A stretch of DNA of 64,000 nt from Bryopsis sp. KO-2023 (Eukaryota > Chlorophyta > Ulvophyceae > Bryopsidales > Bryopsidaceae). A model generated the notes under the pieces. It saw nothing but the letters and a program-made list of their open reading frames with translations, was not told where the DNA came from and did not search any database. Each line of letters opens with the position of its first letter. Position 1 is the stretch's first letter. Shown in pieces: positions 1-64,000 of this stretch. The translations under genes were made by a program, and so were the position numbers. The stretch spans positions 7,130,001 through 7,194,000 of the forward strand of contig BSYQ01000003.1 of assembly GCA_030272585.1 (NCBI GenBank), written 5' to 3'.

Positions 1-2004
1 GAACATTGGCAGGGAACGCTAAGCCAGACAGGAAGGTTTCCTTTTGATTCGTCTTCAGTGCAAAGTGACGACACCAAAATGTGGCACAATGTCACCACTC
101 TGGGGGGTGGGAGAAACTACACTTTGACCTTGGCAATTGAGGATAAAGACGGGGTTCTGGCTCCAGCCGTAACCTCTGTGGTTGGTATCGTGACCCCTGA
201 CGCCAGTGCGCCAACTTTCACGAATATCACTTTAGTGGACGCAACAACAGATGCGATAGGTGGAACATTCAATCTTACGCTTGATGCAAGGCTGAATGAA
301 GAGTCCACAGTCCACTACGCTGTTTACACCAATCACTGTGCAACAGGTAAGGGTATCAATCGATAAACCGATCAAAAAATAATTAGATGTTGCCTGACAA
401 GCAATTTTGTTCCTATCGCAACCGAATACCAAGCAATAACCTCATCAAAAACAAACTGGATTCATAAGCCTCTCTGCAGGAAACACCCAAAAACACACCA
501 CCAAAAAAGAAAACCTCTCCCGAAAAACTCAGAGGCATTAAAAAATAAAATAATATTCAAGTAAGAGAATATTTGAGGTATTTTGCGAAATGCTGCGGGA
601 AAAACGCCAGACTATCAAAAGACATCTCAATTTAAACGTTTTTGCACCCATCTCTCACACTTCCAACAAGGCACTTCAATATCACGCTGTTCTCGATCAA
701 CACACACCAAAAAGGTGGATCCCTAGCGAAATTGATGTAGAGCATCTTGTGATCCAGGCAACCCACAGGCCACAGGGGTGGTTGAGGGGGCTTCACTCCC
801 ATCGTCTGTGTGCTCATGTTCACTCCCAACAGAGTGCGATCCAATCGCCAACGGAAGTTTCTCAGGCAATCAAAATGCTCGTGAAGTACACATTCCAGGA
901 AATCTGTCCCCCTTGCCTTTCGAATCATTAAGGAACGCAGACGAGGCTGACTTGCATTGTTTTCAAGGTATAGTATGCTGAAATCTTCACCCAAGCTCAA
1001 CGATGCTGCTTTTGACAAAGTTTCACTCGAGATATTCATGTCGAGACAAGGAGACGTTAGTTAACTGTGAAATCTGTTTCTCGCCAGGTGGTATCGGGCA
1101 AGTTTCCGATGCGCTTCGGATTTATTTCGTGGCGGAAGATACCACGCCAAACTTCAAGGACTTGGGCAACAGCTGCCAATCGGTGAACGCTACAGAGTCA
1201 ATTTACTTTGAATCCTGTATTGCGCACGGAACTGTCTCATGTTCCCAAGACGCCACTTCAAAGGTGGATTTGCCCAACCAACAAGACACAGGATTTCTGG
1301 AATGGGACCACACTGCTGGGACTGCAACTGGTGGGCGAACGAAACTCTGCAAAACGCCACAATTTCATCTGCTACTCCCAGTAGGGACAAATGACGATGT
1401 ATCGGTGTAGTGCTGCAACAGGCACTACTGCGTTTCAGTGATATTTGTTCGGGGTTTTGGGGTTTGAAGGAAGCTCTTATTTTTTTTGATACTGTTACTT
1501 GTCCCAGTTCGCCTCAATCAATTTGATACCACCAGTTTTCTCAACAGCTTACAAAATTTTGTGTTAAAACACACTGGGATGTTCTGCGTTGTAGGTGGAG
1601 ATCCAGCTGAACTCGGCGCCTCAGTCAGTATTAGTCTCGAGTCGCCAAGCGCCCCTACGTTCTTGCTCCTGGAGTTTCCCGTCGGCGACCGAGGACCTTC
1701 TTATATTTCCATGCGATTTCAAATAGATATGCAGGGCCTGGTGGTGTTCTCTGTTGCAAGCATGATCGCCGATATCGATGCCATTCTCACAGGGGCTGCG
1801 CAGGGTGTCCAAATAACGGAGATTGGGAATGGGCGATTCCCAGTGTTTGATCCGTCGCAAGTGCACTCGGTGAACATCACGGCGTGCGACCCAAATCAAC
1901 TCGTTGGGGGAGAAAAATACATCGTCGTGGTGGTTGCGAGGGACAAATATGGCCGGGTGCAATCGAGCGTAGTGAAGGAGCTTGTGGAAACACCGAACAA
2001 CTGA
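1..2004 (+). CDS. Secreted/surface beta-domain protein, 3' part (partial)
   Basis: The C-terminal part of a larger gene that begins before the window. Exons read as 59-346, 758-967, 1088-1330 and 1595-2004, with matching codon phases at each junction (all phase 1), ending in TGA at 2002-2004. The protein alternates short cysteine-containing stretches with threonine/valine-rich beta-strand segments (for example the stretch around APTFTNITLVDATTD) and has NxT/NxS sequons. This resembles repeated extracellular immunoglobulin- or fibronectin-like modules in large algal surface proteins. The last exon has strand-like patterns such as GGEKYIVVVVARDKYG and no transmembrane segment, so a secreted or GPI-independent surface protein is likely. 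I do not recognise a named family. Function is inferred only from composition. Confidence 0.6.
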
Positions 2005-2572
2005 GAATGTTTTGAGAATGTGCTAGCCCGTGATTGAATCTTTGTAGAGTAGAGCGTGGGGAGTAGAACGTGGGGATGCGTGGGTAGGCAGAGCGTAGCT
2101 TTTCGTAGGAGTTACTTCTGGAGACTGATCTTGTGTTGCACACCTGTAAGACTTGTTGAGGCAATTTTTCTTTCAGAGGAAGGAAAGAAAAAGAACTCCT
2201 CTTTCAAAAAGGGGGAGGGGGATCAAGAGGGATCAAAGGGATATTATTAAATTGTTTAGAAGCCTTGTTTTTTTTGCTGATTTGCTGATAGAGTGGACGT
2301 GATGGCGAACGTCAGATGCAGCGAGCGATCTGTGCCAATCCAGGAACATTCCACGGTGCTTTGCCAGTGCACATTCCATCCCTCAACTTGCCATCGAACA
2401 CTACTCATCACACCCAACCTCTACACCCGTTCCAAACCCAGTAGAGAACACCACCTACTCTTATCTGCTGTTCTATCTGGGGAGAATTTCTATTGTTTGG
2501 CAAAGCAGTGTGTGGATCCGCGAACGACGCGGTTCGCGAGTGGCTGAACTGAAACCGAGCTGACAAAAAAAT

Positions 2573-3314
2573 ATGGCGCGTACGCGAACCACCCCAAGGC
2601 GAGGGGGAGCTGGCGCACGTAGTGCAAGTAATTCTGCGAATGCCAGCGAGCCGGTGGTGGAGGGTCGAAGGAGGGAACGCGCCAGAGGGGGTGCTTCCGC
2701 GCGCAAAAACGAACAAGTCGCGAGCGACAGCGATCCCGCTCGCCCCGGTCCCAAACGCAAGCGCCCTGAAGCTGAAGATCTAGGGGGAACGGATGAAGGT
2801 CCTGGTAACAACCCCTTAGACGCTGCAATTTCAGGTGCACCGAAGGCTGGAATCAAAATATCATAGCGAAGGGGCTAGAATCAAAGTACGACGTCCTGCT
2901 GTCTGGACTGAATACTGGAGACTCGATAGGTTTATTTAGCGATGTTTGGGCTTCAACCAGGTGTGCGTGCGCTATCTGCTACTCAGGAGCCCTCGAGAAT
3001 GAGGCTGTCTGGCGGACCAGGCGACAAACTTTTGAAGGAAGAGGGTGCAGAGGAAAACGTTGGTCCCAGAACGAGGCAGCTTCAATGGGGGAGCCTCATA
3101 TCGCAATACCCACAGGTGGATAACCCCAGCAGTTATCCAGGGAAAAGAAAACCTCATCACTTTCATATCACAACAAAACTGGCTTCAAGCACAGACTTGT
3201 CTACTGTACTTGTCTGAGAAAAAGTGAGAAGAAAGGTACTCCACCCCACAGTGTTTTCCCCCCTTGTTTTTATGGTTGCCTGGTAGTGTGCAGACCCACG
3301 AATATACATATATC

Positions 3315-3354
<40 letters not shown>

Positions 3355-6300
3355 GATTCTCTCTTGCAAGGTTTGTGTGTTTTTGTTTTGCAATGGATAG
3401 CATCCCCATGTCTCCTTGACCGGAGAGAACTTCTCCATTGGGCGATCCAAGGATTGTGATTTGAGCTTCAGCGATCGATCTTTGATCGGGCAGCTCTGCT
3501 CGTTGAATGTGAGTGAAATGGTGCATCTCAGCTTCCCCATATATGTAATTTGTCCGAGGGGGGTATTTCATTTGGTAGCAATAAGCCACAGCTGACAATA
3601 TGGTGAGTTTAATAACATGATGATTTTTGAGGCTAATGGAGGGCTCTCTTGCTGGTGTTGAGAATTTTAGGCAGAGGATCGAGTGGGGCGTGTGGTGATG
3701 CTAACCTGTCATTCAGCATCGAACATGCTATCTGTCAATGGAAGGATTCTTAAGGAGGCAGAAAAGGTCAGCAAGAAGCACCCACTTCAACTAACGCTCA
3801 GCTGAACAGCATTCACATAAACCTAGGTTTTTCAGACGGTCATTTTTGGAAGTTAATTTATTTGATGTGTCGATATAGTTGCGTTTTTTTTTTCGGTTTT
3901 TTTGGAACTGAAAGTTGGCGGTTCGTTTAGGTGGAAGTCAAGGGTGGCGATGAGGTTAATATAATGGGCTCCTCCCCGTATTCGTACATTTTCCAACACC
4001 TGGAGATCCCCCCTTCTGTAACACCGCCTGCTTTGCCTCCGGCCACCTCTGTGCAAGCTGATAATACACTTTTGGAGCCACAGACTGCAAGGTAGTCTTT
4101 TATAAGACATCATTTGAGGAACCGGGGGAGGGGGGGGAGAGAGAATTTTGCTTTTACTCAAAAAACAATTTCAGTGATTTCGGAACTCTTATGGAAAGAA
4201 TTTTTCTTGAGCTGTTTTTTTCAATTTGGACACATGAGATTTCACCTTCTTTGCCTCTTCTGTTCAACAAAAGCACATGTGCCAAAGAAATTTATTACAA
4301 TTTTTGGCCGATCCTCTGAACCCTGTTTTCCGAAGGCTAATGGCAAGACCAGACAGGTTGTTGAGAATCGTGGCTTTTAGATAACAGCGGAACGCCCCCT
4401 TGAGTGTTTGAAAGTTTGCCCAGGTGGAGTGGGGATGAACCTGATATCATGCAAGATGTGGAGGCGGTGGATCCTGGCGCTGTCGATGCCCCTGTGAATG
4501 CTCCTGCTGGATCTGGAGTTTCTCATGTGGAGGGAGAACCCATTGAGGTGTCCCAGACTGACGCTGACAAAGATGCAGAAGAGAGCAGGGAAAACAAGGG
4601 TAAGCAAATCCTAGCAAATATATGCAAGGAGGAAAAAATTGAAAAAAAGTGTCTGTTTTTGACAATATAAGTGAGCTTCAAACATGGGTTGGAGGGACGG
4701 TGGAATAGAGAGGAGGCTGCTCCTGTTTAGAGTCGATCCATTCGAGTGCTGAATTGAAGGCAACTTTTTGGAACCTTATTTCTGAGCATGTTCTGCATGG
4801 GTGGTGTAGAGAAAAAATTGAAGGGGGTATTTGATGCAGGTAGCTCATCCTGTCCCCCTATGGAGTTTCCTCGTTTCCCTTCGATCAAAAACCACCAAGC
4901 GGATTCGAGCAGAAAGGCACTGGCGATGGAGGCCATCAGGAACACAATAAGCAGGGTATCTGAGTCCGCAAAGAAGGTTCAACAAGGTAACTCCGACATG
5001 GAATTTACCTCTGATTAAATCTGGGATATTTACGCTGAAATTGGCTGAATTTCTCGGCAGTGGGTATCCAGGATGTGCTGGGAAGAAATATGTTTCTACA
5101 TTAGCCGAAATATGCATGTTTTTGAGTTCCGTTTGATCGTTGGGCTCTTCAGACATGCTTTCCGTTCAAGCAACGATCACTGGGAGCGCCATGGATTGGG
5201 CCCCTGACAACTCAAAGGTCAACAAGCAATTGGAAAATCTCTGCGACGAATTCCGTGAATTCATCGTGCTCCCCGAAAACCTGGATGTTTCCCTCAAAGA
5301 CTTCCCGTACCACATTGGCGAGGGTTTGAAGGAGCGACTGCTGCACACAGCTTTCGTGCATTTCCAACGGCCCCAATACAGGTCGTATATATCAGATTTG
5401 GCGAGTATGAGTTCAAGGATACTGTTGACGGGCCCTGCGGGGTCCAGCCGCTGTCAAGAGGCGCTGGTGAAAGCTTTGGCCAAGGATGTTGGGGCCCGTG
5501 TGCTGGCTTTCGACAAGGTTCAGTTTGGAGTGGATGGGGATCATGTTGATCAAGAGTGCGACCAAGATTTAGGTATTGATTTACAAAAGAAGGGGGGGGG
5601 GTTGCTTTCAAATCACTACGACGATGCTTTGCATGAGGAGTTTTTCTTTTCTGTTCGAGAAGAAACAGAAGATTGATCGCCTGTCAATTACTTAACCCCC
5701 TAACCAAGGAGCAAGGAAATCTGCAACCCATTCTCAGGCAGCATATCACTCCTATACATATATATACATTCAAATTCGTACGAAATTGCAAGAACAAAGG
5801 AACATGTGGCCTGGAAAAGGATTGGTCAATCCATGGCAGTTGTCATCATGGTGGTAACTTTACGTTCTTTTTCAATGCAAGGTATTGGGCCACTGGACGA
5901 TTGTGATGAAATGGATTTTCTTGAGGATATTGAAGGAAAAACGAGTGGGGGATCGGCGGCAGAGGTGCGTTGGCCCAGAGTATGTATCCAGACCTCCAGC
6001 TTTTTTTTTTTTTTTTTTTCCTTTCCTTTCCTGTTTCAATTTTTGGATCGAGTTACGTATTTCAATCCAGCAATTATGGCATGAAGAGATGACAGGCTGT
6101 TTGCTTTCTATTCAATCAGAACTCTACGGCAGTTTTTCTTCGGCAGAAGTATTGACTGTGGATAATGTTGAAACGTTCAGGCTGTACGACATGCACTCAG
6201 CAATCCTGCGATCGGACCTCCCCGCAAGAAGTTTCGCTTCACAATGCCCTCTCGTCCCATGAGCCACACCAAAGATAAAACCAAAGGCACCAAATCACCT

Positions 6301-9300
6301 CAAAAGCCTCTGAAGAAGGGCGATCGAGTGGTCTATTTCGGGAACTCCTTGTCCAACATGACCCCGCCGGGTATGCGAGGAGGGGGAGGTACCCCTTCTG
6401 GACTCATGGCTGGCTTCCCTCCAATGGGAAGCAGCCATGCCGGCCCACCGGGGACATCCTCTCGTCGAGATCAGCAATCATCAAGCAGGGGCCCTTGGGT
6501 TGGATGTGCAGGACGGGTTGCCACTACTTTCAGGGACAATTCCAAGCGAGTGGGGGTGAGATTTGACGACCCTGTCCCTGGGGGTACTAACCTCGGGTAT
6601 GTGTGTGAGGATGGCCATGGATTTTTTTGCAATTCCGCTGAGCTGAGGCTGGAGAGCAGCAATCGAGCTCAGGAGCATGAGGCCAGTGTGATCGATGCGA
6701 TGTTTGATGTGGCGACGGAAGCTGCTTCAAAGCAGCCCTTGATTGTCGTCCTAAAGGTCAGAAAGGGGTTTCCACTTGCCTGACATTCAAGTTTTTATGG
6801 GGGCTTTGTACGACAAAGTTGACTTACCTCTGTTTTTGAATGAAATGTCTCAGGATGTGGAGAAATGTGTTGGGGAAAGCGGTGGGCTGTTGTGCGAACG
6901 ATACTTACACTTGAAGAGGAGGATGGATAGGTTGGAGGGACCTGTTTTGGTCATCGGCTTGCACACCATTGACAGCAGAAGGGAACGGCCCCAGAGTGCT
7001 CTGTTCAACAGGCTGACTCCTCACCCCAGCACCCTGTTGGAATTAGGCCTCTTCGACAATTTCAACAGATGGGAGGATAAGGGAGTGCAAAGGCCGGATA
7101 GCTCCAAGGTGTGGTGAATTCTTTGGAATGTTTTGTTTAGTGTGTTTCATCATTGCTGCCCTTGTTTTACCATTTTCTTATTTTCATTTTTATGTTTCAA
7201 TTTCTTGTTTTCTTGCTTAAGCAGGTCATGAAAATTTTGAAACGGCTGCTGCCGAATAGATTCACGCTGTGTGCGCCCCACTCTGAGGACGGCCTGTCCG
7301 AATGGAAAAAGCTGATGCAAAGAGACATGGGGTTGATGCGAGAAGAGTCCAACCGCCACCTGATCTCAACCATCCTCAACAGATGCGGAATCGATTGCCC
7401 GGACCTACCCACAGTCGTAATTCGAGACACGGAGTTGGTCCAGGAACAAGCCGAGAGGCTGGTGGGGCTGGGGGTGGCCAATGCTTTGAAAAGAGCGGAG
7501 AAACCGGAGCTCAAGGAGGGGAAATTGGTGGTTTCGGGAGATGACTTCATTTCTGCGGCTAATGTCTATCTGGCGCTACAAACTGAGGTCATGCCATCAA
7601 AGTAAGAATCAAGAAATCGATGGAATGCCACCGAAAAAGAGAGACCCCTGGCATTTAAACCAGGGGGGGTGTCTGTATGTTGGTTCTGATTGTGATGGGT
7701 GGGTTTGTTGTTAGGCTGTCCCCGAAGGATGTGGCCACTGAGAATGAATACGAGAGGAGGCTGCTGTCGGAGGTGATTCCTCCGGAAGAGGTGGGCATTG
7801 GTTTCGACGATGTTGGGGCTCTGGAGGGCGTCAAGCAGATTCTGCAGGAAGTCGTGATGTTGCCCCTCCAAAGGCCTGAGCTCTTTTCTCGAGGCCAGCT
7901 GTTGAAACCGACCAAGGGAGTCTTGTTGTTTGGACCCCCTGGGACTGGAAAAACGATGCTGGCAAAAGCGGTGGCTGCAGAATCAGGTGAGCCCTTGGAT
8001 GGCTGCTTTTTTTTTCATTCAACATTTTCTTGCAATGGTTTTTTACAACAAGAGAGTAATACCACGTTGGATGGCTTTATTCAATGGGGTGACGCGTATT
8101 TTCAGTTTTTGCCAGGTCTATGTACCAAAAATAGAACAGATGGATAAAGATAAAAATAGAACGAGTGAATGGTTGTGTGCTCAATGAGTGATGAATGGCT
8201 TTGCTACTGTGTGAGTGAGATTTTTTTTCCTCGTGTTTTCAGGGGCGAATTGCATAAACGTCAGCATGTCGACTGTGGCCTCCAAGTGGTTCGGCGAAGG
8301 GGAAAAGTATGTGAGGGCGTTGTTCTCTCTGGCCCACAAAATCGCACCGAGTGTGATTTTCATCGACGAGGTGGACTCCTTGCTTGGAAGAAGAGACAAA
8401 AACGGCGAACACGAGGCCATGAGAAAAATCAAAAATGAATTCATGTCCAGTTGGGATGGGCTCAGGACTAAAGACAGCGACAGGTAAAGCATCAATGATA
8501 GGCGGATATGTATCATAAGAGTGATGAAATTTTTCGAAGCGTGTTGGGACTTGATGAGGGGAAATTCTGTTTGGGGGTGTCTTTCTTTCCCTTCTGTATT
8601 TTTGTTCTTGGATAGCACACGCAAAGCAGAAAATGATGTTGTGATCCTTTTTGAATTGTAATTCTGGGATTTAGTGAACTCAATATCTATTTTTTATTTT
8701 TTTTGGGGGGGGGGCGGGTTGAGAACATTTTGTTGTTGTGGGATGAATTCACAGGTTTGTTTGTTTTGTTTTGTTGTAGGGTGCTTGTTTTGGCGGCGAC
8801 CAATCGTCCGATGGATATAGATGAGGCAGTTATTCGCAGAATGCCACGTCGACTCTTGGTGGACCTGCCCAATGCTGAAAATAGAGTCAAAATCTTCAAT
8901 GTGAGTTTCCAGGAGCCCTCAATTCTCTCCGATCAGACTTTCAAGAACTGCATTTTTGTCCTCTCTTCTTTGTTATTTTTTAAAAAAATATTTATAATAA
9001 ATAAATATATTATTCTTACCTTTTTTTTCGGCACGTGCAGGTGATTCTCCGTGAGGAAGAGGTGGATGCAGGTTTGGATTATGACGAATTGGCAAATATG
9101 ACTGATGGGTATTCTGGAAGCGATATTAAACATCTCTGCTTGGCGGCAGCATTCCGTCCAGTTCGTGACTACATCGCCCAAGAGAAAAAGAGGAATCAGG
9201 AGGGCCCCAATAAAGATTCAATTCACGAAACCAATGCAAACGGCAATCCTGATGAGAATGTACCGAAACTGGTGGAGGAAGGCAGTGGTAGGGCCGAACC

Positions 9301-9655
9301 CAGCGGAAAGTCTGACGAGGGACAAGATGATGGGGGTGAGGCTGGTTGTGGGGGGAATTCGACGGAAAAGGCGGTGGCGGAGGAAATTAAGAAGCGGTAC
9401 TTGTGTTTGAAACCGTCTGGGGCGAAGGGGGTGAAAGCGGAGGGGGGGGATGAGGATTGTAGATATGGGGCTGATGGAAAGGTTGAGTCGGCGAAATTGA
9501 GGCCGATCAGTATGGAAGATTTGAGGGAAGCTATGAAACAGGTGGGATCGAGTGTGGCGAGCGAAGCAATGAATATGGCTGATTTGAGGCAGTGGAATGA
9601 AATGTTTGGGGAAGGGGGTAGTCGACAATCGACCTCCCTGTCCTATTTTTTGTAG
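2573..9655 (+). CDS. FHA-domain AAA-type ATPase, plant family
   Basis: Multi-exon AAA ATPase. The basic, disordered N-terminus starts [11 protein letters not shown] forkhead-associated domain is spread over exons at about 2.99-4.09 kb (motifs [11 protein letters not shown] and LSVNG; the segment before it ends [10 protein letters not shown]). The plant-specific middle region follows at 5.15-6.75 kb (AMDWAP, FPYHI, then ILLTGPAGS), with a nuclear-localisation-like PPRKKFRF and a [10 protein letters not shown]...[11 protein letters not shown] beta-barrel. The AAA core has Walker A GPPGTGKT (about 7.93 kb), Walker [10 protein letters not shown], sensor 1 LAATNRP and the RRMPRR arginine-finger region. 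The C-terminal helix region ends at TAG 9653-9655. This order matches the Arabidopsis At1g02890/At4g02480 group, which is known family knowledge. It carries a roughly 100-residue charged insert between the AAA lid and the C-terminal helix. It is probably a nuclear remodelling ATPase; the substrate is unknown. Confidence 0.93.
3316..3354. repeat. (TC)n/(TA)n microsatellite
   Basis: A TC dinucleotide run passes directly into a TA run inside an intron of the FHA-AAA ATPase gene, just before the exon that starts near 3395. It is an ordinary compound microsatellite within an intron. Confidence 0.9.
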
Positions 9656-11101
9656 CTTGAAACAAAAATACCTTTTTTTTGTTGGTTTTTTTGGGGGAAA
9701 GGGGGTGGGTGGGAAAAGACTATGTATATCCCTACCAAGTGTGTGTGAATTTTTTTGGACGATAAGTGGCATATCTGGGTACTAAAACTGAAAAACAGAA
9801 GGGGGTAAAAGAGTGAGAGAACTGAAAGTGTGAGAAAGTGTGATCCTTTTTTGTTTTTGTTCGCCTGGAGGTTGGGAAATGTGTTGTGAAGGGAAACATG
9901 CATGCAATGCTGTGTCGAGTGTTGGGGGGGTTTGCTAGAAGGGGGTGTGGTTGAGAGGGGGGAGGAAGAAAGGCTCTGTTAATCTTTGAAGTGAAAAGAA
10001 AAAATGGAGGATTTTGTAATGGATGAAATATGTATGAAATGGTTGTTTTCCCCCCTTCCCGATTTGGGTTTGCCAAATGTCTAAAGACAAAGAAAAACTG
10101 AATGCCTCAATTTATGGATGAAATTCTGAGAGAGAGAATTTTCACCCAGGATTTAGTGTTAGTTTTTTTTTGCTTTTATTAATCTGAATGCCTGGTTCTT
10201 TTGCTGATTACGATGCGACGGTTGGAATGCTCAAGGGGAAAAACGGGGTGTCATATTTACGAAGTCAAAATAAGGAACAATTTTCCAAGGAAAATTTACA
10301 AAGAATGTTACATCAGGTGTTTTTGTTTTCGTTTGTGTATTTGGGGGGGGTGAGATGTGCAATTCACATTGCCGACAAAATATTTGCCAGTTGAATTTGG
10401 AGGGAGGAGATCTATAGCTGGGGGAAAAGAGAGATGGGTGGATTCTTATCGTTTTTGTTTTCGTGTTTTTTTTTTATTTTACTGGGGTCTCCAGAAATCA
10501 CCAGAGTGAAATTTTCAAGTGTGGGTTGGCCGTTGGGAAAGGGATTGGGCTGGAGAAGTGGCGAGAGTTCGCCTTTCTGGGGGAATTGATTTTTTTTAAA
10601 TGGTTCTTTTTTTTTCTCCTGGGATTTGAGGAATCCAGGCATGGCGGAAGAGGAGAATTTCTGTCAAGAGGTGTAATCAATGACACTTGCTACAACATTC
10701 AAATCCCACCACCAGGTAATACTAATTTTATAACATCAAGAAGTGCAAGAAACAACAGTTGCAACAATGTGGGAAAGAAAAGGAGAAGGGCTTCTCAAAG
10801 AGATTGTTTCTCATTCCCTTAACAAGGATCAGGATTTCATTGTTCAGTGAAATCACAATTTTCTGTTTCTGTGGGGAAACAGACAACCAGTTTGCTTAAC
10901 TTCAGAAAGTCCATTGTGAAGCAGGGGTTCTCAACCAGCAGGGAATGTAGATTGCACCTGTCCAACAATGTGCTCCATGTCGGACACATCCAACAATCAT
11001 CCTGCTTTGATCATCACTGCCTCCAATCCAAGGTCGTCCACGACCATCCTTCTTACCACTTTCAGACAAGTGCGCTGCAGAATTCCCCTCTTTCGTGAAA
11101 A
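9656..11101 (+). other. AAA 3' flank and intergenic stretch, no supported gene
   Basis: G/T-rich sequence with T homopolymers, consistent with the 3' UTR of the AAA gene and the promoter region of the PDCD2L-like gene. Short open frames at 10188-10394 and 10463-10822 have no conserved motif and no convincing splice structure, so I do not call a gene. Confidence 0.5.
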
Positions 11102-12675
11102 ATGGGTAGCAGAGGTATTTCTCTTGGGGTGGCGGGCGATATGGTGGGGGAGGGCGATCCCATAACGCATCACGTAACGAAGTGCGGAGGGTCGCCATGG
11201 TATCCAGGACAGCAATCAGAGCGTTCGCCCACATGCCCAAAGTGCGACATATGCAAACAAGACTTGGCTTTATTGCTGCAGGTGGTTGGGGGCATGTTCT
11301 AACTTGTAATCCATGCGAAATTTATCCACTGAGCCAGCAACAGTAGGAAATTCTCTTGCCATACTTTGGGCAAAATTAGGGGGGGGGGTTGGGGGGACGA
11401 TCATGAGCTGAAACTGCAAGTATGATGGGGGGAATTCCAGGCTGTCGTGATTTGGAATGACATGAAAAATTGATACATGCATTGCGTGTATGTGAATGAT
11501 TGCCAGGCTTATGCCCCTCTTCCCTCTTCAAAAGCATGCAGCAATTTCCCTGAACGGAGTTTGTACCTGTTTGGGTGTGTAGCCCAAGGATGTGGGAAGA
11601 AGCCCGGCAGCTGGAAAGCAATCAGAGCTCAGCTACCCCCAGTCGTCCCTGAGAGAAGTGATATCGATTCAACCAAACAGGGTCCAGCAAGATCAAGCCC
11701 GGCAGAGCAATCCAGGGGTGCTGCCTCTCCAATTGGTTCTGGGCGAGGGGGTTTCGCACCACATGGACAGACTGTGGGGAACGAAAGGAAGGAAGAGTCC
11801 ACCTCCCCATTTGATTTCCCTGATCTGGATGTAGCATTGAGCTCACTTGGGGACCCTTCAAGCAAGTCTTTCAAGAAAAAGAAAGCCTCCAAGAGGGGGG
11901 ATGAGAAGGGAGGCACAGGCAGTTCGAAAGAAAATGCTGTGCAATCCAGCCACATGATGAGTCAAACATCTACGTTGCCTCAGTTTTTGATATGGTCAAA
12001 GCCGGAGCCCAGGGAAGGTTCCAAGGTGCAAATGAGCGATAAAGAAAAGAATCATGTGGATGATCTTCTGTCGAGATACGAAGCTACGGAGGGTTCGATG
12101 GAAAGCGGTTTGGAAAAAGACGAAATGGGGCAACGGAAGTCTAAGGCTAGGCAAGTTTGGGATGCTGAAAAGTATGAGAGCACCTTTGCGGTATGGAAAC
12201 CATTCAGGGCTTTTCAGAAAAGAATGGGGAGATCTCCAGATCAATGCGTGCGATATGGGTAAGGTGTTGTCCATAATATCCACGCTCGGAACATCGTTCT
12301 ATTCAAGATTCTCCGTGCTGTTTGTGTTTCGAAGCCTTGATCCCTCAACCATTTGCTGTTTTCCTGTTACGTAGATTCGGAGGTGAATTTCTTTGTCCTA
12401 AAGTCATCGCTGGGAAGGTGCCTCCATGTCAGGCCTGTGGATCTGTCAGAATTTTCGAAATGCAGACGATGCCCCCGCTGCTGACCTACCTTGCAGAAGC
12501 TTCCGCCTGGACCGGTCAAGAAGGGAATACTTCGACTGTAAAAACCACTGAGGTTGCTTTAGATTGTTGGGATTGGATCTCAATTGCAGTGTTCAGTTGT
12601 GAGAAAAGTTGCAGTACGAGTCGAGAGGGTCCTACATTTGTGGAGGAATGTGTGTGTCTGTATTCCGAAGATTGA
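11102..12675 (+). CDS. PDCD2L: PDCD2-like protein (TSR4/PDCD2L family)
   Basis: Three exons, 11102-11281, 11507-12258 and 12375-12675, join in phase. The first ATG gives MGSRGISLGVAGD, matching the family's LGxPG start. Exon 1 then has the C-P-x-C-x-x-C metal-binding start (CPKCDICKQDLALLLQ), continued by AYAPL and a CVAQGCG zinc half-site. A long, Ser/Lys-rich, low-complexity linker follows. The C-terminal PDCD2_C domain contains RYGFGGEFL, a second CxxC (PPCQACG) and the family signature LDCWDWISIAVFSCEKSC. Members act as cytoplasmic chaperones for ribosomal protein uS5 during 40S assembly (established for PDCD2, Tsr4 and Drosophila Zfrp8). All expected zinc positions appear present. This assignment is firm; the choice between PDCD2 and PDCD2L is less so. 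Confidence 0.93.
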
Positions 12676-13766
12676 TTTCGTTTTCTCAAAGCAATGCGGT
12701 GGTACTGTGATGGCAAGCAGATGACTGATTGAATTTTACATAATTAAATGACAGGCTTTTCTTAGTCATCAGGGTCTCTGATTATCATGTTCAGGATCCT
12801 ATGAGCTGTGGACAGGCTCAGTGACACAGAAAATGAGAACTGACTGAATATCACACATTCGAAGAGAAAACAAAAGGGATGGATGGACTTTGAGAACAGC
12901 TGTTCATTATCTGTTCCGGATTTCTTTTTTTTTCTTACTTTTGCATCTGATAGGTGTGGGCTGGAAGCAGATCAAACGTGGTCCGCCCCCTTGAACCGAG
13001 CACTCTTGAAGAGTTTTAGATGGATCTGGAAAACTAATGGGATCCACCAGCTTGCACTAAATTCCCCAGGCTGGCCTGAAGAAGTGCAGCACCATTATCC
13101 GCACAAGAGCATGCGGAAGATTTCGAACCCTTTCAAAGGAGACTACACATTAAAACTGACGACGATCTCAAAAGTTTTGAGTCAGAACCTTTCCAGAAGG
13201 ATCTCCCACCCTGCCATCCAAAAATGACTCTTCTAATAACAGTAACGAGCCACTACTTATGTGCGATTGGATTTATTCAAACTCACCAAGAGCAGTCAAA
13301 CTCAGGTGATTGGAGAAGTTTTAATGATTGACACCGAAATGGCTCGAAGGCCACGACAGAAAACACTGTACTTCCAGTGTTGGTTCAGTTGATTCCAGTT
13401 GAGCAACTACAAACTTGTCACTGAAAAAGCATATTCAAATACAAACCAGATGTACATAGTAATGCCTAGTCAGACCCAATGCTCCCAACCCCTAGTGCTT
13501 TAAACGCTCCAGCCGATGCGACTGGACCTGTGCTAATGAATGACAAGTAAAGATAGAACTCCAACCCTCTTGTTTTCCATCCCACCTTCGATTCCTAAAT
13601 AAACCAATAATCTATTTCCTCAAACGATAATAGCATTCACTCTTCTACCCCTCAGAGAACCTGATCGAATGTTTATTCCGCTTTTCAATAATGGATTCGA
13701 CCAATCCCTTGGCCAAATCTTTTTTTTTCTACAGATGTTTTATCTCCTTATTCTCTGGCTCCAAAA
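12676..13766. other. Convergent intergenic region
   Basis: Lies between the stop of the PDCD2L-like gene (+) and the stop of the ankyrin gene (-). A 114-codon open frame at 12883-13227 has no recognisable domain and begins in a T-rich tract. I see nothing else that can be supported here. Confidence 0.4.
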
Positions 13767-15294
13767 TTATCCATTAGAACTCTCCTTATCTTCGGCACTG
13801 CCCTTGTCAACATCATCTCCACTGGTTTTCCCACATTCAATCAGTTTCACGAGATTGCTTGTGTAAACGGAGAGGTCAGGTACGCACACGTTAGCACCTG
13901 CTTCTGCCAAAGCCTAAACAACACGCATAGACTATTAACTTCAATCGGTCTTTTAGCATTCTTCCGAAGGAGTGGGAAAAAAAGCAACACAATTTGAACA
14001 GAGAAAGACATGCTCTAGGGTACAAGAGAGCTTAAGATAAGATGGAGGGAAACGAATGCAGCGTATTTCATGAGCGCAGAGTTGAAACCCCCATCTGTAA
14101 AACCCTGGACCAACCTCGACAATGTCTTCATAATCTCTCTTAGCTCCTTTCATCAGGGCTGTCTCTCCCATAGGCCTTGTCTTGTCTATTAAGTCCAGTT
14201 TTGCCCCTTCATCCATCAAAACCTGCCAATTGGAAAGACATTACATCGAGTTTTCTGGCAAAAATATTCCAACCACATTGGAGCATCTGTACATAACAGC
14301 GTAGGTCCACAGAGTTTGCTCACCATCACAACTTCGGTGTGTCCGTTAGTTGCAGCCCACATGAGGGCACTCAACCCCTTCTTATCTTGCAAGTCCAAGT
14401 CAGCCCCCGTTTTGATCAACGCCTTTTAAATAAAACGAAAAAAAAAATCAGTTGCAATTTCCAAGGACACTGAATTGCATTGGCAGCCAATGTGCCTGAT
14501 TACTGCCCCAGTTTTTTACCATCTTGTGCAACTGTGAAAGATGACACTAAGAGGTCTTATACAGCAGGTGAAAATTTCCTTTAATTGGGACATACCCTTA
14601 CAACACGTGGAGCCCCTGAGCTTGCAGCCAACATCAATGGCGTTTTGCCATACTTGTTCCTGCCATCCAATGTAGAGCCGGAATCAAGAAAAAGCTGGGC
14701 AATGGATACAATACAATCTTCTCAGCAAACACCACAAGCTTTCAACATCAGGAACGTGTTTTTCATATTCATGGTGTGCATGTCGCTTTGACTGCAAAAA
14801 CTCTTTTCATTTTTCTTTTCTAGCGGATTTCTCTTCCACTTTTTCAAGGCAATCAGCTGCAGCAATCCATGGCCTACGTTTACTAATCTCAGTCGTGATT
14901 TTTGTGCTGCGAGGTGAAGTGGGGTGTTCCAAAGCCTATCCAGTCCATTCACATTGACCCCAGCATCAATATATTCCTGCCAGCACAGACACTATTCAGA
15001 CGGGACTGACTGAAGGTGGGCCTCGAAACCCATGGTGGCATTAGCAGCTACTAAAAATTATTTTATTTTTATTTTATAGCAAAATTGAATCATTCAAGGA
15101 TTCCGGATGACATGCACATGCGGTTTTGGCGAGAGATGGTTCGATTTGCGTTAGCTTTTGCTCCACGCCCATCCAAATCGTTCATATAATGAATGGCATC
15201 TTCGCACGCACCTGCACCCGCGCGGATGGCCATCCTTCCTTGGCCGCAAGATGCAATCGGCTTTCGTACTCCAGCTGCGCCGCCACAAATCTAC
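13767..15294 (-). CDS. Ankyrin-repeat protein, one repeat per exon (5' end unresolved)
   Basis: Minus-strand exons 15294-15212, 14976-14884, 14694-14596, 14422-14324, 14222-14115 and 13913-13767 join in phase 0 throughout. Each inner exon encodes one ankyrin repeat of 31-36 residues, with hallmarks such as TPLHLAAQ, KTPLMLAASSGAP, LSALMWAATNGHTEVV and GETALMKGAKRDYEDIV. The stop TAA follows an acidic tail ending ESSNG. The final repeat is degenerate and has ALAEAGANV. The first clear exon has a half repeat (SRLHLAAKEGW) and is entered in phase 1, so at least one upstream exon is missing from this call. An open frame at 15683-15495 is a candidate, but I could not link it. Ankyrin repeats mediate protein binding; no partner or enzymatic domain is visible. 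Confidence 0.8.
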
Positions 15295-16976
15295 CTGAAA
15301 CGTCGAACCACACCCGTCACGATAAAATCGTTGCGAACAGTAACACCAGTGAACGACCGCATGCACGGACGAGCATAAAGCCAAACGATAAGGTGCTTTA
15401 AACCGATCCCAAGCCGCCACGATTTCACGATTGCCGATTTCGGGGAACAAGACCTGTAAGTGTGAGGAAAAGCAAAGCGTGTAACACCATGCCATCAGCC
15501 TTCATTTTGGCCCAACTCCACGGGAAAGTGGCTCCCGATTACTGGTTGGACGAGGAAACGACGAGTCAGGAAATTCCTGTGCTTGGACCCCGTCCCATCG
15601 CAGCCAATTCGGAACAACATCTTGCTCGAATCAGGGTCGTCTAACACCCCAATGGAATCCAGCGGCTTCATCATATTTTCCAAAGTTGCAGCACAGCTGG
15701 AAGAAATCCAAGGGAAGGCACATTGTCAGTTTCCTTGTGTTTCACAGCCCTCTTGCATTTGGCCAACGAACATTGTCTGCATACTAAACACACACGATCT
15801 TTGGGAAGTGCACATTAAGGTCCCGAAACGACTTTTCTTGGTTTCACTGCCCACTCTTCGCTTGCCATTCTTGTAATGTTTTTTCCCATCCTTTCGAAAC
15901 TGGTGGCATCCCAAATACTTTTTTTTTGTAGGACCTTGTTTTCTGCTGGCTTATCGTCATCTTGTTTTCCGGGGGTGTTTCACAGGCATTTCACAAGGAG
16001 CCAAATTCCATTACTTTTGTGATAACAATGATGGAAATCTGGACACCAATTATTGGTCAAAGGGGGCTCAACAAATGAACTTGAGGTGGACTCGGAGATA
16101 ATATGTGTGCTGTCTAGGTATGGTTCCTCTTGTAAAAGACATTATCTTGGGGTTGGTGGAGTAAGATGGGCACTTGATTCTGGGACTATCCATTCTTAGT
16201 TTCTGTGCGAAGATTTGTGTTGTGCAACAGCATTTAATGTCAAAAAAAAAATGCACCTCGTTGATGGCAATCCACCCACCCTCTCCACAAAGAAAACATT
16301 GCAAGTTCCCCCCAAAATGAAAAGCCATCTAGTGAATCGATGAATATAGAGCTACCCCATCCATGGATTCACAAGTCTCTTTTAAAGAGAAAGGAATTAC
16401 CCCCATCTGGTGCCAACATTTCACTGCTAGAGCCAGATTCCCCCAGTTTTGCCAGCTGCAACCTCAATTCCATCAATTCTGGTCGATACAAATGCCTTGT
16501 CATAATCCTACTCCCCACAGGCCCATTGAAAACTGCCTCTCCTCAATCGACTGCTGGGATGGTCATTGGGATGGCTCGGCTCCTGTGATTAAATGACATG
16601 AAATCTGTCCGCAAACTATTGAGGTCCATGCTGCTGCAGAAACAAAACAAAAAAAAGCTGCTGTGTCAGACCCTCTGTGCACACACACACCCATTTGCAA
16701 TCTAGAAGTATACGAAATTGCCATACAGAGGAGTGGCATTAAGGCCATTGGTAAATATTTTCAGGGGGGAGGAAATTTACAATGCTTTAGTATGGACGAA
16801 GAATAGCTTAGAAGGAACCACCATCATGTGCAGGTTTCGATTGTCTGAGAAAGGCACCCAAATTGGTATTTTCTGTGCATCTTTTTCAGGAGCAGAGAAA
16901 ACTGTGAAACATCAAAACAGCCCTCATTTCTGCAATGAATTTCTGAGGGAATACACTAGAGCTCAGCTGGCAAAAC
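15295..16976. other. Upstream region of the ankyrin gene and intergenic DNA
   Basis: Probably holds the missing 5' exon(s) of the ankyrin gene (candidate open frame 15683-15495, minus strand) and its promoter. The rest has only short, unconserved open frames. I see no RNA gene or repeat worth calling. Confidence 0.35.
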
Positions 16977-17311
16977 TTACTGTTGTCCCTTGGTGACTGC
17001 AATGGGCCTTAAATCTCCAGAAAGTCGATACATGCCTGTCACAGCACCACACCAACGCTCAAAATATAAAAATCCACACTAATTGAAAGTTATATTTTTT
17101 TTGGCAGATGCCTGGATGAGGACAGCAACGTAAAAATACATTCCATAAATTAAAATGTGCTATCCAGAGTCCTTTACAGTAGATTTCTTTCATTAAAAAT
17201 TCTAAAAATAGTTTTTGACGACTCACCCAAAGTTGCGATCCCAACCGCTCCTGCTAAGAGGGTGACGAGTTGGGGAGGTAGCCCTTCAAACTCTTGTTGT
17301 GTGAGTTTCAT
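16977..17311 (-). CDS. Tiny single-pass membrane protein candidate
   Basis: An ATG at 17311, preceded in frame by a stop, opens MKLTQQEFEGLPPQLVTLL followed by a hydrophobic AGAVGIATL. The reading ends in a consensus donor GTGAGT at 17226, phase 1. An exon at 16996-16977 after acceptor TTGCAG would close it in phase as VTKGQQ-stop (about 34 residues). Another acceptor near 17097 would instead give a 45-residue product ending at 17059. The start lies about 0.3 kb from the divergently transcribed RluA gene, which supports a shared promoter. One transmembrane helix is likely. I do not recognise the family; tiny organelle-membrane subunits look like this, but that is only inference. Confidence 0.35.
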
Positions 17312-17627
17312 CTCGTCGCGATCTATAAATCAAGGTGGTTGAAAAATTCGATCAAACTCCACACTGAATTCGACAAGCCAGCAAAAAACGGAAGCTCTGA
17401 AAGAAACGCACATAATACTACCGCATACGCTGTGTACATTATTAACGCCACCCCAGAAGTTAAACATATTGCACCGACAGACACCATCTCCTCGCAATAT
17501 CAACCCTTTGCCCACAGAGACAACTGCAAAGTAGCGCCTTGTGCACACACGCGCCAGAAATTGCGGACAAGTATTGAACGCATGTCTGACAATGGATGAT
17601 GGCTGATGCGGAATTGATTTTTTTTGG
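17312..17627. promoter_or_regulatory. Putative bidirectional promoter (small ORF / RluA)
   Basis: About 315 bp lie between a minus-strand start at 17311 and the first plus-strand ATG at 17628 of the pseudouridine synthase. No TATA element stands out. The call rests on the head-to-head spacing and on the small minus-strand gene being real. Confidence 0.3.
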
Positions 17628-20468
17628 TTGAAAGAGGGTGCATCGACTCCATGGGGTGGGCTTGTGATGAGGGCATTGTTTCCTCCATTGAAACGAGGGC
17701 TGGTTGCTGAAGGGGTGATCCCTGGTGCATGGGGTGCACTCGAACGAGCTTGTTTTTCCACGGAGGCGGCGGACCGACGAGGTGACGCCCTCACAAAAAG
17801 ACACAGAGATTCAGAAACTGATATCGTTGATTTGGGTGCAAACATGAAAATTATAAAAATGGTTTGAAAGGATGCTTGATCAGACATTTGGAGATGTGAA
17901 TGAAATTTTGCTAATCCAGGGACCTCTGCATTAACCCCTTGGCTTCCGAAGACATGGATATCTGCTGCAGTATCATTTGTCGATGGTCAGGAGCCGCCAA
18001 CAGGTAGAACACTTGATCATTCATGTATTGCATACACACACACACCCTTTGCATCTGTTCAATTTTTTTTCACTTTTAAGGCCTTGAAAACGCAACACAT
18101 TTCATTATTTCTGAATGTTGTGTGTGTGGCTGTGGTAGCGTTAACATGGCTTCGCAGGAGAGGCCCCGGCATTCCTGAATCTTACTTGCAAAGGCTTTTT
18201 CGAGAAAGACAGGTGCTTGACTTCCGCGTTTTCTTTCGAACTCCTTTCTTCTTTCATTGAATAGCTTCAATGCATAGCTTTTCGCTTTTTATAAGATTTT
18301 CTACGACTGATATTCCTTGAGCTGGTACCTCATGTTGTTGATGAGCGAACCCATCCTCCCATCAGATGATATTCCATCTGGTGATGTTTGCATGGGTGCG
18401 TTGGGGAAATGTGGGGTAATGTGGGTGTGTGTGGCTTCAGATTCGAGTCTTCAATGGAACCCAGGTCAGGGTGGTCCGAAAAAGTGTGGTGATGGAAAAA
18501 GGATTCAAGCTGTTGGTGATGAAAGAGAGGCTGCAAGAATTCAACAATGAGCCCAGCAATGAAAGCAAACCCAAGGTAAGCTGCAAGTCTCTTGTCGAAA
18601 AGCGAACAGAAAATACATTTCAACTGGTGTTTTTTTTTTGCAAGAATTGTCAAGATGAAGTGACTAGATATTCACAAGGCTCTGTAGCTATCGAACGAAA
18701 AATAAAAATAAATAAATAAATAAATAAATAAGTATCCCTGTTTCCAGTGGCATTTGTTTAGCTTAAGTACAGGATAATAGGAAAAGTGATATGATTAGGG
18801 TTGGATCAAACAGTTCAGCTGGAGGTTTGCAGCGTATCGGGGGGGTTGGTTGCTTAAAACTTTTGGATGCGGTGCAAGCATATCCATATATATATCCATA
18901 TCTCTATGTCTGGAAGTGGTTTAGTAACAATGGTGTGTGAAATTGGCTTGCCCCTGTCCTAGGAAGAAAAGCAACAGGTGGCTAAGAAGAAGAAGACTGA
19001 TGGTCCAGGGCAGTGGACCTGGGAATCCCTGTGGAAGAGAAAATTGTATCAAGACAGCGATATGATTGTGATAAACAAGCCTGAAGGGTTGGCCACTCAG
19101 GTAAAAAATGTCCAATGCTGAATTGTTTTTTCATACGATGCGCATGAAAGTGTGGTTTTCCTTTTCATGGGGAAAAGGATGAAAAGTTTGCTGTACTGAA
19201 GATGATGTATGTGTGCAGAACGGGACGGGAGTTAAGGTTTCTGTCGATTCGATCTTGAGGCAAAGGGCTTTGGAGCATGGGTGGGAACCCCCAAAGTGAG
19301 TTGGCTTGCAGAATTTGGACATCTTTTTCCTTCTTTTACTTGTAGTTTGAGTTTTTCTCTGCCAGATGGGCATGGATGATTCTCAAGATGATCCAGAATT
19401 CACATTCATTTTTGTTGCTTTTTTGCAAACCAGCGATAGTCACAAATCTAGACTTATTCTTTCCTTTAATCCTGTTCCCATTGAATTTGACGTTTTTTTA
19501 GAAGATTTTTTGCAGGCTAGTGCACCGGCTGGACAAGGATACCAGCGGGGTTTTAGTCATAGCCAAAAATACCGATGCGGCCTCATGGATGGCTGAAGCT
19601 TTCCGAGAAAGAAGCAGCGATGATGGGAAGTCAAAAACGGTTTTCAGGGTGAGGAAAACTTACTGGGCCATCACGCAAGCAGGGCCGGCACTGCAATCCC
19701 GAGGCACAGTGAAAAAGGACATCGTTGCAAATGGGAATAGGCTACCGGCGGAAACTGTGTACTTCTGCAAAGAAATCTCGCACGGATTGGCTCTGCTGAA
19801 ATTGATGCCTGTTACAGGTAAGCTCCACTTTCTGGTCGGCATCCCCCTCCTTCCAAAAACTAGATTTATCCAGGCTCTTTTTTCGAGTACTCAATGTTGG
19901 TATGCCTGCAAATCACTGAGGAATATGTTTGCTGCAACCTATGGATCAGTTGCTTGTTCTGATAGGAAAGTGGGTTTGTTCGAGGCTTTTGCCTGGCGAT
20001 AGTGAGTGTAGATATATGTCTGGAGTTGAATTCATCAATTTTTTGCAGGGCGGAAGCATCAGCTGAGAATCCACTGTGCGTGTGTGCTGGGGGCACCCAT
20101 TCTGGGGGACGATTCATATCGAAAGAGGAAAGAAGAACTTGAGGTCCTGTCTGCATTGCTTTTTTGGCTTGAAATGTCATGCAATCATTTCTTCCCACTA
20201 CATTCTTCAAACCACTTACGTTTTCCAGCAGAAAGCATAAAAATGACTTGAGACTCTTCAGGATTTTTTTAATGAGTGTTGCTGTGTTTTGCAGATACCA
20301 GCAATTCCAGATTTGAAGAAAGCTGGAGCCCTGGGCAAGATGCATTTGCATGCAGGAACATTGGTCATTGGAAAACCAGGAAAGAAACCAATTAAGATTG
20401 TTGCACCACCACCTAGGCACATGGTGGAAGCATGCAAGGTACTAGGCTGGACCTGTAATATGAATTGA
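17628..20468 (+). CDS. RluA-family RNA pseudouridine synthase, organelle-targeted
   Basis: Exons resolved with phase: 18441-18575, 18963-19100, 19219-19295, 19516-19817, 20049-20143 and 20295-20468. Earlier exons carry an S4-like segment (ESYLQRLFRERQ near 18.2 kb). The first open exon, near 17628, includes MRALFPPLKRG...RACFST, a typical mitochondrial presequence; the start could be either 17628 or the ATG about 40 bp later. The catalytic motif is intact: LVHRLDKDTSGVLVIAK, with the catalytic aspartate in HRLD. The downstream motif GRKHQLRIHC and the LHAGTLVI region are also present. The enzyme converts uridine to pseudouridine in RNA. The arrangement resembles plant mitochondrial RluA proteins such as At3g19440 and human RPUSD4. 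The product ends with WTCNMN. The targeting call is inference. Confidence 0.9.
18701..18731. repeat. (AAAT)n microsatellite
   Basis: Tandem AAAT units inside an intron of the pseudouridine synthase gene, between the exons ending at 18575 and starting at 18963. No functional sign. Confidence 0.85.
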
Positions 20469-20847
20469 CAGATGGGTTGCTCACCATCCACACACTGTTT
20501 TCCCCTTCTCTCCATATTTCCCAACCATGGCCGGAGCCTTGCAAGCATCCACGAGCCACCCAGAACTCTACTGACAAAATCCTCAACCAAAAAATTGAAG
20601 AAACTCTGGAAGATTCAGTTTTTCTTTCCACATATTACATCCATCCTGCTGTGTTGGTTTGGACAACCTTGGTGCATTCAGAGTCTGACTTTCCGAATTA
20701 AATCAAAGCCAACAGGCGTCACGGTGTCAAAATTTCTCCCCCGTTGCATACTGACGACTTTGTCTCCGAGCTCGTCAGAAACTTTGGAGGGCCTTCGAGG
20801 GAGGTACCCCCTATCCCTGCCTGAGCAAACGAATGAATCCTTCTGTT

Positions 20848-21168
20848 CTACCCCAACGCCATCTCGTCCTGCCCCTTTTTCTTATCTTTCTTTTGCTTCT
20901 GCTGTGACGAACTCGTCAGTACGGGGGGCAAGTCGGTGAATCTTAACCTTTCCCCGGCAGTGGAGGCGCTCGCTTGAGCGATTCGAACCCCCTTCTCGTT
21001 TCGCATCCTAGCGATCTTCTGCTGGTCTTCCCACTCTTTCCTTTTCCTCGGGTTCAGCGGAGGCTTCACCATTTTCCCCTTGCGACACCTGGGCGTCTTT
21101 CCGTGGCGATTAACTCTTTTCTTTTCGATTTTGGGCTTGCCCTTTAAAACTCCAGCGCCTTGCACCAT
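20848..21168 (-). CDS. DUF2462 / L10K-like small basic protein
   Basis: Intronless 106-codon gene. I chose the internal ATG at 21168 because the family (UPF0390, human C19orf53/L10K) begins M-x-Q-G; here it is MVQGAG. The upstream in-frame ATG at 21213 would add 15 residues rich in Cys and Gly. The protein is very lysine/arginine rich, with KPKIEKKRVNRHGK and a central RKGKMVKPP that fits the family's RKG(x)n-PKKA motif. A helical region reaches NEKGVRIAQASASTAGE, matching the conserved NN-x-x-LVAAKA segment. Family members are small nucleolar proteins of unclear function. It is head-to-head with the EEP nuclease, with starts 195 bp apart, and both RNA-related roles suggest co-regulation. Moderate confidence because the similarity is recalled, not searched. 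Confidence 0.7.
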   Translation of the reverse strand: MVQGAGVLKGKPKIEKKRVNRHGKTPRCRKGKMVKPPLNPRKRKEWEDQQKIARMRNEKGVRIAQASASTAGERLRFTDLPPVLTSSSQQKQKKDKKKGQDEMALG

Positions 21169-21363
21169 TTTTCCTCCGCACCCCTCTTTTCCACAGCCGA
21201 CGTCTCGCAACAAGAAGAAAAAGGGACCAATCTTTCGCCAATCCCAACTTGAAGCAACTCGTCAGTCGGGTGTCGTACCAATGACGTGATTGTTTTCCTT
21301 TCGTGGATTTTGCTTCGCCGCCTTCCCCCGTTTTATAGACAACCGTTCCACCTTTTTTCTCAA
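21169..21363. promoter_or_regulatory. Short bidirectional promoter (DUF2462 / EEP nuclease)
   Basis: Only 195 bp separate the two divergent start codons, so the core promoters of both genes must lie in it or reach into the first exons. No individual element can be assigned with confidence. Confidence 0.5.
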
Positions 21364-23623
21364 ATGGCAGCGCAAACCCGGACTCTCCTCGCTCAGTTTT
21401 TTTCCCGTGGTGAGTTGACCTCCAGCGCCGACAAGTGACCTTTGTCGAAACTACGCAACGTTGGCTCGCAGATCCCTGACGCTCGGTTGTTCGGACCAGG
21501 GGAATGCCGATCCCTCGCGTCGCGTTTTGTTGGCCCATGCCGGCAACTCACAACGAGCTGCCAAGCGGGGTTTCGGCAGTTTGTCCCCGTGGGTGATTCG
21601 AAGCCGACACCAGAGAGTAAGACGCAGCGTTTTAGGGCCGTCACTTACAATATTTTGGCGAATTGCTACGCATATGAACCGTACGTGTTAGAAACTGTCG
21701 CTACAGATTTTGCTGCATCTCCTCCCCCCCCACACACACGCCGTATGAGGGAGAGATCCTAAGTAGTAGATCCTGGCGGCGAGGTCTTTCGAAACCCTTC
21801 TAGCTGCCAGTGATGATGATGTTCAAATCAACCAATTGTCTGACCGTTGTTGATGACAACACGACTGGCAACTGAGGCAGGGTGACTGCAACACTGTTGG
21901 AACCATGTTTTAATCTTTCGCTGGGTTTAGCCTGTATTGGTCTATTCCAACTCAGGATAGGTTCATATGATGATTAAAATTGATGACGAGTCAGATTGGG
22001 TGTGTTGCCCGTGATGACAAAACGAGGCATTTGTCTGATGACCATTTTTTCCCCCAGCAATATAGGCACTTATTAAGTCAAGATCTTTCATGATGAAATA
22101 GAAAGGGGTCGGGAAAAGTAGTGAGTGTCATGCAGTTTGGACACTGGATGGGCTCATGTGATGATCAAATTGATGACGAGTCTGACGGTTGGTCACCTGT
22201 GGTGACAAACGAGGCATTTGTCTGATGAGCATTTTAGCATTCCATTTTCCACCCCAAATTCAGACAGTATCTAACTATATGATGCCATGGCCGGCATTCC
22301 CCTGGAACTTTGCTCATGAAATTTCTGTTGGTGTTAATTTTGTTTGTTCTGTTGCACTTTTGTAGTGAGAATCTTCATTGCCCACGGGAGGTGCTGCTAT
22401 GGGAATCTCGAAGCCCCAGGATTTTGGCCGAATTGGAGAGTTATGATGCTGACATAGTTTGCCTTCAAGAGGTGGAAAAGAACGCTTTCGAAGAGGTGTT
22501 TGAGCCCAAATTCCTTTCCAATGGATATGAAGGGCTCTACTGCTCCAAGTCGCCCCTTGTACCGCAAGGCTTTGAGGAGGGGGTAGCCCTTTTCTACAGA
22601 ACCTCAATGTTCGATCGAATCGCTTCCCAGAGTGATTTGTTCTCCAGCAATTTTTCCAAGGCTGGCACAGGTAATGACCGTTGTCCGTCATTCTCCTTTT
22701 TTTTTTTTTTCACCGATTTTCTTCTCATGAGAATTGTAGCTGAGATTGGCCGGGTTTTGGACAGGTCAGTTTTTCAAGGCGGTTCGAACTAGAGGAGACT
22801 CCTACATTATGGCATTGCTTGATCATAAGCCATCGGGGGTGCCTCTTTTGACATGCAACGTGCATCCGTATGCTCACCCCAAATGGCCTGATGTCAGAAT
22901 GGCCCAGATGCACTCGCTCATGGGGTGCATTTCGACATTCATGGAGAGGCAAGCTTTGCCAAAAGACCCCAAAATCATGATAATGGGGGACTTCAATTCG
23001 ATATGGAGGAAACTGGAGACCGATCGATATGATAATGTGAGTGGAAAGCAAAAGAACAAACACATTTTGACGATCGCAGAATCTGTTGTCTGCTTGCAAT
23101 CATTTGTTAAAGCCCAGCATGTGTGTGAGCATGATAACTTGAAATGTTTTTTTCTGGACGGTTAAGTTGGGAGTATGGGTGTTAATGAAATTGAGTTCCA
23201 ACTGTTCAACAGATTGAAGGGAGGTACCTCGTAAGTGGTGTGCACAAGCTTTTGACGGAAGGTTCTGTCGATGAGTACCATCTCCACCACCCTTTCAAGC
23301 GAAACCACACAGGTAGGATAGCCAGCGGAAAGATCAAACTTCGTGATGAAGTTTTTGATTCCGGTGGCCTATTCTTCGAAAGTGCATACATGATGGCGAA
23401 TGGCAGTGAACCTCTGGTCACCCATTTCACGTCCGAAGTTAAAACATGCTACGATTATATTTTCATGTCGAGGGACGATTTCAGCGTGGTGGAAACCCTG
23501 GAGTTGCCTTATGACACTGCTGGAATCCGTGATCCGAAGCATGTCAAAATGCTGAGGCTGCCAAATGCGAAATTCCCGTCTGATCATTTAGCCCTGGGGG
23601 CTACTCTAGAATTTGGAAGGTAG
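21364..23623 (+). CDS. CCR4/PDE12-type EEP nuclease, snoRNA host gene
   Basis: Five exons join in phase: 21364-21409, 21500-21680, 22366-22670, 22765-23036 and 23213-23623. The N-terminus (MAAQTRTLLAQFFSR...) is Arg/Ser-rich with few acids, like an organelle transit peptide. The endonuclease/exonuclease/phosphatase fold motifs are complete: FRAVTYNILAN (metal Asn), DIVCLQEVEK (catalytic Glu), the central TCNVHPYAHPKW, MGDFNSIW (Asp/Asn) and PSDHLAL (terminal Asp-His). The insert SGVHKLLTEGSV resembles algal/plant and PDE12-like members. The reaction would be Mg-dependent removal of 3' adenosines or 2'-5' links from RNA, possibly organellar; the exact substrate is inference. Intron 2 (21681-22365) is unusually long for this gene and contains three box C/D snoRNAs (listed separately). 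Confidence 0.9.
21804..21880 (+). ncRNA. Box C/D snoRNA A (intronic)
   Basis: A terminal stem CTGCC (21804-21808) pairs with GGCAG (21876-21880) around box C GTGATGA (21810-21816) and box D CTGA (21872-21875). An internal D' CTGA lies at 21840-21843 and a C' TGATGA at 21851-21856. Length 77 nt, in sense orientation inside intron 2 of the EEP nuclease, as expected for an intron-processed snoRNA. The guide before D' shares 8 nt (TGGTTGAT) and the guide before D shares 7 nt (TGCCAGT) with neighbouring parts of the 18S rRNA 5' end. Both matches are too short to assign a target. Confidence 0.8.
21960..22043 (+). ncRNA. Box C/D snoRNA B (intronic, 25S guide)
   Basis: Box C ATGATGA (21967-21973), C' GTGATGA (22011-22017) and box D CTGA (22035-22038) are present; D' is degenerate (CAGA at 21992). 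The terminal stem GGT(t)CA / TGACC has one bulge. The element before box D, ACGAGGCATTTG, is complementary to the conserved CAAATGCCTCGT of large-subunit rRNA (within CCAAATGCCTCGTCATC). The five-nucleotide rule would place 2'-O-methylation on the A just before UGCCUCG. The element before D' (GATGACGAG) is complementary to the adjoining CTCGTCATC. It is a paralogue of snoRNA C, 110 bp downstream. Confidence 0.85.
22152..22230 (+). ncRNA. Box C/D snoRNA C (intronic, 25S guide, paralogue of B)
   Basis: A perfect terminal stem GCTCA (22152-22156)/TGAGC (22226-22230) flanks box C GTGATGA (22158-22164) and box D CTGA (22222-22225). D' CTGA is at 22182-22185 and C' TGGTGA at 22200-22205. Both guides are the same as in snoRNA B: ACGAGGCATTTG before D and GATGACGAG before D', against overlapping parts of the same 25S/28S segment. 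Variable spacer sequence outside the boxes and guides shows the pair is diverged but functionally constrained. Confidence 0.88.
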
Positions 23624-23779
23624 AGAGGCGCCATGTTGATGTTTGGTGTGGCTGTATACTGATATGTAATACTATGTCTGCGATGTTTTTTCCTGTATGG
23701 GGAGTGTTTTGACCTCTGATTGTGCATGTCAGTCAAAACTGGCATGAGCTCTGGATTGGCATTTTATTGGGAAGCCAGT

Positions 23780-23928
23780 CTGCTTGCCACCAGACATGGT
23801 TATTTGCCCTCAGCAGCAGCTCCAAGTAGCTGGGGGTTTCTTCTGGTGGCAAAGAGGAAAAATCATTCTTAAACCAATGGCATCGCATTCTTTTCTGCAT
23901 GCCATTGACCTGTCTCTGTGAAACATAG
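23780..23928 (+). ncRNA. Candidate box H/ACA snoRNA
   Basis: The first hairpin has an 11-bp lower stem, TTGCCACCAGA (23784-23794) with TCTGGTGGCAA (23842-23852). It encloses an internal loop and an upper stem CCCTCAGC/GCTGGGGG. The hinge contains AGAGGA (23853-23858), which fits the H-box ANANNA. A second hairpin, CAATGGCAT (23875-23883) with ATGCCATTG (23899-23907), is followed by ACA at 23923-23925, three bases before the expected 3' end. Overall length is about 149 nt, normal for this class. The lower stem of hairpin 2 is weak, and no pseudouridylation target was worked out. Confidence 0.55.
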
Positions 23929-23972
23929 ATGCAATCAGTGAATTTCCCCTTGCTAATGTTGAAATCTTTGTC

Positions 23973-24040
23973 GGCCTATGATGTTTATTGGAATTACCGT
24001 CTGATATTCTGTGAGGACAAAATTGATGCATACTGAGGCC
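23973..24040 (+). ncRNA. Box C/D snoRNA D, snR77/SNORD65-like
   Basis: Terminal stem GGCC/GGCC surrounds box C ATGATGT (23978-23984) and box D CTGA (24033-24036); D' CTGA is at 24001-24004. The guide before D' (TGGAATTACCG) is an 11-nt perfect complement of the universally conserved 18S segment CGGTAATTCCA. The fifth nucleotide points to the U in CGGU, which is the Um site served by yeast snR77 and human SNORD65 (family knowledge recalled, not searched). It lies 350 nt downstream of the EEP nuclease stop codon. Confidence 0.85.
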
Positions 24041-24100
24041 TGACCCCGAGCTTTTCCATAGATTGACAGTTTGTGTGCCGCTGAAATGTGGTTTACCTGA

Positions 24101-24176
24101 GAAGAGCCAATGATGTTTATTGGAATTACCGTCTGATATTCTGTGAAGACGAAATTGATGCATACTGAGGCTCTTC
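24101..24176 (+). ncRNA. Box C/D snoRNA E, second snR77/SNORD65-like copy
   Basis: An eight-base terminal stem GAAGAGCC (24101-24108)/GGCTCTTC (24169-24176) is perfect. Box C ATGATGT is at 24110-24116, D' CTGA at 24133-24136 and box D CTGA at 24165-24168. The body is almost identical to snoRNA D, but the terminal stems are completely different and each pairs internally. That is compensatory divergence and strong evidence for RNA structure. The 18S guide is unchanged. Confidence 0.88.
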
Positions 24177-24254
24177 GAATTCGCTGCTGATGGGGTGACC
24201 CATTGGCTGTGTAACTATAGCAACAAATGTTGAACTGGATGTGTGGACCTTGGT

Positions 24255-24330
24255 TGCCCATGATGACCATCTGTTACTTTTCGGTTACCATATGACTGCA
24301 TGATTAAATGTGACATGAGTCTGAGGCTTC
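24255..24330 (+). ncRNA. Possible additional box C/D snoRNA F
   Basis: Box C ATGATGA (24260-24266) and box D CTGA (24321-24324) are spaced like the neighbouring genes. Only a 3-bp terminal stem (GCC/GGC) is seen, and D'/C' are not clear. Its position right after snoRNA E supports a polycistronic cluster. No target recognised. Confidence 0.4.
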
Positions 24331-25032
24331 TGTGACACTTTACTTTGGGGGGCATTGCTTTGGGTGTCCTATGCTACTGGCTCTTCATGGAGTTTTCAAT
24401 CAGTTGCCCCAGATTTTTTTTGCCCTTCCTGTCGTGCACAAAGACCACACTGTCGGGGCATGACCTAGTTTGGGTCTGCCATCTTCCGTGAAACCTGAAA
24501 TCGACAGAACGAGTTTCGCGTCCATACAATCAAACGGTTCTTACTGGAATCGTTATCTATTTGAGTTCATTCTATCTGAAGTTTTCTCCATCCAGCAAAT
24601 ATCATACGGGTGGACTGCTGGAACAGAACCACCAACAAGAGTCCCAGCTTTTTCCGAATTCATGTGACATTACAATCCATTCTCCCAGTGTTGATATGAA
24701 GTTATCCAGAGTAAACAGCCCACCCGTATTCATTCGTGTTGATGTAGTTGCTGGGGTCCCAAAACTATCAACCTGAGGTATACCCATCACTATTCCCCAT
24801 TGATTAGATGAGGCAAATCCACCCAAAAAGGCTTGTGTTTGTGCTCCTGTCCCAACAATTTGACACTCAATTTGACAGCAACTCAACAAAAATCAGCGTA
24901 AATCTCACATCCCACTTATGTTACTTCCTGCATTCCATCCAAACAGGCCCTTTTCCTGCTGAGTACATCCTTGCTCCATCGCCCCGGACCCCAACTTACG
25001 AAAATAGGGAATTTCAAAACCAAATCACTCTA
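24331..25032. other. Intergenic / 3' flank of the four-TM gene
   Basis: Between the snoRNA cluster and the stop codon (TAA at 25033-25035, minus strand) of the tetraspanin-like gene. Only short, unconserved open frames occur. Confidence 0.4.
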
Positions 25033-27940
25033 TTATTCAGCCTTGATTGGGATCTTGAACAGCGTGGACAAAACACAGTACCCAGAAACTATTTGGGCGA
25101 CGAGGATCATGAAGCCAGCTATGGTCATCACTGTTCTGGCTTTGCTTTCAACGAGACAATGTTCCGGGAGGTCTTGCAAATCCACATCCATCTTGTTTTC
25201 GTGCTTGTGCTGCGCAAGCTTTGTGGCAAAATCGCCCGCCCACTCCTCACGTCGTTTTGACTGTTCCTTGGCTCGCTACCAGCCACAAAAAAAACACCCC
25301 CACCTCGTGAAAAAATTCAACTGAGAAAGGAAAAGGAACAGGCACTGCTTATTATGTTTTCAGGAACACTGCCAAACCCTCGGGTAAGGACCACACACAC
25401 TGACATGCATCAAATTTGTTTATTTATTTATTTAAATTTCATGCAACAGGTTTCTTTTGCACACAGCTAGTCCAGGATTCAATTCTCAATTCTTGTATTT
25501 TCATTTTGTTCTGCTCCTCAACATATTAATCCAAGCAGCTCACGAGCTATCAAACCAACCCTAAGCCTTCATGCACCAAAAAGATCCCACCCAAAAAATA
25601 CATAACAAAAAATAGTATTTCTGTTGTTTGATATTTGACAATGCTCACCTCATTGATCACATCCAACTCCTGACCTACAGTCCCAACCTTTAGCTTATCA
25701 TACTGATTGTTTCCCAGTCTGTCAAGAGCGCCTTGGAAATTCGGAAGCTCTGTCAGGGCCTGATGCATCCATTCAATCAGTAAAACAACTCTGTTCATCA
25801 TATTTCAACATGAACCAACAGTTTCACAAAAATCCCATTAACACAAAATGCAAAAAGACCCCCCCCCCCCCCCCAAAAAAAAAGGAATCGCCCGAGTCGT
25901 TTTTGGAGATACCATACATGCTCTATCGATGACAAAAACATTAGCACGAGAAATGGGTGGAATGGCGTGAGGATGTGTGCTTATTATTATACCATCTTCA
26001 AAATACATGCATCATTATTACCTGGTCCAAGCTGCTTGTGTCTCCTTTGATGTGTAAAGTGCCAACCTCCGTGTCTCCAAACAAAGCAGCAAGTTCCTGA
26101 AAACCAACCAACCAACCTCCTCTTCTTTTCAAATTGCTGGGTGAATGCTACATAGCCAAGAAAAATATGCACAAAAAGAGAAGCTACCGTTTTTAACTCC
26201 AACTCATCTGGCTGTTCCTTGATATTCAACGATTTGTTTTCTTTTTGTCCATCTTTATCTAAAGGATTTACAAACCCAAAAATTCTCATTCTCATTCTCA
26301 TCATGTAAGCAACAGAAAGCAGAGAATCCACTCACAGACAGCATTTCCTCGTACTCCTTGTAGCTGATTTCAATAGCGTCTGACGTTTCATTGCCATGCT
26401 CATCCAGCCCCCGGACTTTCGTGATTATCTACTTTTCAAGCAACAAAAAAATAGGAGTTCAATGATATGAAAAAACAACAGCGCTCAAGAGATCTGCACA
26501 GAACAAATATGAAGGAATGATGACATAAGCCACAAACCCTGCTGCATGCATCGACGATGTTATGGAGCTGCGCTTTTTCTTGTTCCGTCCAATCTTTGTG
26601 TTTTTCATCTTTCACATCCTGGTGGTCGACGATCCCTTTCAAAAGCTCTTCCGCATGATCATGGAGCATGGACAATTTGGCCTGCAATTAAGAAAAACCC
26701 ACGAAATACAAGCATTGCTTGTCCTCAGTTGCAGTTTTTTGATACACAGGATGGACATTACATGAAGCTTTTCTTCAGCTTTTTGTTCTTGGATTGTAAT
26801 GCACTCGAAAAAACAAGGAGGGTCCTAGTCAGACACTTTTTTCCCTGGGGGGAATGCCTTGTTGAATGATATTTTTTTTTTCCATTTTTAAGAAAATGCA
26901 ATGGAGCAATGGCCAGGGGTGCTTTGCTTCCTGCTTGCTACCATCACCAGCTGGAACTGATCATAAACATTGAAATGCCCACCTCGATGTAATCTTCGTC
27001 AATCACTTTCAGGTCCTCTTGCTCTTTTTTATGCTCCAACTTCTTGAAAGCTCCGTGCTCCATCAGTTTCATCATATCTTCCATCTAAATCAACCAGATA
27101 TCCATATTCACCTCCTTTGCTTTCTCGCGAATGTTTTTTCAATCAAACCAAGCAGAAAAAGCTGCATTCCTCCTAAGAACTCAACGTCTGTACAGAAACG
27201 CTCGCCTCACACCTCATCTATTCGTGTGTACAGGGTGTTGAAGAGCTCAGACTCGTGCTGTTTCTTTATCAGATGCTCCGTCGCTAGACCCCTCACATAC
27301 ATTTCAGCCAAAGCACAGTCCACATCCATTTCCCGGACCACCTGCATCATCAACAAAGCCCCCCTCGAAACGATTGCAGCTGAAAATAAGAGATGTTCAT
27401 CTCAGAATATTGAGTTAGAATTGCCACCTGTCCGATAAAGTTGAATGCCATCATCATCGCAAGTAGAACTCCCAGGAGATGTAAATTGAGAGCTTCTCGG
27501 CTGGATTGCAAAGCACCGTACATTCCAATGCCACCCACAGCCACCAACAGACCGCCGATCATCTGAGAATCCCAGGCAGAAATCAGCTCAATTGGTATAA
27601 TTTTATCGAAGCATGAGATCTTATCTAGATGGATGACACATTTTGGCAGCCCCGCCATTTCAATTTTTTTTTCTAATTTTAACTGTACTTTTTTTTTGGG
27701 GGTGGGGGGGTTTGTCTGGTGGTCATTAACATCCGAGTGGCAAAAAAATTGATCTTTATCGATCAGCTCAAGCTCAATGCTGAGCAAATTTGCCTGCGAC
27801 ATCCCTCACCTGCCCAGAGACTTTGGTGTAATCAAACAGATACGCGCTCGCGCATATAAAGAGTATGAGGCCACCAACCACTTGCACTCCGCAGGTCAGC
27901 TTACAGGCGTTCAGCCATGGCTGACTGCGGCCTAGAGCAA
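25033..27940 (-). CDS. Four-TM tetraspanin-like protein with long charged loop (5' end unresolved)
   Basis: Minus-strand exons read in order. TM1 is NACKLTCGVQVVGGLILFIC at about 27.9-27.8 kb. TM2-TM3 (MIGGLLVAVGGIGMYG and LLGVLLAMMMAFNFIGQ) lie at 27.56-27.43 kb. Several charged, helix-rich exons follow at 27.35-27.2, 27.09-26.98, 26.68-26.54, 26.43-26.33, 26.10-26.02 and 25.76-25.65 kb. The last exon, 25275-25033, holds TM4 (TVMTIAGFMILVAQIVSG) and a short tail ending IPIKAE. The TM spacing is that of a tetraspanin. However, the segment between TM3 and TM4 is about 250-280 residues, rich in Glu/Lys, and I see no CCG motif. It is probably a membrane scaffold; topology of the long loop is unclear. 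The first coding exon was not resolved. Confidence 0.65.
25418..25434. repeat. (TTTA)n microsatellite
   Basis: Short tandem TTTA run in an intron of the tetraspanin-like gene. No functional sign. Confidence 0.8.
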
Positions 27941-29293
27941 CACATCCAAAAAAAACGATTCGATGATTTCATCAGAACTGTGAAAAAAACAATCCGCCGC
28001 CACTTCACGATCGATAAACAGATCGGCTCCGGTTTGGTTCGTGGCGGCGAATCGATCTATCGAAGAAACAGAGTCGGCAAATTCTCGTGTAGCTGTGATC
28101 TTGACAAGATCGGGGAAGAGAGAAGCGGGGAAGTACCTTTCGACCCATATCCTAAGTCCATTTGCTGTTGCACGAAAGGTGCGTGTTACGAAACACCTGC
28201 TCGATGCGGAAGGAAACAATTTTCACGATGCACTCACGACAAAAGGATGAACGCGATTTGGGGTAAGTTTCAGGAAGCCTTCGACCAGGAACAACCCCAG
28301 CGGACCAGTTGTTTTTGATGTGATATGATTGGGACGAGCCACACGTTGGAACTTGTCAGCTTCGCATCTGGAGAGACGCAACGAGAAACGAACGTGTTTT
28401 GTGTTTTGGGGGAGGAAGCGTATCTATTGTTCTATTGTCCTGTGGGTAAAATTACTTATTTCACAGACAGATGTGAGAGGTGTTTTTTCCAGTTTGTCGA
28501 TCAGCTGCAGCTTGGATACTGCCCTATCCAACACCTTTTTTTTCAGTCACTTCCTGTTCCAGGCCAAGAAGCAAAACGAAAAACATGCGATCAAGCTTGC
28601 TGCTAGAGTGAAAGTAAAACACACACTGTGAAATGGATTGCAGTTCAAATCAAAAGGAGCGCAGAGTTTCTGTGTTTTTGATTTAAAAAAAATATTGTAA
28701 TCTGATTCACGCAGAGTGCAGTGTCAGTGTAGGATGCTTTCATTCCTGGCCTGTCCTCGTTTGTTTGTTTGTTTTTCTGAAATTTGAATTTTAGATAACA
28801 CTCATCATTCTGAAGACATTACTGCACTTTTTCACGATTGCTCCAATTTCTGCATGGTAATTTGTGTCTGCAATCCACCAATATCTATATTTAGACAAGC
28901 TTTTTGCATCCAACCTATTTCACAGCAAAGCACATATGAAAAGACATATGAAAAAGATGCAACCAACCTTTTAAAAATAAGGAAAAGAAATACCAAAAAA
29001 AACATAATGCCTACAGACCACTCCCAAAATATTGGTCATTCCACCACCTCCACACGTCATATGGAGCAACCTGCCCTAACAGAATGAAAATGAAAGATTC
29101 CCAGGAGCGCCATCATTTTTCTTTTTCAATGATATTTTTCGAATAGTGGGCAGCTCCAAACACCAATATCAATATCCCCATCAGCGAAAATGTCTTGGTG
29201 GCACTAAAAAAACCCAAATTTGGTCGTTTCATGGAATTAGGTGATGGAACCAAAGACCCTGACAAGCATTAAACCGCTTCTGAATACACCAGC
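27941..29293. other. 5' flank of the four-TM gene and intergenic DNA
   Basis: Contains open frames on both strands around 27917-28318 that overlap each other and lack conserved motifs; one may include the missing first exon of the minus-strand four-TM gene. The remainder, to the transferrin stop at 29294, is AT-rich with no gene I can support. Confidence 0.35.
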
Positions 29294-31310
29294 CTACTTA
29301 TCACCATCCCTCCCAAGTTCTTCCACAGCTGCAACCAAAGCATGAAAGCAAATGTCAGATTTCAATCAAAAACATAATCAGCCAAAATCAGTGTTTTGCC
29401 AAAACCAACACAATGCCTACCTTCAAACCCAGCGATCACATCAGCCCCCATTGCCTCCTGAATTGGAATAGTGACTGCATCCAATCCGATTGTTCCAGAT
29501 TTGAAAATAAAGTTCTTCTGGTCAGCCAGCTCAACGGTGGCTTCGAGGAAAGCATCATCATTGCTTGCATCTATCAAGGCATCCTGAATCTGTTTGGCGA
29601 GATCCGCATCATCACCACCAGGAGCAAAAGACTCTGGACCCACCACGCTGTGAGATGGAACCTGATTATCAACATGCAGATCCCGGGTCTCAGTGTCAGA
29701 CTGATATTGAATGCTGAACCAACCCTTCATCCCAGATGCAAACTGTGAATGGTACGCTAAACAAAGAAGAAAAATGGAGCCTGAGAAACTTGGTATTTTG
29801 AAAAGGTGGCAGGCGGGGAGGATGGGGGCAGGGGCTCGCCAGCCAAATTCTGGGAATCGGAGAGGTGATGTTCACCTTGGCAATGTGGCAAGTCTCATAT
29901 TCGTCGACGCTTTTGCAACCCCCATCCGAACACAAGAGCATGAACTCGTCGGCATCTTCCTTTGCCCATTTCTCAGCATTTTCACCACCCTTTGCAAATT
30001 CAGGGATGGTGGAGTGTTTGATAAAGGCGACATCCCCAGCGTCTTCCATCAAGCACCTGAACGCTCCCTGATAATCGTAGTACCTGGTAGCCACAACACT
30101 GTGAAACCGCATGCCAAAATCCGAGTTTGCAGTATATGCATCGAAGCATTCACAAATATCTTAGGAAGCTTCACTCTGGACTTTTCTTAGGAAAATCCGA
30201 AATCCATTGGAGCTCCAAGGGGGCTTGATCCATACATACTTGGTACATTCGAACTAGTTTTTTTAACTTACTTGTCATGAACAGTACAATCTCCACCACA
30301 TCCACTGCAAAGGTTGTCCCATTTTTTCCCAACACCATCATCACCCCTGGCAGGTCCGTTTCCAGATGTCCTTGGGGCACACATGTCTGAGAAAAAAGCT
30401 GCGAATGTCTCAGCATCATCTTCAATATCGGCATCCTCACTGGTCGCCTCCAACACTCCGCTGTTCAAAAGGGCTCCCAGGGGCATGTACCATCCAGCCT
30501 GCGATTCACGATCAACAGGATTCGACGAATTCGAAAAATTATAGGGTGAACAAGGGAGCAAGCTTATGGAATGCAGATACTGTTTCGATTGTTGATCGTC
30601 CAAAGTGGAGCAGCACCCACCGTCTTACGGTAGCCAGTGTGGCACGATCGGGCTCCTCTCAGGTCCTCCAGGGTGACATCCTCATCGCAGAAATCCTATC
30701 CACAGCAAAGATCACTCTCTCATAAGCCCATATCCAAATCCACGGCGGAAAACCAGAGAATGCTTCTCCAGATCAGCGTACCTTGCGAACTGCGGCGACG
30801 GCGTAGTAGCTGGTACCGACACCCTCTCCATAATTCTCGAAGAGAACGGGGACCAAGCCAACTTGCCTGTTGGCCGTGAGCACATCGGCACCGTCCAAGG
30901 TACTCAAATGAGCATCGCCTTTGGCAATCATTTTCACGCACTGCAAACACCATCCTTCGTCAGATACTGATCTGTGGTTTGTGTGCATACAGTTCCCAGG
31001 GCGTATCGTCTCGAAGGTTGCAACACGACTTGGACACCCAGTCCCATCATATTTCGTTGCAAAGAGGGAGTTGAATACACGGTCGGTCTGCTGGTCCCCA
31101 GATCTGCATGCCCACCTCTTTCGTGCTTCCCCCGACAACACAAGAGAATTCGATTTCATCGGTATTGGCGGCGGCGAGGGCTTTGGTGCACAGCCCAGCG
31201 TACGCGGGGGGCTGATCGTAAGGTACGCACCAAACGACTTCTGTGGGTCCTGCATCTTGGGCCGCCGCCGAAACGAGCAAGACAGCCAACGAAATGAGAA
31301 GGGTGTTCAT
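29294..31310 (-). CDS. Single-lobe transferrin, iron ligands intact
   Basis: Secreted transferrin-family protein of one lobe. It starts MNTLLISLAVLLVSAAAQ, a clear signal peptide, followed by VVWCVPYDQPPA. Seven exons run to a short last exon ending GRDGDK (stop TAG at 29294-29296). Iron ligands can be aligned to human transferrin: Asp in STLDGADV (position 63 type), Tyr in GTSYYAVAAVRK, Tyr in YYDYQGAFRCL, and His in VPSHSVVG. The anion-site Thr of SCHTGYRKT is kept, but the usual Arg four residues later is Lys. Conserved disulfide segments (LCSGCGGDC, LLCSDGGC) and GDVAFIKHST are present. The likely role is extracellular or wall-associated ferric iron binding, as for Dunaliella transferrins (family knowledge). 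A tandem paralogue lies 2 kb upstream with the same exon plan. Confidence 0.93.
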
Positions 31311-33381
31311 GGTGGCAGGGGCGGCGCTGTTGTTGATGGCGTAGAGTTGCGGTGAAGAGAGGCGATATTGGTCGAGACGCTCCGCTTTCTTGAATAAGAG
31401 GGAGCGTGTTGAGCGTGTGGCCTGCACGCCAGCTGCAGATGATCACTCGAGGCGTCACATCCCAATGTGTTGGCTGAACACATCTTGCGATGCCTCTTGG
31501 TGGGAAATGTTGGGAAAGGGTCGGGGGTCGAGGTCACAACAGCGGTCCAAGAAGCATCGCAACACGAGGATATGATCGAACAGGACTCGTGTTTTTAACC
31601 TGCCCGCGTTTGGAGACTCCAGCAGTTCGATATTTGTTCCAGGATAGCACACATGAACAATGCCGACTCAAATAAATTGCATGATGAGGAGTCTGGTCAT
31701 CTGTTGCTTTCTTTTCCTTTGCATCCCTCCCCTGCCTTTTGTGTTCCAAACAAGAGTTTCAAAAGAAATCGAAACTAACATCAACCTTTCAAAAATTCCA
31801 TCGTGGACAGAGAAATGTGTCGAATTGGACTGCACGATTTCATTGTTTCTCTGGTGCCCTGGCAACTGATCAACCCCTCTTTTTTTAAACTGCTTGTGCT
31901 TGTGAGGATGTTTGATTGCTGTGGGTGGTTCGTTCATGAAGCCGCAGAACTGCAGTTCTGAATTCATAATCTGTGTAAGGTATGTTTTTATTGTCAAACT
32001 CCACTGTGTAGATACATTTGCTTTGTAACCCATAAAAGAGCTGTGAATAATCTTCAGGAAAACTCCTCCAGAATGACGTATCGGCTCAAAAGTTTAAAAG
32101 TTTAACCTTCCATCCTTGTTAAAAAAATGATTTCCACCCAGAAATGCTTTTACTGGGGCTCTGTTCTGTATTCTGTGTTCTGGCAACACCATACATGCAA
32201 TATATTTTCTTGCTTTCACAGCACAGGCTATTCTTCTTTACAAGGATAGGCTATGCCAATTAACCGTGATGTCCTTGGCTGGCACCACCACCGTCCCCAT
32301 CAACAGCGATCCATTCAATCCATCGAAACAAAATAAGTCAATAATGCCCATAAATTTCCTTGGCAAGGCAGTCCGGCACAAAACCAAAATTTCCTGGCTC
32401 GGGCATACTAAAAAAAAAGTCAAATTACCTTTTGATCTTTCAGGAAAAACAACACTCTATAATCCTGATTTGCCTTTCATCTTTTGCCTTGTCTTAACAT
32501 AAGAATTAAGGCCAACTCAATCTAAAGAGAAATAGAACCATATGCTTGTTCTATTAAAATAAAAACCCAAACACACCAGTCCTGGTGCCTTACAGCTTGA
32601 TTTTTTTTTTCCCGTGCGTTTTTCGGTCATTTTTTTTCCCCCAAAGTACACAGCACTTCGGATTTTTTTCTTTTTTTTTTGTCCGAAAGTAAAAAAAACC
32701 CTAAACACAATTGTCGGCCCTGAATCAATCTATCAATTGTCGTACATTGAAAAAAGGTGCAATACAGTGTCACTCCCACCCTTTGTTTTCCTTACGATCA
32801 TTGGATTGAATGGATCAAATTTGAGCAACAGGACATCAGTCAGACTGAAGCCTACTGCCACCTCCTACCTGTTTTCTCCAGAATTTGGGGAGGTATCTTA
32901 GCATCAAATTAAACACATCTACTTAAAACTGCCAATTTATATTGGACAGAAATATCCCCCCCCCCCCCGCTATCGGCCAAGAGAGGTACCGCAAAAAAAT
33001 TCACAAACACAACAGCATGAAAACGATCACACATGCACCCTCACCACCCCGACTGAAGCATAGAGCATAAACTCTCCCCCCTCCCCTTCCTTTTCAAACT
33101 AGGAAACTGTATTTTCATGCTCTCATTGATAGACAGAGGACTTTCACGATTCGTTACGACACACACAAAGCAAATTAAAAAAAAACCCACCCAAACCAAG
33201 GGAATTAAGGGGTTTTTTTCTTCTTTTTAAAAACCAATACGATCCCCTCCAGAAAAAAAAGATGCAAATGTAGAAAAGAAAATATGAGAGCCATGAAGCC
33301 TAAGGATTACGCATGCCCATGCTGTGTATCAATTCCCCTAGAAAGCCAGCAGTCGACATCCCTTCGAAAAGTTCCTTGTGC
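31311..33381. other. Intergenic region between the two transferrin genes
   Basis: About 2 kb holding the promoter of the downstream transferrin gene and the 3' flank of the upstream one. It is AT-rich with T and A runs and a poly-C tract near 32.95 kb. No coding exon, RNA gene or inverted iron-responsive hairpin could be supported. Confidence 0.45.
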
Positions 33382-36300
33382 CTATCTGTCACCATCCTCC
33401 ATGTCAGCCACAGCTGAAACAGAAAATCATGTGTCAGTTTCTCAAAACCCACCCATGAAAATTCACTCCAGGACTCAGAGAAACGATCAAATTCTCATGC
33501 CAGGTGTTTTCAAGGAATGGATCGTTCACAATGACTGTGCTGCAACTTTACCATGGAGGAAATTGTTGCATATCAAGCCGGCAAAGCTCTACTAATATTC
33601 GATCCTTTCCGTCCTCCATTGAGTTTTAGCTTATAATTCTAAAAAAGCTTCCTTTATAACTATCTACGAAAGAAGACGAATTGGTGAAAGTTTTTCAATT
33701 CAAAAGTATATAGAATCTAAAATAGAAAAAGAAGATTGTAAGCTTACCGTTGAAACTTGCGATAGTCTCTGGTCCGATCGCATCCTTGAAAGTGGTGGTG
33801 ACTGCATCCAGGCCGACCGTTCCTGATCGAAACACGAAGCTCTTCTGATCAGCCAGCCCCACTGCAGAATCGAGAAATTCAGGATCCTCGGCTGCTGCCA
33901 CCAATGCATCCTGAATTTTGGTTCCCAGCTCTTCCTTGTCTCCGCCAGGACCAAAATCTTCTGAGGCGACCACACTGTTTGCAATCACCTGCAAACAGAA
34001 TCATAGGACAGAAGCTTCTTGCTTGGTCCCGACCTCCGACACCAGATTTTCCATTCAATCATAGATGAACATTGGCTAAATCACCTCCTCGTGGACGGCC
34101 TTCGTTGGGCAAGTTTGCCTAATGTAAAGCAAATATTTATTCATAGATAAACATGGGTTTTTATCCTGTTTCAAATTCAGCCGTGGACCCCAGAACCAAG
34201 ATCAGCTTCTATTATCAGTCAGCTAATACCAATATTATGAACCCAATTTCCAGCAACCTATCTTTAGACTTGCTCCTTCCTTTCCTTAGCATATCTGCAT
34301 ATAGAGTTGGGAAAACCCACCTTGCCCAGGTTGCAAGTCTCGAAATTATCGATGGTATCGCAGCCCCCATCGGAACACAAGAGCATGAACTCATCAGCAT
34401 CTTCCTTTGCCCATTTCTCAGCATTTTCACCACCCTTTGCGAATTCAGGGATGGTGGAGTGTTTGATAAAGGCAACATCCCCAGCATCTTCCATCAAGCA
34501 CCGGAAAGCTCCCTCATAATCGTAGTACCTGAAATCCAACAAAGCAATGTTTCCTCCCCAAAATTCACACTTTACCACAGCTAATCCCCCACAAAAAAAA
34601 AAATTCTTCTGTACAGTCAAAAACTAATTAGGACACCACTCGTTTTATCCTATTTGGGTGTTATTTAAGGAACACGCATCCACTAACTCTCCTTCCTCGT
34701 TAGAAAAAGCAGGCAAAACACAAAAACACAAATAAATGAACTCATGTCCATTGCCAGTGAACGCAATACTTGTCATGAATGGTGCAATCTCCGGCACAGG
34801 CGCTACAGATTTCATCCCAAGGCTTCCCGTTTTTGGCCGGTCCGCTTTCAGGTGCACCTGGGGCACACATTTCGGAGAAAAACGACTCGAACGTTTCGGC
34901 ATCGTCCTCCACTTCATCATCCTCACTCACAGGTTCCAAAATCCCGTTGCTCAAAAGCACTCCAAGAGGCATGTACCACCCAGCCTAAAATTCACAGTTT
35001 TGAAAATAAACGAAATGGCAAACACAGTCCATCCAAGGAGAAACAGCAACTCAATTTGAAATCTATCGAAACATCAAACCAGAGGTTTTGGATCACAAGA
35101 TGGTGCCCTCACCGATTTATGGTAGCCAGTGTGGCAAGATCGACTTCCCCTCAAGGACTCGAGCGTAACATCACCTTCACAAAAGTCCTGAAAACGAACA
35201 AATAAAAGAAGCAATCATTGATACCAATATCTACTCACACACACATATACAGCCAAGATGATAGGCCCTCGAAACGATCAAACAATCATTTTCAGGGAAT
35301 GTTTTGATCCATCGTTTCATCGTTTCTCACCTTTCGCACAGCAGCCACTGCATAGTAGTTTGTACCAACACCAGCCCCATAGTTTTCAAACAGAAGCGGG
35401 ATCAAATCTGCCTCATTGCTGGTGGAAAACACATCCCCAGCACCGAAAGTACTCAAATGAGCTTCTCCATCCCCAATCATCTTGGCACACTAAAACACCA
35501 CCAAATTTCCAAATTTCAACATCTTCCCAAGGAAAAAAAATGCAATCCCGATACTTCTCGAGTTTTTCTTGAGAGGAAAAACTCGAGCGCACAATACCTT
35601 CATAGCGCTGCCCCCGATCATGCAAGAAAACTCGATCTCATCCGTATTTGCTGCAGACACAACCTTAGTGCACAGCCTAGCGAAGGCTGGGGGCTGGTCA
35701 GAAGGAATGCACCACCGGACTCGCCATTTCACCCCTTCCTCGTGAGACTGAGGTTTCGCCTTACTGTGAGTGTGGGGGAGATCCGCTTCATCGTGCTCAT
35801 GTCCATGGATTTCTTCATCGAGGTGGTCATTATTGTGAGTGTGGGGATGCTCATCAGTGTCGTGACCGTGAGGATGGGTCGAATCAATCTTGTCCAGTTT
35901 CCCAGAGTTGCTATGACTGTGAGGGTGGGTCCCTGGAGCGTGCGTGTGAGGATGTCCCTTTTTCTTCTTCTTGTGCGAGTGAGGGTGCTCATCCTCATCA
36001 TGCTCGTGGGGGTGCTCTTCATCAATCTCATCCTCTTCCACGTTTCCACTGTGGACATGGAAGTGGGTCCCAGGAGCATGCACATGAGGGTGCTCTTCCT
36101 CGTCCTCATCATGCGAATGGGGATGAGTGCCTGGAGCATGCTGGTGGGGATGATCTGGGCCAATCTCATCCCCAGCACCATCCTTGCTGTGCTTGTGGGG
36201 ATGCTCGTCAGCGCCGTGTGGGTGAGGATGACTCTCATCTTCGTCATGGCTGTGTGGATGCGCATCAGCATCGTGCTCATGGGGATGTTCCTCATCGATC

Positions 36301-37145
36301 TTGTCTTTCTTCCTGTCCTTGCTATGCTTGTGGGGATGCTCACCAGCTTCGTGTGGATGGGGATGCTCCTCTGTCTCATCTTCCTCGTCTTCATCATGCG
36401 AATGGGGATGGGTGCCTGGGGCATGTGGGTGGGGATGATCTGGCCCAATCTCATCCCCAGCACCATCCTTGCTGTGCTTGTGGGGATGCTCATCCTCATC
36501 ATGCGCATGAGGGTGCTCTTCCTCGTCTTCATCATGCGTATGGGGATGGGTGCCTGGAGCATGTGGATGGGGATGATCTGGCCCAATCTCATCCCCAGCA
36601 CCATCCTTACTGTGCTTGTGGGGATGCTCATCCTCATCATGTGCATGAGGGTGCTCCTCCTCATCTTCATCGTGGGTGTGAGGATCAGTGCCTGGCGCAT
36701 GCGGGTGTGGATGATCTGCTCCGATCACATCGTCTTCAGGGTTGTCGCTGTGCTTGTGATCGTGTTCGTCGGCGTCGTGGGGGTGAGGGTGTTCCTCGTC
36801 CTCCCCGCCATTCTCATGGGTATGAGGATGAGTGCCGGGCGCATGATAGTGTGGGTGATCCTCATCGATCAGGTCCTTTTTCCCGTCTTTGCTGTGTGTG
36901 TGCGGGTGCTCGTCGTCATCGTGAGGGTGCGGGTGCTCCTCCTCGTCGTGTGTGTGCGGATGTGTGCCTGGCTTGTGGGGGTGGGGATGATCGGGCCCGA
37001 TCTCGTCCTCCGCAGGGTCATCGCCGTGTGTGTGAGGGTGGGTTACGTTCTTGTGGGGGTGGGGGTGTTTCTTCTCCTGGGCCGCCGCCAGTATTTGCAG
37101 CGTGATCAAGACTAACGCCAACAGGCTTTTTCGCGGAGCCGCCAT
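33382..37145 (-). CDS. Histidine-rich repeat / transferrin-lobe fusion protein
   Basis: Start ATG at 37145 (MAAPRKSLLALVLITLQILA, signal peptide). A 72-nt in-frame extension upstream is less likely. Exon 1 (37145-35598) encodes about 440 residues of HPHxH-type repeats, then the transferrin lobe begins at VRWCIPSDQPPAF, near residue 475. Later exons mirror the neighbouring gene: CAKMIGDGEAHLS, SCHTGYHKS, YYDYEGAFRCL, and a terminal exon ending MEDGDR-stop at 33382. Two iron ligands differ from its neighbour: the Asp site reads STFGAGDV (Gly), and the His site reads VIANSVV (Asn). Both Tyr ligands remain. I count about 114 His in the array, with Asp/Glu spacers. It is probably a secreted metal-binding protein whose specificity has moved to the His array; that is inference. 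Confidence 0.92.
35750..37090. repeat. Coding minisatellite for HPHxH modules
   Basis: Imperfect tandem array inside exon 1 of the fusion transferrin. The protein unit alternates HPHPHAPGTHPHTH with DEDEEEHPHAHDEDEHPHKH and a spacer such as SKDGAGDEIGPD. A block of about 46 codons is nearly exactly repeated around 36.4-36.7 kb, while outer units are more diverged. This pattern fits expansion from the middle by unequal exchange. The array keeps frame throughout and also leaves long open frames on the other strand, which are by-products. Confidence 0.9.
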
Positions 37146-37611
37146 CTTCGGGGAGGTAAAGGGAGAAACCAGGGTCCCAAGGGGAAGAGCCAGCACAAAC
37201 TCTCCGAGCAGCAAACGGACCTTTTAACGGATTGCTGTTGTCACACCATCAACACGAGGTTTTTTTTTTCCTGTTGGACAGACTGAGGGGGGCGACTTTC
37301 TTGTTGTTCCCATTCTCAAGACCGTGATGGAAGGCAAAACTTCCTGTCAGGCCTCAACTGACTTTGATGGCGTACAGCTGATGGAATATTGCCTCCTTCC
37401 TGTTGGATCATCAAGAAAGCCACGAGCCGTTTTCTTGCCAACACAACAACCGGTCATTAAAGCACCAAATGAGTTCATTTCCTTCAATTTAGCCTTTTTT
37501 GTCTCCTGACGAACGAGAAATCGAATGCAGCTTGGTGTTTGCAGAACTCCACGCCCGTCCGCCAGATATTCTGTTGTTGTGGGTTTGCTTTCAGCATAAA
37601 CTTTGGTTGAT
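37146..37611. promoter_or_regulatory. Divergent promoter region (fusion transferrin / coiled-coil gene)
   Basis: 466 bp separate the minus-strand ATG at 37145 from the plus-strand ATG at 37612. Includes a T-run near 37.26 kb. No defined regulatory motif was identified. Confidence 0.35.
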
Positions 37612-39726
37612 ATGGACGGGCGTTCTCGGGGCAGTGATGGTCGGCGACTTTCAGGGACGCCAGTGCTTATGGATGCTTGGTAGGTTTGCTTTCGTTTGTT
37701 GTGAGATATCCAACCCTAGCGATGACACTCCAAGGGAGCGCCAAGGATAACAGCAATGTTCCACACTTGCGCCCCTGTGTTTGCTTGTTCATACAACTGA
37801 GGCAAATCTCTTGAGTGACGTCTTTAATTTTCCGCATCTTTTAAAGGGAGAGTGGCCTTCTGAGACGAGACTCTGTCCCTGACGAAATATGGGAATCCGC
37901 GAACGAAAAGTTGCTATCTTTAGAAGCAGAGGTAGGCTAAGTGCCATCCAATTATAGTCCAGCCTGATTTGGGTTTTACTGGCTTTTTTTTGCTCTCTTT
38001 TTCTGTCCACCTTCCGACTAATCCTGATCCTTGGGAATAGTAGGGTTGATGTGGAATGATTTGCAACTGGTCCTGCAGGCAGCTGGTTTGGATGAGGGAA
38101 AATGCAATGCGGAAAAAGAGTATGATCAGTGGGTGGCCTTTCACAAGGTACTTCGTATTCTATTCAAATCAAAAATTAACACCGACCCCCACGAGTCTAT
38201 ATGCAGTGAATCCCTTGCGCTATTTTGCCTTATTGGTTTTGCTGCCACTTGGAAATTCGTTCAGTAATATCAAATGAACAACACCTGCGGGGGAGCAGCT
38301 TTCATTTGATACAGCGGATGGGGGCTTTCATCCTCAAGCCATCCATTTTGAATACTTGAAAAAAAATAAAGGGAATTAGTAATCCCGTTGTGTTCCAACA
38401 GCAAGCCACCAAGAATTTCGAAAAAGGAATGCAGGCGTACAAACAAGAAGCGGACATTCAAGCAAAACGGATTGTGGAAGACAAAGAAATGCAGCATGTT
38501 TTCGAGCAAGAGTTGATGGAGTTGGAGAAGCAAATGTATGTATGTGAATAGCTGCGAATGCTTTTGTCACGAAGTCAAAACTGAAATATTGGGCTCTCTG
38601 GATGTTGCCTAATCGTCAGACATGGACCTCAAGACCTACATTCTTGTTCATAGAATTGAAATTGAAATGGGGTGAAGTCTAGGAGATGCAATTTTTATTG
38701 TTCCCTGTGAATTTGCAGGGAGCGTCTCAAAGAAGCAGCTGCGATCATTGGGGGGGAGTTATCAGTCTACGAGGTAGGTGCTTTCATTGTAGATTCAAGT
38801 CACAGCCTAATATTTTGGAGGAAGGTCGCAAGAAAACAATTGCTCAAAAAGTGAATTACAAGGTTTCTGCATTGATTTATTGCCTATGAATGTTTAATAC
38901 AAATTTTTCACTCGCTTCCTGTTTTTCCTGTCGTTATTGCAATCAGGCCCGACCTGTGGATGTGGAAATTGATGATTTGCAACGCCTGGCTGAAGCGGCT
39001 GAAGCTCGCAACCAAGAGTAATTGCTTGCTCCTGTCAATAGAAATTTTCTTCTTATTTTAGACACAATTTCTAAACTTTGAAGGCGGTCTGTGGAATGGA
39101 AAGAACATTTTTTTCTTCTTTGCGTGCTGTTTCAGAATGGTGGCCACTTCTTCTGATCTTGACCACCAGCTGGAAGCAATGGAGAAAGAAAATGAGGGTA
39201 TCAAGGCAGAGTAAGTGCTGAGAGTACCTTCGATTCAATATTTTATTTATGTATATATTTTTTTGTCTACATCAGGGCATTATAGGGCCTAGATCAACCC
39301 TGGAATAAACCCGTTCTCCTATTTTAAACCTTTTCGTTACTGATCTCGGCCTTCCTTTCATTTGCTGCAGGTCTGAAAGCAAAGACAAGGAATTGAGGCT
39401 GCTCTATGACAGTCTCAAGAGCTTGCAATGTAGACAGGATAATCTCGAAGCTCGAGAGCAGCAGGCAGAAATGGACAGTGATGGGTTGAATACCAGGTAT
39501 GGGCTGTGGGAGCGGGGGTATCTCTTTTTTCACATGCCAGACCCCCTGTACTTCCTAAGAAGCAGCAAACCTGAAAAGTGCCCCTTGAAAACTAGCACAA
39601 CAAACAGCAGTACTGACCTCCCACACACACCGTCCTTTTGATAACTTATGCATGCTTCATATCAGGGAGAGAGCTGTGGATCTTGCCACTGCAAAATTAA
39701 ACGAGGAAAAGCTCCAAGCATGCTGA
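37612..39726 (+). CDS. Coiled-coil protein of about 270 residues
   Basis: Eight or nine small exons, phases consistent. The first is 37612-37679 (MDGRSRGSDGRRLSGTPVLM), then an exon beginning near 37845 (ESGLLRRDSVPDEIWESANE). Further exons are near 38.08, 38.40, 38.72, 38.95, 39.14 and 39.37 kb, and the last starts after the acceptor near 39664 and ends at TGA 39724-39726. After a short basic, Ser-rich head, nearly the whole protein is heptad-like helix (for example KQQATKNFEKGMQAYKQEAD and LYDSLKSLQCRQDNLEAREQ). The shape resembles kinetochore, augmin or ciliary coiled-coil subunits. I see no globular domain and do not assign a name. The start lies 0.47 kb from the divergent fusion-transferrin start. 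Confidence 0.75.
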
Positions 39727-40844
39727 AGTACATTTTGAAACTCCTGGAGACTTGGGGGTGGAACCCAAAAAAATCATCAGCAAACGACAAGAAAAACCGA
39801 AAAAGAATCGAGTCCAGGGCCGGCATGATGGAAGATGCTTAAATAGGGAGAAGTAATATCAAAAAGGAAAAAAAAGAATCATTTGAGGATCTCCACGAAA
39901 CAAAAGTAGATTTTGCTCCAGAATTTGTTTTAGTGTTTTTTTGTTTTGGTTCAGACAGATATAGGTAGAAATGAACTCATGGGCGAGGGTCTCACAGGAG
40001 GTATTTTGGACTTGTGTGGCGGTGGTCCCAAAATAGCAGGGTGAACTGAAGCAGGCAGAGTCAATGTGCACTGTACATTTTCTGGTGATTGTCTCTGTCA
40101 ACTCCAGAAGTGAGTATTATAAAGATATTCTTTATCTTAATCCTGAGGAAGAATTGAGTTCTGAAAGAAGTCGACCTATGAATGAACAGAAGGTCCCGAA
40201 AGATCAACAGGCAGAAAACTCCATTCGTAATAGTCACAATCACAGCCAGAGTGCCTGCACTATGTAGAAAAGAAACTTTTTTTTGTGCAAACTGAACTAA
40301 AGAGAAGAGAGGGCCACCAGTTGCCAGTGTGCGGTTCCAGTACACTGCGAGTTTTTGACATTCAACTTTGTGGTTGAGTGCTAAGAATCGCAACTGCAAC
40401 CATTCGTTGGAAGGAAATAAAACGAGTCCAGGAAAAAGGAACACCTGGCTACAACTCCATGTCAAGAAACGAGGAGAGAAAATGACAACGAACACAAAAA
40501 CAAACACAAGTACAGAACTTCGATTCGGGCTGCAGAGGCCTTCCATCAAGAATTAGACAACCTGCCTCTGCCCTCACCCACCAGCACAAGTTTCCACCAA
40601 ATATCTCTAGCTCTGGATCGTTGAGCAAAACGACAAGGGATAAAAACTTCATCGTATTTAAGTAGAAGTTGGAAACCCTACGATGTGTAACCCAACCGCC
40701 CAAAGACCCTGTACAGGGCACATGTGTGGCTGAATGCATGATTGTTGAAGCGAACGAACCCCTCCGGTTGACCCCCCCAGTTGCCACCAAGTTTTCACTC
40801 AAAAAAAGTGCGGTGAAACTGTTAGTTGACCGTCCCAAAACGCA
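39727..40844. other. Intergenic region
   Basis: Contains a 162-codon minus-strand frame (40549-40061) with hydrophobic composition but no motif, signal or splice support. I treat it as chance. Otherwise nothing supported. Confidence 0.4.
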
Positions 40845-42527
40845 ATGGCAGCGGAGGGCTCTTCAGGGATGCGTGATTGGTAGGAAAAGACGTCACAAAG
40901 TCGTCAACGCTCATCTGACTGCTCATTGGTGGATGATTTTGATTCTTGTCGAAGCCTCCTGTTGAAATATTTCACGTCAATGCTCCCTCACTTCTTCAAT
41001 TGGGTCAGACTGAAACATACATTTTCTTGATGGAATATTAGCCACCTGGCATCAGCAAGGGGCTTGATCAGAGTGGCTGGGGAGCTTGTCGCAATTCCAC
41101 ACCACATTGAAAAGACAGGGTACAAGGCGAAGAACTCCTATGGAGCGAAAGCAGTGTTCTCTGGAGAAACGTAAGATCAAATTTCAGTTGGTCAGTGGAT
41201 TCATCGATTCATGTCCAAGCACAAGGAAACTCTCATTTGCTCTTTTCACTGGAATGGCTGACACAGACATGGTACCCTGTAAATTGGCAAATGCCCCGGT
41301 ATTCATGTTTGAATATTTTTGAAACCACATGTCCTGTTATGGTGAAAAGGTGTTGGATGGCTGTATTGGTGCCATCATGCATTGCTCAGCTGTGCACTGC
41401 ACAGGAAGAACAAACAAACACCCCCCCTGCCCCTCTTCTTCCCTTATTTCACACGGAATGGCTTAGAAAGGATTCTAAGAAAGTTTGTGCTTGCTGTTGG
41501 CAGGACGAATCGATTCTTCCAAAAGAGTGTGAAGACAGTGGGCGAGGGTCAATGCATCAAGACTGCTACCGTCAAGAAAAAACTCATGCCATATTCTGTC
41601 AAAGCCTCGCGAAACAGACCAAAGGAAACTGTGAGTATTGCGACCACTCCAAAGATGCAAAATCATACAAAGCAACCCAGCAGATGTTCCTTCAGATACC
41701 TCAACACACACATTTTCTTGCTGGATGCGTGCGGACAAACTACTTAGGTGGACATTGGAGGAGTCTTAATTTCTGCTGACAGGCTTTGGGTTTGTGCAGA
41801 TGGAAAACACTGTGGGGACGAGATTTGATATCCATCCATCGATCAAGTGAGTAATTCTGAAAAAAGTCTATCTGTTTGTGTTGTGATTTTCTTTTCCTTT
41901 ATTTTGTGCGATCATTGGACTCGCCTGGAGCCATTTCAAGTGCACCTGTACCTTCCTTTTCACTATTCCCCTATTCGATTTGAGTTGATGCTTGAATCCA
42001 CAAAATAGCCAAATCAAGCGAATGCACAAATATCTGTGCAAGGTAAAGACCCCCCCCCGGAAAATATCATTAATATCAAATCGTTTCAACTGGCAGACAT
42101 GAAGAGTACAGAGGAAGCAGCCGAGTGAAACTCCAGGGTGCAACCCCCGACGCAAACTCAGGCTGGAAAACAACCAATCAGGTTTGTTGCAATTTTACAA
42201 ATCACGAAAGCTAATACTCAGCAACAGAGAATCTGAACAATAACAATAATGTTCCAATTTTCATATCTGAACCTCTTTAAATGCTCAACCATTGTTGAAA
42301 TCAAAATCATGAAAACCTCCAAATGGCAAATTCAATTGCACAATGAAACAGCTTTGGTGATCTTCTGCAAGATGGGCAATTCAGTCTCAGAAATCTGAGA
42401 AAGCATCCATGCCGTGCAGGTGTTTGCCGAGTGCACTCAGATTCATGACACTGTGGGTCTTGCAAATCCTGGCATCAGCTCCGATGTGGCCAAGAGAATG
42501 CACAAGAAGCAAGGAATCTATGTCTAG
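40845..42527 (+). CDS. Small basic protein of about 176 residues, unrecognised
   Basis: Six exons join in phase: 40845-40879, 41042-41170, 41504-41630, then exons near 41801-41847, 42098-42180 and 42420-42527. It begins MAAEGSSGMRD and ends MHKKQGIYV. There is no signal peptide or membrane segment; the protein is basic, with Gly/Ser/Tyr-rich patches (GYKAKNSYGAKAVFSGET) and a conserved-looking C-terminal IHDTVGLANPGISSD. This composition is typical of small ciliary microtubule-inner or axonemal proteins, and the organism has cilia (CFAP99 in this window). I could not match it to a named family, so the ciliary idea is only inference. The splice model itself is well supported. Confidence 0.7.
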
Positions 42528-44560
42528 AGTTTTTCCACCAGCGTTGGGTTTTTTGAATGGAGACCTCCACATTTTTGAATTGTAAATTCTTCTCTATGCC
42601 GATGTTTGCTGCAGCTTCATTGCAAGTCTGACCAAAGGCAAAGGAGTGTTCTCTTCTCACCTTGAAAAAAAAAACTCAGGTGGGATGGCAATATATCCAA
42701 TGATGGTGTCGATCCACACGAAATTTTATACAGTTTTGAATATAATGGACAGCACAACAAAAAAACAGAAAACAATACATATACTGTGAAACCTTGATGG
42801 CTGAATCTGGTGGGGACGATATTGTCCATGGTATTTTTATAGGTTGTCCAATGTCAATCATCTACAAGCATCGACAGTTCATACAGAAGCCTTCCTTTCC
42901 AAAGAAAAAAAACCCAACCCATCTAACGAGTTCTTTTTTGTTTTGTTTTTTTGTTTTTCCTCTTTTTTTCTTTTTTTTCGAGTTCTTTTCTTCTTTTTTG
43001 CTTCCCAAATTCCCATAGTCCAGTAAAGCCCACTAAACCACCACTGAAATAAACTCCACCACCCAATTTGGATTCAGTGGATATTTTTAAGCAAGTCCAA
43101 GCCAGGGTTAAATTCCAGCTCGACTTCCAGATCCTGTCAATAACCCCCCAAAAAAATGAGGTGCACCGGCTCATCTTTTTCTCAGATAAATCCTGATTTG
43201 ACACCCAGCGAACCTCTCTTTCTCAAAACAAAAGCACAACACTCGCAAGAAATTGACCTTTGTTAATCCTTCAGCCTCCTTTTCTTTTCTTTTAACTATT
43301 CTTTTTCCTTGGCCATGATTCATCGGTCCACTTACTAATTAATATATTCTGCGAAATTTTTGACAACCCCTCAATACCTTTTTTTCTTCTTCTCTTCCCG
43401 GGTATTAATCCTACCCTCATCCAAATTTCATGCCATGTTTTTTTTTCCTTCTTTTCTTTTGAACTTTTCGATCAACGGCTTTTTTTCCTTTCAATCCCAT
43501 AGAACGAGAAATCAGGAAACCTTCCAAGGGGGAAAAAACAACACAAAAAAAAACGCAATCGAATGTATGTATATGAACTCATGCAACCACACAATGCACG
43601 CGTGGGTTGCAAAACCCCATTTTTTTTTTTAGAATTCTGAATTACTAAATGAATACAAAAGGGGGAAAAATGAATTGATTCAGAATAAACCCATATCAGG
43701 ACAAGTAAAAACCGGGCGCCTTTCAATTATGCTACTTTTCATTCATTCGTTCATATCATAAGGGGAAAAAAAAAGTTGCAACAAAAGTGCAAAACCGAGA
43801 AAATGATTCCAGTGATAAAAAAACCTCAGTGCCAAAACTGCATTTTTTCGTCGGAGGAATTCCTTTTTTTTTCAAAATCCCCCATTTTTTTTTCTAATTT
43901 TTTCTGAGGCCTCGGTGTTCAAAATTCAAACAACTCTTTCTGGAATATATATATATATATATATTTCTTTTTTTTTCTTTTCCCCCTCTCCCCATCAATA
44001 CAAGTCTGATTAAGAAATGTCTTGAGGGTTCCCATCCCATTACTAAAATTCCCATCCCTTGTAAAGGTTTTTTTGGTTTAATTTTGTCACGCACCCCCTT
44101 CCCACCCCACCCAATCCCCCTTTCTTTCTTTTTTTAATGAAAATATAACTAAATGTAATAAATGTCCACTGCAATGCTACTATGAAAAACATCGGAGTGC
44201 ATAAAAGCCATTGTAAACACGCAGCTTATGCTAATGAGTTTTTTTTTTCTTTCTGTTTTTTTCCCTGGCACTATCTCCCCATCAATTTTCGGCCCAAAAT
44301 GACAGAAACTAAAAACTGGGGTGGGCAAAAACACAAAAAAAAAGTAAAAATATATTTCATACAAATATCACAAAAAAAAAAGAAAAAAGAAAAAAGATGC
44401 ACCAACCCAAACACGTGGAAAAGGGGGCTTCACGTCCATTTCCCTTTTTTTTGTTTTTTTAAAGACCAGATGCTTGTAGAAGTTTTTTTTTCCCTTCACG
44501 TCCCTTTGATCTTTCTAGGGACTCGTCGGTGATCCAAAACGTAAAAAATACAAACGTATT
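42528..44560. other. Low-complexity intergenic region
   Basis: About 2 kb of T/A homopolymer-rich sequence between convergent genes, including long T runs and a (TA)n tract. It probably contains both 3' UTRs. No gene supported. Confidence 0.5.
43944..43964. repeat. (TA)n microsatellite
   Basis: TA dinucleotide run in the low-complexity region downstream of the minus-strand coiled-coil gene. Confidence 0.9.
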
Positions 44561-45727
44561 TCATATCTTGCAGGATTCGATCGTGATTCTGTCGAGTCTC
44601 TTGGACAGCAACTCGACTTGCACCCCGTCGGAAGTGGGCGATTGAACATCGTTTTCGTCCCCGAAATGGCTGGCACCCTCAGAGCCGCTGCCGGGATTGC
44701 CCAAAGAAGGGTGCCAGGCGGAAATCTCGTGCAGACTGATGGGAGCGTCTTTTTGGGATGCCACTTTGTCCGCGACGAGATCCGTGTCGTCGTCGCTCTC
44801 TGGAATCACGGTCGCGTACTCGAGCAACACCTGCAGGCCGTCGTTCTCTGCCTTCAACTTGTTATTCTCTTCCATCAGCAGCGCCTTCTCTTTCAGAAGG
44901 TGCTGCAATTGAAGGGCCACCTGCTCGTTCATCGTGTCTTGTTCCGAGGTGAGGTCTGAGTGGTGGCGTTCCAACCTGCTGTACTTGCGTTGAAGCGATT
45001 CGTTGTGCTTGCGTTCCTCGGAGAGATTGCTTTCGACACGCGCCTTTTCGCTGACGACGACGTTGTACTGGTCAGCCAAGCTTCTGAGCTTTTTCAGTTC
45101 GATCTCCGTTTCCACCGAGGTCGGCGTGGAGCTCGTGCTCACTGTACGCCGCATGCCCCTCGACTTGCGTCCATTCTTCCGCGATGGCGTGCCCGTTGAC
45201 GTCCATTCCGAATCTCCACTGCTGGACTCGACGTCCGCCGAGCACGGGGTGGTAATGACGACCGGCTCCAATCCATCTATCCACAGGGTTTCCGAAACAG
45301 AGCGGACATGCTGTCCAGCGGGTTTCTCTGCACGAGACGGGGCGGAGGGCATTGACTTCAGCGACGTCGAACGAATAGGTTTCTCGATACCACCGGCGGA
45401 GGGATGCTTTCTTCCCCCTTTCTTTTTCCGAGAGCGTGCGCTCATCGCCCCCGAATCTCGCAAGTCCCCCGGAACGCGTCTCGGCAGCATGACTCCAGGC
45501 GGCAAGCCTCGCGCCATGGCTTCGTTCACGAATGCCGCATACTGGTTGGAGCCAGACCCGTGAGTTCTACAAATTTCCAGCGCCCTTTCACGCACGTTCG
45601 TCATTGGTTCCGCCATTCTCCTGCTCGGCGAGTTTCTTGGGCGTCCCTGGGTTCTGAATCCCGCGTTATCCATCGGAACACTTTTCTGTATCTCACAAAC
45701 AAATTCGGCGCAGCTGCACAGGCCCAA
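44561..45727 (-). CDS. Disordered/coiled-coil protein, intronless, about 388 residues
   Basis: A single long minus-strand open frame with stop at 44561-44563. The first Met is at 45727; a second at 45673 (MDNAGFRTQGRPR) is an equally possible start. An Arg/Ser-rich disordered N-terminal half (including KKKGGRKHPSAGG and RKNGRKSRGMRRT) leads to a coiled coil of about 110 residues from ETEIELKKLRSLADQY to LMEENNKLKAENDGLQVLLE. It ends in an acidic tail and VELLSKRLDRITIES. No enzymatic domain. Basic head plus coiled coil suggests a cytoskeletal or nucleic-acid-associated scaffold, but I do not recognise it. Higher GC than the flanking DNA supports coding. Confidence 0.7.
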   Translation of the reverse strand: MGLCSCAEFVCEIQKSVPMDNAGFRTQGRPRNSPSRRMAEPMTNVRERALEICRTHGSGSNQYAAFVNEAMARGLPPGVMLPRRVPGDLRDSGAMSARSRKKKGGRKHPSAGGIEKPIRSTSLKSMPSAPSRAEKPAGQHVRSVSETLWIDGLEPVVITTPCSADVESSSGDSEWTSTGTPSRKNGRKSRGMRRTVSTSSTPTSVETEIELKKLRSLADQYNVVVSEKARVESNLSEERKHNESLQRKYSRLERHHSDLTSEQDTMNEQVALQLQHLLKEKALLMEENNKLKAENDGLQVLLEYATVIPESDDDTDLVADKVASQKDAPISLHEISAWHPSLGNPGSGSEGASHFGDENDVQSPTSDGVQVELLSKRLDRITIESCKI

Positions 45728-46109
45728 GACGTGGAGTCACCTGGGAACTCTCGTCCAAACACGTATTCGATGGTGTGGAGCGGCTCAGCTCCACGATAAT
45801 ACAAAAAAGACAAAAAACTTGGGGAGGGCGCGAACGGGACCGTTTTTGTGGGCGGTTGCGGTCTCGAACGAAACAGGTACGATCCAAAAAGAAAAACGCA
45901 AGATGCGAAACGCGAAAAATTAACGTGTGCGTAACGTCTCCATGCATGCCCGACATCGGTCCACCTCCAAGATAGGAGAGTTGGCCCCACAGCCAATTCT
46001 TGTGATGATTCGCTGGCGGAAGGGGCTCCATGCACCTGGGCTGGATTCTGCGAGACGCATTGCATCAAAGAGCGGCGTATTTTTGCTGCACGTTCGTCAG
46101 GGGGAAGAA
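45728..46109. promoter_or_regulatory. Divergent promoter region (coiled-coil / J-domain genes)
   Basis: About 380 bp between divergent start codons at 45727 (-) and 46110 (+). GC-rich near both starts; no specific motif assigned. Confidence 0.35.
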
Positions 46110-47997
46110 ATGGCGGCCGAAGTCCCTCGACGTCAAAGATCATACAGTAGGGCTCCATTCCCAAAAAACCTGCCACTTGATCCCATTACATCATCGCCTG
46201 GAGAATCACAGAACCACTCCTGCCACATCGATTGGTTTTCTTACCCCAATTCATTCCATTTTCTAAACCTCCACACACAGAGATACGAACAATACCTCAA
46301 GAAATGGCAGAGAAGGAGGAGCAAACAGCAGCTGTGGTCATTGGCTGATGAAGCTGCTGGGGATGATTTGGAGGAGGAGGAGGAGCAGCAGCAGCGCAGC
46401 AGACCGAGTGCTCCACATTTCAATGCGAATGCGGACTATTTCTATCATGATTTTTTCGAGGATGATGTCAGCCAGAGGCGGCGACAGACATTTGAAAACT
46501 CCAAAGACAGCGCCATGAGGGAACAAGGTGCAGTCAAAATAGCGGATGTTATTTTAATTAGTGAATGTGAATGGAGAATTTTGCACTGATGCTGGAAAGC
46601 AATGGAGGGGGGTCATTTCAAATGGCAAATCAAGGTCTATAGATTCATACGTGTGTGTGTTTTTTTCAGTCAGTGGAGAAACCCTTAGATGACAGGACAA
46701 AAATTGGGTGGATGAATTGTGCTTGTGAAGTGTTTGTTTCGCCTTCTGGGAAGTTTTTTTTTCTTCTTTTTTTCGCACTGTTGAATTGCAAATTTTGAAC
46801 TTGGTTGAATCAGCATCTTTGTGTGCAGCCTTTCAAAAGCGCCGAATGCAGATGAGCTCCATTCAAGGAGAATGGGCCAATTTTTCTGAAGAATGGGAAG
46901 ACGCAGAGGACGATCACGACCAAGGGTATATTCTGGAGTCGAACCTTATTGAAGCCTTTTCTCAAATTTGATGACCCCCCTCGTCTGCGGTCAGCCCTCT
47001 GCCACCAGATAAAATACATTATAGCAACAACAATGCAGTTTTTCAATTCGAAAGAAAAGCCTTTCTGGGTTTGAGAAAAGAAAGAAGGGGTATTCCTTCG
47101 GGATGTCCGAATGTTTTTTGTTTTCTCTGACTTTTTTGGCACATGCGTTGATTCAGAGGGTCAAGAAATAATGGTTCAAGCAGCCCAGGACAGCAAGCAG
47201 TGGAAGGTGAGGGAGCGATGGTTGCTTTTCTTTTCGCAGTCTTTTTTGTGATTTGTCTGCAAGAGAATTGATTCATTAGGTCAAATATATATTTTTTTTG
47301 ATACAGGGATTTGGAGCCATCTGAGAGTGCTTGGGCTGCCATTCGATGCGAAATTGACAGCCAGGCGATTGAAAGAAGCGTAAGGCTGTCCATATTTGAA
47401 AAAAAAAACTTGAACAACATCATAAATACATGTCTGTGTGTGTGTGCACTGCAAATGCTGCTTGGTGCCCCATTATTGTTTCGAGGCTTTCCCCAGTTTT
47501 TCAACGGTCAAGTAAATCCACCGTGGGTTAGATCGGCACTGCTCATTAATTCATTTTAGACACTACTGAAGCCTTGCTTTTACGTTAAGTTTGCAACATG
47601 AAGTGTCTGAGAACCCGTTGATGGAGCCCGTCTAAAATTCTTGATTTATGACTGTCACTCTATTTGTTCTCTACACCTGATTGGTTGCCAGTTCATCAAG
47701 AGGAAGTGGAGCTCTCTTAATGCCCAGTGTTTGACCATTTCTGTGCAGGTTCCACATGTGTGCAAGAAAATGGCATCCGGATTTACACCAGGGTTCAGAC
47801 AAGGTATCCCTGTCTTTGTGGGTCTAGCGTTGAAAACGAGTGCGTTTTTATTTTGCAGTTGATGAGGCTCATCCGATTGTTGGTTGCGATTGCGATTTGA
47901 CCTTTTCTTTTTCTTCCAACTTCAGTCTGAAGCCGAGGTTCGATTCAAGGAGGCACACACGGCCTATCAGAGCCTCATGGTGCAATTTTCAAAGTAA
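46110..47997 (+). CDS. DnaJ/J-domain protein with C-terminal J domain
   Basis: Exons 46110-46527, 46829-46925, 47157-47206, 47307-47379, 47749-47803 and 47926-47997 join in phase. Exon 1 may hide a further short intron before RYEQYLKKWQRR. The start is MAAEVPRRQRSYSRAP. An acidic/Gln-rich middle leads to a complete J domain at the very C-terminus: helix I HLRVLGLPFDAKLTARRLKE, helix II ending KWHPD with the essential HPD intact, then AEVRFKEAHTAYQSLM for helix III. The protein ends VQFSK. J proteins stimulate Hsp70 ATPase and hand it clients. With no zinc-finger or C-terminal substrate domain this is a class III co-chaperone. The N-terminal region may set location; an organelle is possible but not clear. 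Confidence 0.88.
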
Positions 47998-48440
47998 CAT
48001 GAGAATTTCCTGCACTACTGAAATTTTGGTGACCTTTTCCTCTCTGCAGAGTGGGAAGGCATCCTTTGTCGGTTCCCTAGGAGAATCATCGTGGAAAAAA
48101 ATGTTGCAAGAAAGGGATTGGGGGGCTTGGTGTGTGTGCTTGAATCTTTGTTGAAGCTCTGCATGATTATGGAGTGCTTTACCATATATATAGGCCAAGA
48201 CAGAACTCACTGCATTTCCAATGCCAGTTCATTCTGGTAAACTGCACACTTGTCACTGAAAAAGCAACAACTAATTGCATCCATCCAATTTTTGTTACAG
48301 AGCTATCGTCTCAAAACTAAACCAAAAAATATTCGTCTATATATCTGGTATTGCATTCAGTAATTCTTATACTCTTCCCCAGGTTCTCCTTCCCCTTGAA
48401 AAAGAGAAAAAAAGAAAAGCCCCCCCCTCCCCTCCCCTTT

Positions 48441-51400
48441 TCATTTTTCGATCCCAAGGTCAATTCCCACCATTCTGACACAAGTTGGATGATACCCTCC
48501 TTTCAGTTCATCAAAGGCTTTCAGTGCCAGATCTTTTCCCATCTTTGACTCGAACAAGATCTTGAATAGCGGCCTCACAAACTTCATCCTGCCCTGCTCC
48601 CCTAGAAAGGAAACCACATTGTCCAGAATTACGGGGTCCTCCGCAGCCAAACACAACTTACACCACGTGAAGCGAATCTCCGAGTTCTTAGCAGCATCCA
48701 AATTGTAGAGCTCTGCCAATTTCCTGGTGACGGTGGGATGAAGAGGTTTCATCGCCCGAAACTCAGCAAGGGTTTCTACAAATGACCTTGTTTGGATCGA
48801 GGTCCAGCCATCGATGTCAGAGGCAGATGCACCCTCCGGCCCAGTCCCTGCAATATGAGTAGGTATATTCAATCAACACACGCCAGGAAAAGCATTTTGC
48901 AAGTGTAGCTGAAAACGCCCTGATCGTGTGCTTCCAGGTATGATTCTTTCACAAAAAAAATAATTGACGGCAGTGGATACTGCTTTCGTTTTCCGGGATA
49001 ACAAGAAGTATCCGCAGGCACCAAAAGGCCGGACATCCATAAGCAAACACCCATTTTTTTCCCATAGAGATGAAGACAAGTGAAGCTACTCAGTTATTAA
49101 GGTTAACTGCCGCACTGGTCCTAATACCTCCAACACCCAACACATCCGATGCATGCCATTTCTTAGCAAGATTTTCTGCTGCCGCAGCCAGCGATGTGTC
49201 ATATTCGTTATCGATAGGAGGCATCCCTGGGGCGTACAGCCAGGTTTCCCAATCGATCGATTTAACGGCTTCATTGTCCTTGAAATACTCCAGGAAAAAG
49301 GATTTGAATTCCTCGGTCGCCAGAACCTTCAGCTTGAAGTTCTCGATGTACGCTTTCAGAAACGGTTCGAAAATCTCAGCACCGCCCACTAGCCCCTGAA
49401 AAAAAATCCAGACTTTCTTACCAAGAATGTCCAAAAAGTTTGCTTGTCACCAAGAATCGTGACGCTTAAATGAGGCTTCAATCTTTTCACTTTTGACGAA
49501 GCCACTTTTTTGAATCAAGATGCATTCCGCCTCTCCAAAAGATACAGGGGACTCCCACTACCTTGATGAGTTCAAATTTGGACAGTTCACCCATGCCTCA
49601 CTCAGAAATCAAACAGAACATCCGTGAAAAAACAGTAAATGTACTTTGTCACATCAGCATCAATATTTTGCTTTCTTGCGAGGCCTCACCTGAAGGTAAT
49701 ATAAGAAGTGGAAGCCCTTTTCATATGCGATTTTTGAGTAAGCGTTGTCGGGGTCATCCCCTTCTGATAGATCCAGTACTAGCTTTGTGTGTGGGTGGTC
49801 TTCGCCTTTCAGTCTGACCGTCTCAGCCATCGCCAGCTTGCCAGAAGCGGCATGCATCTGAAGCACGCTTTCATCAAAAACTCTCCCTAATATTTTCCGC
49901 TCCAGAAACACCGTGAAACCTACATGTGAGGGCAAACAAACCACGGACTTAATTGCCTTTTGGACATTTATGTAGTATATTGCTCAATTCAGTCTTCTGA
50001 AATATACCCTTTGTGGGATCATTTTTTGGTACGGATGTCTGCCCCGGTGTGTTTCTGCTGTCTTCCTTCAACCAAATAAATCTTGATGGGTTTTTTTTCA
50101 ATGGAGTCAGAGTCCACCACAAATACTAAACGCAATTTTAAAGCATACCTTCGTTGAGCCAGAAATGATCCCAGGTGGCGCTCGTCACCAAATTCCCGGT
50201 CCAGGAATGTGCGATTTCATGTGCCACCGTGTTTGCAAGCGATCGATCTCCAGCAAGCAAAGTGGGAGTGACGAATGTCAGACAGGGGTTCTCCATGCCT
50301 CCATAAGGAAACGACGGGGGTAACAGCAGCAAGTCGTATCGACCCCATACATATTCCCCAGCAACCGACACACCTACATGTGCAGTCAGGTACCTGTTAC
50401 GATTTTGGTGCAATTCCCCCTCAACTGCAGTCGGTAAACCCTGAAGACTGTTCGCGATTCCAACATAAAAAAGCCATTGTGGAGTGTTAACTACCCAAGG
50501 GTGTCCCACCTGCTTTGATGTAGTCGTTTGTTTCGGCGAATTCATAAGCTCCAGCCTCCACCATGGACGGCTCCGACCAGACTTTCGTGATGGGGCCTAT
50601 TTCCTTGGACACCAAATCCCCCACAGCCAAGGCAAACAGATAGGGAGGAATCGGGATTTTCTGATACCAGTGACACACTCGTGTCGGCCCCTGGGCCTCC
50701 CTCAACAGTGAAAAATCTGCATTAACCAATGAGGTCATCAGCCAAACATTTGTGAAGTGCAACGAAAAATTCACCATAAATCATGCGCATTTCGACTTCA
50801 CTAGAACCCACCTCAGACTGTAAATCGATATCGCTCACTTACACAGAGGATGGGGCTTTCAGCCAGAACACAATTTCTGTCAAAGAAAGAAATGATTGAT
50901 TTGAAAGGCTTGATAAGCACCTGGTGTATCGAACGGATCATCCACACCGACGGCAGACATCAAAGCGGTCAAAGCTTGGGGAACCCTCACTGAAGCGGAG
51001 TATGACATTTTCTTGGCAGGTGTGCATTGGCAAGGAATGACTGCACGAGCATGGATGGCTTGGCATTGTGTAAACAAATAGGGATGCGTCTTTCCAGCAG
51101 TCTGACTGGGGGTCAACCACTGAATTGCTGACGTTTCAGGGGAGGTTCGATAATGAACACCGATCACAAGCTGCAAGGGAAAGAAGCATTCTCAATTTAT
51201 TTCAGTCGAACATAAGGAATTAAATTTGAGGAATTGTGCGATGCTCTGCGTAGAATCCACCCCAAAGTGATGTTTTTAATTCAAGTTGTTTGATGCTACC
51301 TTGTCTCCTTTTTTCAAGCCTTCAGGTAGATCCACAGTCAAGGCTGCGCCAAGAATCTGAGGGAAAAACCAAACATTAATGAATGAACACCGATGCTGAT

Positions 51401-52407
51401 ATTTTTCCATATATGGTAGGGCGAAACAGCATGAAGTGATGTGATTGCCCACATTCATGATGCAATGAAGGGAATCCCTGATTGCAGATTATGAAACATG
51501 GCCGTTTGTGGTGACGGATAGGTCTCGTCGAGACCCGTCCAACGGCACCTTGGGAGAGGTGTTTGGTGGGGTGGTCCGGGACCATCGAAACAGAAAAAGC
51601 ATGCCGCACCGGATTTTTTTCTTCCTCCAGTTTGTAGGTGGCTTCTGAAGATTTTTCACCAATGATTGAGACCCCGATGATGGTTAGCTTCCTTGTATCG
51701 AGCACAACATGCTTTGGATTTGGAGCTTCGACCAGCAAATGGATCTGGAAAATAAAAAAACACAGAATGCCAACCGGCCAGGCATGAGTGCTTGTACCCA
51801 TCAAATTGCAGGAATGACCATCTGCTAATGGTGAGGATTTTTGGTGCAAGGAAATATGTTTATTCTGGCTGTAATAAACAAATTGAGAAGAATACTTGCT
51901 TACTATTGTTGATTTTTTGTTTCCTAACTTGTTCATTTCATCCCATTAGTTTCAGTGAAAGATGTATCAGTCATGCATTTAGCTAAATATACATGCACAT
52001 CCACAGTATGTAACTTTGAGTGGGTATCGGCCATGACAGGAGCTGTGTTGCAATCTTCAGCGCGGCACGAACCGTGCCAGACATACATCCAATAATAGAA
52101 TCATGCATTAAACAATCGCTCATAATCCAGCCTCTCTAGTGGTTATATGTCGGACATCCAGGGCGCGTTCAGTAAAACAACTCTCCTTGCATATGTATCA
52201 CCTTCGCAAATCCCTCGATAGTCTTCGTCTCAAAGTCGACGTCCAACACTGGAAGCCAAGACATAGCGTTTTCGTCAAGAAACATCCAGCCGAAACCCGT
52301 GAACTCGTTGAACCTTCGCGCATAGATCGCCCAGATCTACCTACCGAAGTCGGAGTGGGCGACGCTCACTTCGTTGAAGTTCGACTGCGTCTGGGAATCG
52401 GTCACCA
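48441..52407 (-). CDS. LTA4H: M1 aminopeptidase, leukotriene-A4-hydrolase type
   Basis: Many minus-strand exons. The M1 zinc site is intact: [12 protein letters not shown] followed 18 residues on by WLNEG (about 50.2 kb). The substrate-anchoring [19 protein letters not shown] precedes it. Upstream exons show ALQWL-like [19 protein letters not shown] and [13 protein letters not shown], which are specific to the LTA4H branch. The C-terminal helical domain reads [13 protein letters not shown] and [12 protein letters not shown] and ends at 48441. I take the ATG at 52407 (MVTDSQTQ) as the start. The same frame stays open to a Met at 52690, giving a Ser/Arg-rich extension that could be a transit peptide. 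It removes N-terminal residues from peptides; epoxide hydrolase activity is not implied outside vertebrates. Exon ends were not all fixed to the base. Confidence 0.93.
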
Positions 52408-52799
52408 TTTCGAGGGGCTGGATCAAGGACGCTGAAGCGACAGTTTGCGGAAGTCGCGCAGAGATGCGTTTTCTGCGTTCAAGGTGATGTCGTCGGATCG
52501 AGCCTGAAGCAAGGTAGGACGGCGAGACCCTCCAGAGAGGTTTCGAACGGGATACGAAACAGGGCGGAAAGAGTACAAATGTCCTTGGAACCCGGAGTTG
52601 CATCTTACCAGAAAAGAGCTGTCGCCAGCTGTTCATCCGATGCAGGTTCTGGCGACTGAGTGACATTTCGTCACGACGATTGATTCCCATTCATGTCGAT
52701 GCACTCGAACAATGTCTGCATTTTTCGTGAATTTCATGAAAATGAAAATTATATTCTATGGCTGGGTGAGAGCGCCAGTGCACCCTATTTTTCAACGAG
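52408..52799. promoter_or_regulatory. Divergent promoter region (M1 aminopeptidase / disordered protein)
   Basis: 392 bp between start codons if the aminopeptidase begins at 52407. If it begins at the upstream in-frame Met (52690), only 109 bp remain. No TATA-like element stands out. Confidence 0.35.
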
Positions 52800-55001
52800 A
52801 TGAACACCCATCCAAAGCCTCGCTCACGACAGGATAGATTGGATTCCAGCTTTCCCAAACCCTCGCAAAGCGAATCGAAAGAAGCTACCCAGCTAAGAAA
52901 AAATGCTTTAACACCCAATGTCTACCGGGAAGCCGCCACGAAGGGGTTCGGAGCCATCAGAACCGCCCATGAAGACGTCGTAGCTCTCGGAAATGATTCG
53001 ATCCAAACGAGCGTATCGAGTGAACGACACGCTGGGCTGCAATCCGCTCCCAGACAACGACACCTGCCGCCAGGGTTAACTCGCTCCACAAGGGAGATCG
53101 TGGGAATTGGCCAGGCCTCCATTCAAAGCGTGAAGTTGGGCGGTGGGAACGGCGTAACGCCAAGAATGGACGACAGGGAAATAGGCAGACATGCTAGGCC
53201 AGACCCAAGATTAACTGCAATTTTGGAATGGGAACCGTCTCAGGAGGAAGGATTGCTTGGAAACGGAAAGGAATCTCTCCTCAGTCATGCTTCTCACCCT
53301 GTCAGCAAGATTGGTGGAAATCCTCTCAGTAGCTTCCAGGAGGCCCGGAATGTGAAATCAGACAGACCAATACGGGTGGCAGGGGTGTCATTGAACAAAC
53401 ATGCTAAAAGTATGAAAGCAGAGGGAGTGGAAGTGGATTTTTTCGGGATCGAAAGGGAAGATGGACGATTTGGGAAATGGACCACCAAAGACGAAGGAAA
53501 TCATGATGATTTCGAAGCTGCCCTGAATGATTTTTTTATTTCAGAGAATGTGGCCACGGAAACAATGAGTGGAATGGAACAAGCAGAATCGAGCCCAAAG
53601 ACAGAGAGTGAAAAGGTTGATCATTTTCCGGAGCCTGACACAGTTCCTGATTCGATGGATGTTGGCCAGACACAGGATTCTGTGTCTGACTCAGAGCCTG
53701 ATGAAGCAGAAAGTGATGAAGCTAAGCCTATAAGCCTTGAGGACAATGTTGTACTCCCTTGGGACACATTGGCTGCAAACAGAAATACGACTGCTGCAGA
53801 GGCTAGCAAGTCTGACCCTACAAAAACAGGTACAATGCATGCTCTATCGAAGCATGTAAATTCTGTGTTTAGACTTAATGACCAATCCTCAGTCAATCTG
53901 AAACGATCCCCCCTATCTTGTGCTGTAGAGGGCGCCGATTGGATCCCATGCAGCGATTCTTACGGTGGAGTTGACAGTGATTCTTACGGTGGGGTTGAGT
54001 GCAAGATGGCACTCCAAAGAGAGGACGGTTCTGGGACAGAACCGCCATCGTCTGATGAAAGCATCTTGCCAATCACTTTGCCCAATCGTGGTTCCAACGA
54101 TGACCGTCCTAATCCATCACCACCTGCAAAGAGGCAAAAATGCACGCTAGAGGGCACCAAGACTGACACTAATCTCGCAGTGTTGATGGCAATGTCATCC
54201 GAGCTGGGTCTGCCTGGGCTGGAAAATCAGTCGATCGCAGATGAATCTCACAGTCCACCACCACCACCGATGATTCTAGATATTGGGGACAAGAGCCACG
54301 GTGGAGCTATAGTCAATGTTGAAACGCAGCGTTCTGAACCCATCCTTCCTGTTCCTCTTCTGACTCAAGATTCCTGGGATAAAATGATGAATTGTGATGC
54401 CTGTGGAACCGACGGTCAGACTGACGTGCCCCCTCAATCTACTGAAACACATGACTGCCAACCTGGCTCTTTTTGGGAAGACTATTCTTCCAGATTCGTC
54501 GGCGACATAATAGAGCCTGTGTTCTCGGAGGATTCAGACGGACAAGAACAGACACTAGATCCGGGGCATCAAGATGTGGCAGAAGGGAAGTCTGACAGAA
54601 ACAGCATGGCTCTATCGTTTTCAGTTGGGGAAAGTGATGACCTTTGTGGCCTGGTTGACAGTGAAGAAGACACTTTTGGCAAACTAGCATCTTTTGGGAA
54701 ATCAAGGGATCAAAATGGGGAGGATCCCCATGTGGGATGTGCGACAGTATGGCCAGGAGAAAGAAATCATGCGGAGCGTAGGGAAATAGATGAGTTTGAG
54801 ATACCCTTGCCGCAAGGAAACTCTTCGGTGGATGTTGCGATGGAAGATTCTCAAGGTTGGTCTGACATGGTGGAGAACTTCAGTCCACCATCTGCATTTG
54901 ATGCCATAAAGCGAGTGTTTAGGGTGGACAACGAAAGCTTTGATCTGAGGAAGTTTCTGGAGTCGCAAGGCATTGTAAGAGATCGAATTGCCAAGGGGTA
55001 G
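52800..55001 (+). CDS. Acidic, largely disordered 733-residue protein, intronless
   Basis: One uninterrupted open frame from MNTHPKPRSRQDRLDSS to DRIAKG-stop. The N-terminal third is basic with Ser/Pro; the middle and C-terminal parts are rich in Asp, Glu and Ser. There is a short internal duplication (DSYGGV twice, about 53.96-54.0 kb), a Pro run, and an NLS-like PPAKRQK. Only two stretches look folded: one around GVEVDFFGIEREDGRFGKW (an FGI/W motif) and a C-terminal FDAIKRVFRVDNESFDLRKF. No known domain recognised. The pattern suggests a nuclear regulatory or scaffold protein with short linear motifs; this is inference. It is unusual here because every well-resolved long gene nearby has introns. 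Confidence 0.75.
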   Translation: MNTHPKPRSRQDRLDSSFPKPSQSESKEATQLRKNALTPNVYREAATKGFGAIRTAHEDVVALGNDSIQTSVSSERHAGLQSAPRQRHLPPGLTRSTREIVGIGQASIQSVKLGGGNGVTPRMDDREIGRHARPDPRLTAILEWEPSQEEGLLGNGKESLLSHASHPVSKIGGNPLSSFQEARNVKSDRPIRVAGVSLNKHAKSMKAEGVEVDFFGIEREDGRFGKWTTKDEGNHDDFEAALNDFFISENVATETMSGMEQAESSPKTESEKVDHFPEPDTVPDSMDVGQTQDSVSDSEPDEAESDEAKPISLEDNVVLPWDTLAANRNTTAAEASKSDPTKTGTMHALSKHVNSVFRLNDQSSVNLKRSPLSCAVEGADWIPCSDSYGGVDSDSYGGVECKMALQREDGSGTEPPSSDESILPITLPNRGSNDDRPNPSPPAKRQKCTLEGTKTDTNLAVLMAMSSELGLPGLENQSIADESHSPPPPPMILDIGDKSHGGAIVNVETQRSEPILPVPLLTQDSWDKMMNCDACGTDGQTDVPPQSTETHDCQPGSFWEDYSSRFVGDIIEPVFSEDSDGQEQTLDPGHQDVAEGKSDRNSMALSFSVGESDDLCGLVDSEEDTFGKLASFGKSRDQNGEDPHVGCATVWPGERNHAERREIDEFEIPLPQGNSSVDVAMEDSQGWSDMVENFSPPSAFDAIKRVFRVDNESFDLRKFLESQGIVRDRIAKG

Positions 55002-55344
55002 TGCGGGAAATGCTGTAAATGTCTTTGTAGAAGAATTTGACCACGAGTGGTTCTATTCGTAGCCCCCCCCTTAGAAATTAGGATCAGAGCTCCCATCATT
55101 ACAAAACGTAATTGGCAATTTGTATTACTGGGCAGGATTGGCTGCTGATTCCAAACGCTGTCGATATTTGGCAGCTGTTTCAGCAAAGAGAAATGGTTCA
55201 GTACCCTCCCAACAAATCGCTCGCAGAATGAGATCAACATGCCGATAACATGAAAAACTTGCAGATGTAAGTTAATATTTATTGATATTTATTCTTAGGC
55301 AATCCAAATACTAATAATATCACTGAGAACCCCAGGCCTTGACA

Positions 55345-57041
55345 TCATCTAGAAATGCAACCTTCAACACCAAGCTCCAGCTTTTATGAGAAAAAAGAAG
55401 CAATCCTTTTGAGACACAACCGCAGAGTTTTCATATCAAAACCGAATCCTCAAAGCATTCTCACCCGCCAAAAAGACTGCACCCAATGAGAGGCGAGACA
55501 TATTTCTACACAAAACAAAAAGTATATACTAAAGTGTAAAAAGTATTCCCTTACCAAGAGCAGGCCTGAAATCGGCTAGGACTTGGATGATGTGAGATAT
55601 TTGATCGATCAGGCTCCGCAGTGAAGCGCCGCCAGGCAGTTTGCTTTCTTTGGATATCGCGATAGCGTTCACGAAGGGTCTGTATCTGTACTTTTTCACC
55701 AGCTCCTCAAGTTCCGCTTTGAGGCGAGCCATTTTCTTTTTGTGGCTATCTATCCACAAGCTCGTTTCAAGGCTGGCCTGCATCAGGGTCACCTGATCAC
55801 AACACCAATTCCTATTTACAGCACGACCACAAAGCTGACGCATATCGTTCGGAATAAGAAACATTTGGACCGGGGAAAGAAATCTGTGCGCACCGTTTTG
55901 CCGAGAATATCGAGCTTCGCACCCACGTGCAGGTCCCAGCACTGTAAGGGACTCCCATTTTTTGCGGTAACGTGCTTCATATTCGATATCTTAACGCTTT
56001 GCTGTGTACTATCGATTTGCACATGAAAATTCTTCTGCGCCAGGTCGAACTTGAGACCGATATACCTCTTCCCCAGACCACCACCTGCCTGAACAACCAC
56101 CCACACGCTTCACATGCACACAGTTTCGCGGGTCGCTCTTGCATCTCGAGTTGGTCTGCTGAACGTGCAAGAAGGATGTGTGTGTTCCAAACCTGCCATC
56201 CATTGTCGCGAAAAGTGAGATCGGCGCTCTCCAAGTCCTCGTTCCACCAGGACTTAAAGCACAGAAAACGAATATTTTCTATGTCTGGCGGCTTGCAGAT
56301 GGAAATCTTCGACTTGTATGATGGCGCAGCTGTGTCTTGAGGAATCTGGCCGAAAACCAAACACAGGTTCAGTTTCGAGCGAAAGAGGCTGTGTTCCGTG
56401 ATCCAGTTGCGACTTTTCCTTTCGCGGGAAAGAGCAATTGTCGATTACATCACGGTCTTGACCTCGTCCTCGCTCAGCGGGTCAAGAAGTTTGCGGAGAT
56501 CTGGACAAGCCGCCGTCGACGTGCCGTCGGCAAAGTTGTGGAACAACTCGTTTCCTTCTTGATCAGTGAGCCGCATCCAAGTTCTGCTGGCATCCTCCTT
56601 GCTTACTCCCTTTCGACGTTTGGTAAGTATAAGATCGAAGAATTTATGGTCCAGAGGGTGTTTTGTGCTGCAGACAAAGCTCCTGGATACGATAGCAGCA
56701 AAAGAAGTCGACAGATGCGTGGAAGTGGCAAGAATAATGTTCTCCAGTTCGTAGACTCAATTTTCCACGCGCGCGTGTTCCTTCAATTAGTGGCGTTCAG
56801 CATTGAGTTGAGGGTTGTGAAAACTCGTCGTTGAACCTCGTGAGGACGTACTTTTTGTGGACATAGTATCTTTGACCGTCATCATCAAAGCGCTCCTGCC
56901 AGGTCTCGGGAACTGGTACCTCAGCAGCCGCTTTTACAATGGGAAGCAAGTAGAACTCAGCGCTCTCTTCTGAAACTCCTACTCCGAAGTACTCGGCCAA
57001 TTCTAGAATCGTTTCTGGGGTGCACACGTTTTGGGAATGCA
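55345..57041 (-). CDS. WW-domain protein, CEP164-like N-terminal module
   Basis: Start ATG at 57041 (MHSQNVCTPETILELAEYFG); another in-frame Met lies at 57075. The first exon has a helical TPETILELAEYFGV segment and then a WW domain (VPVPETWQERFDDDGQRYYV), an order seen at the N-terminus of CEP164. Later minus-strand exons encode RTWMRLTDQEGNELFHNF, KISICKPPDIENIRFLCF, a beta-rich GKRYIGLKFDLAQKNFHV, and a coiled coil (KKKMARLKAELEELVKKY). An apparent in-frame TAA near 56449 is removed by a roughly 60-nt GT-AG intron that keeps frame. The WW-to-next-exon junction and the last exon (stop proposed at 55345) are uncertain. Possibly a ciliary or centrosomal protein; not named with confidence. Confidence 0.65.
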
Positions 57042-57281
57042 TCTCGACTGCGGAAAAACAGGAAGAGAGGTGCAAGTTGCTGAGGAATCAGCAAGAAAAC
57101 GAGGCACACTCGTTTAATTCACTTGATGATCTCATTGTTTTGGGTAATTGTTTATTGCTTATGGCAGACAGACAGTTTTTATTTGCCGCGAACGCACCCA
57201 TCCTTTCCCCTTCGTTCGTTCGGAATTCAGTGCCGGAAAAGCTAACGGTGAAAGCCGCTTTTGTATAGCTACGGGTAAAAG
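57042..57281. promoter_or_regulatory. Short bidirectional promoter (WW protein / IDH)
   Basis: About 240 bp between divergent start codons at 57041 (-) and 57282 (+), so both promoters overlap or abut. Confidence 0.45.
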
Positions 57282-59138
57282 ATGCTTCGACGAGCGGCGT
57301 CGTCAGCTTGGTCGTCGGCGTTCCGACAATGCAGCGTCGAGTCGTCAGAATTCGGTCTGAGGGCGATGTCCACGGCGGAACCCGTGCAGGCGACCTTGTT
57401 TCCTGGGGACGGAATTGGACCGGAAATTGCGTCTGCAGTTAAGCAAGTATTTCATGTGGCTGGTGTTCCGGTGAACTGGGACGAACAACACATCGCGAAA
57501 GAAGTGGACACCAGGACGAACAGCATGATCACGCGCGAGAATCTGGACTCAGTGCTGGTGGGGTGCGCTTGGGTTTGATCTGAGCTTCTTTGTCTGGGCT
57601 AAACCTGTCCAAACTTGAATATCGAAGGGTGCTATGTACAGAAACACAATATCGGGCTGAAAGGGCCTATGATGACGCCAATCGGAAAAGGGTTCCGTTC
57701 GCTCAACTTGACGCTGAGAAAAGAGCTTCAGTTGTACGCTAACGTGCGACCGTGTCTAAGCATCCCTGGGTACAAGACTCGATATGATGGAGTGAACTTG
57801 GTCACAATTCGCGAAAACACAGAGGGGGAATACAGCGGTCTGGAGCACGAAGTCGTCCCAGGGGTGGTGGAAAGTTTGAAGGTGGGGATTGTGGTCACTA
57901 GCCCTGTTGCCTGCAGAGTAATCCAGTCTGTCTGTGCCACACTTTCCTGCAACAAAAAGAGTGAGAAGGTGGTTCAAAATATTGAGCAAAACAATGGAGG
58001 CATGCATCAAATGGATGCCCTGTTGAAGTAGGTCTTTGATTTTGCATGCAAACACACATCCACAAATGCATTCGCGAAACCTCATTGCAATCCCTTCATT
58101 TTATACATTTGCTTTCTGGAACCATGCTGAAATAGCACCAATCACCTGTTCTGATATTCACCACTGATATGGTTTGCTTTTTCCCTTCTGCGAAAAGATC
58201 ATCACCAAAACAGCCAGCATGCGAATCGCAGAATTTGCATTCAAGTTCGCCAAGGAAAACAACCGGGAAAGAGTGTCTGCCATCCACAAGGCTAATATCA
58301 TGAAGAAGGCCGATGGTCTGTTCATCGAATGCACCAGACGGGTGTCGGAAAGCTACCCAGAAATTAAATATGATGAATTGATCGTCGACAATGCATGCAT
58401 GCAACTCGTCAAGGACCCAAATCAATTCGATGTTTTGGTGATGCCAAATCTGTATGGAGATATCATCAGTGATTTGTGCGCTGGGCTCATTGGTGGCTTG
58501 GGGTTGACACCAAGCGGAAATATCGGTGAGTACGAGTAAGCCTTATAGTTGGTTGGATCGTCAGTACAGTGCATCAGCATTTTCTTGCCTTGAATGCTTG
58601 CGTTACTGAGTGTAGAATTTTGTGCTGGAGAAACGTCTTTTGATTCGAGATATATCAAAAGGAGTGAATATAGGTTCGAATCTTGGTGGTGCTGAGTTTT
58701 TTCAGTTCAGGAAGATTTAAGGGAAAAACATGGTCCAACTATTTGGAAATAGTGGATTGTGCATAGGATACACAAAACTGGCATGTACAAATAGTTGTTT
58801 ATAGATGACTGTGGTGAGTAGTCACATGGTCGTATGACAATTAACTAGCCAAGGGGTTGACCATTTTGGTGTTTTTGGTTCCAGGTGCTAATGGTTTGGC
58901 ATTGATGGAAGCCGTCCATGGGACCGCCCCTGACATTGCAGGCAAGGATTTGGCAAACCCCACTGCCTTGCTTCTGAGTGGAGTGATGATGCTCAGGCAT
59001 CTCGGACACATTGACAAAGCAAACAATATTCAATCGGCAGTATTATCCACGATCGCTGAAGGAAAATACAGGACTGGGGATCTTGGCGGAAACGCGACTT
59101 GCTCAGATTTCACAAAAGCCATTTGCGAAAAATTGTAA
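57282..59138 (+). CDS. IDH: Mitochondrial NAD-dependent isocitrate dehydrogenase, catalytic-type subunit
   Basis: Four exons join in phase: 57282-57557, 57642-57881, 58198-58525 and 58885-59138. The N-terminus [18 protein letters not shown] is a mitochondrial presequence. Family motifs are complete: [47 protein letters not shown] (substrate arginines), [25 protein letters not shown], and the metal-binding [17 protein letters not shown] with its two Asp residues. [14 protein letters not shown] and NPTALLLSG follow near the NAD site. Conservation is closest to human IDH3A and plant IDH-V, the catalytic subunits. It oxidises isocitrate to 2-oxoglutarate in the TCA cycle, normally in a hetero-oligomer with a regulatory subunit not seen here. 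Confidence 0.96.
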
Positions 59139-59614
59139 GAAGATACAGCCATGCTATTTTGTGAGGGATTCAACGTTGGGTCGGGGGGTTGTGGACTTTT
59201 CATGTGGCCGAGGTGGCTTTTAATTATTGGATTTGGCCCTTGAAAGCATGGAGGAATTTCATGTTCGTCATTTGATACGTTTTCACAAGTATTTGCTTGG
59301 ATGTAAAGGGATGTGATGAGTCAAGGATTGTGGATTCATGGTGGGATATTTTTTGCTCAGTGGAAAAGCTGAGGAGATTTTAACAATATGGTGCTCACTG
59401 TTTCTTCCATCCCTGTCAGACAGTGACACTGTTGGTTTCTAGAATTATTGCATCCTGTCTGCCTGATCACAAGAGGGCAAGAAAACAAAATACCACTGAT
59501 GAAAGCGGGTTGCTCACAACCAACAAGAAAGGGTTGTGATCTGGAGTTGCGGGTGCTTTCGAAACAAAGCATCACCACCGCAACATCCAAATCGTCAAGC
59601 AGACGTCGGGCAGG
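59139..59614. other. Intergenic region
   Basis: Contains the 3' UTR of IDH and the promoter of CFAP99. No additional gene supported. Confidence 0.5.
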
Positions 59615-62600
59615 ATGTTGGGACGGGCGATTTTGTCTGCAACCGCACTGTCCACAGCATCAGCTAGCAAACCCCGTTCTCCAAAAGCCCTTCTGGAACT
59701 CTGTGAAAAAGTCTATACAACCTTTAGCCCCGCGCGTTTGACCTTGGACTCCCATGCCGAGGAATGCGTGGTGCAATTGAAGATTACTAATCCAGACGAA
59801 GCAGGATTTGTGAAACAAGTGTTGTATGGAGTGGTTCGATACCAAAGCCTCCTCAAAGCTTTCACCACATCGTTCTACTACAAGAACAGGTGAATTCCAA
59901 TCAGCGCGAAAATTTGAATGTAAATGATACCCGAATCAACCTTGAATTTAAAAAAAAAAGAAAAATGAGAGGAAATCCATCATAAATGTGTCATGAAATG
60001 TCTTTCGTGGACATCTTTTCGAGCTGCACAAGTCGAATCATGCAACTTCAATACAGCTGTGAGACTGAAAATAAAGAATCCACAGTGCTATGGTGGAAAA
60101 AAAGCTGTAATCTTTCTTTGCAAAGGTGGTGGTTATGAATTTGAATCAACCCCAAGCATCTGGGTTTGCTTGTTTTGCAGTGGTGAAGTCCTACGGGGAG
60201 ATGTTCATCTATACAAAATTTTTGCGTACATCACCATATTCAGGCTGGAGGAGCTTTCGTTCCCTCAGTTCAGGTATTTTCATGACCCATTGCATTTGTT
60301 AAAATTGCTTCTAAATGACCACCTCATGATGGCTGCAACGTAGAAATTATCAAGACGCCCTCTCCAACAAAAAGAAACAGGCAAAAAAACATCAATTGAA
60401 GAATATGGTGTTCCCACTTTTTTGTGTGAGCTCTAGAGCTTATTTCCTTTCGATACATGAAAGGAAATAAAAGAGATTGTCATGGCTTGATGAGCACAGG
60501 CGGCTAGTGAATGCTTCCGACCCTCAAAAGATGATCGTTTTTTTGCGGTACTTGTTCGACGAGGAGAACCTGAAGGAGGTCATGCGGGATGATTGGCTCA
60601 AAATATATGATAAACAGGTGCCCCGTTCAATGAATCAACTGAGCACGAACACTAGGGGGAAGGAGATCTTTTGGACATTGTTTTTTGACCTCTGGCTGCT
60701 CGTTGCTTCAGTTTGTGGATTCGCTGATCAATGGCCTTCTGCAATGGAACCAAGATATAGCTACATTGATGGAGCAGCTCTCGGACAAAGTTTACATAAC
60801 TAAGAAGGTGAGTTTGTTCTAGGTCGCCACAGACAGTAAATATATACTTATTAAGAAAATGAAAACAATCTGAATCTGGGGTGGCTCAGTTCAGAAAGAG
60901 GAAGAAGGGAGTAGCATTCAGCTGACAAAGAAGTACACAGAATGCAAGCCTTTTAATCTTACCAAACCCAAGCCAAAGCCGCCACCACTGGAGGAGGCTA
61001 TTCCTGATCCCATCAAGCCAAAGCAGCCTCCTCCAAAATTGGAAGGACCCACAAAGGAGGAGCGAGCAATAGGTAGTGAAAATGATACACAACCCACCAG
61101 CTGCAAACATCCCGAACATTGGATCTATGTTCGCCAGGCTTTCTACAGAGCAACGAGTTCCACGAACCCTGACTGTGGTTGTCAGTACTTTGGTTTTATT
61201 GCAGAGGCAGCCAAAGCTATGAACCGAAAAGAGCAGGCTGCCAAGTATTCGGATCCACGATGTCAGCCTTTCACGCTGAAGACTCTAGAACGACCAACTA
61301 ATATCGAACATATCAGAGAGGAGCTCGAGCACGAGCTGATGAAGGAGCTAACCTTCAAAGCACCAGCCCCGCGCCAAGCTCCTGAGCCTTCATCTGCTCA
61401 GGTTAGTCTCTTGATCTTATTTTTTGAACCTGTGTTGCAAGAAAATCAAAAATTCATCCACAATTATATTTGGTGTTTTTTGGCTCTAACATTGCAGGTT
61501 AAGCTCACAGCGACATCTATTTTGAGGGAGGATGCAGTGTACAAGAAAAAACAAATGGAAGAAGCTGAACTTCTGGAAAGATATGAAAAGGAGCTGCGGG
61601 ACCATTCGGAGTTCACTGAATGGCAGAAGGAAATGCTGGACAAGGATGAGGCTGATAGGAAAGCACTCATCGAAAAGAGGAGGCTGGAGATGGCAGAGGC
61701 ACAGGGAGCTGCAATGAAAGCGCGTGAAAACATGGTGAGAAAGTCTGGACCTGATTCACTGCAATGAAATTGCAATCACGGAATGTGCTGAGTCACTGCT
61801 TTTGGAATAAAAATGAATGCTTTTGTGCCATACTTTACAAATTTCTGTACAGAGATTTCCACATGTGGGATCAGCACCCCCAGCTCATATTGAGGAAAGT
61901 TGCTGATTGCATGTGTTTGCGCATTTGAGATAGCAGAAAACCTCCAACACGGTCGCGAACAGAAAGCTGGTGCCAAGCGGAACGAAGCTAACCTCAAAAA
62001 GCAGCGACTGGAAACAGTAAAAGAAAACTCTGAAAAGAGAAGCCAGGTCATTGCAGAAAGGACCAGGACTACTCAAGCACTGGAGAAGCTAGCTATAGAT
62101 AAAAAGCTTCAGGCGGAGGCTATCAGACAGCAAGAGTTGGCGGATGCAAAAAAGCTTTCAGAAGAGCATGCGAAGGAAATTGCAGAGAAAAAGGATATCA
62201 TTCGCCAGCTGAAGGTAAGCCTTGTCTGTGAAAAATCAGGAATGTGTCGTAGCTAGTGTTTAGTGTCAAACAGACGTGTGAAATGGATGCTTGTTGTTAT
62301 GCGAAGGCGCTCGAAAAGGTCCCTAGGAAAAAGGTGCAAGAGTTTGATCCCACGGAAGTGGTTGGACATGGATTGCTCGACGAAATGTCTTTGTTGGAAC
62401 TCAAAGAGAGGCTTCGGATGGCTAGAAATCGGCAGGAGCGCGAGGTTCGTTGCTGCTGAGAATGAAAGCTGATTTTTTCGTTGCGGCTGTTTCATAACCT
62501 ACCTCTGGATGTATGATTAATGCTGCGGTCGAACATAGGTTGAGCGGCAGAGAGTGCGGATTCTACAAGAGAGGCAGGAGCGAGAATCGATGTTGATGGA

Positions 62601-63439
62601 CAAGGCTAGCAATATCCACCGCGTTCGAACCTTGTCCAAACAACAAGCCAACGATCGGCGGAGGGAAAAAAAACGGCTGATTGAGGAAGAGGCCGAAAGA
62701 GCGGCTGCCAAGCATAAGGAGGCAAGGAAATTGAAATTCGACGAAACTTGGATCATTATCTTGTCCCTGCTTCGGCTGACCCTTTGGTTTTGTGTGCAAA
62801 AGGGTGTGCTGACGCTCAATGATAAGCTCACTTCCAAGAGATCGGCACAAGCCGCGGAGAAATCGCGACTCTTGGCGGAAGAGAAACGAATCCGTTTCGA
62901 ACAGCAGCAGCAGGCGGCTGGGGCGTCACAAGTTGAAGAGCAAAAGTTTCACGAGCTGAGGAAAGGGGCCGCGAGAGAGCTGGTCGGTCGCCAAGATGAA
63001 GGGACCCAGGCCATGGAGACCAGGGATAAACTCAAGGCAAAGGAGGAGCGTATCCGATTGCAGAATGTTCGGACGCAAAAGAGGCAGAAGAAAGACTTTC
63101 TCCAGTGAGTGTTCATCCCCAGAAACAACGGACATCCTGGATGTGTTTCAACAGTTGGTAGAAACTGTTTGGCGCCAAAATCTGCAAATTGGTTGCTCAG
63201 TGATAAGCTGCTGGTGTGTGTGTAGGAGTTACGACGAAAAGGTTCGACAACTGAAATCCCACCACAAAGAAAGCATGGCTTCCGATCAAGACTACCGCAA
63301 GGGGCTCGCCACGAAACAGAAAACATTCGAAGCAACACAGAGGGCCTCTCACGATAAGAGCTCCTACAAACCGTTCTCACAAACCCACAGTTCCACTCGA
63401 GCGAGGTTGGCTGCTCTGGCGGCTGGGCAAGAGCTCTGA
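59615..63439 (+). CDS. CFAP99: Cilia- and flagella-associated protein 99
   Basis: A multi-exon gene. It opens MLGRAILSATALSTASAS and LLELCEKVYTTFSP. Family signatures follow in order: HLYKIFAYITIFRLEELSFP, DPQKMIVFLRYLFDEENL, WLKIYDKQ, FVDSLINGLLQWNQDI, then the proline/lysine hallmark PFNLTKPKPKPPPLEEAIP. The second half is a long charged coiled coil (for example LLERYEKELRDHSEFTEWQK and EKSRLLAEEKRIRFEQQQQA). It ends ARLAALAAGQEL at 63437-63439. CFAP99 is found in organisms with motile cilia and is an axonemal protein of poorly known role. Its presence is good evidence that this organism builds motile flagella. The first ATG could also be an internal one, and a few exon ends are approximate. 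Confidence 0.9.
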
Positions 63440-64000
63440 AGAAGTCTCTATCAAATAATCATGTCTTTTTCAACCCCCCCACAGTTTAGTTAAGAAAGAG
63501 GGGGAAACTTCTAATTTACATTGCATTTTTTCTCTCCAACATCTGTAAAACTTTTCTTTGCTTTTGACATTTCCCCTTTCCATATTCCCTAGCAGTCCTC
63601 CACCTCTGTAATAGCTATCCAATTTCCGCCCAAGAAAAATTATTCTAAAGCAACATTCGACATTTGCACTGTACCAGAAAACATACCAGGTTTTCATTCT
63701 AGACTGACTACTACTACGCTCATTCTGTGGCCCTTTTTTGTGAAACAGAAACACGCTCCATGTGCCATCATTTTGCGAAGTTTTTGTTGACAGAGAAAGC
63801 CAGCTACTTACCAGCATAAGACCCAAGAAATACGATCTCCTTAAAATTGATAAAATTCGACATATGATACAACATCCACCACTTCCTGTTTGCGCTTGAG
63901 TACGGAGCAACAAACCGATCAATCTAATTTTCCAGAAAGCCACCCCACAGAGAGACTAAAACCAGCATGGAATCATTGCCCGCCCACAAGCCTTCATTCC
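63440..64000. other. 3' flank of CFAP99, no further gene seen
   Basis: A T/C-rich region with a minus-strand open frame (63943-63470) that has no recognisable motif; it may be the start of another gene beyond the window, but nothing supports it here. Confidence 0.35.

Follow-up and report, generated by a model that had tools for sequence, protein, structure and literature searches.

Transferrins are the textbook carriers of ferric iron, and we know of no member of the family that carries mainly a metal other than iron. One account places the Asp and His ligands in subdomain 1, from where they contact the metal upon closure of the lobe, and the tyrosines and carbonate ligands in subdomain 2, and reports that an Asp-to-Ser change at the ligand place does not do away with iron binding in transferrin homologues (PMC7804310). 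Among green algae, the transferrin-like proteins of Dunaliella are described as acting in iron transport at the plasma membrane (PMC7676907), and phytotransferrin (FEA1, ISIP2a) as serving algal uptake of ferric iron with carbonate (PMC7972479). Capture of zinc by His residues is described for two secreted proteins, fungal Pra1 and cyanobacterial ZepA, and the His-rich C-terminal parts of Pra1 are said there to be flexible and unresolved (PMC12663325, PMC10957091).

The Bryopsis protein presented here, for which we coined the working name TfH, consists from N to C terminus of a signal-peptide-like start, a His array of 445 residues and one transferrin lobe. Its gene lies in the window, by which we mean the whole stretch of 64,000 nucleotides that was analysed. 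A preliminary description of this DNA had placed the gene at 33382..37145, and those limits proved exact, with the ATG at 37145, a TAG that ends at 33382 and seven spliced exons whose six introns are all of the GT-AG type. When 10 other open reading frames of the window were compared with Pfam, one AAA lid and one sub-threshold SH3-like match were seen, and none was metal-related. In the features that follow, ligands follow human serotransferrin numbering, in which we take His249 to be the His of VPSHTVV, and the TfH residue numbers of the ligand places were counted by hand from the translation.

33382..37145, minus strand: TfH gene from start codon to stop codon; 7 exons, 825 aa, continuous translation
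37077..37145, minus strand: signal-peptide-like start, residues 1-23 (MAAPRK, hydrophobic core, AAAQ), from hydropathy and a helix model
35742..37076, minus strand: His array, residues 24-468; 445 aa, 37 HPHxH-type modules, units of about 46 aa
36579..36716, minus strand: array unit, residues 144-189, first member of the most similar pair by unit comparison
36441..36578, minus strand: array unit, residues 190-235, second member of the same pair by unit comparison
35598..35741, minus strand: remainder of exon 1, the junction and first ~46 lobe residues, in the array frame and homologous to ParB exon 1
35331..35489, minus strand: exon 2, with Gly532 (at Asp63, 35442-35444) and Tyr561 (= Tyr95), from translation and ligand table
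35113..35187, minus strand: exon 3, with the anion site, Thr589 (= Thr120) and Lys593 (at Arg124), from translation and ligand table
34770..34984, minus strand: exon 4, lobe, from translation
34321..34528, minus strand: exon 5, with Tyr670 (= Tyr188), from translation and ligand table
33748..33988, minus strand: exon 6, with Asn739 (at the iron ligand His249, 33977-33979), from translation and ligand table
33382..33413, minus strand: exon 7, ending VADMEDGDR and stop, from translation
29294..31310, minus strand: ParB, array-less tandem paralogue; signal peptide and single lobe, 379 aa, four iron ligands, from translation and ligand table

At the DNA level array and lobe are truly fused. The 1548-nt exon 1 carries the signal-like start, the entire array and about 46 lobe residues in one frame, and the array-less ParB has the same exon layout, so that the fusion is independent of any guessed splice and the transcript check of exon 1 splicing, which had earlier been proposed as a confirmation, is unneeded to prove it. 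ParB and two copies on contig C8 (C8a and C8b) share the layout of TfH with an exon 1 of only 195 nt. Between TfH and the three array-less paralogues the exon lengths are equal except in exon 1 (1548 vs 195 nt), exon 4 (215 vs 227) and exon 7 (32 vs 35), and the comparison places the array within exon 1, with the signal peptide on one side and the lobe on the other. A position weight matrix was built on 42 introns from the transferrin genes of this genome, 24 of them from four well-aligned genes and the remaining 18 from four C6 lobes whose gene models are less sure; by this matrix no acceptor above 1.8 bits lies inside the array, the known acceptors having a median of 9.1 bits and a weakest score of 1.7. 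Exon 1 has a single strong acceptor, which scores 9.0 bits and falls at exon nt 1495, within the conserved start of the lobe. This acceptor belongs to the best-scoring of 32 candidate intron pairs in exon 1 (13 of them in frame), which runs in frame from nt 802 to 1495 with 17.1 bits, and a shorter transcript from which this intron would cut out half of the array and the lobe start is possible by score.

Hydropathy at the start of the protein reaches 2.7 across LALVLITLQIL, residues 6-26 are modelled as a helix (single-sequence AlphaFold model of exon 1), and the AAAQ that ends this stretch is common to TfH and ParB. Neither a membrane segment nor a GPI-like tail was seen at the C-terminus, where the top 19-residue hydropathy mean within the last 60 residues is 0.55. 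The signal-peptide-like start, together with a C-terminus free of hydrophobic segments, points to a protein of the secreted type, for which the vacuole would also be allowed as a destination.

The array has 114 His in 445 residues, along with 123 Asp and Glu, 59 Pro and 29 Lys and Arg; the preliminary figure of about 114 histidines was exact, as that is also the number in the first 468 residues. Residues 1-468 contain 33 strict HPHxH motifs, or 37 modules when near variants are included, and these modules hold 110 of the 114 His, whereas shuffles of the same composition (n = 2000) yielded a mean of 0.96 strict motifs and a maximum of 5. The modules are mostly grouped by four in units of about 46 residues, and their spacing is regular: among 36 gaps between modules the spacing is 9 in 19 and 17 in nine, the others being 10-15. 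The Asp/Glu spacers that had been described beforehand do not cover all gaps. Of the four-residue turns found in the spacing-9 gaps, seven read APGT, two something similar, and the rest are acidic; the spacing-17 gaps form a 12-residue linker whose place 7 is Asp and place 9 Ile in 9 of 9 cases. No secondary structure is predicted for the array in the exon 1 model, which is of low confidence (mean pLDDT 47); this fits a disordered chain and weakly suggests one.

Differences between the units of the array concentrate at third codon positions. Between the most similar two (residues 144-189 and 190-235) there are 14 base differences, which are distributed 1/0/13 over the codon positions (P 6e-6) and correspond to a dN of 0.009 and a dS of 0.81 (dN/dS 0.01). 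Seven adjacent unit pairs, which are not independent of one another, sum to 58/59/155 differences (P 1e-15; 23 out-of-frame DNA alignment columns set aside), and over all 28 pairs of the eight units the rates of difference at the three codon positions are 0.20, 0.21 and 0.54 (129 such columns set aside). Because of this concentration at third positions we conclude from the sequence that the array is both translated and retained, and that strong selection acts on it as protein. Judged by dS it is also old, the value for its most alike pair (0.81) standing beside 0.76 for ParB vs C8a. An antisense frame of 616 aa across the array (35265-37115, plus strand) was rejected as a coding gene, since the length of its in-exon counterpart (505 codons) is equalled or exceeded by an antisense frame in 80 of 300 synonymous shuffles of that exon, exon 1.

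What follows the array is a single lobe, as had been described: Pfam recognizes one Transferrin domain (PF00405) at residues 476-800 with an E of 6e-54, and hmmscan scores it at 183.8 bits against a cut-off of 20.3, covering 1-307 of the 328 profile positions. The only other Pfam match in TfH is a sub-threshold Phosphonate-bd, and a search for Fea1 (PF07692) found nothing at E up to 0.1. All 14 lobe cysteines are common to TfH, ParB and the single-lobe P0121, and the transferrin disulfide framework is thus kept. At the iron-ligand places Asp63/Tyr95/Tyr188/His249, TfH has Gly532/Tyr561/Tyr670/Asn739 and so retains two of the four, whereas ParB, C8a, C8b, P0121 and P0123 have D/Y/Y/H and P0124 has E/Y/Y/H. 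At the anion site Thr120 is kept and Arg124 is replaced by Lys, as in many of the algal lobes tabulated. Within the ligand table, which holds the C6 lobes other than lobes 3 and 5 of the seven, ligands are also lost from several lobes of multi-lobe proteins and from both lobes of chicken melanotransferrin, and for this reason the loss in TfH is no proof of a new cargo. Since an Asp-to-Ser change is reportedly tolerated in homologues (PMC7804310), the TfH lobe may still bind iron, if more weakly.

Constraint on the lobe is nevertheless apparent. Its dN/dS is 0.08-0.15 between TfH and the three paralogues, a rough value as dS there exceeds 1, and 0.06-0.08 among the three paralogues themselves; unique changes number 39 in TfH vs 25 in ParB (chi2 3.1, not significant), so that TfH is not clearly faster. 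These ratios argue for purifying selection. With its cysteines kept, a low dN/dS and two closing ligands gone, the lobe seems to be retained for some role, and that role is probably other than tight ferric binding. By its sequence TfH is a transferrin by descent that fails the ligand test as an iron-binding transferrin, and the metal relay that had been raised earlier is weakened, if taken as one to the iron site of the lobe, by the loss of two of the four ligands that the paralogues keep.

Elsewhere in the genome (91.09 Mb, 28 contigs) transferrins occur at four more loci, of which three lie on C8 and one, a cluster, on C6; a sister copy on C8 is disrupted by an insertion. The phylogeny was computed on 29 of 35 aligned lobe rows, with six short or very divergent rows dropped and C6 lobes 3 and 5 out. 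It unites ParB, C8a and C8b (99/98) with TfH as their sister (100/99 for the four) and sets this group beside the single-lobe P0121, P0123 and P0124 (100/99 for all seven), and by this tree the TfH lobe groups with single-lobe transferrins of its own genome. The first 131 nt of exon 5 are nearly identical in TfH and the neighbouring ParB, and this stretch is probably a gene-conversion tract. No array was seen in P0121, P0123 or P0124, the full test being that of P0121, whose 382 aa include its start, as the sequences of the other two start inside the lobe. The same genome gave 107 light-harvesting exon matches; one Lhca aligned with PDB 6igz chain 7 at 264 of 264 residues, 6 of which differ, and an Lhcb fragment matched siphonaxanthin Bry-Lhcb1 across 133 residues, where we take 6IGZ to be a Bryopsis corticulans structure and Bry to stand for Bryopsis. 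On these matches the host is very likely a species of Bryopsis, and Bigelowiella natans, an earlier candidate, was dropped.

Searched against its own genome, the array has a single match, namely itself. In the protein database nothing matched at E up to 0.001 with 7979 candidates scored, a test that composition correction weakens, and the PDB gave none at E up to 10. HPHxH was absent from all 153 transferrin proteins (120 of the 196 matches of one search and 33 of 33 of another), and no His-array transferrin was found in the literature among the matches listed, a scope outside which the paper on the Bryopsis genome (Ochiai et al. 2024) falls. The architecture, which the preliminary description could match to no described family, is therefore undescribed within the scope searched, and the fusion is known from one genome. 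As a DNA pattern, paired HPHxH occurs in at least 117 prokaryote stretches and in 30 stretches of viral contigs, and 106 of the 150 frames with at least two HPHxH among the matches listed have exactly two. These frames share the module pair with TfH, but the richest (up to 38 HPHxH; best 14 of 150) are plain HPHPHP or HLHPH runs and not spaced modules. A putative coding frame in a Firmicutes MAG (L021) has 6 HPHxH and 52 His in 220 aa. In the best 14 of 150 frames inspected, the prokaryote and viral pattern scans showed no source of the array.

We give a probability of about one half to the reading that TfH is a divalent-metal binder of the secretory pathway, with a flexible chain of 37 modules and a relaxed lobe that would act as a scaffold or docking module and not as a tight ferric site. 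The protein would enter the ER and end in the cell wall, the medium or the vacuole, where the HPHxH chain could bind many divalent ions (Zn, Cu, Ni, Co, perhaps Fe2+), with one module or more per ion. Side-chain coordination is the natural mode of Pro-spaced histidines, and the Pro between the His would favour coordination by imidazole only. Its role may be to scavenge or buffer metal for this siphonous seaweed; extracellular metal buffering is plausible, and scavenging, storage and detoxification fit the sequence data equally. More tentatively, TfH might be a secreted algal metallophore that carries tens of Zn, Cu, Ni or Co on its regular chain and is recognized for uptake through the de-ironed lobe, a version we regard as doubtful; to our knowledge, no protein metallophore has been described in the green lineage.

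His-rich acidic chains can also act in adhesion, gel formation and pH buffering. The array might thus form a metal-cross-linked gel or adhesive of the wall or of a wound plug, with the lobe concerned only with secretion or anchoring, and a long, repetitive, apparently disordered chain of His, Asp, Glu and Pro with regular spacing would suit such a function in Bryopsis, a siphonous coenocytic alga of the kind that must seal its wounds. We consider this unlikely: a gel former should allow its sequence and spacing to drift, whereas selection on the array is strong, the lobe retains all its cysteines, and residues 1-468 offer few cross-linking residues (1 Tyr, 1 Phe and no Cys). An improbable role as iron feeder would have the array take Fe2+ or colloidal Fe3+ and hand it on, either to the relaxed lobe of TfH itself or to ferric transferrins such as ParB. 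A tandem ParB with all four iron ligands, the additional transferrin loci on C8 and C6 and the two Tyr, Thr and Lys of an open half-site in the TfH lobe would all be in keeping with this, as would the lack of an FTR1 match in the genome (in a search whose control matched in 4 of 14 genomes). Nothing indicates that TfH and ParB make contact, however, and the metals preferred by imidazole arrays are Zn, Ni, Cu and Co.

The secretion-type start, and an array composition that resembles His-rich glycoprotein, would also be compatible with pH-dependent binding of polyanions or membranes, with an antimicrobial role through the withholding of metal, or with detoxification when metal is in excess. To these roles we would give little credence, as the acidic excess (123 Asp and Glu vs 29 Lys and Arg) disfavours polyanion binding at neutral pH, and by sequence they are inseparable from the reading as a secretory-pathway metal binder. 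That TfH is instead a non-working gene, a decaying paralogue in which a repeat has expanded, might be suspected from the ligand loss and from the broken sister copy on C8, but it is very improbable and in our judgement already contradicted by an 825-codon frame intact across seven exons, by the dN/dS of 0.01 for the array pair and 0.08-0.15 for the lobe, and by the retention of all cysteines.

In TfH the lobe has lost exactly the two ligands that close upon the metal, and the same protein has gained a His chain under strong selection, which suggests an iron carrier rebuilt into a binder of other metals. If metal binding is true, the protein would illustrate a path from iron carrier to general metal binder, would bear on how trace metals are gathered or tamed in giant seaweed cells, and would offer biotechnology a natural, regular, high-capacity metal-binding repeat. 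New here are the constraint on the array, the loss of the closing ligands and the placement of the lobe among single-lobe transferrins of the same genome.

With the single-lobe algal transferrins (PF00405) TfH shares lobe homology, 14 cysteines, the exon layout and a half-site of two Tyr and Thr, and it differs from them in its 445-aa His array and in the loss of Asp63 and His249. Lobes that went beyond plain iron carriage are also found in saxiphilin, the inhibitor of carbonic anhydrase, an otolith matrix protein and the C-lobe of melanotransferrin, and we know of no His array in such ligand-poor animal transferrins. The chicken melanotransferrin C-lobe, like that of TfH, is without Asp63 (Gly) and His249 (Gln). 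The C-lobe of human melanotransferrin has also lost both anion ligands (PMC7804310), whereas TfH retains Thr120 and has the Lys that is common in algal lobes of this kind; melanotransferrin, moreover, has two lobes and a lipid anchor, and TfH has one lobe and no hydrophobic C-terminus. The Dunaliella transferrin-like proteins resemble TfH by description alone, being of transferrin type and from a green alga, and phytotransferrin is a functional analogue from a different family; TfH is without a Fea1 match. Pra1 and ZepA are unrelated to TfH by Pfam, a scan of which showed no homology to the Pra1 metalloprotease fold, and where these proteins capture metal with a few His sites, TfH sets 37 modules on a transferrin lobe.

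The start of exon 5 is nearly the same in TfH, the gene that joins the histidine array to a transferrin lobe, and in its array-less tandem paralogue ParB: the first 131 nt (window 34528-34398 and 30083-29953, respectively) carry just 6 differences, whereas identity is 62–77% over most parts of the remaining lobe, a disparity that points to probable gene conversion between the two tandem genes. Further transferrin sequences occur elsewhere in the Bryopsis genome (G000), and an open frame lies antisense to the array:

G000:C6:6364977-6378606 (L013-L014), single strand, seven consecutive transferrin lobes, 1.7–2.5 kb apart
G000:C8:4006378-4014453 (L011, L012), additional single-lobe transferrin copy, exon 3 split by an insertion
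window 35265-37115, +, antisense open frame of 616 aa across the TfH array

The C6 run could be either a multi-lobe transferrin or a set of tandem genes. Among the five of its seven lobes tabulated for ligands, lobe 1 has lost Tyr95, Thr120 and Tyr188, three have Glu in place of Asp63, and the final lobe has Pro where His249 is expected. The C8 insertion spans ~8.1 kb, and both the ACACC at either side and its termini (TGTGACG/CGTCACA) look like those of a DNA transposon.

FTR1 iron permease gave no match in the whole genome (a control search was positive in 4 of 14 genomes) and ZIP gave 35 exon matches, so that iron uptake in this alga may draw on transferrins and ZIPs.

The antisense frame was rejected as a gene because codon content accounts for it. 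Among the 14 richest frames inspected, the prokaryote match with the closest likeness to the TfH array is a frame from a Firmicutes MAG (L021:757-798), with 6 HPHxH and 52 His in 220 aa.
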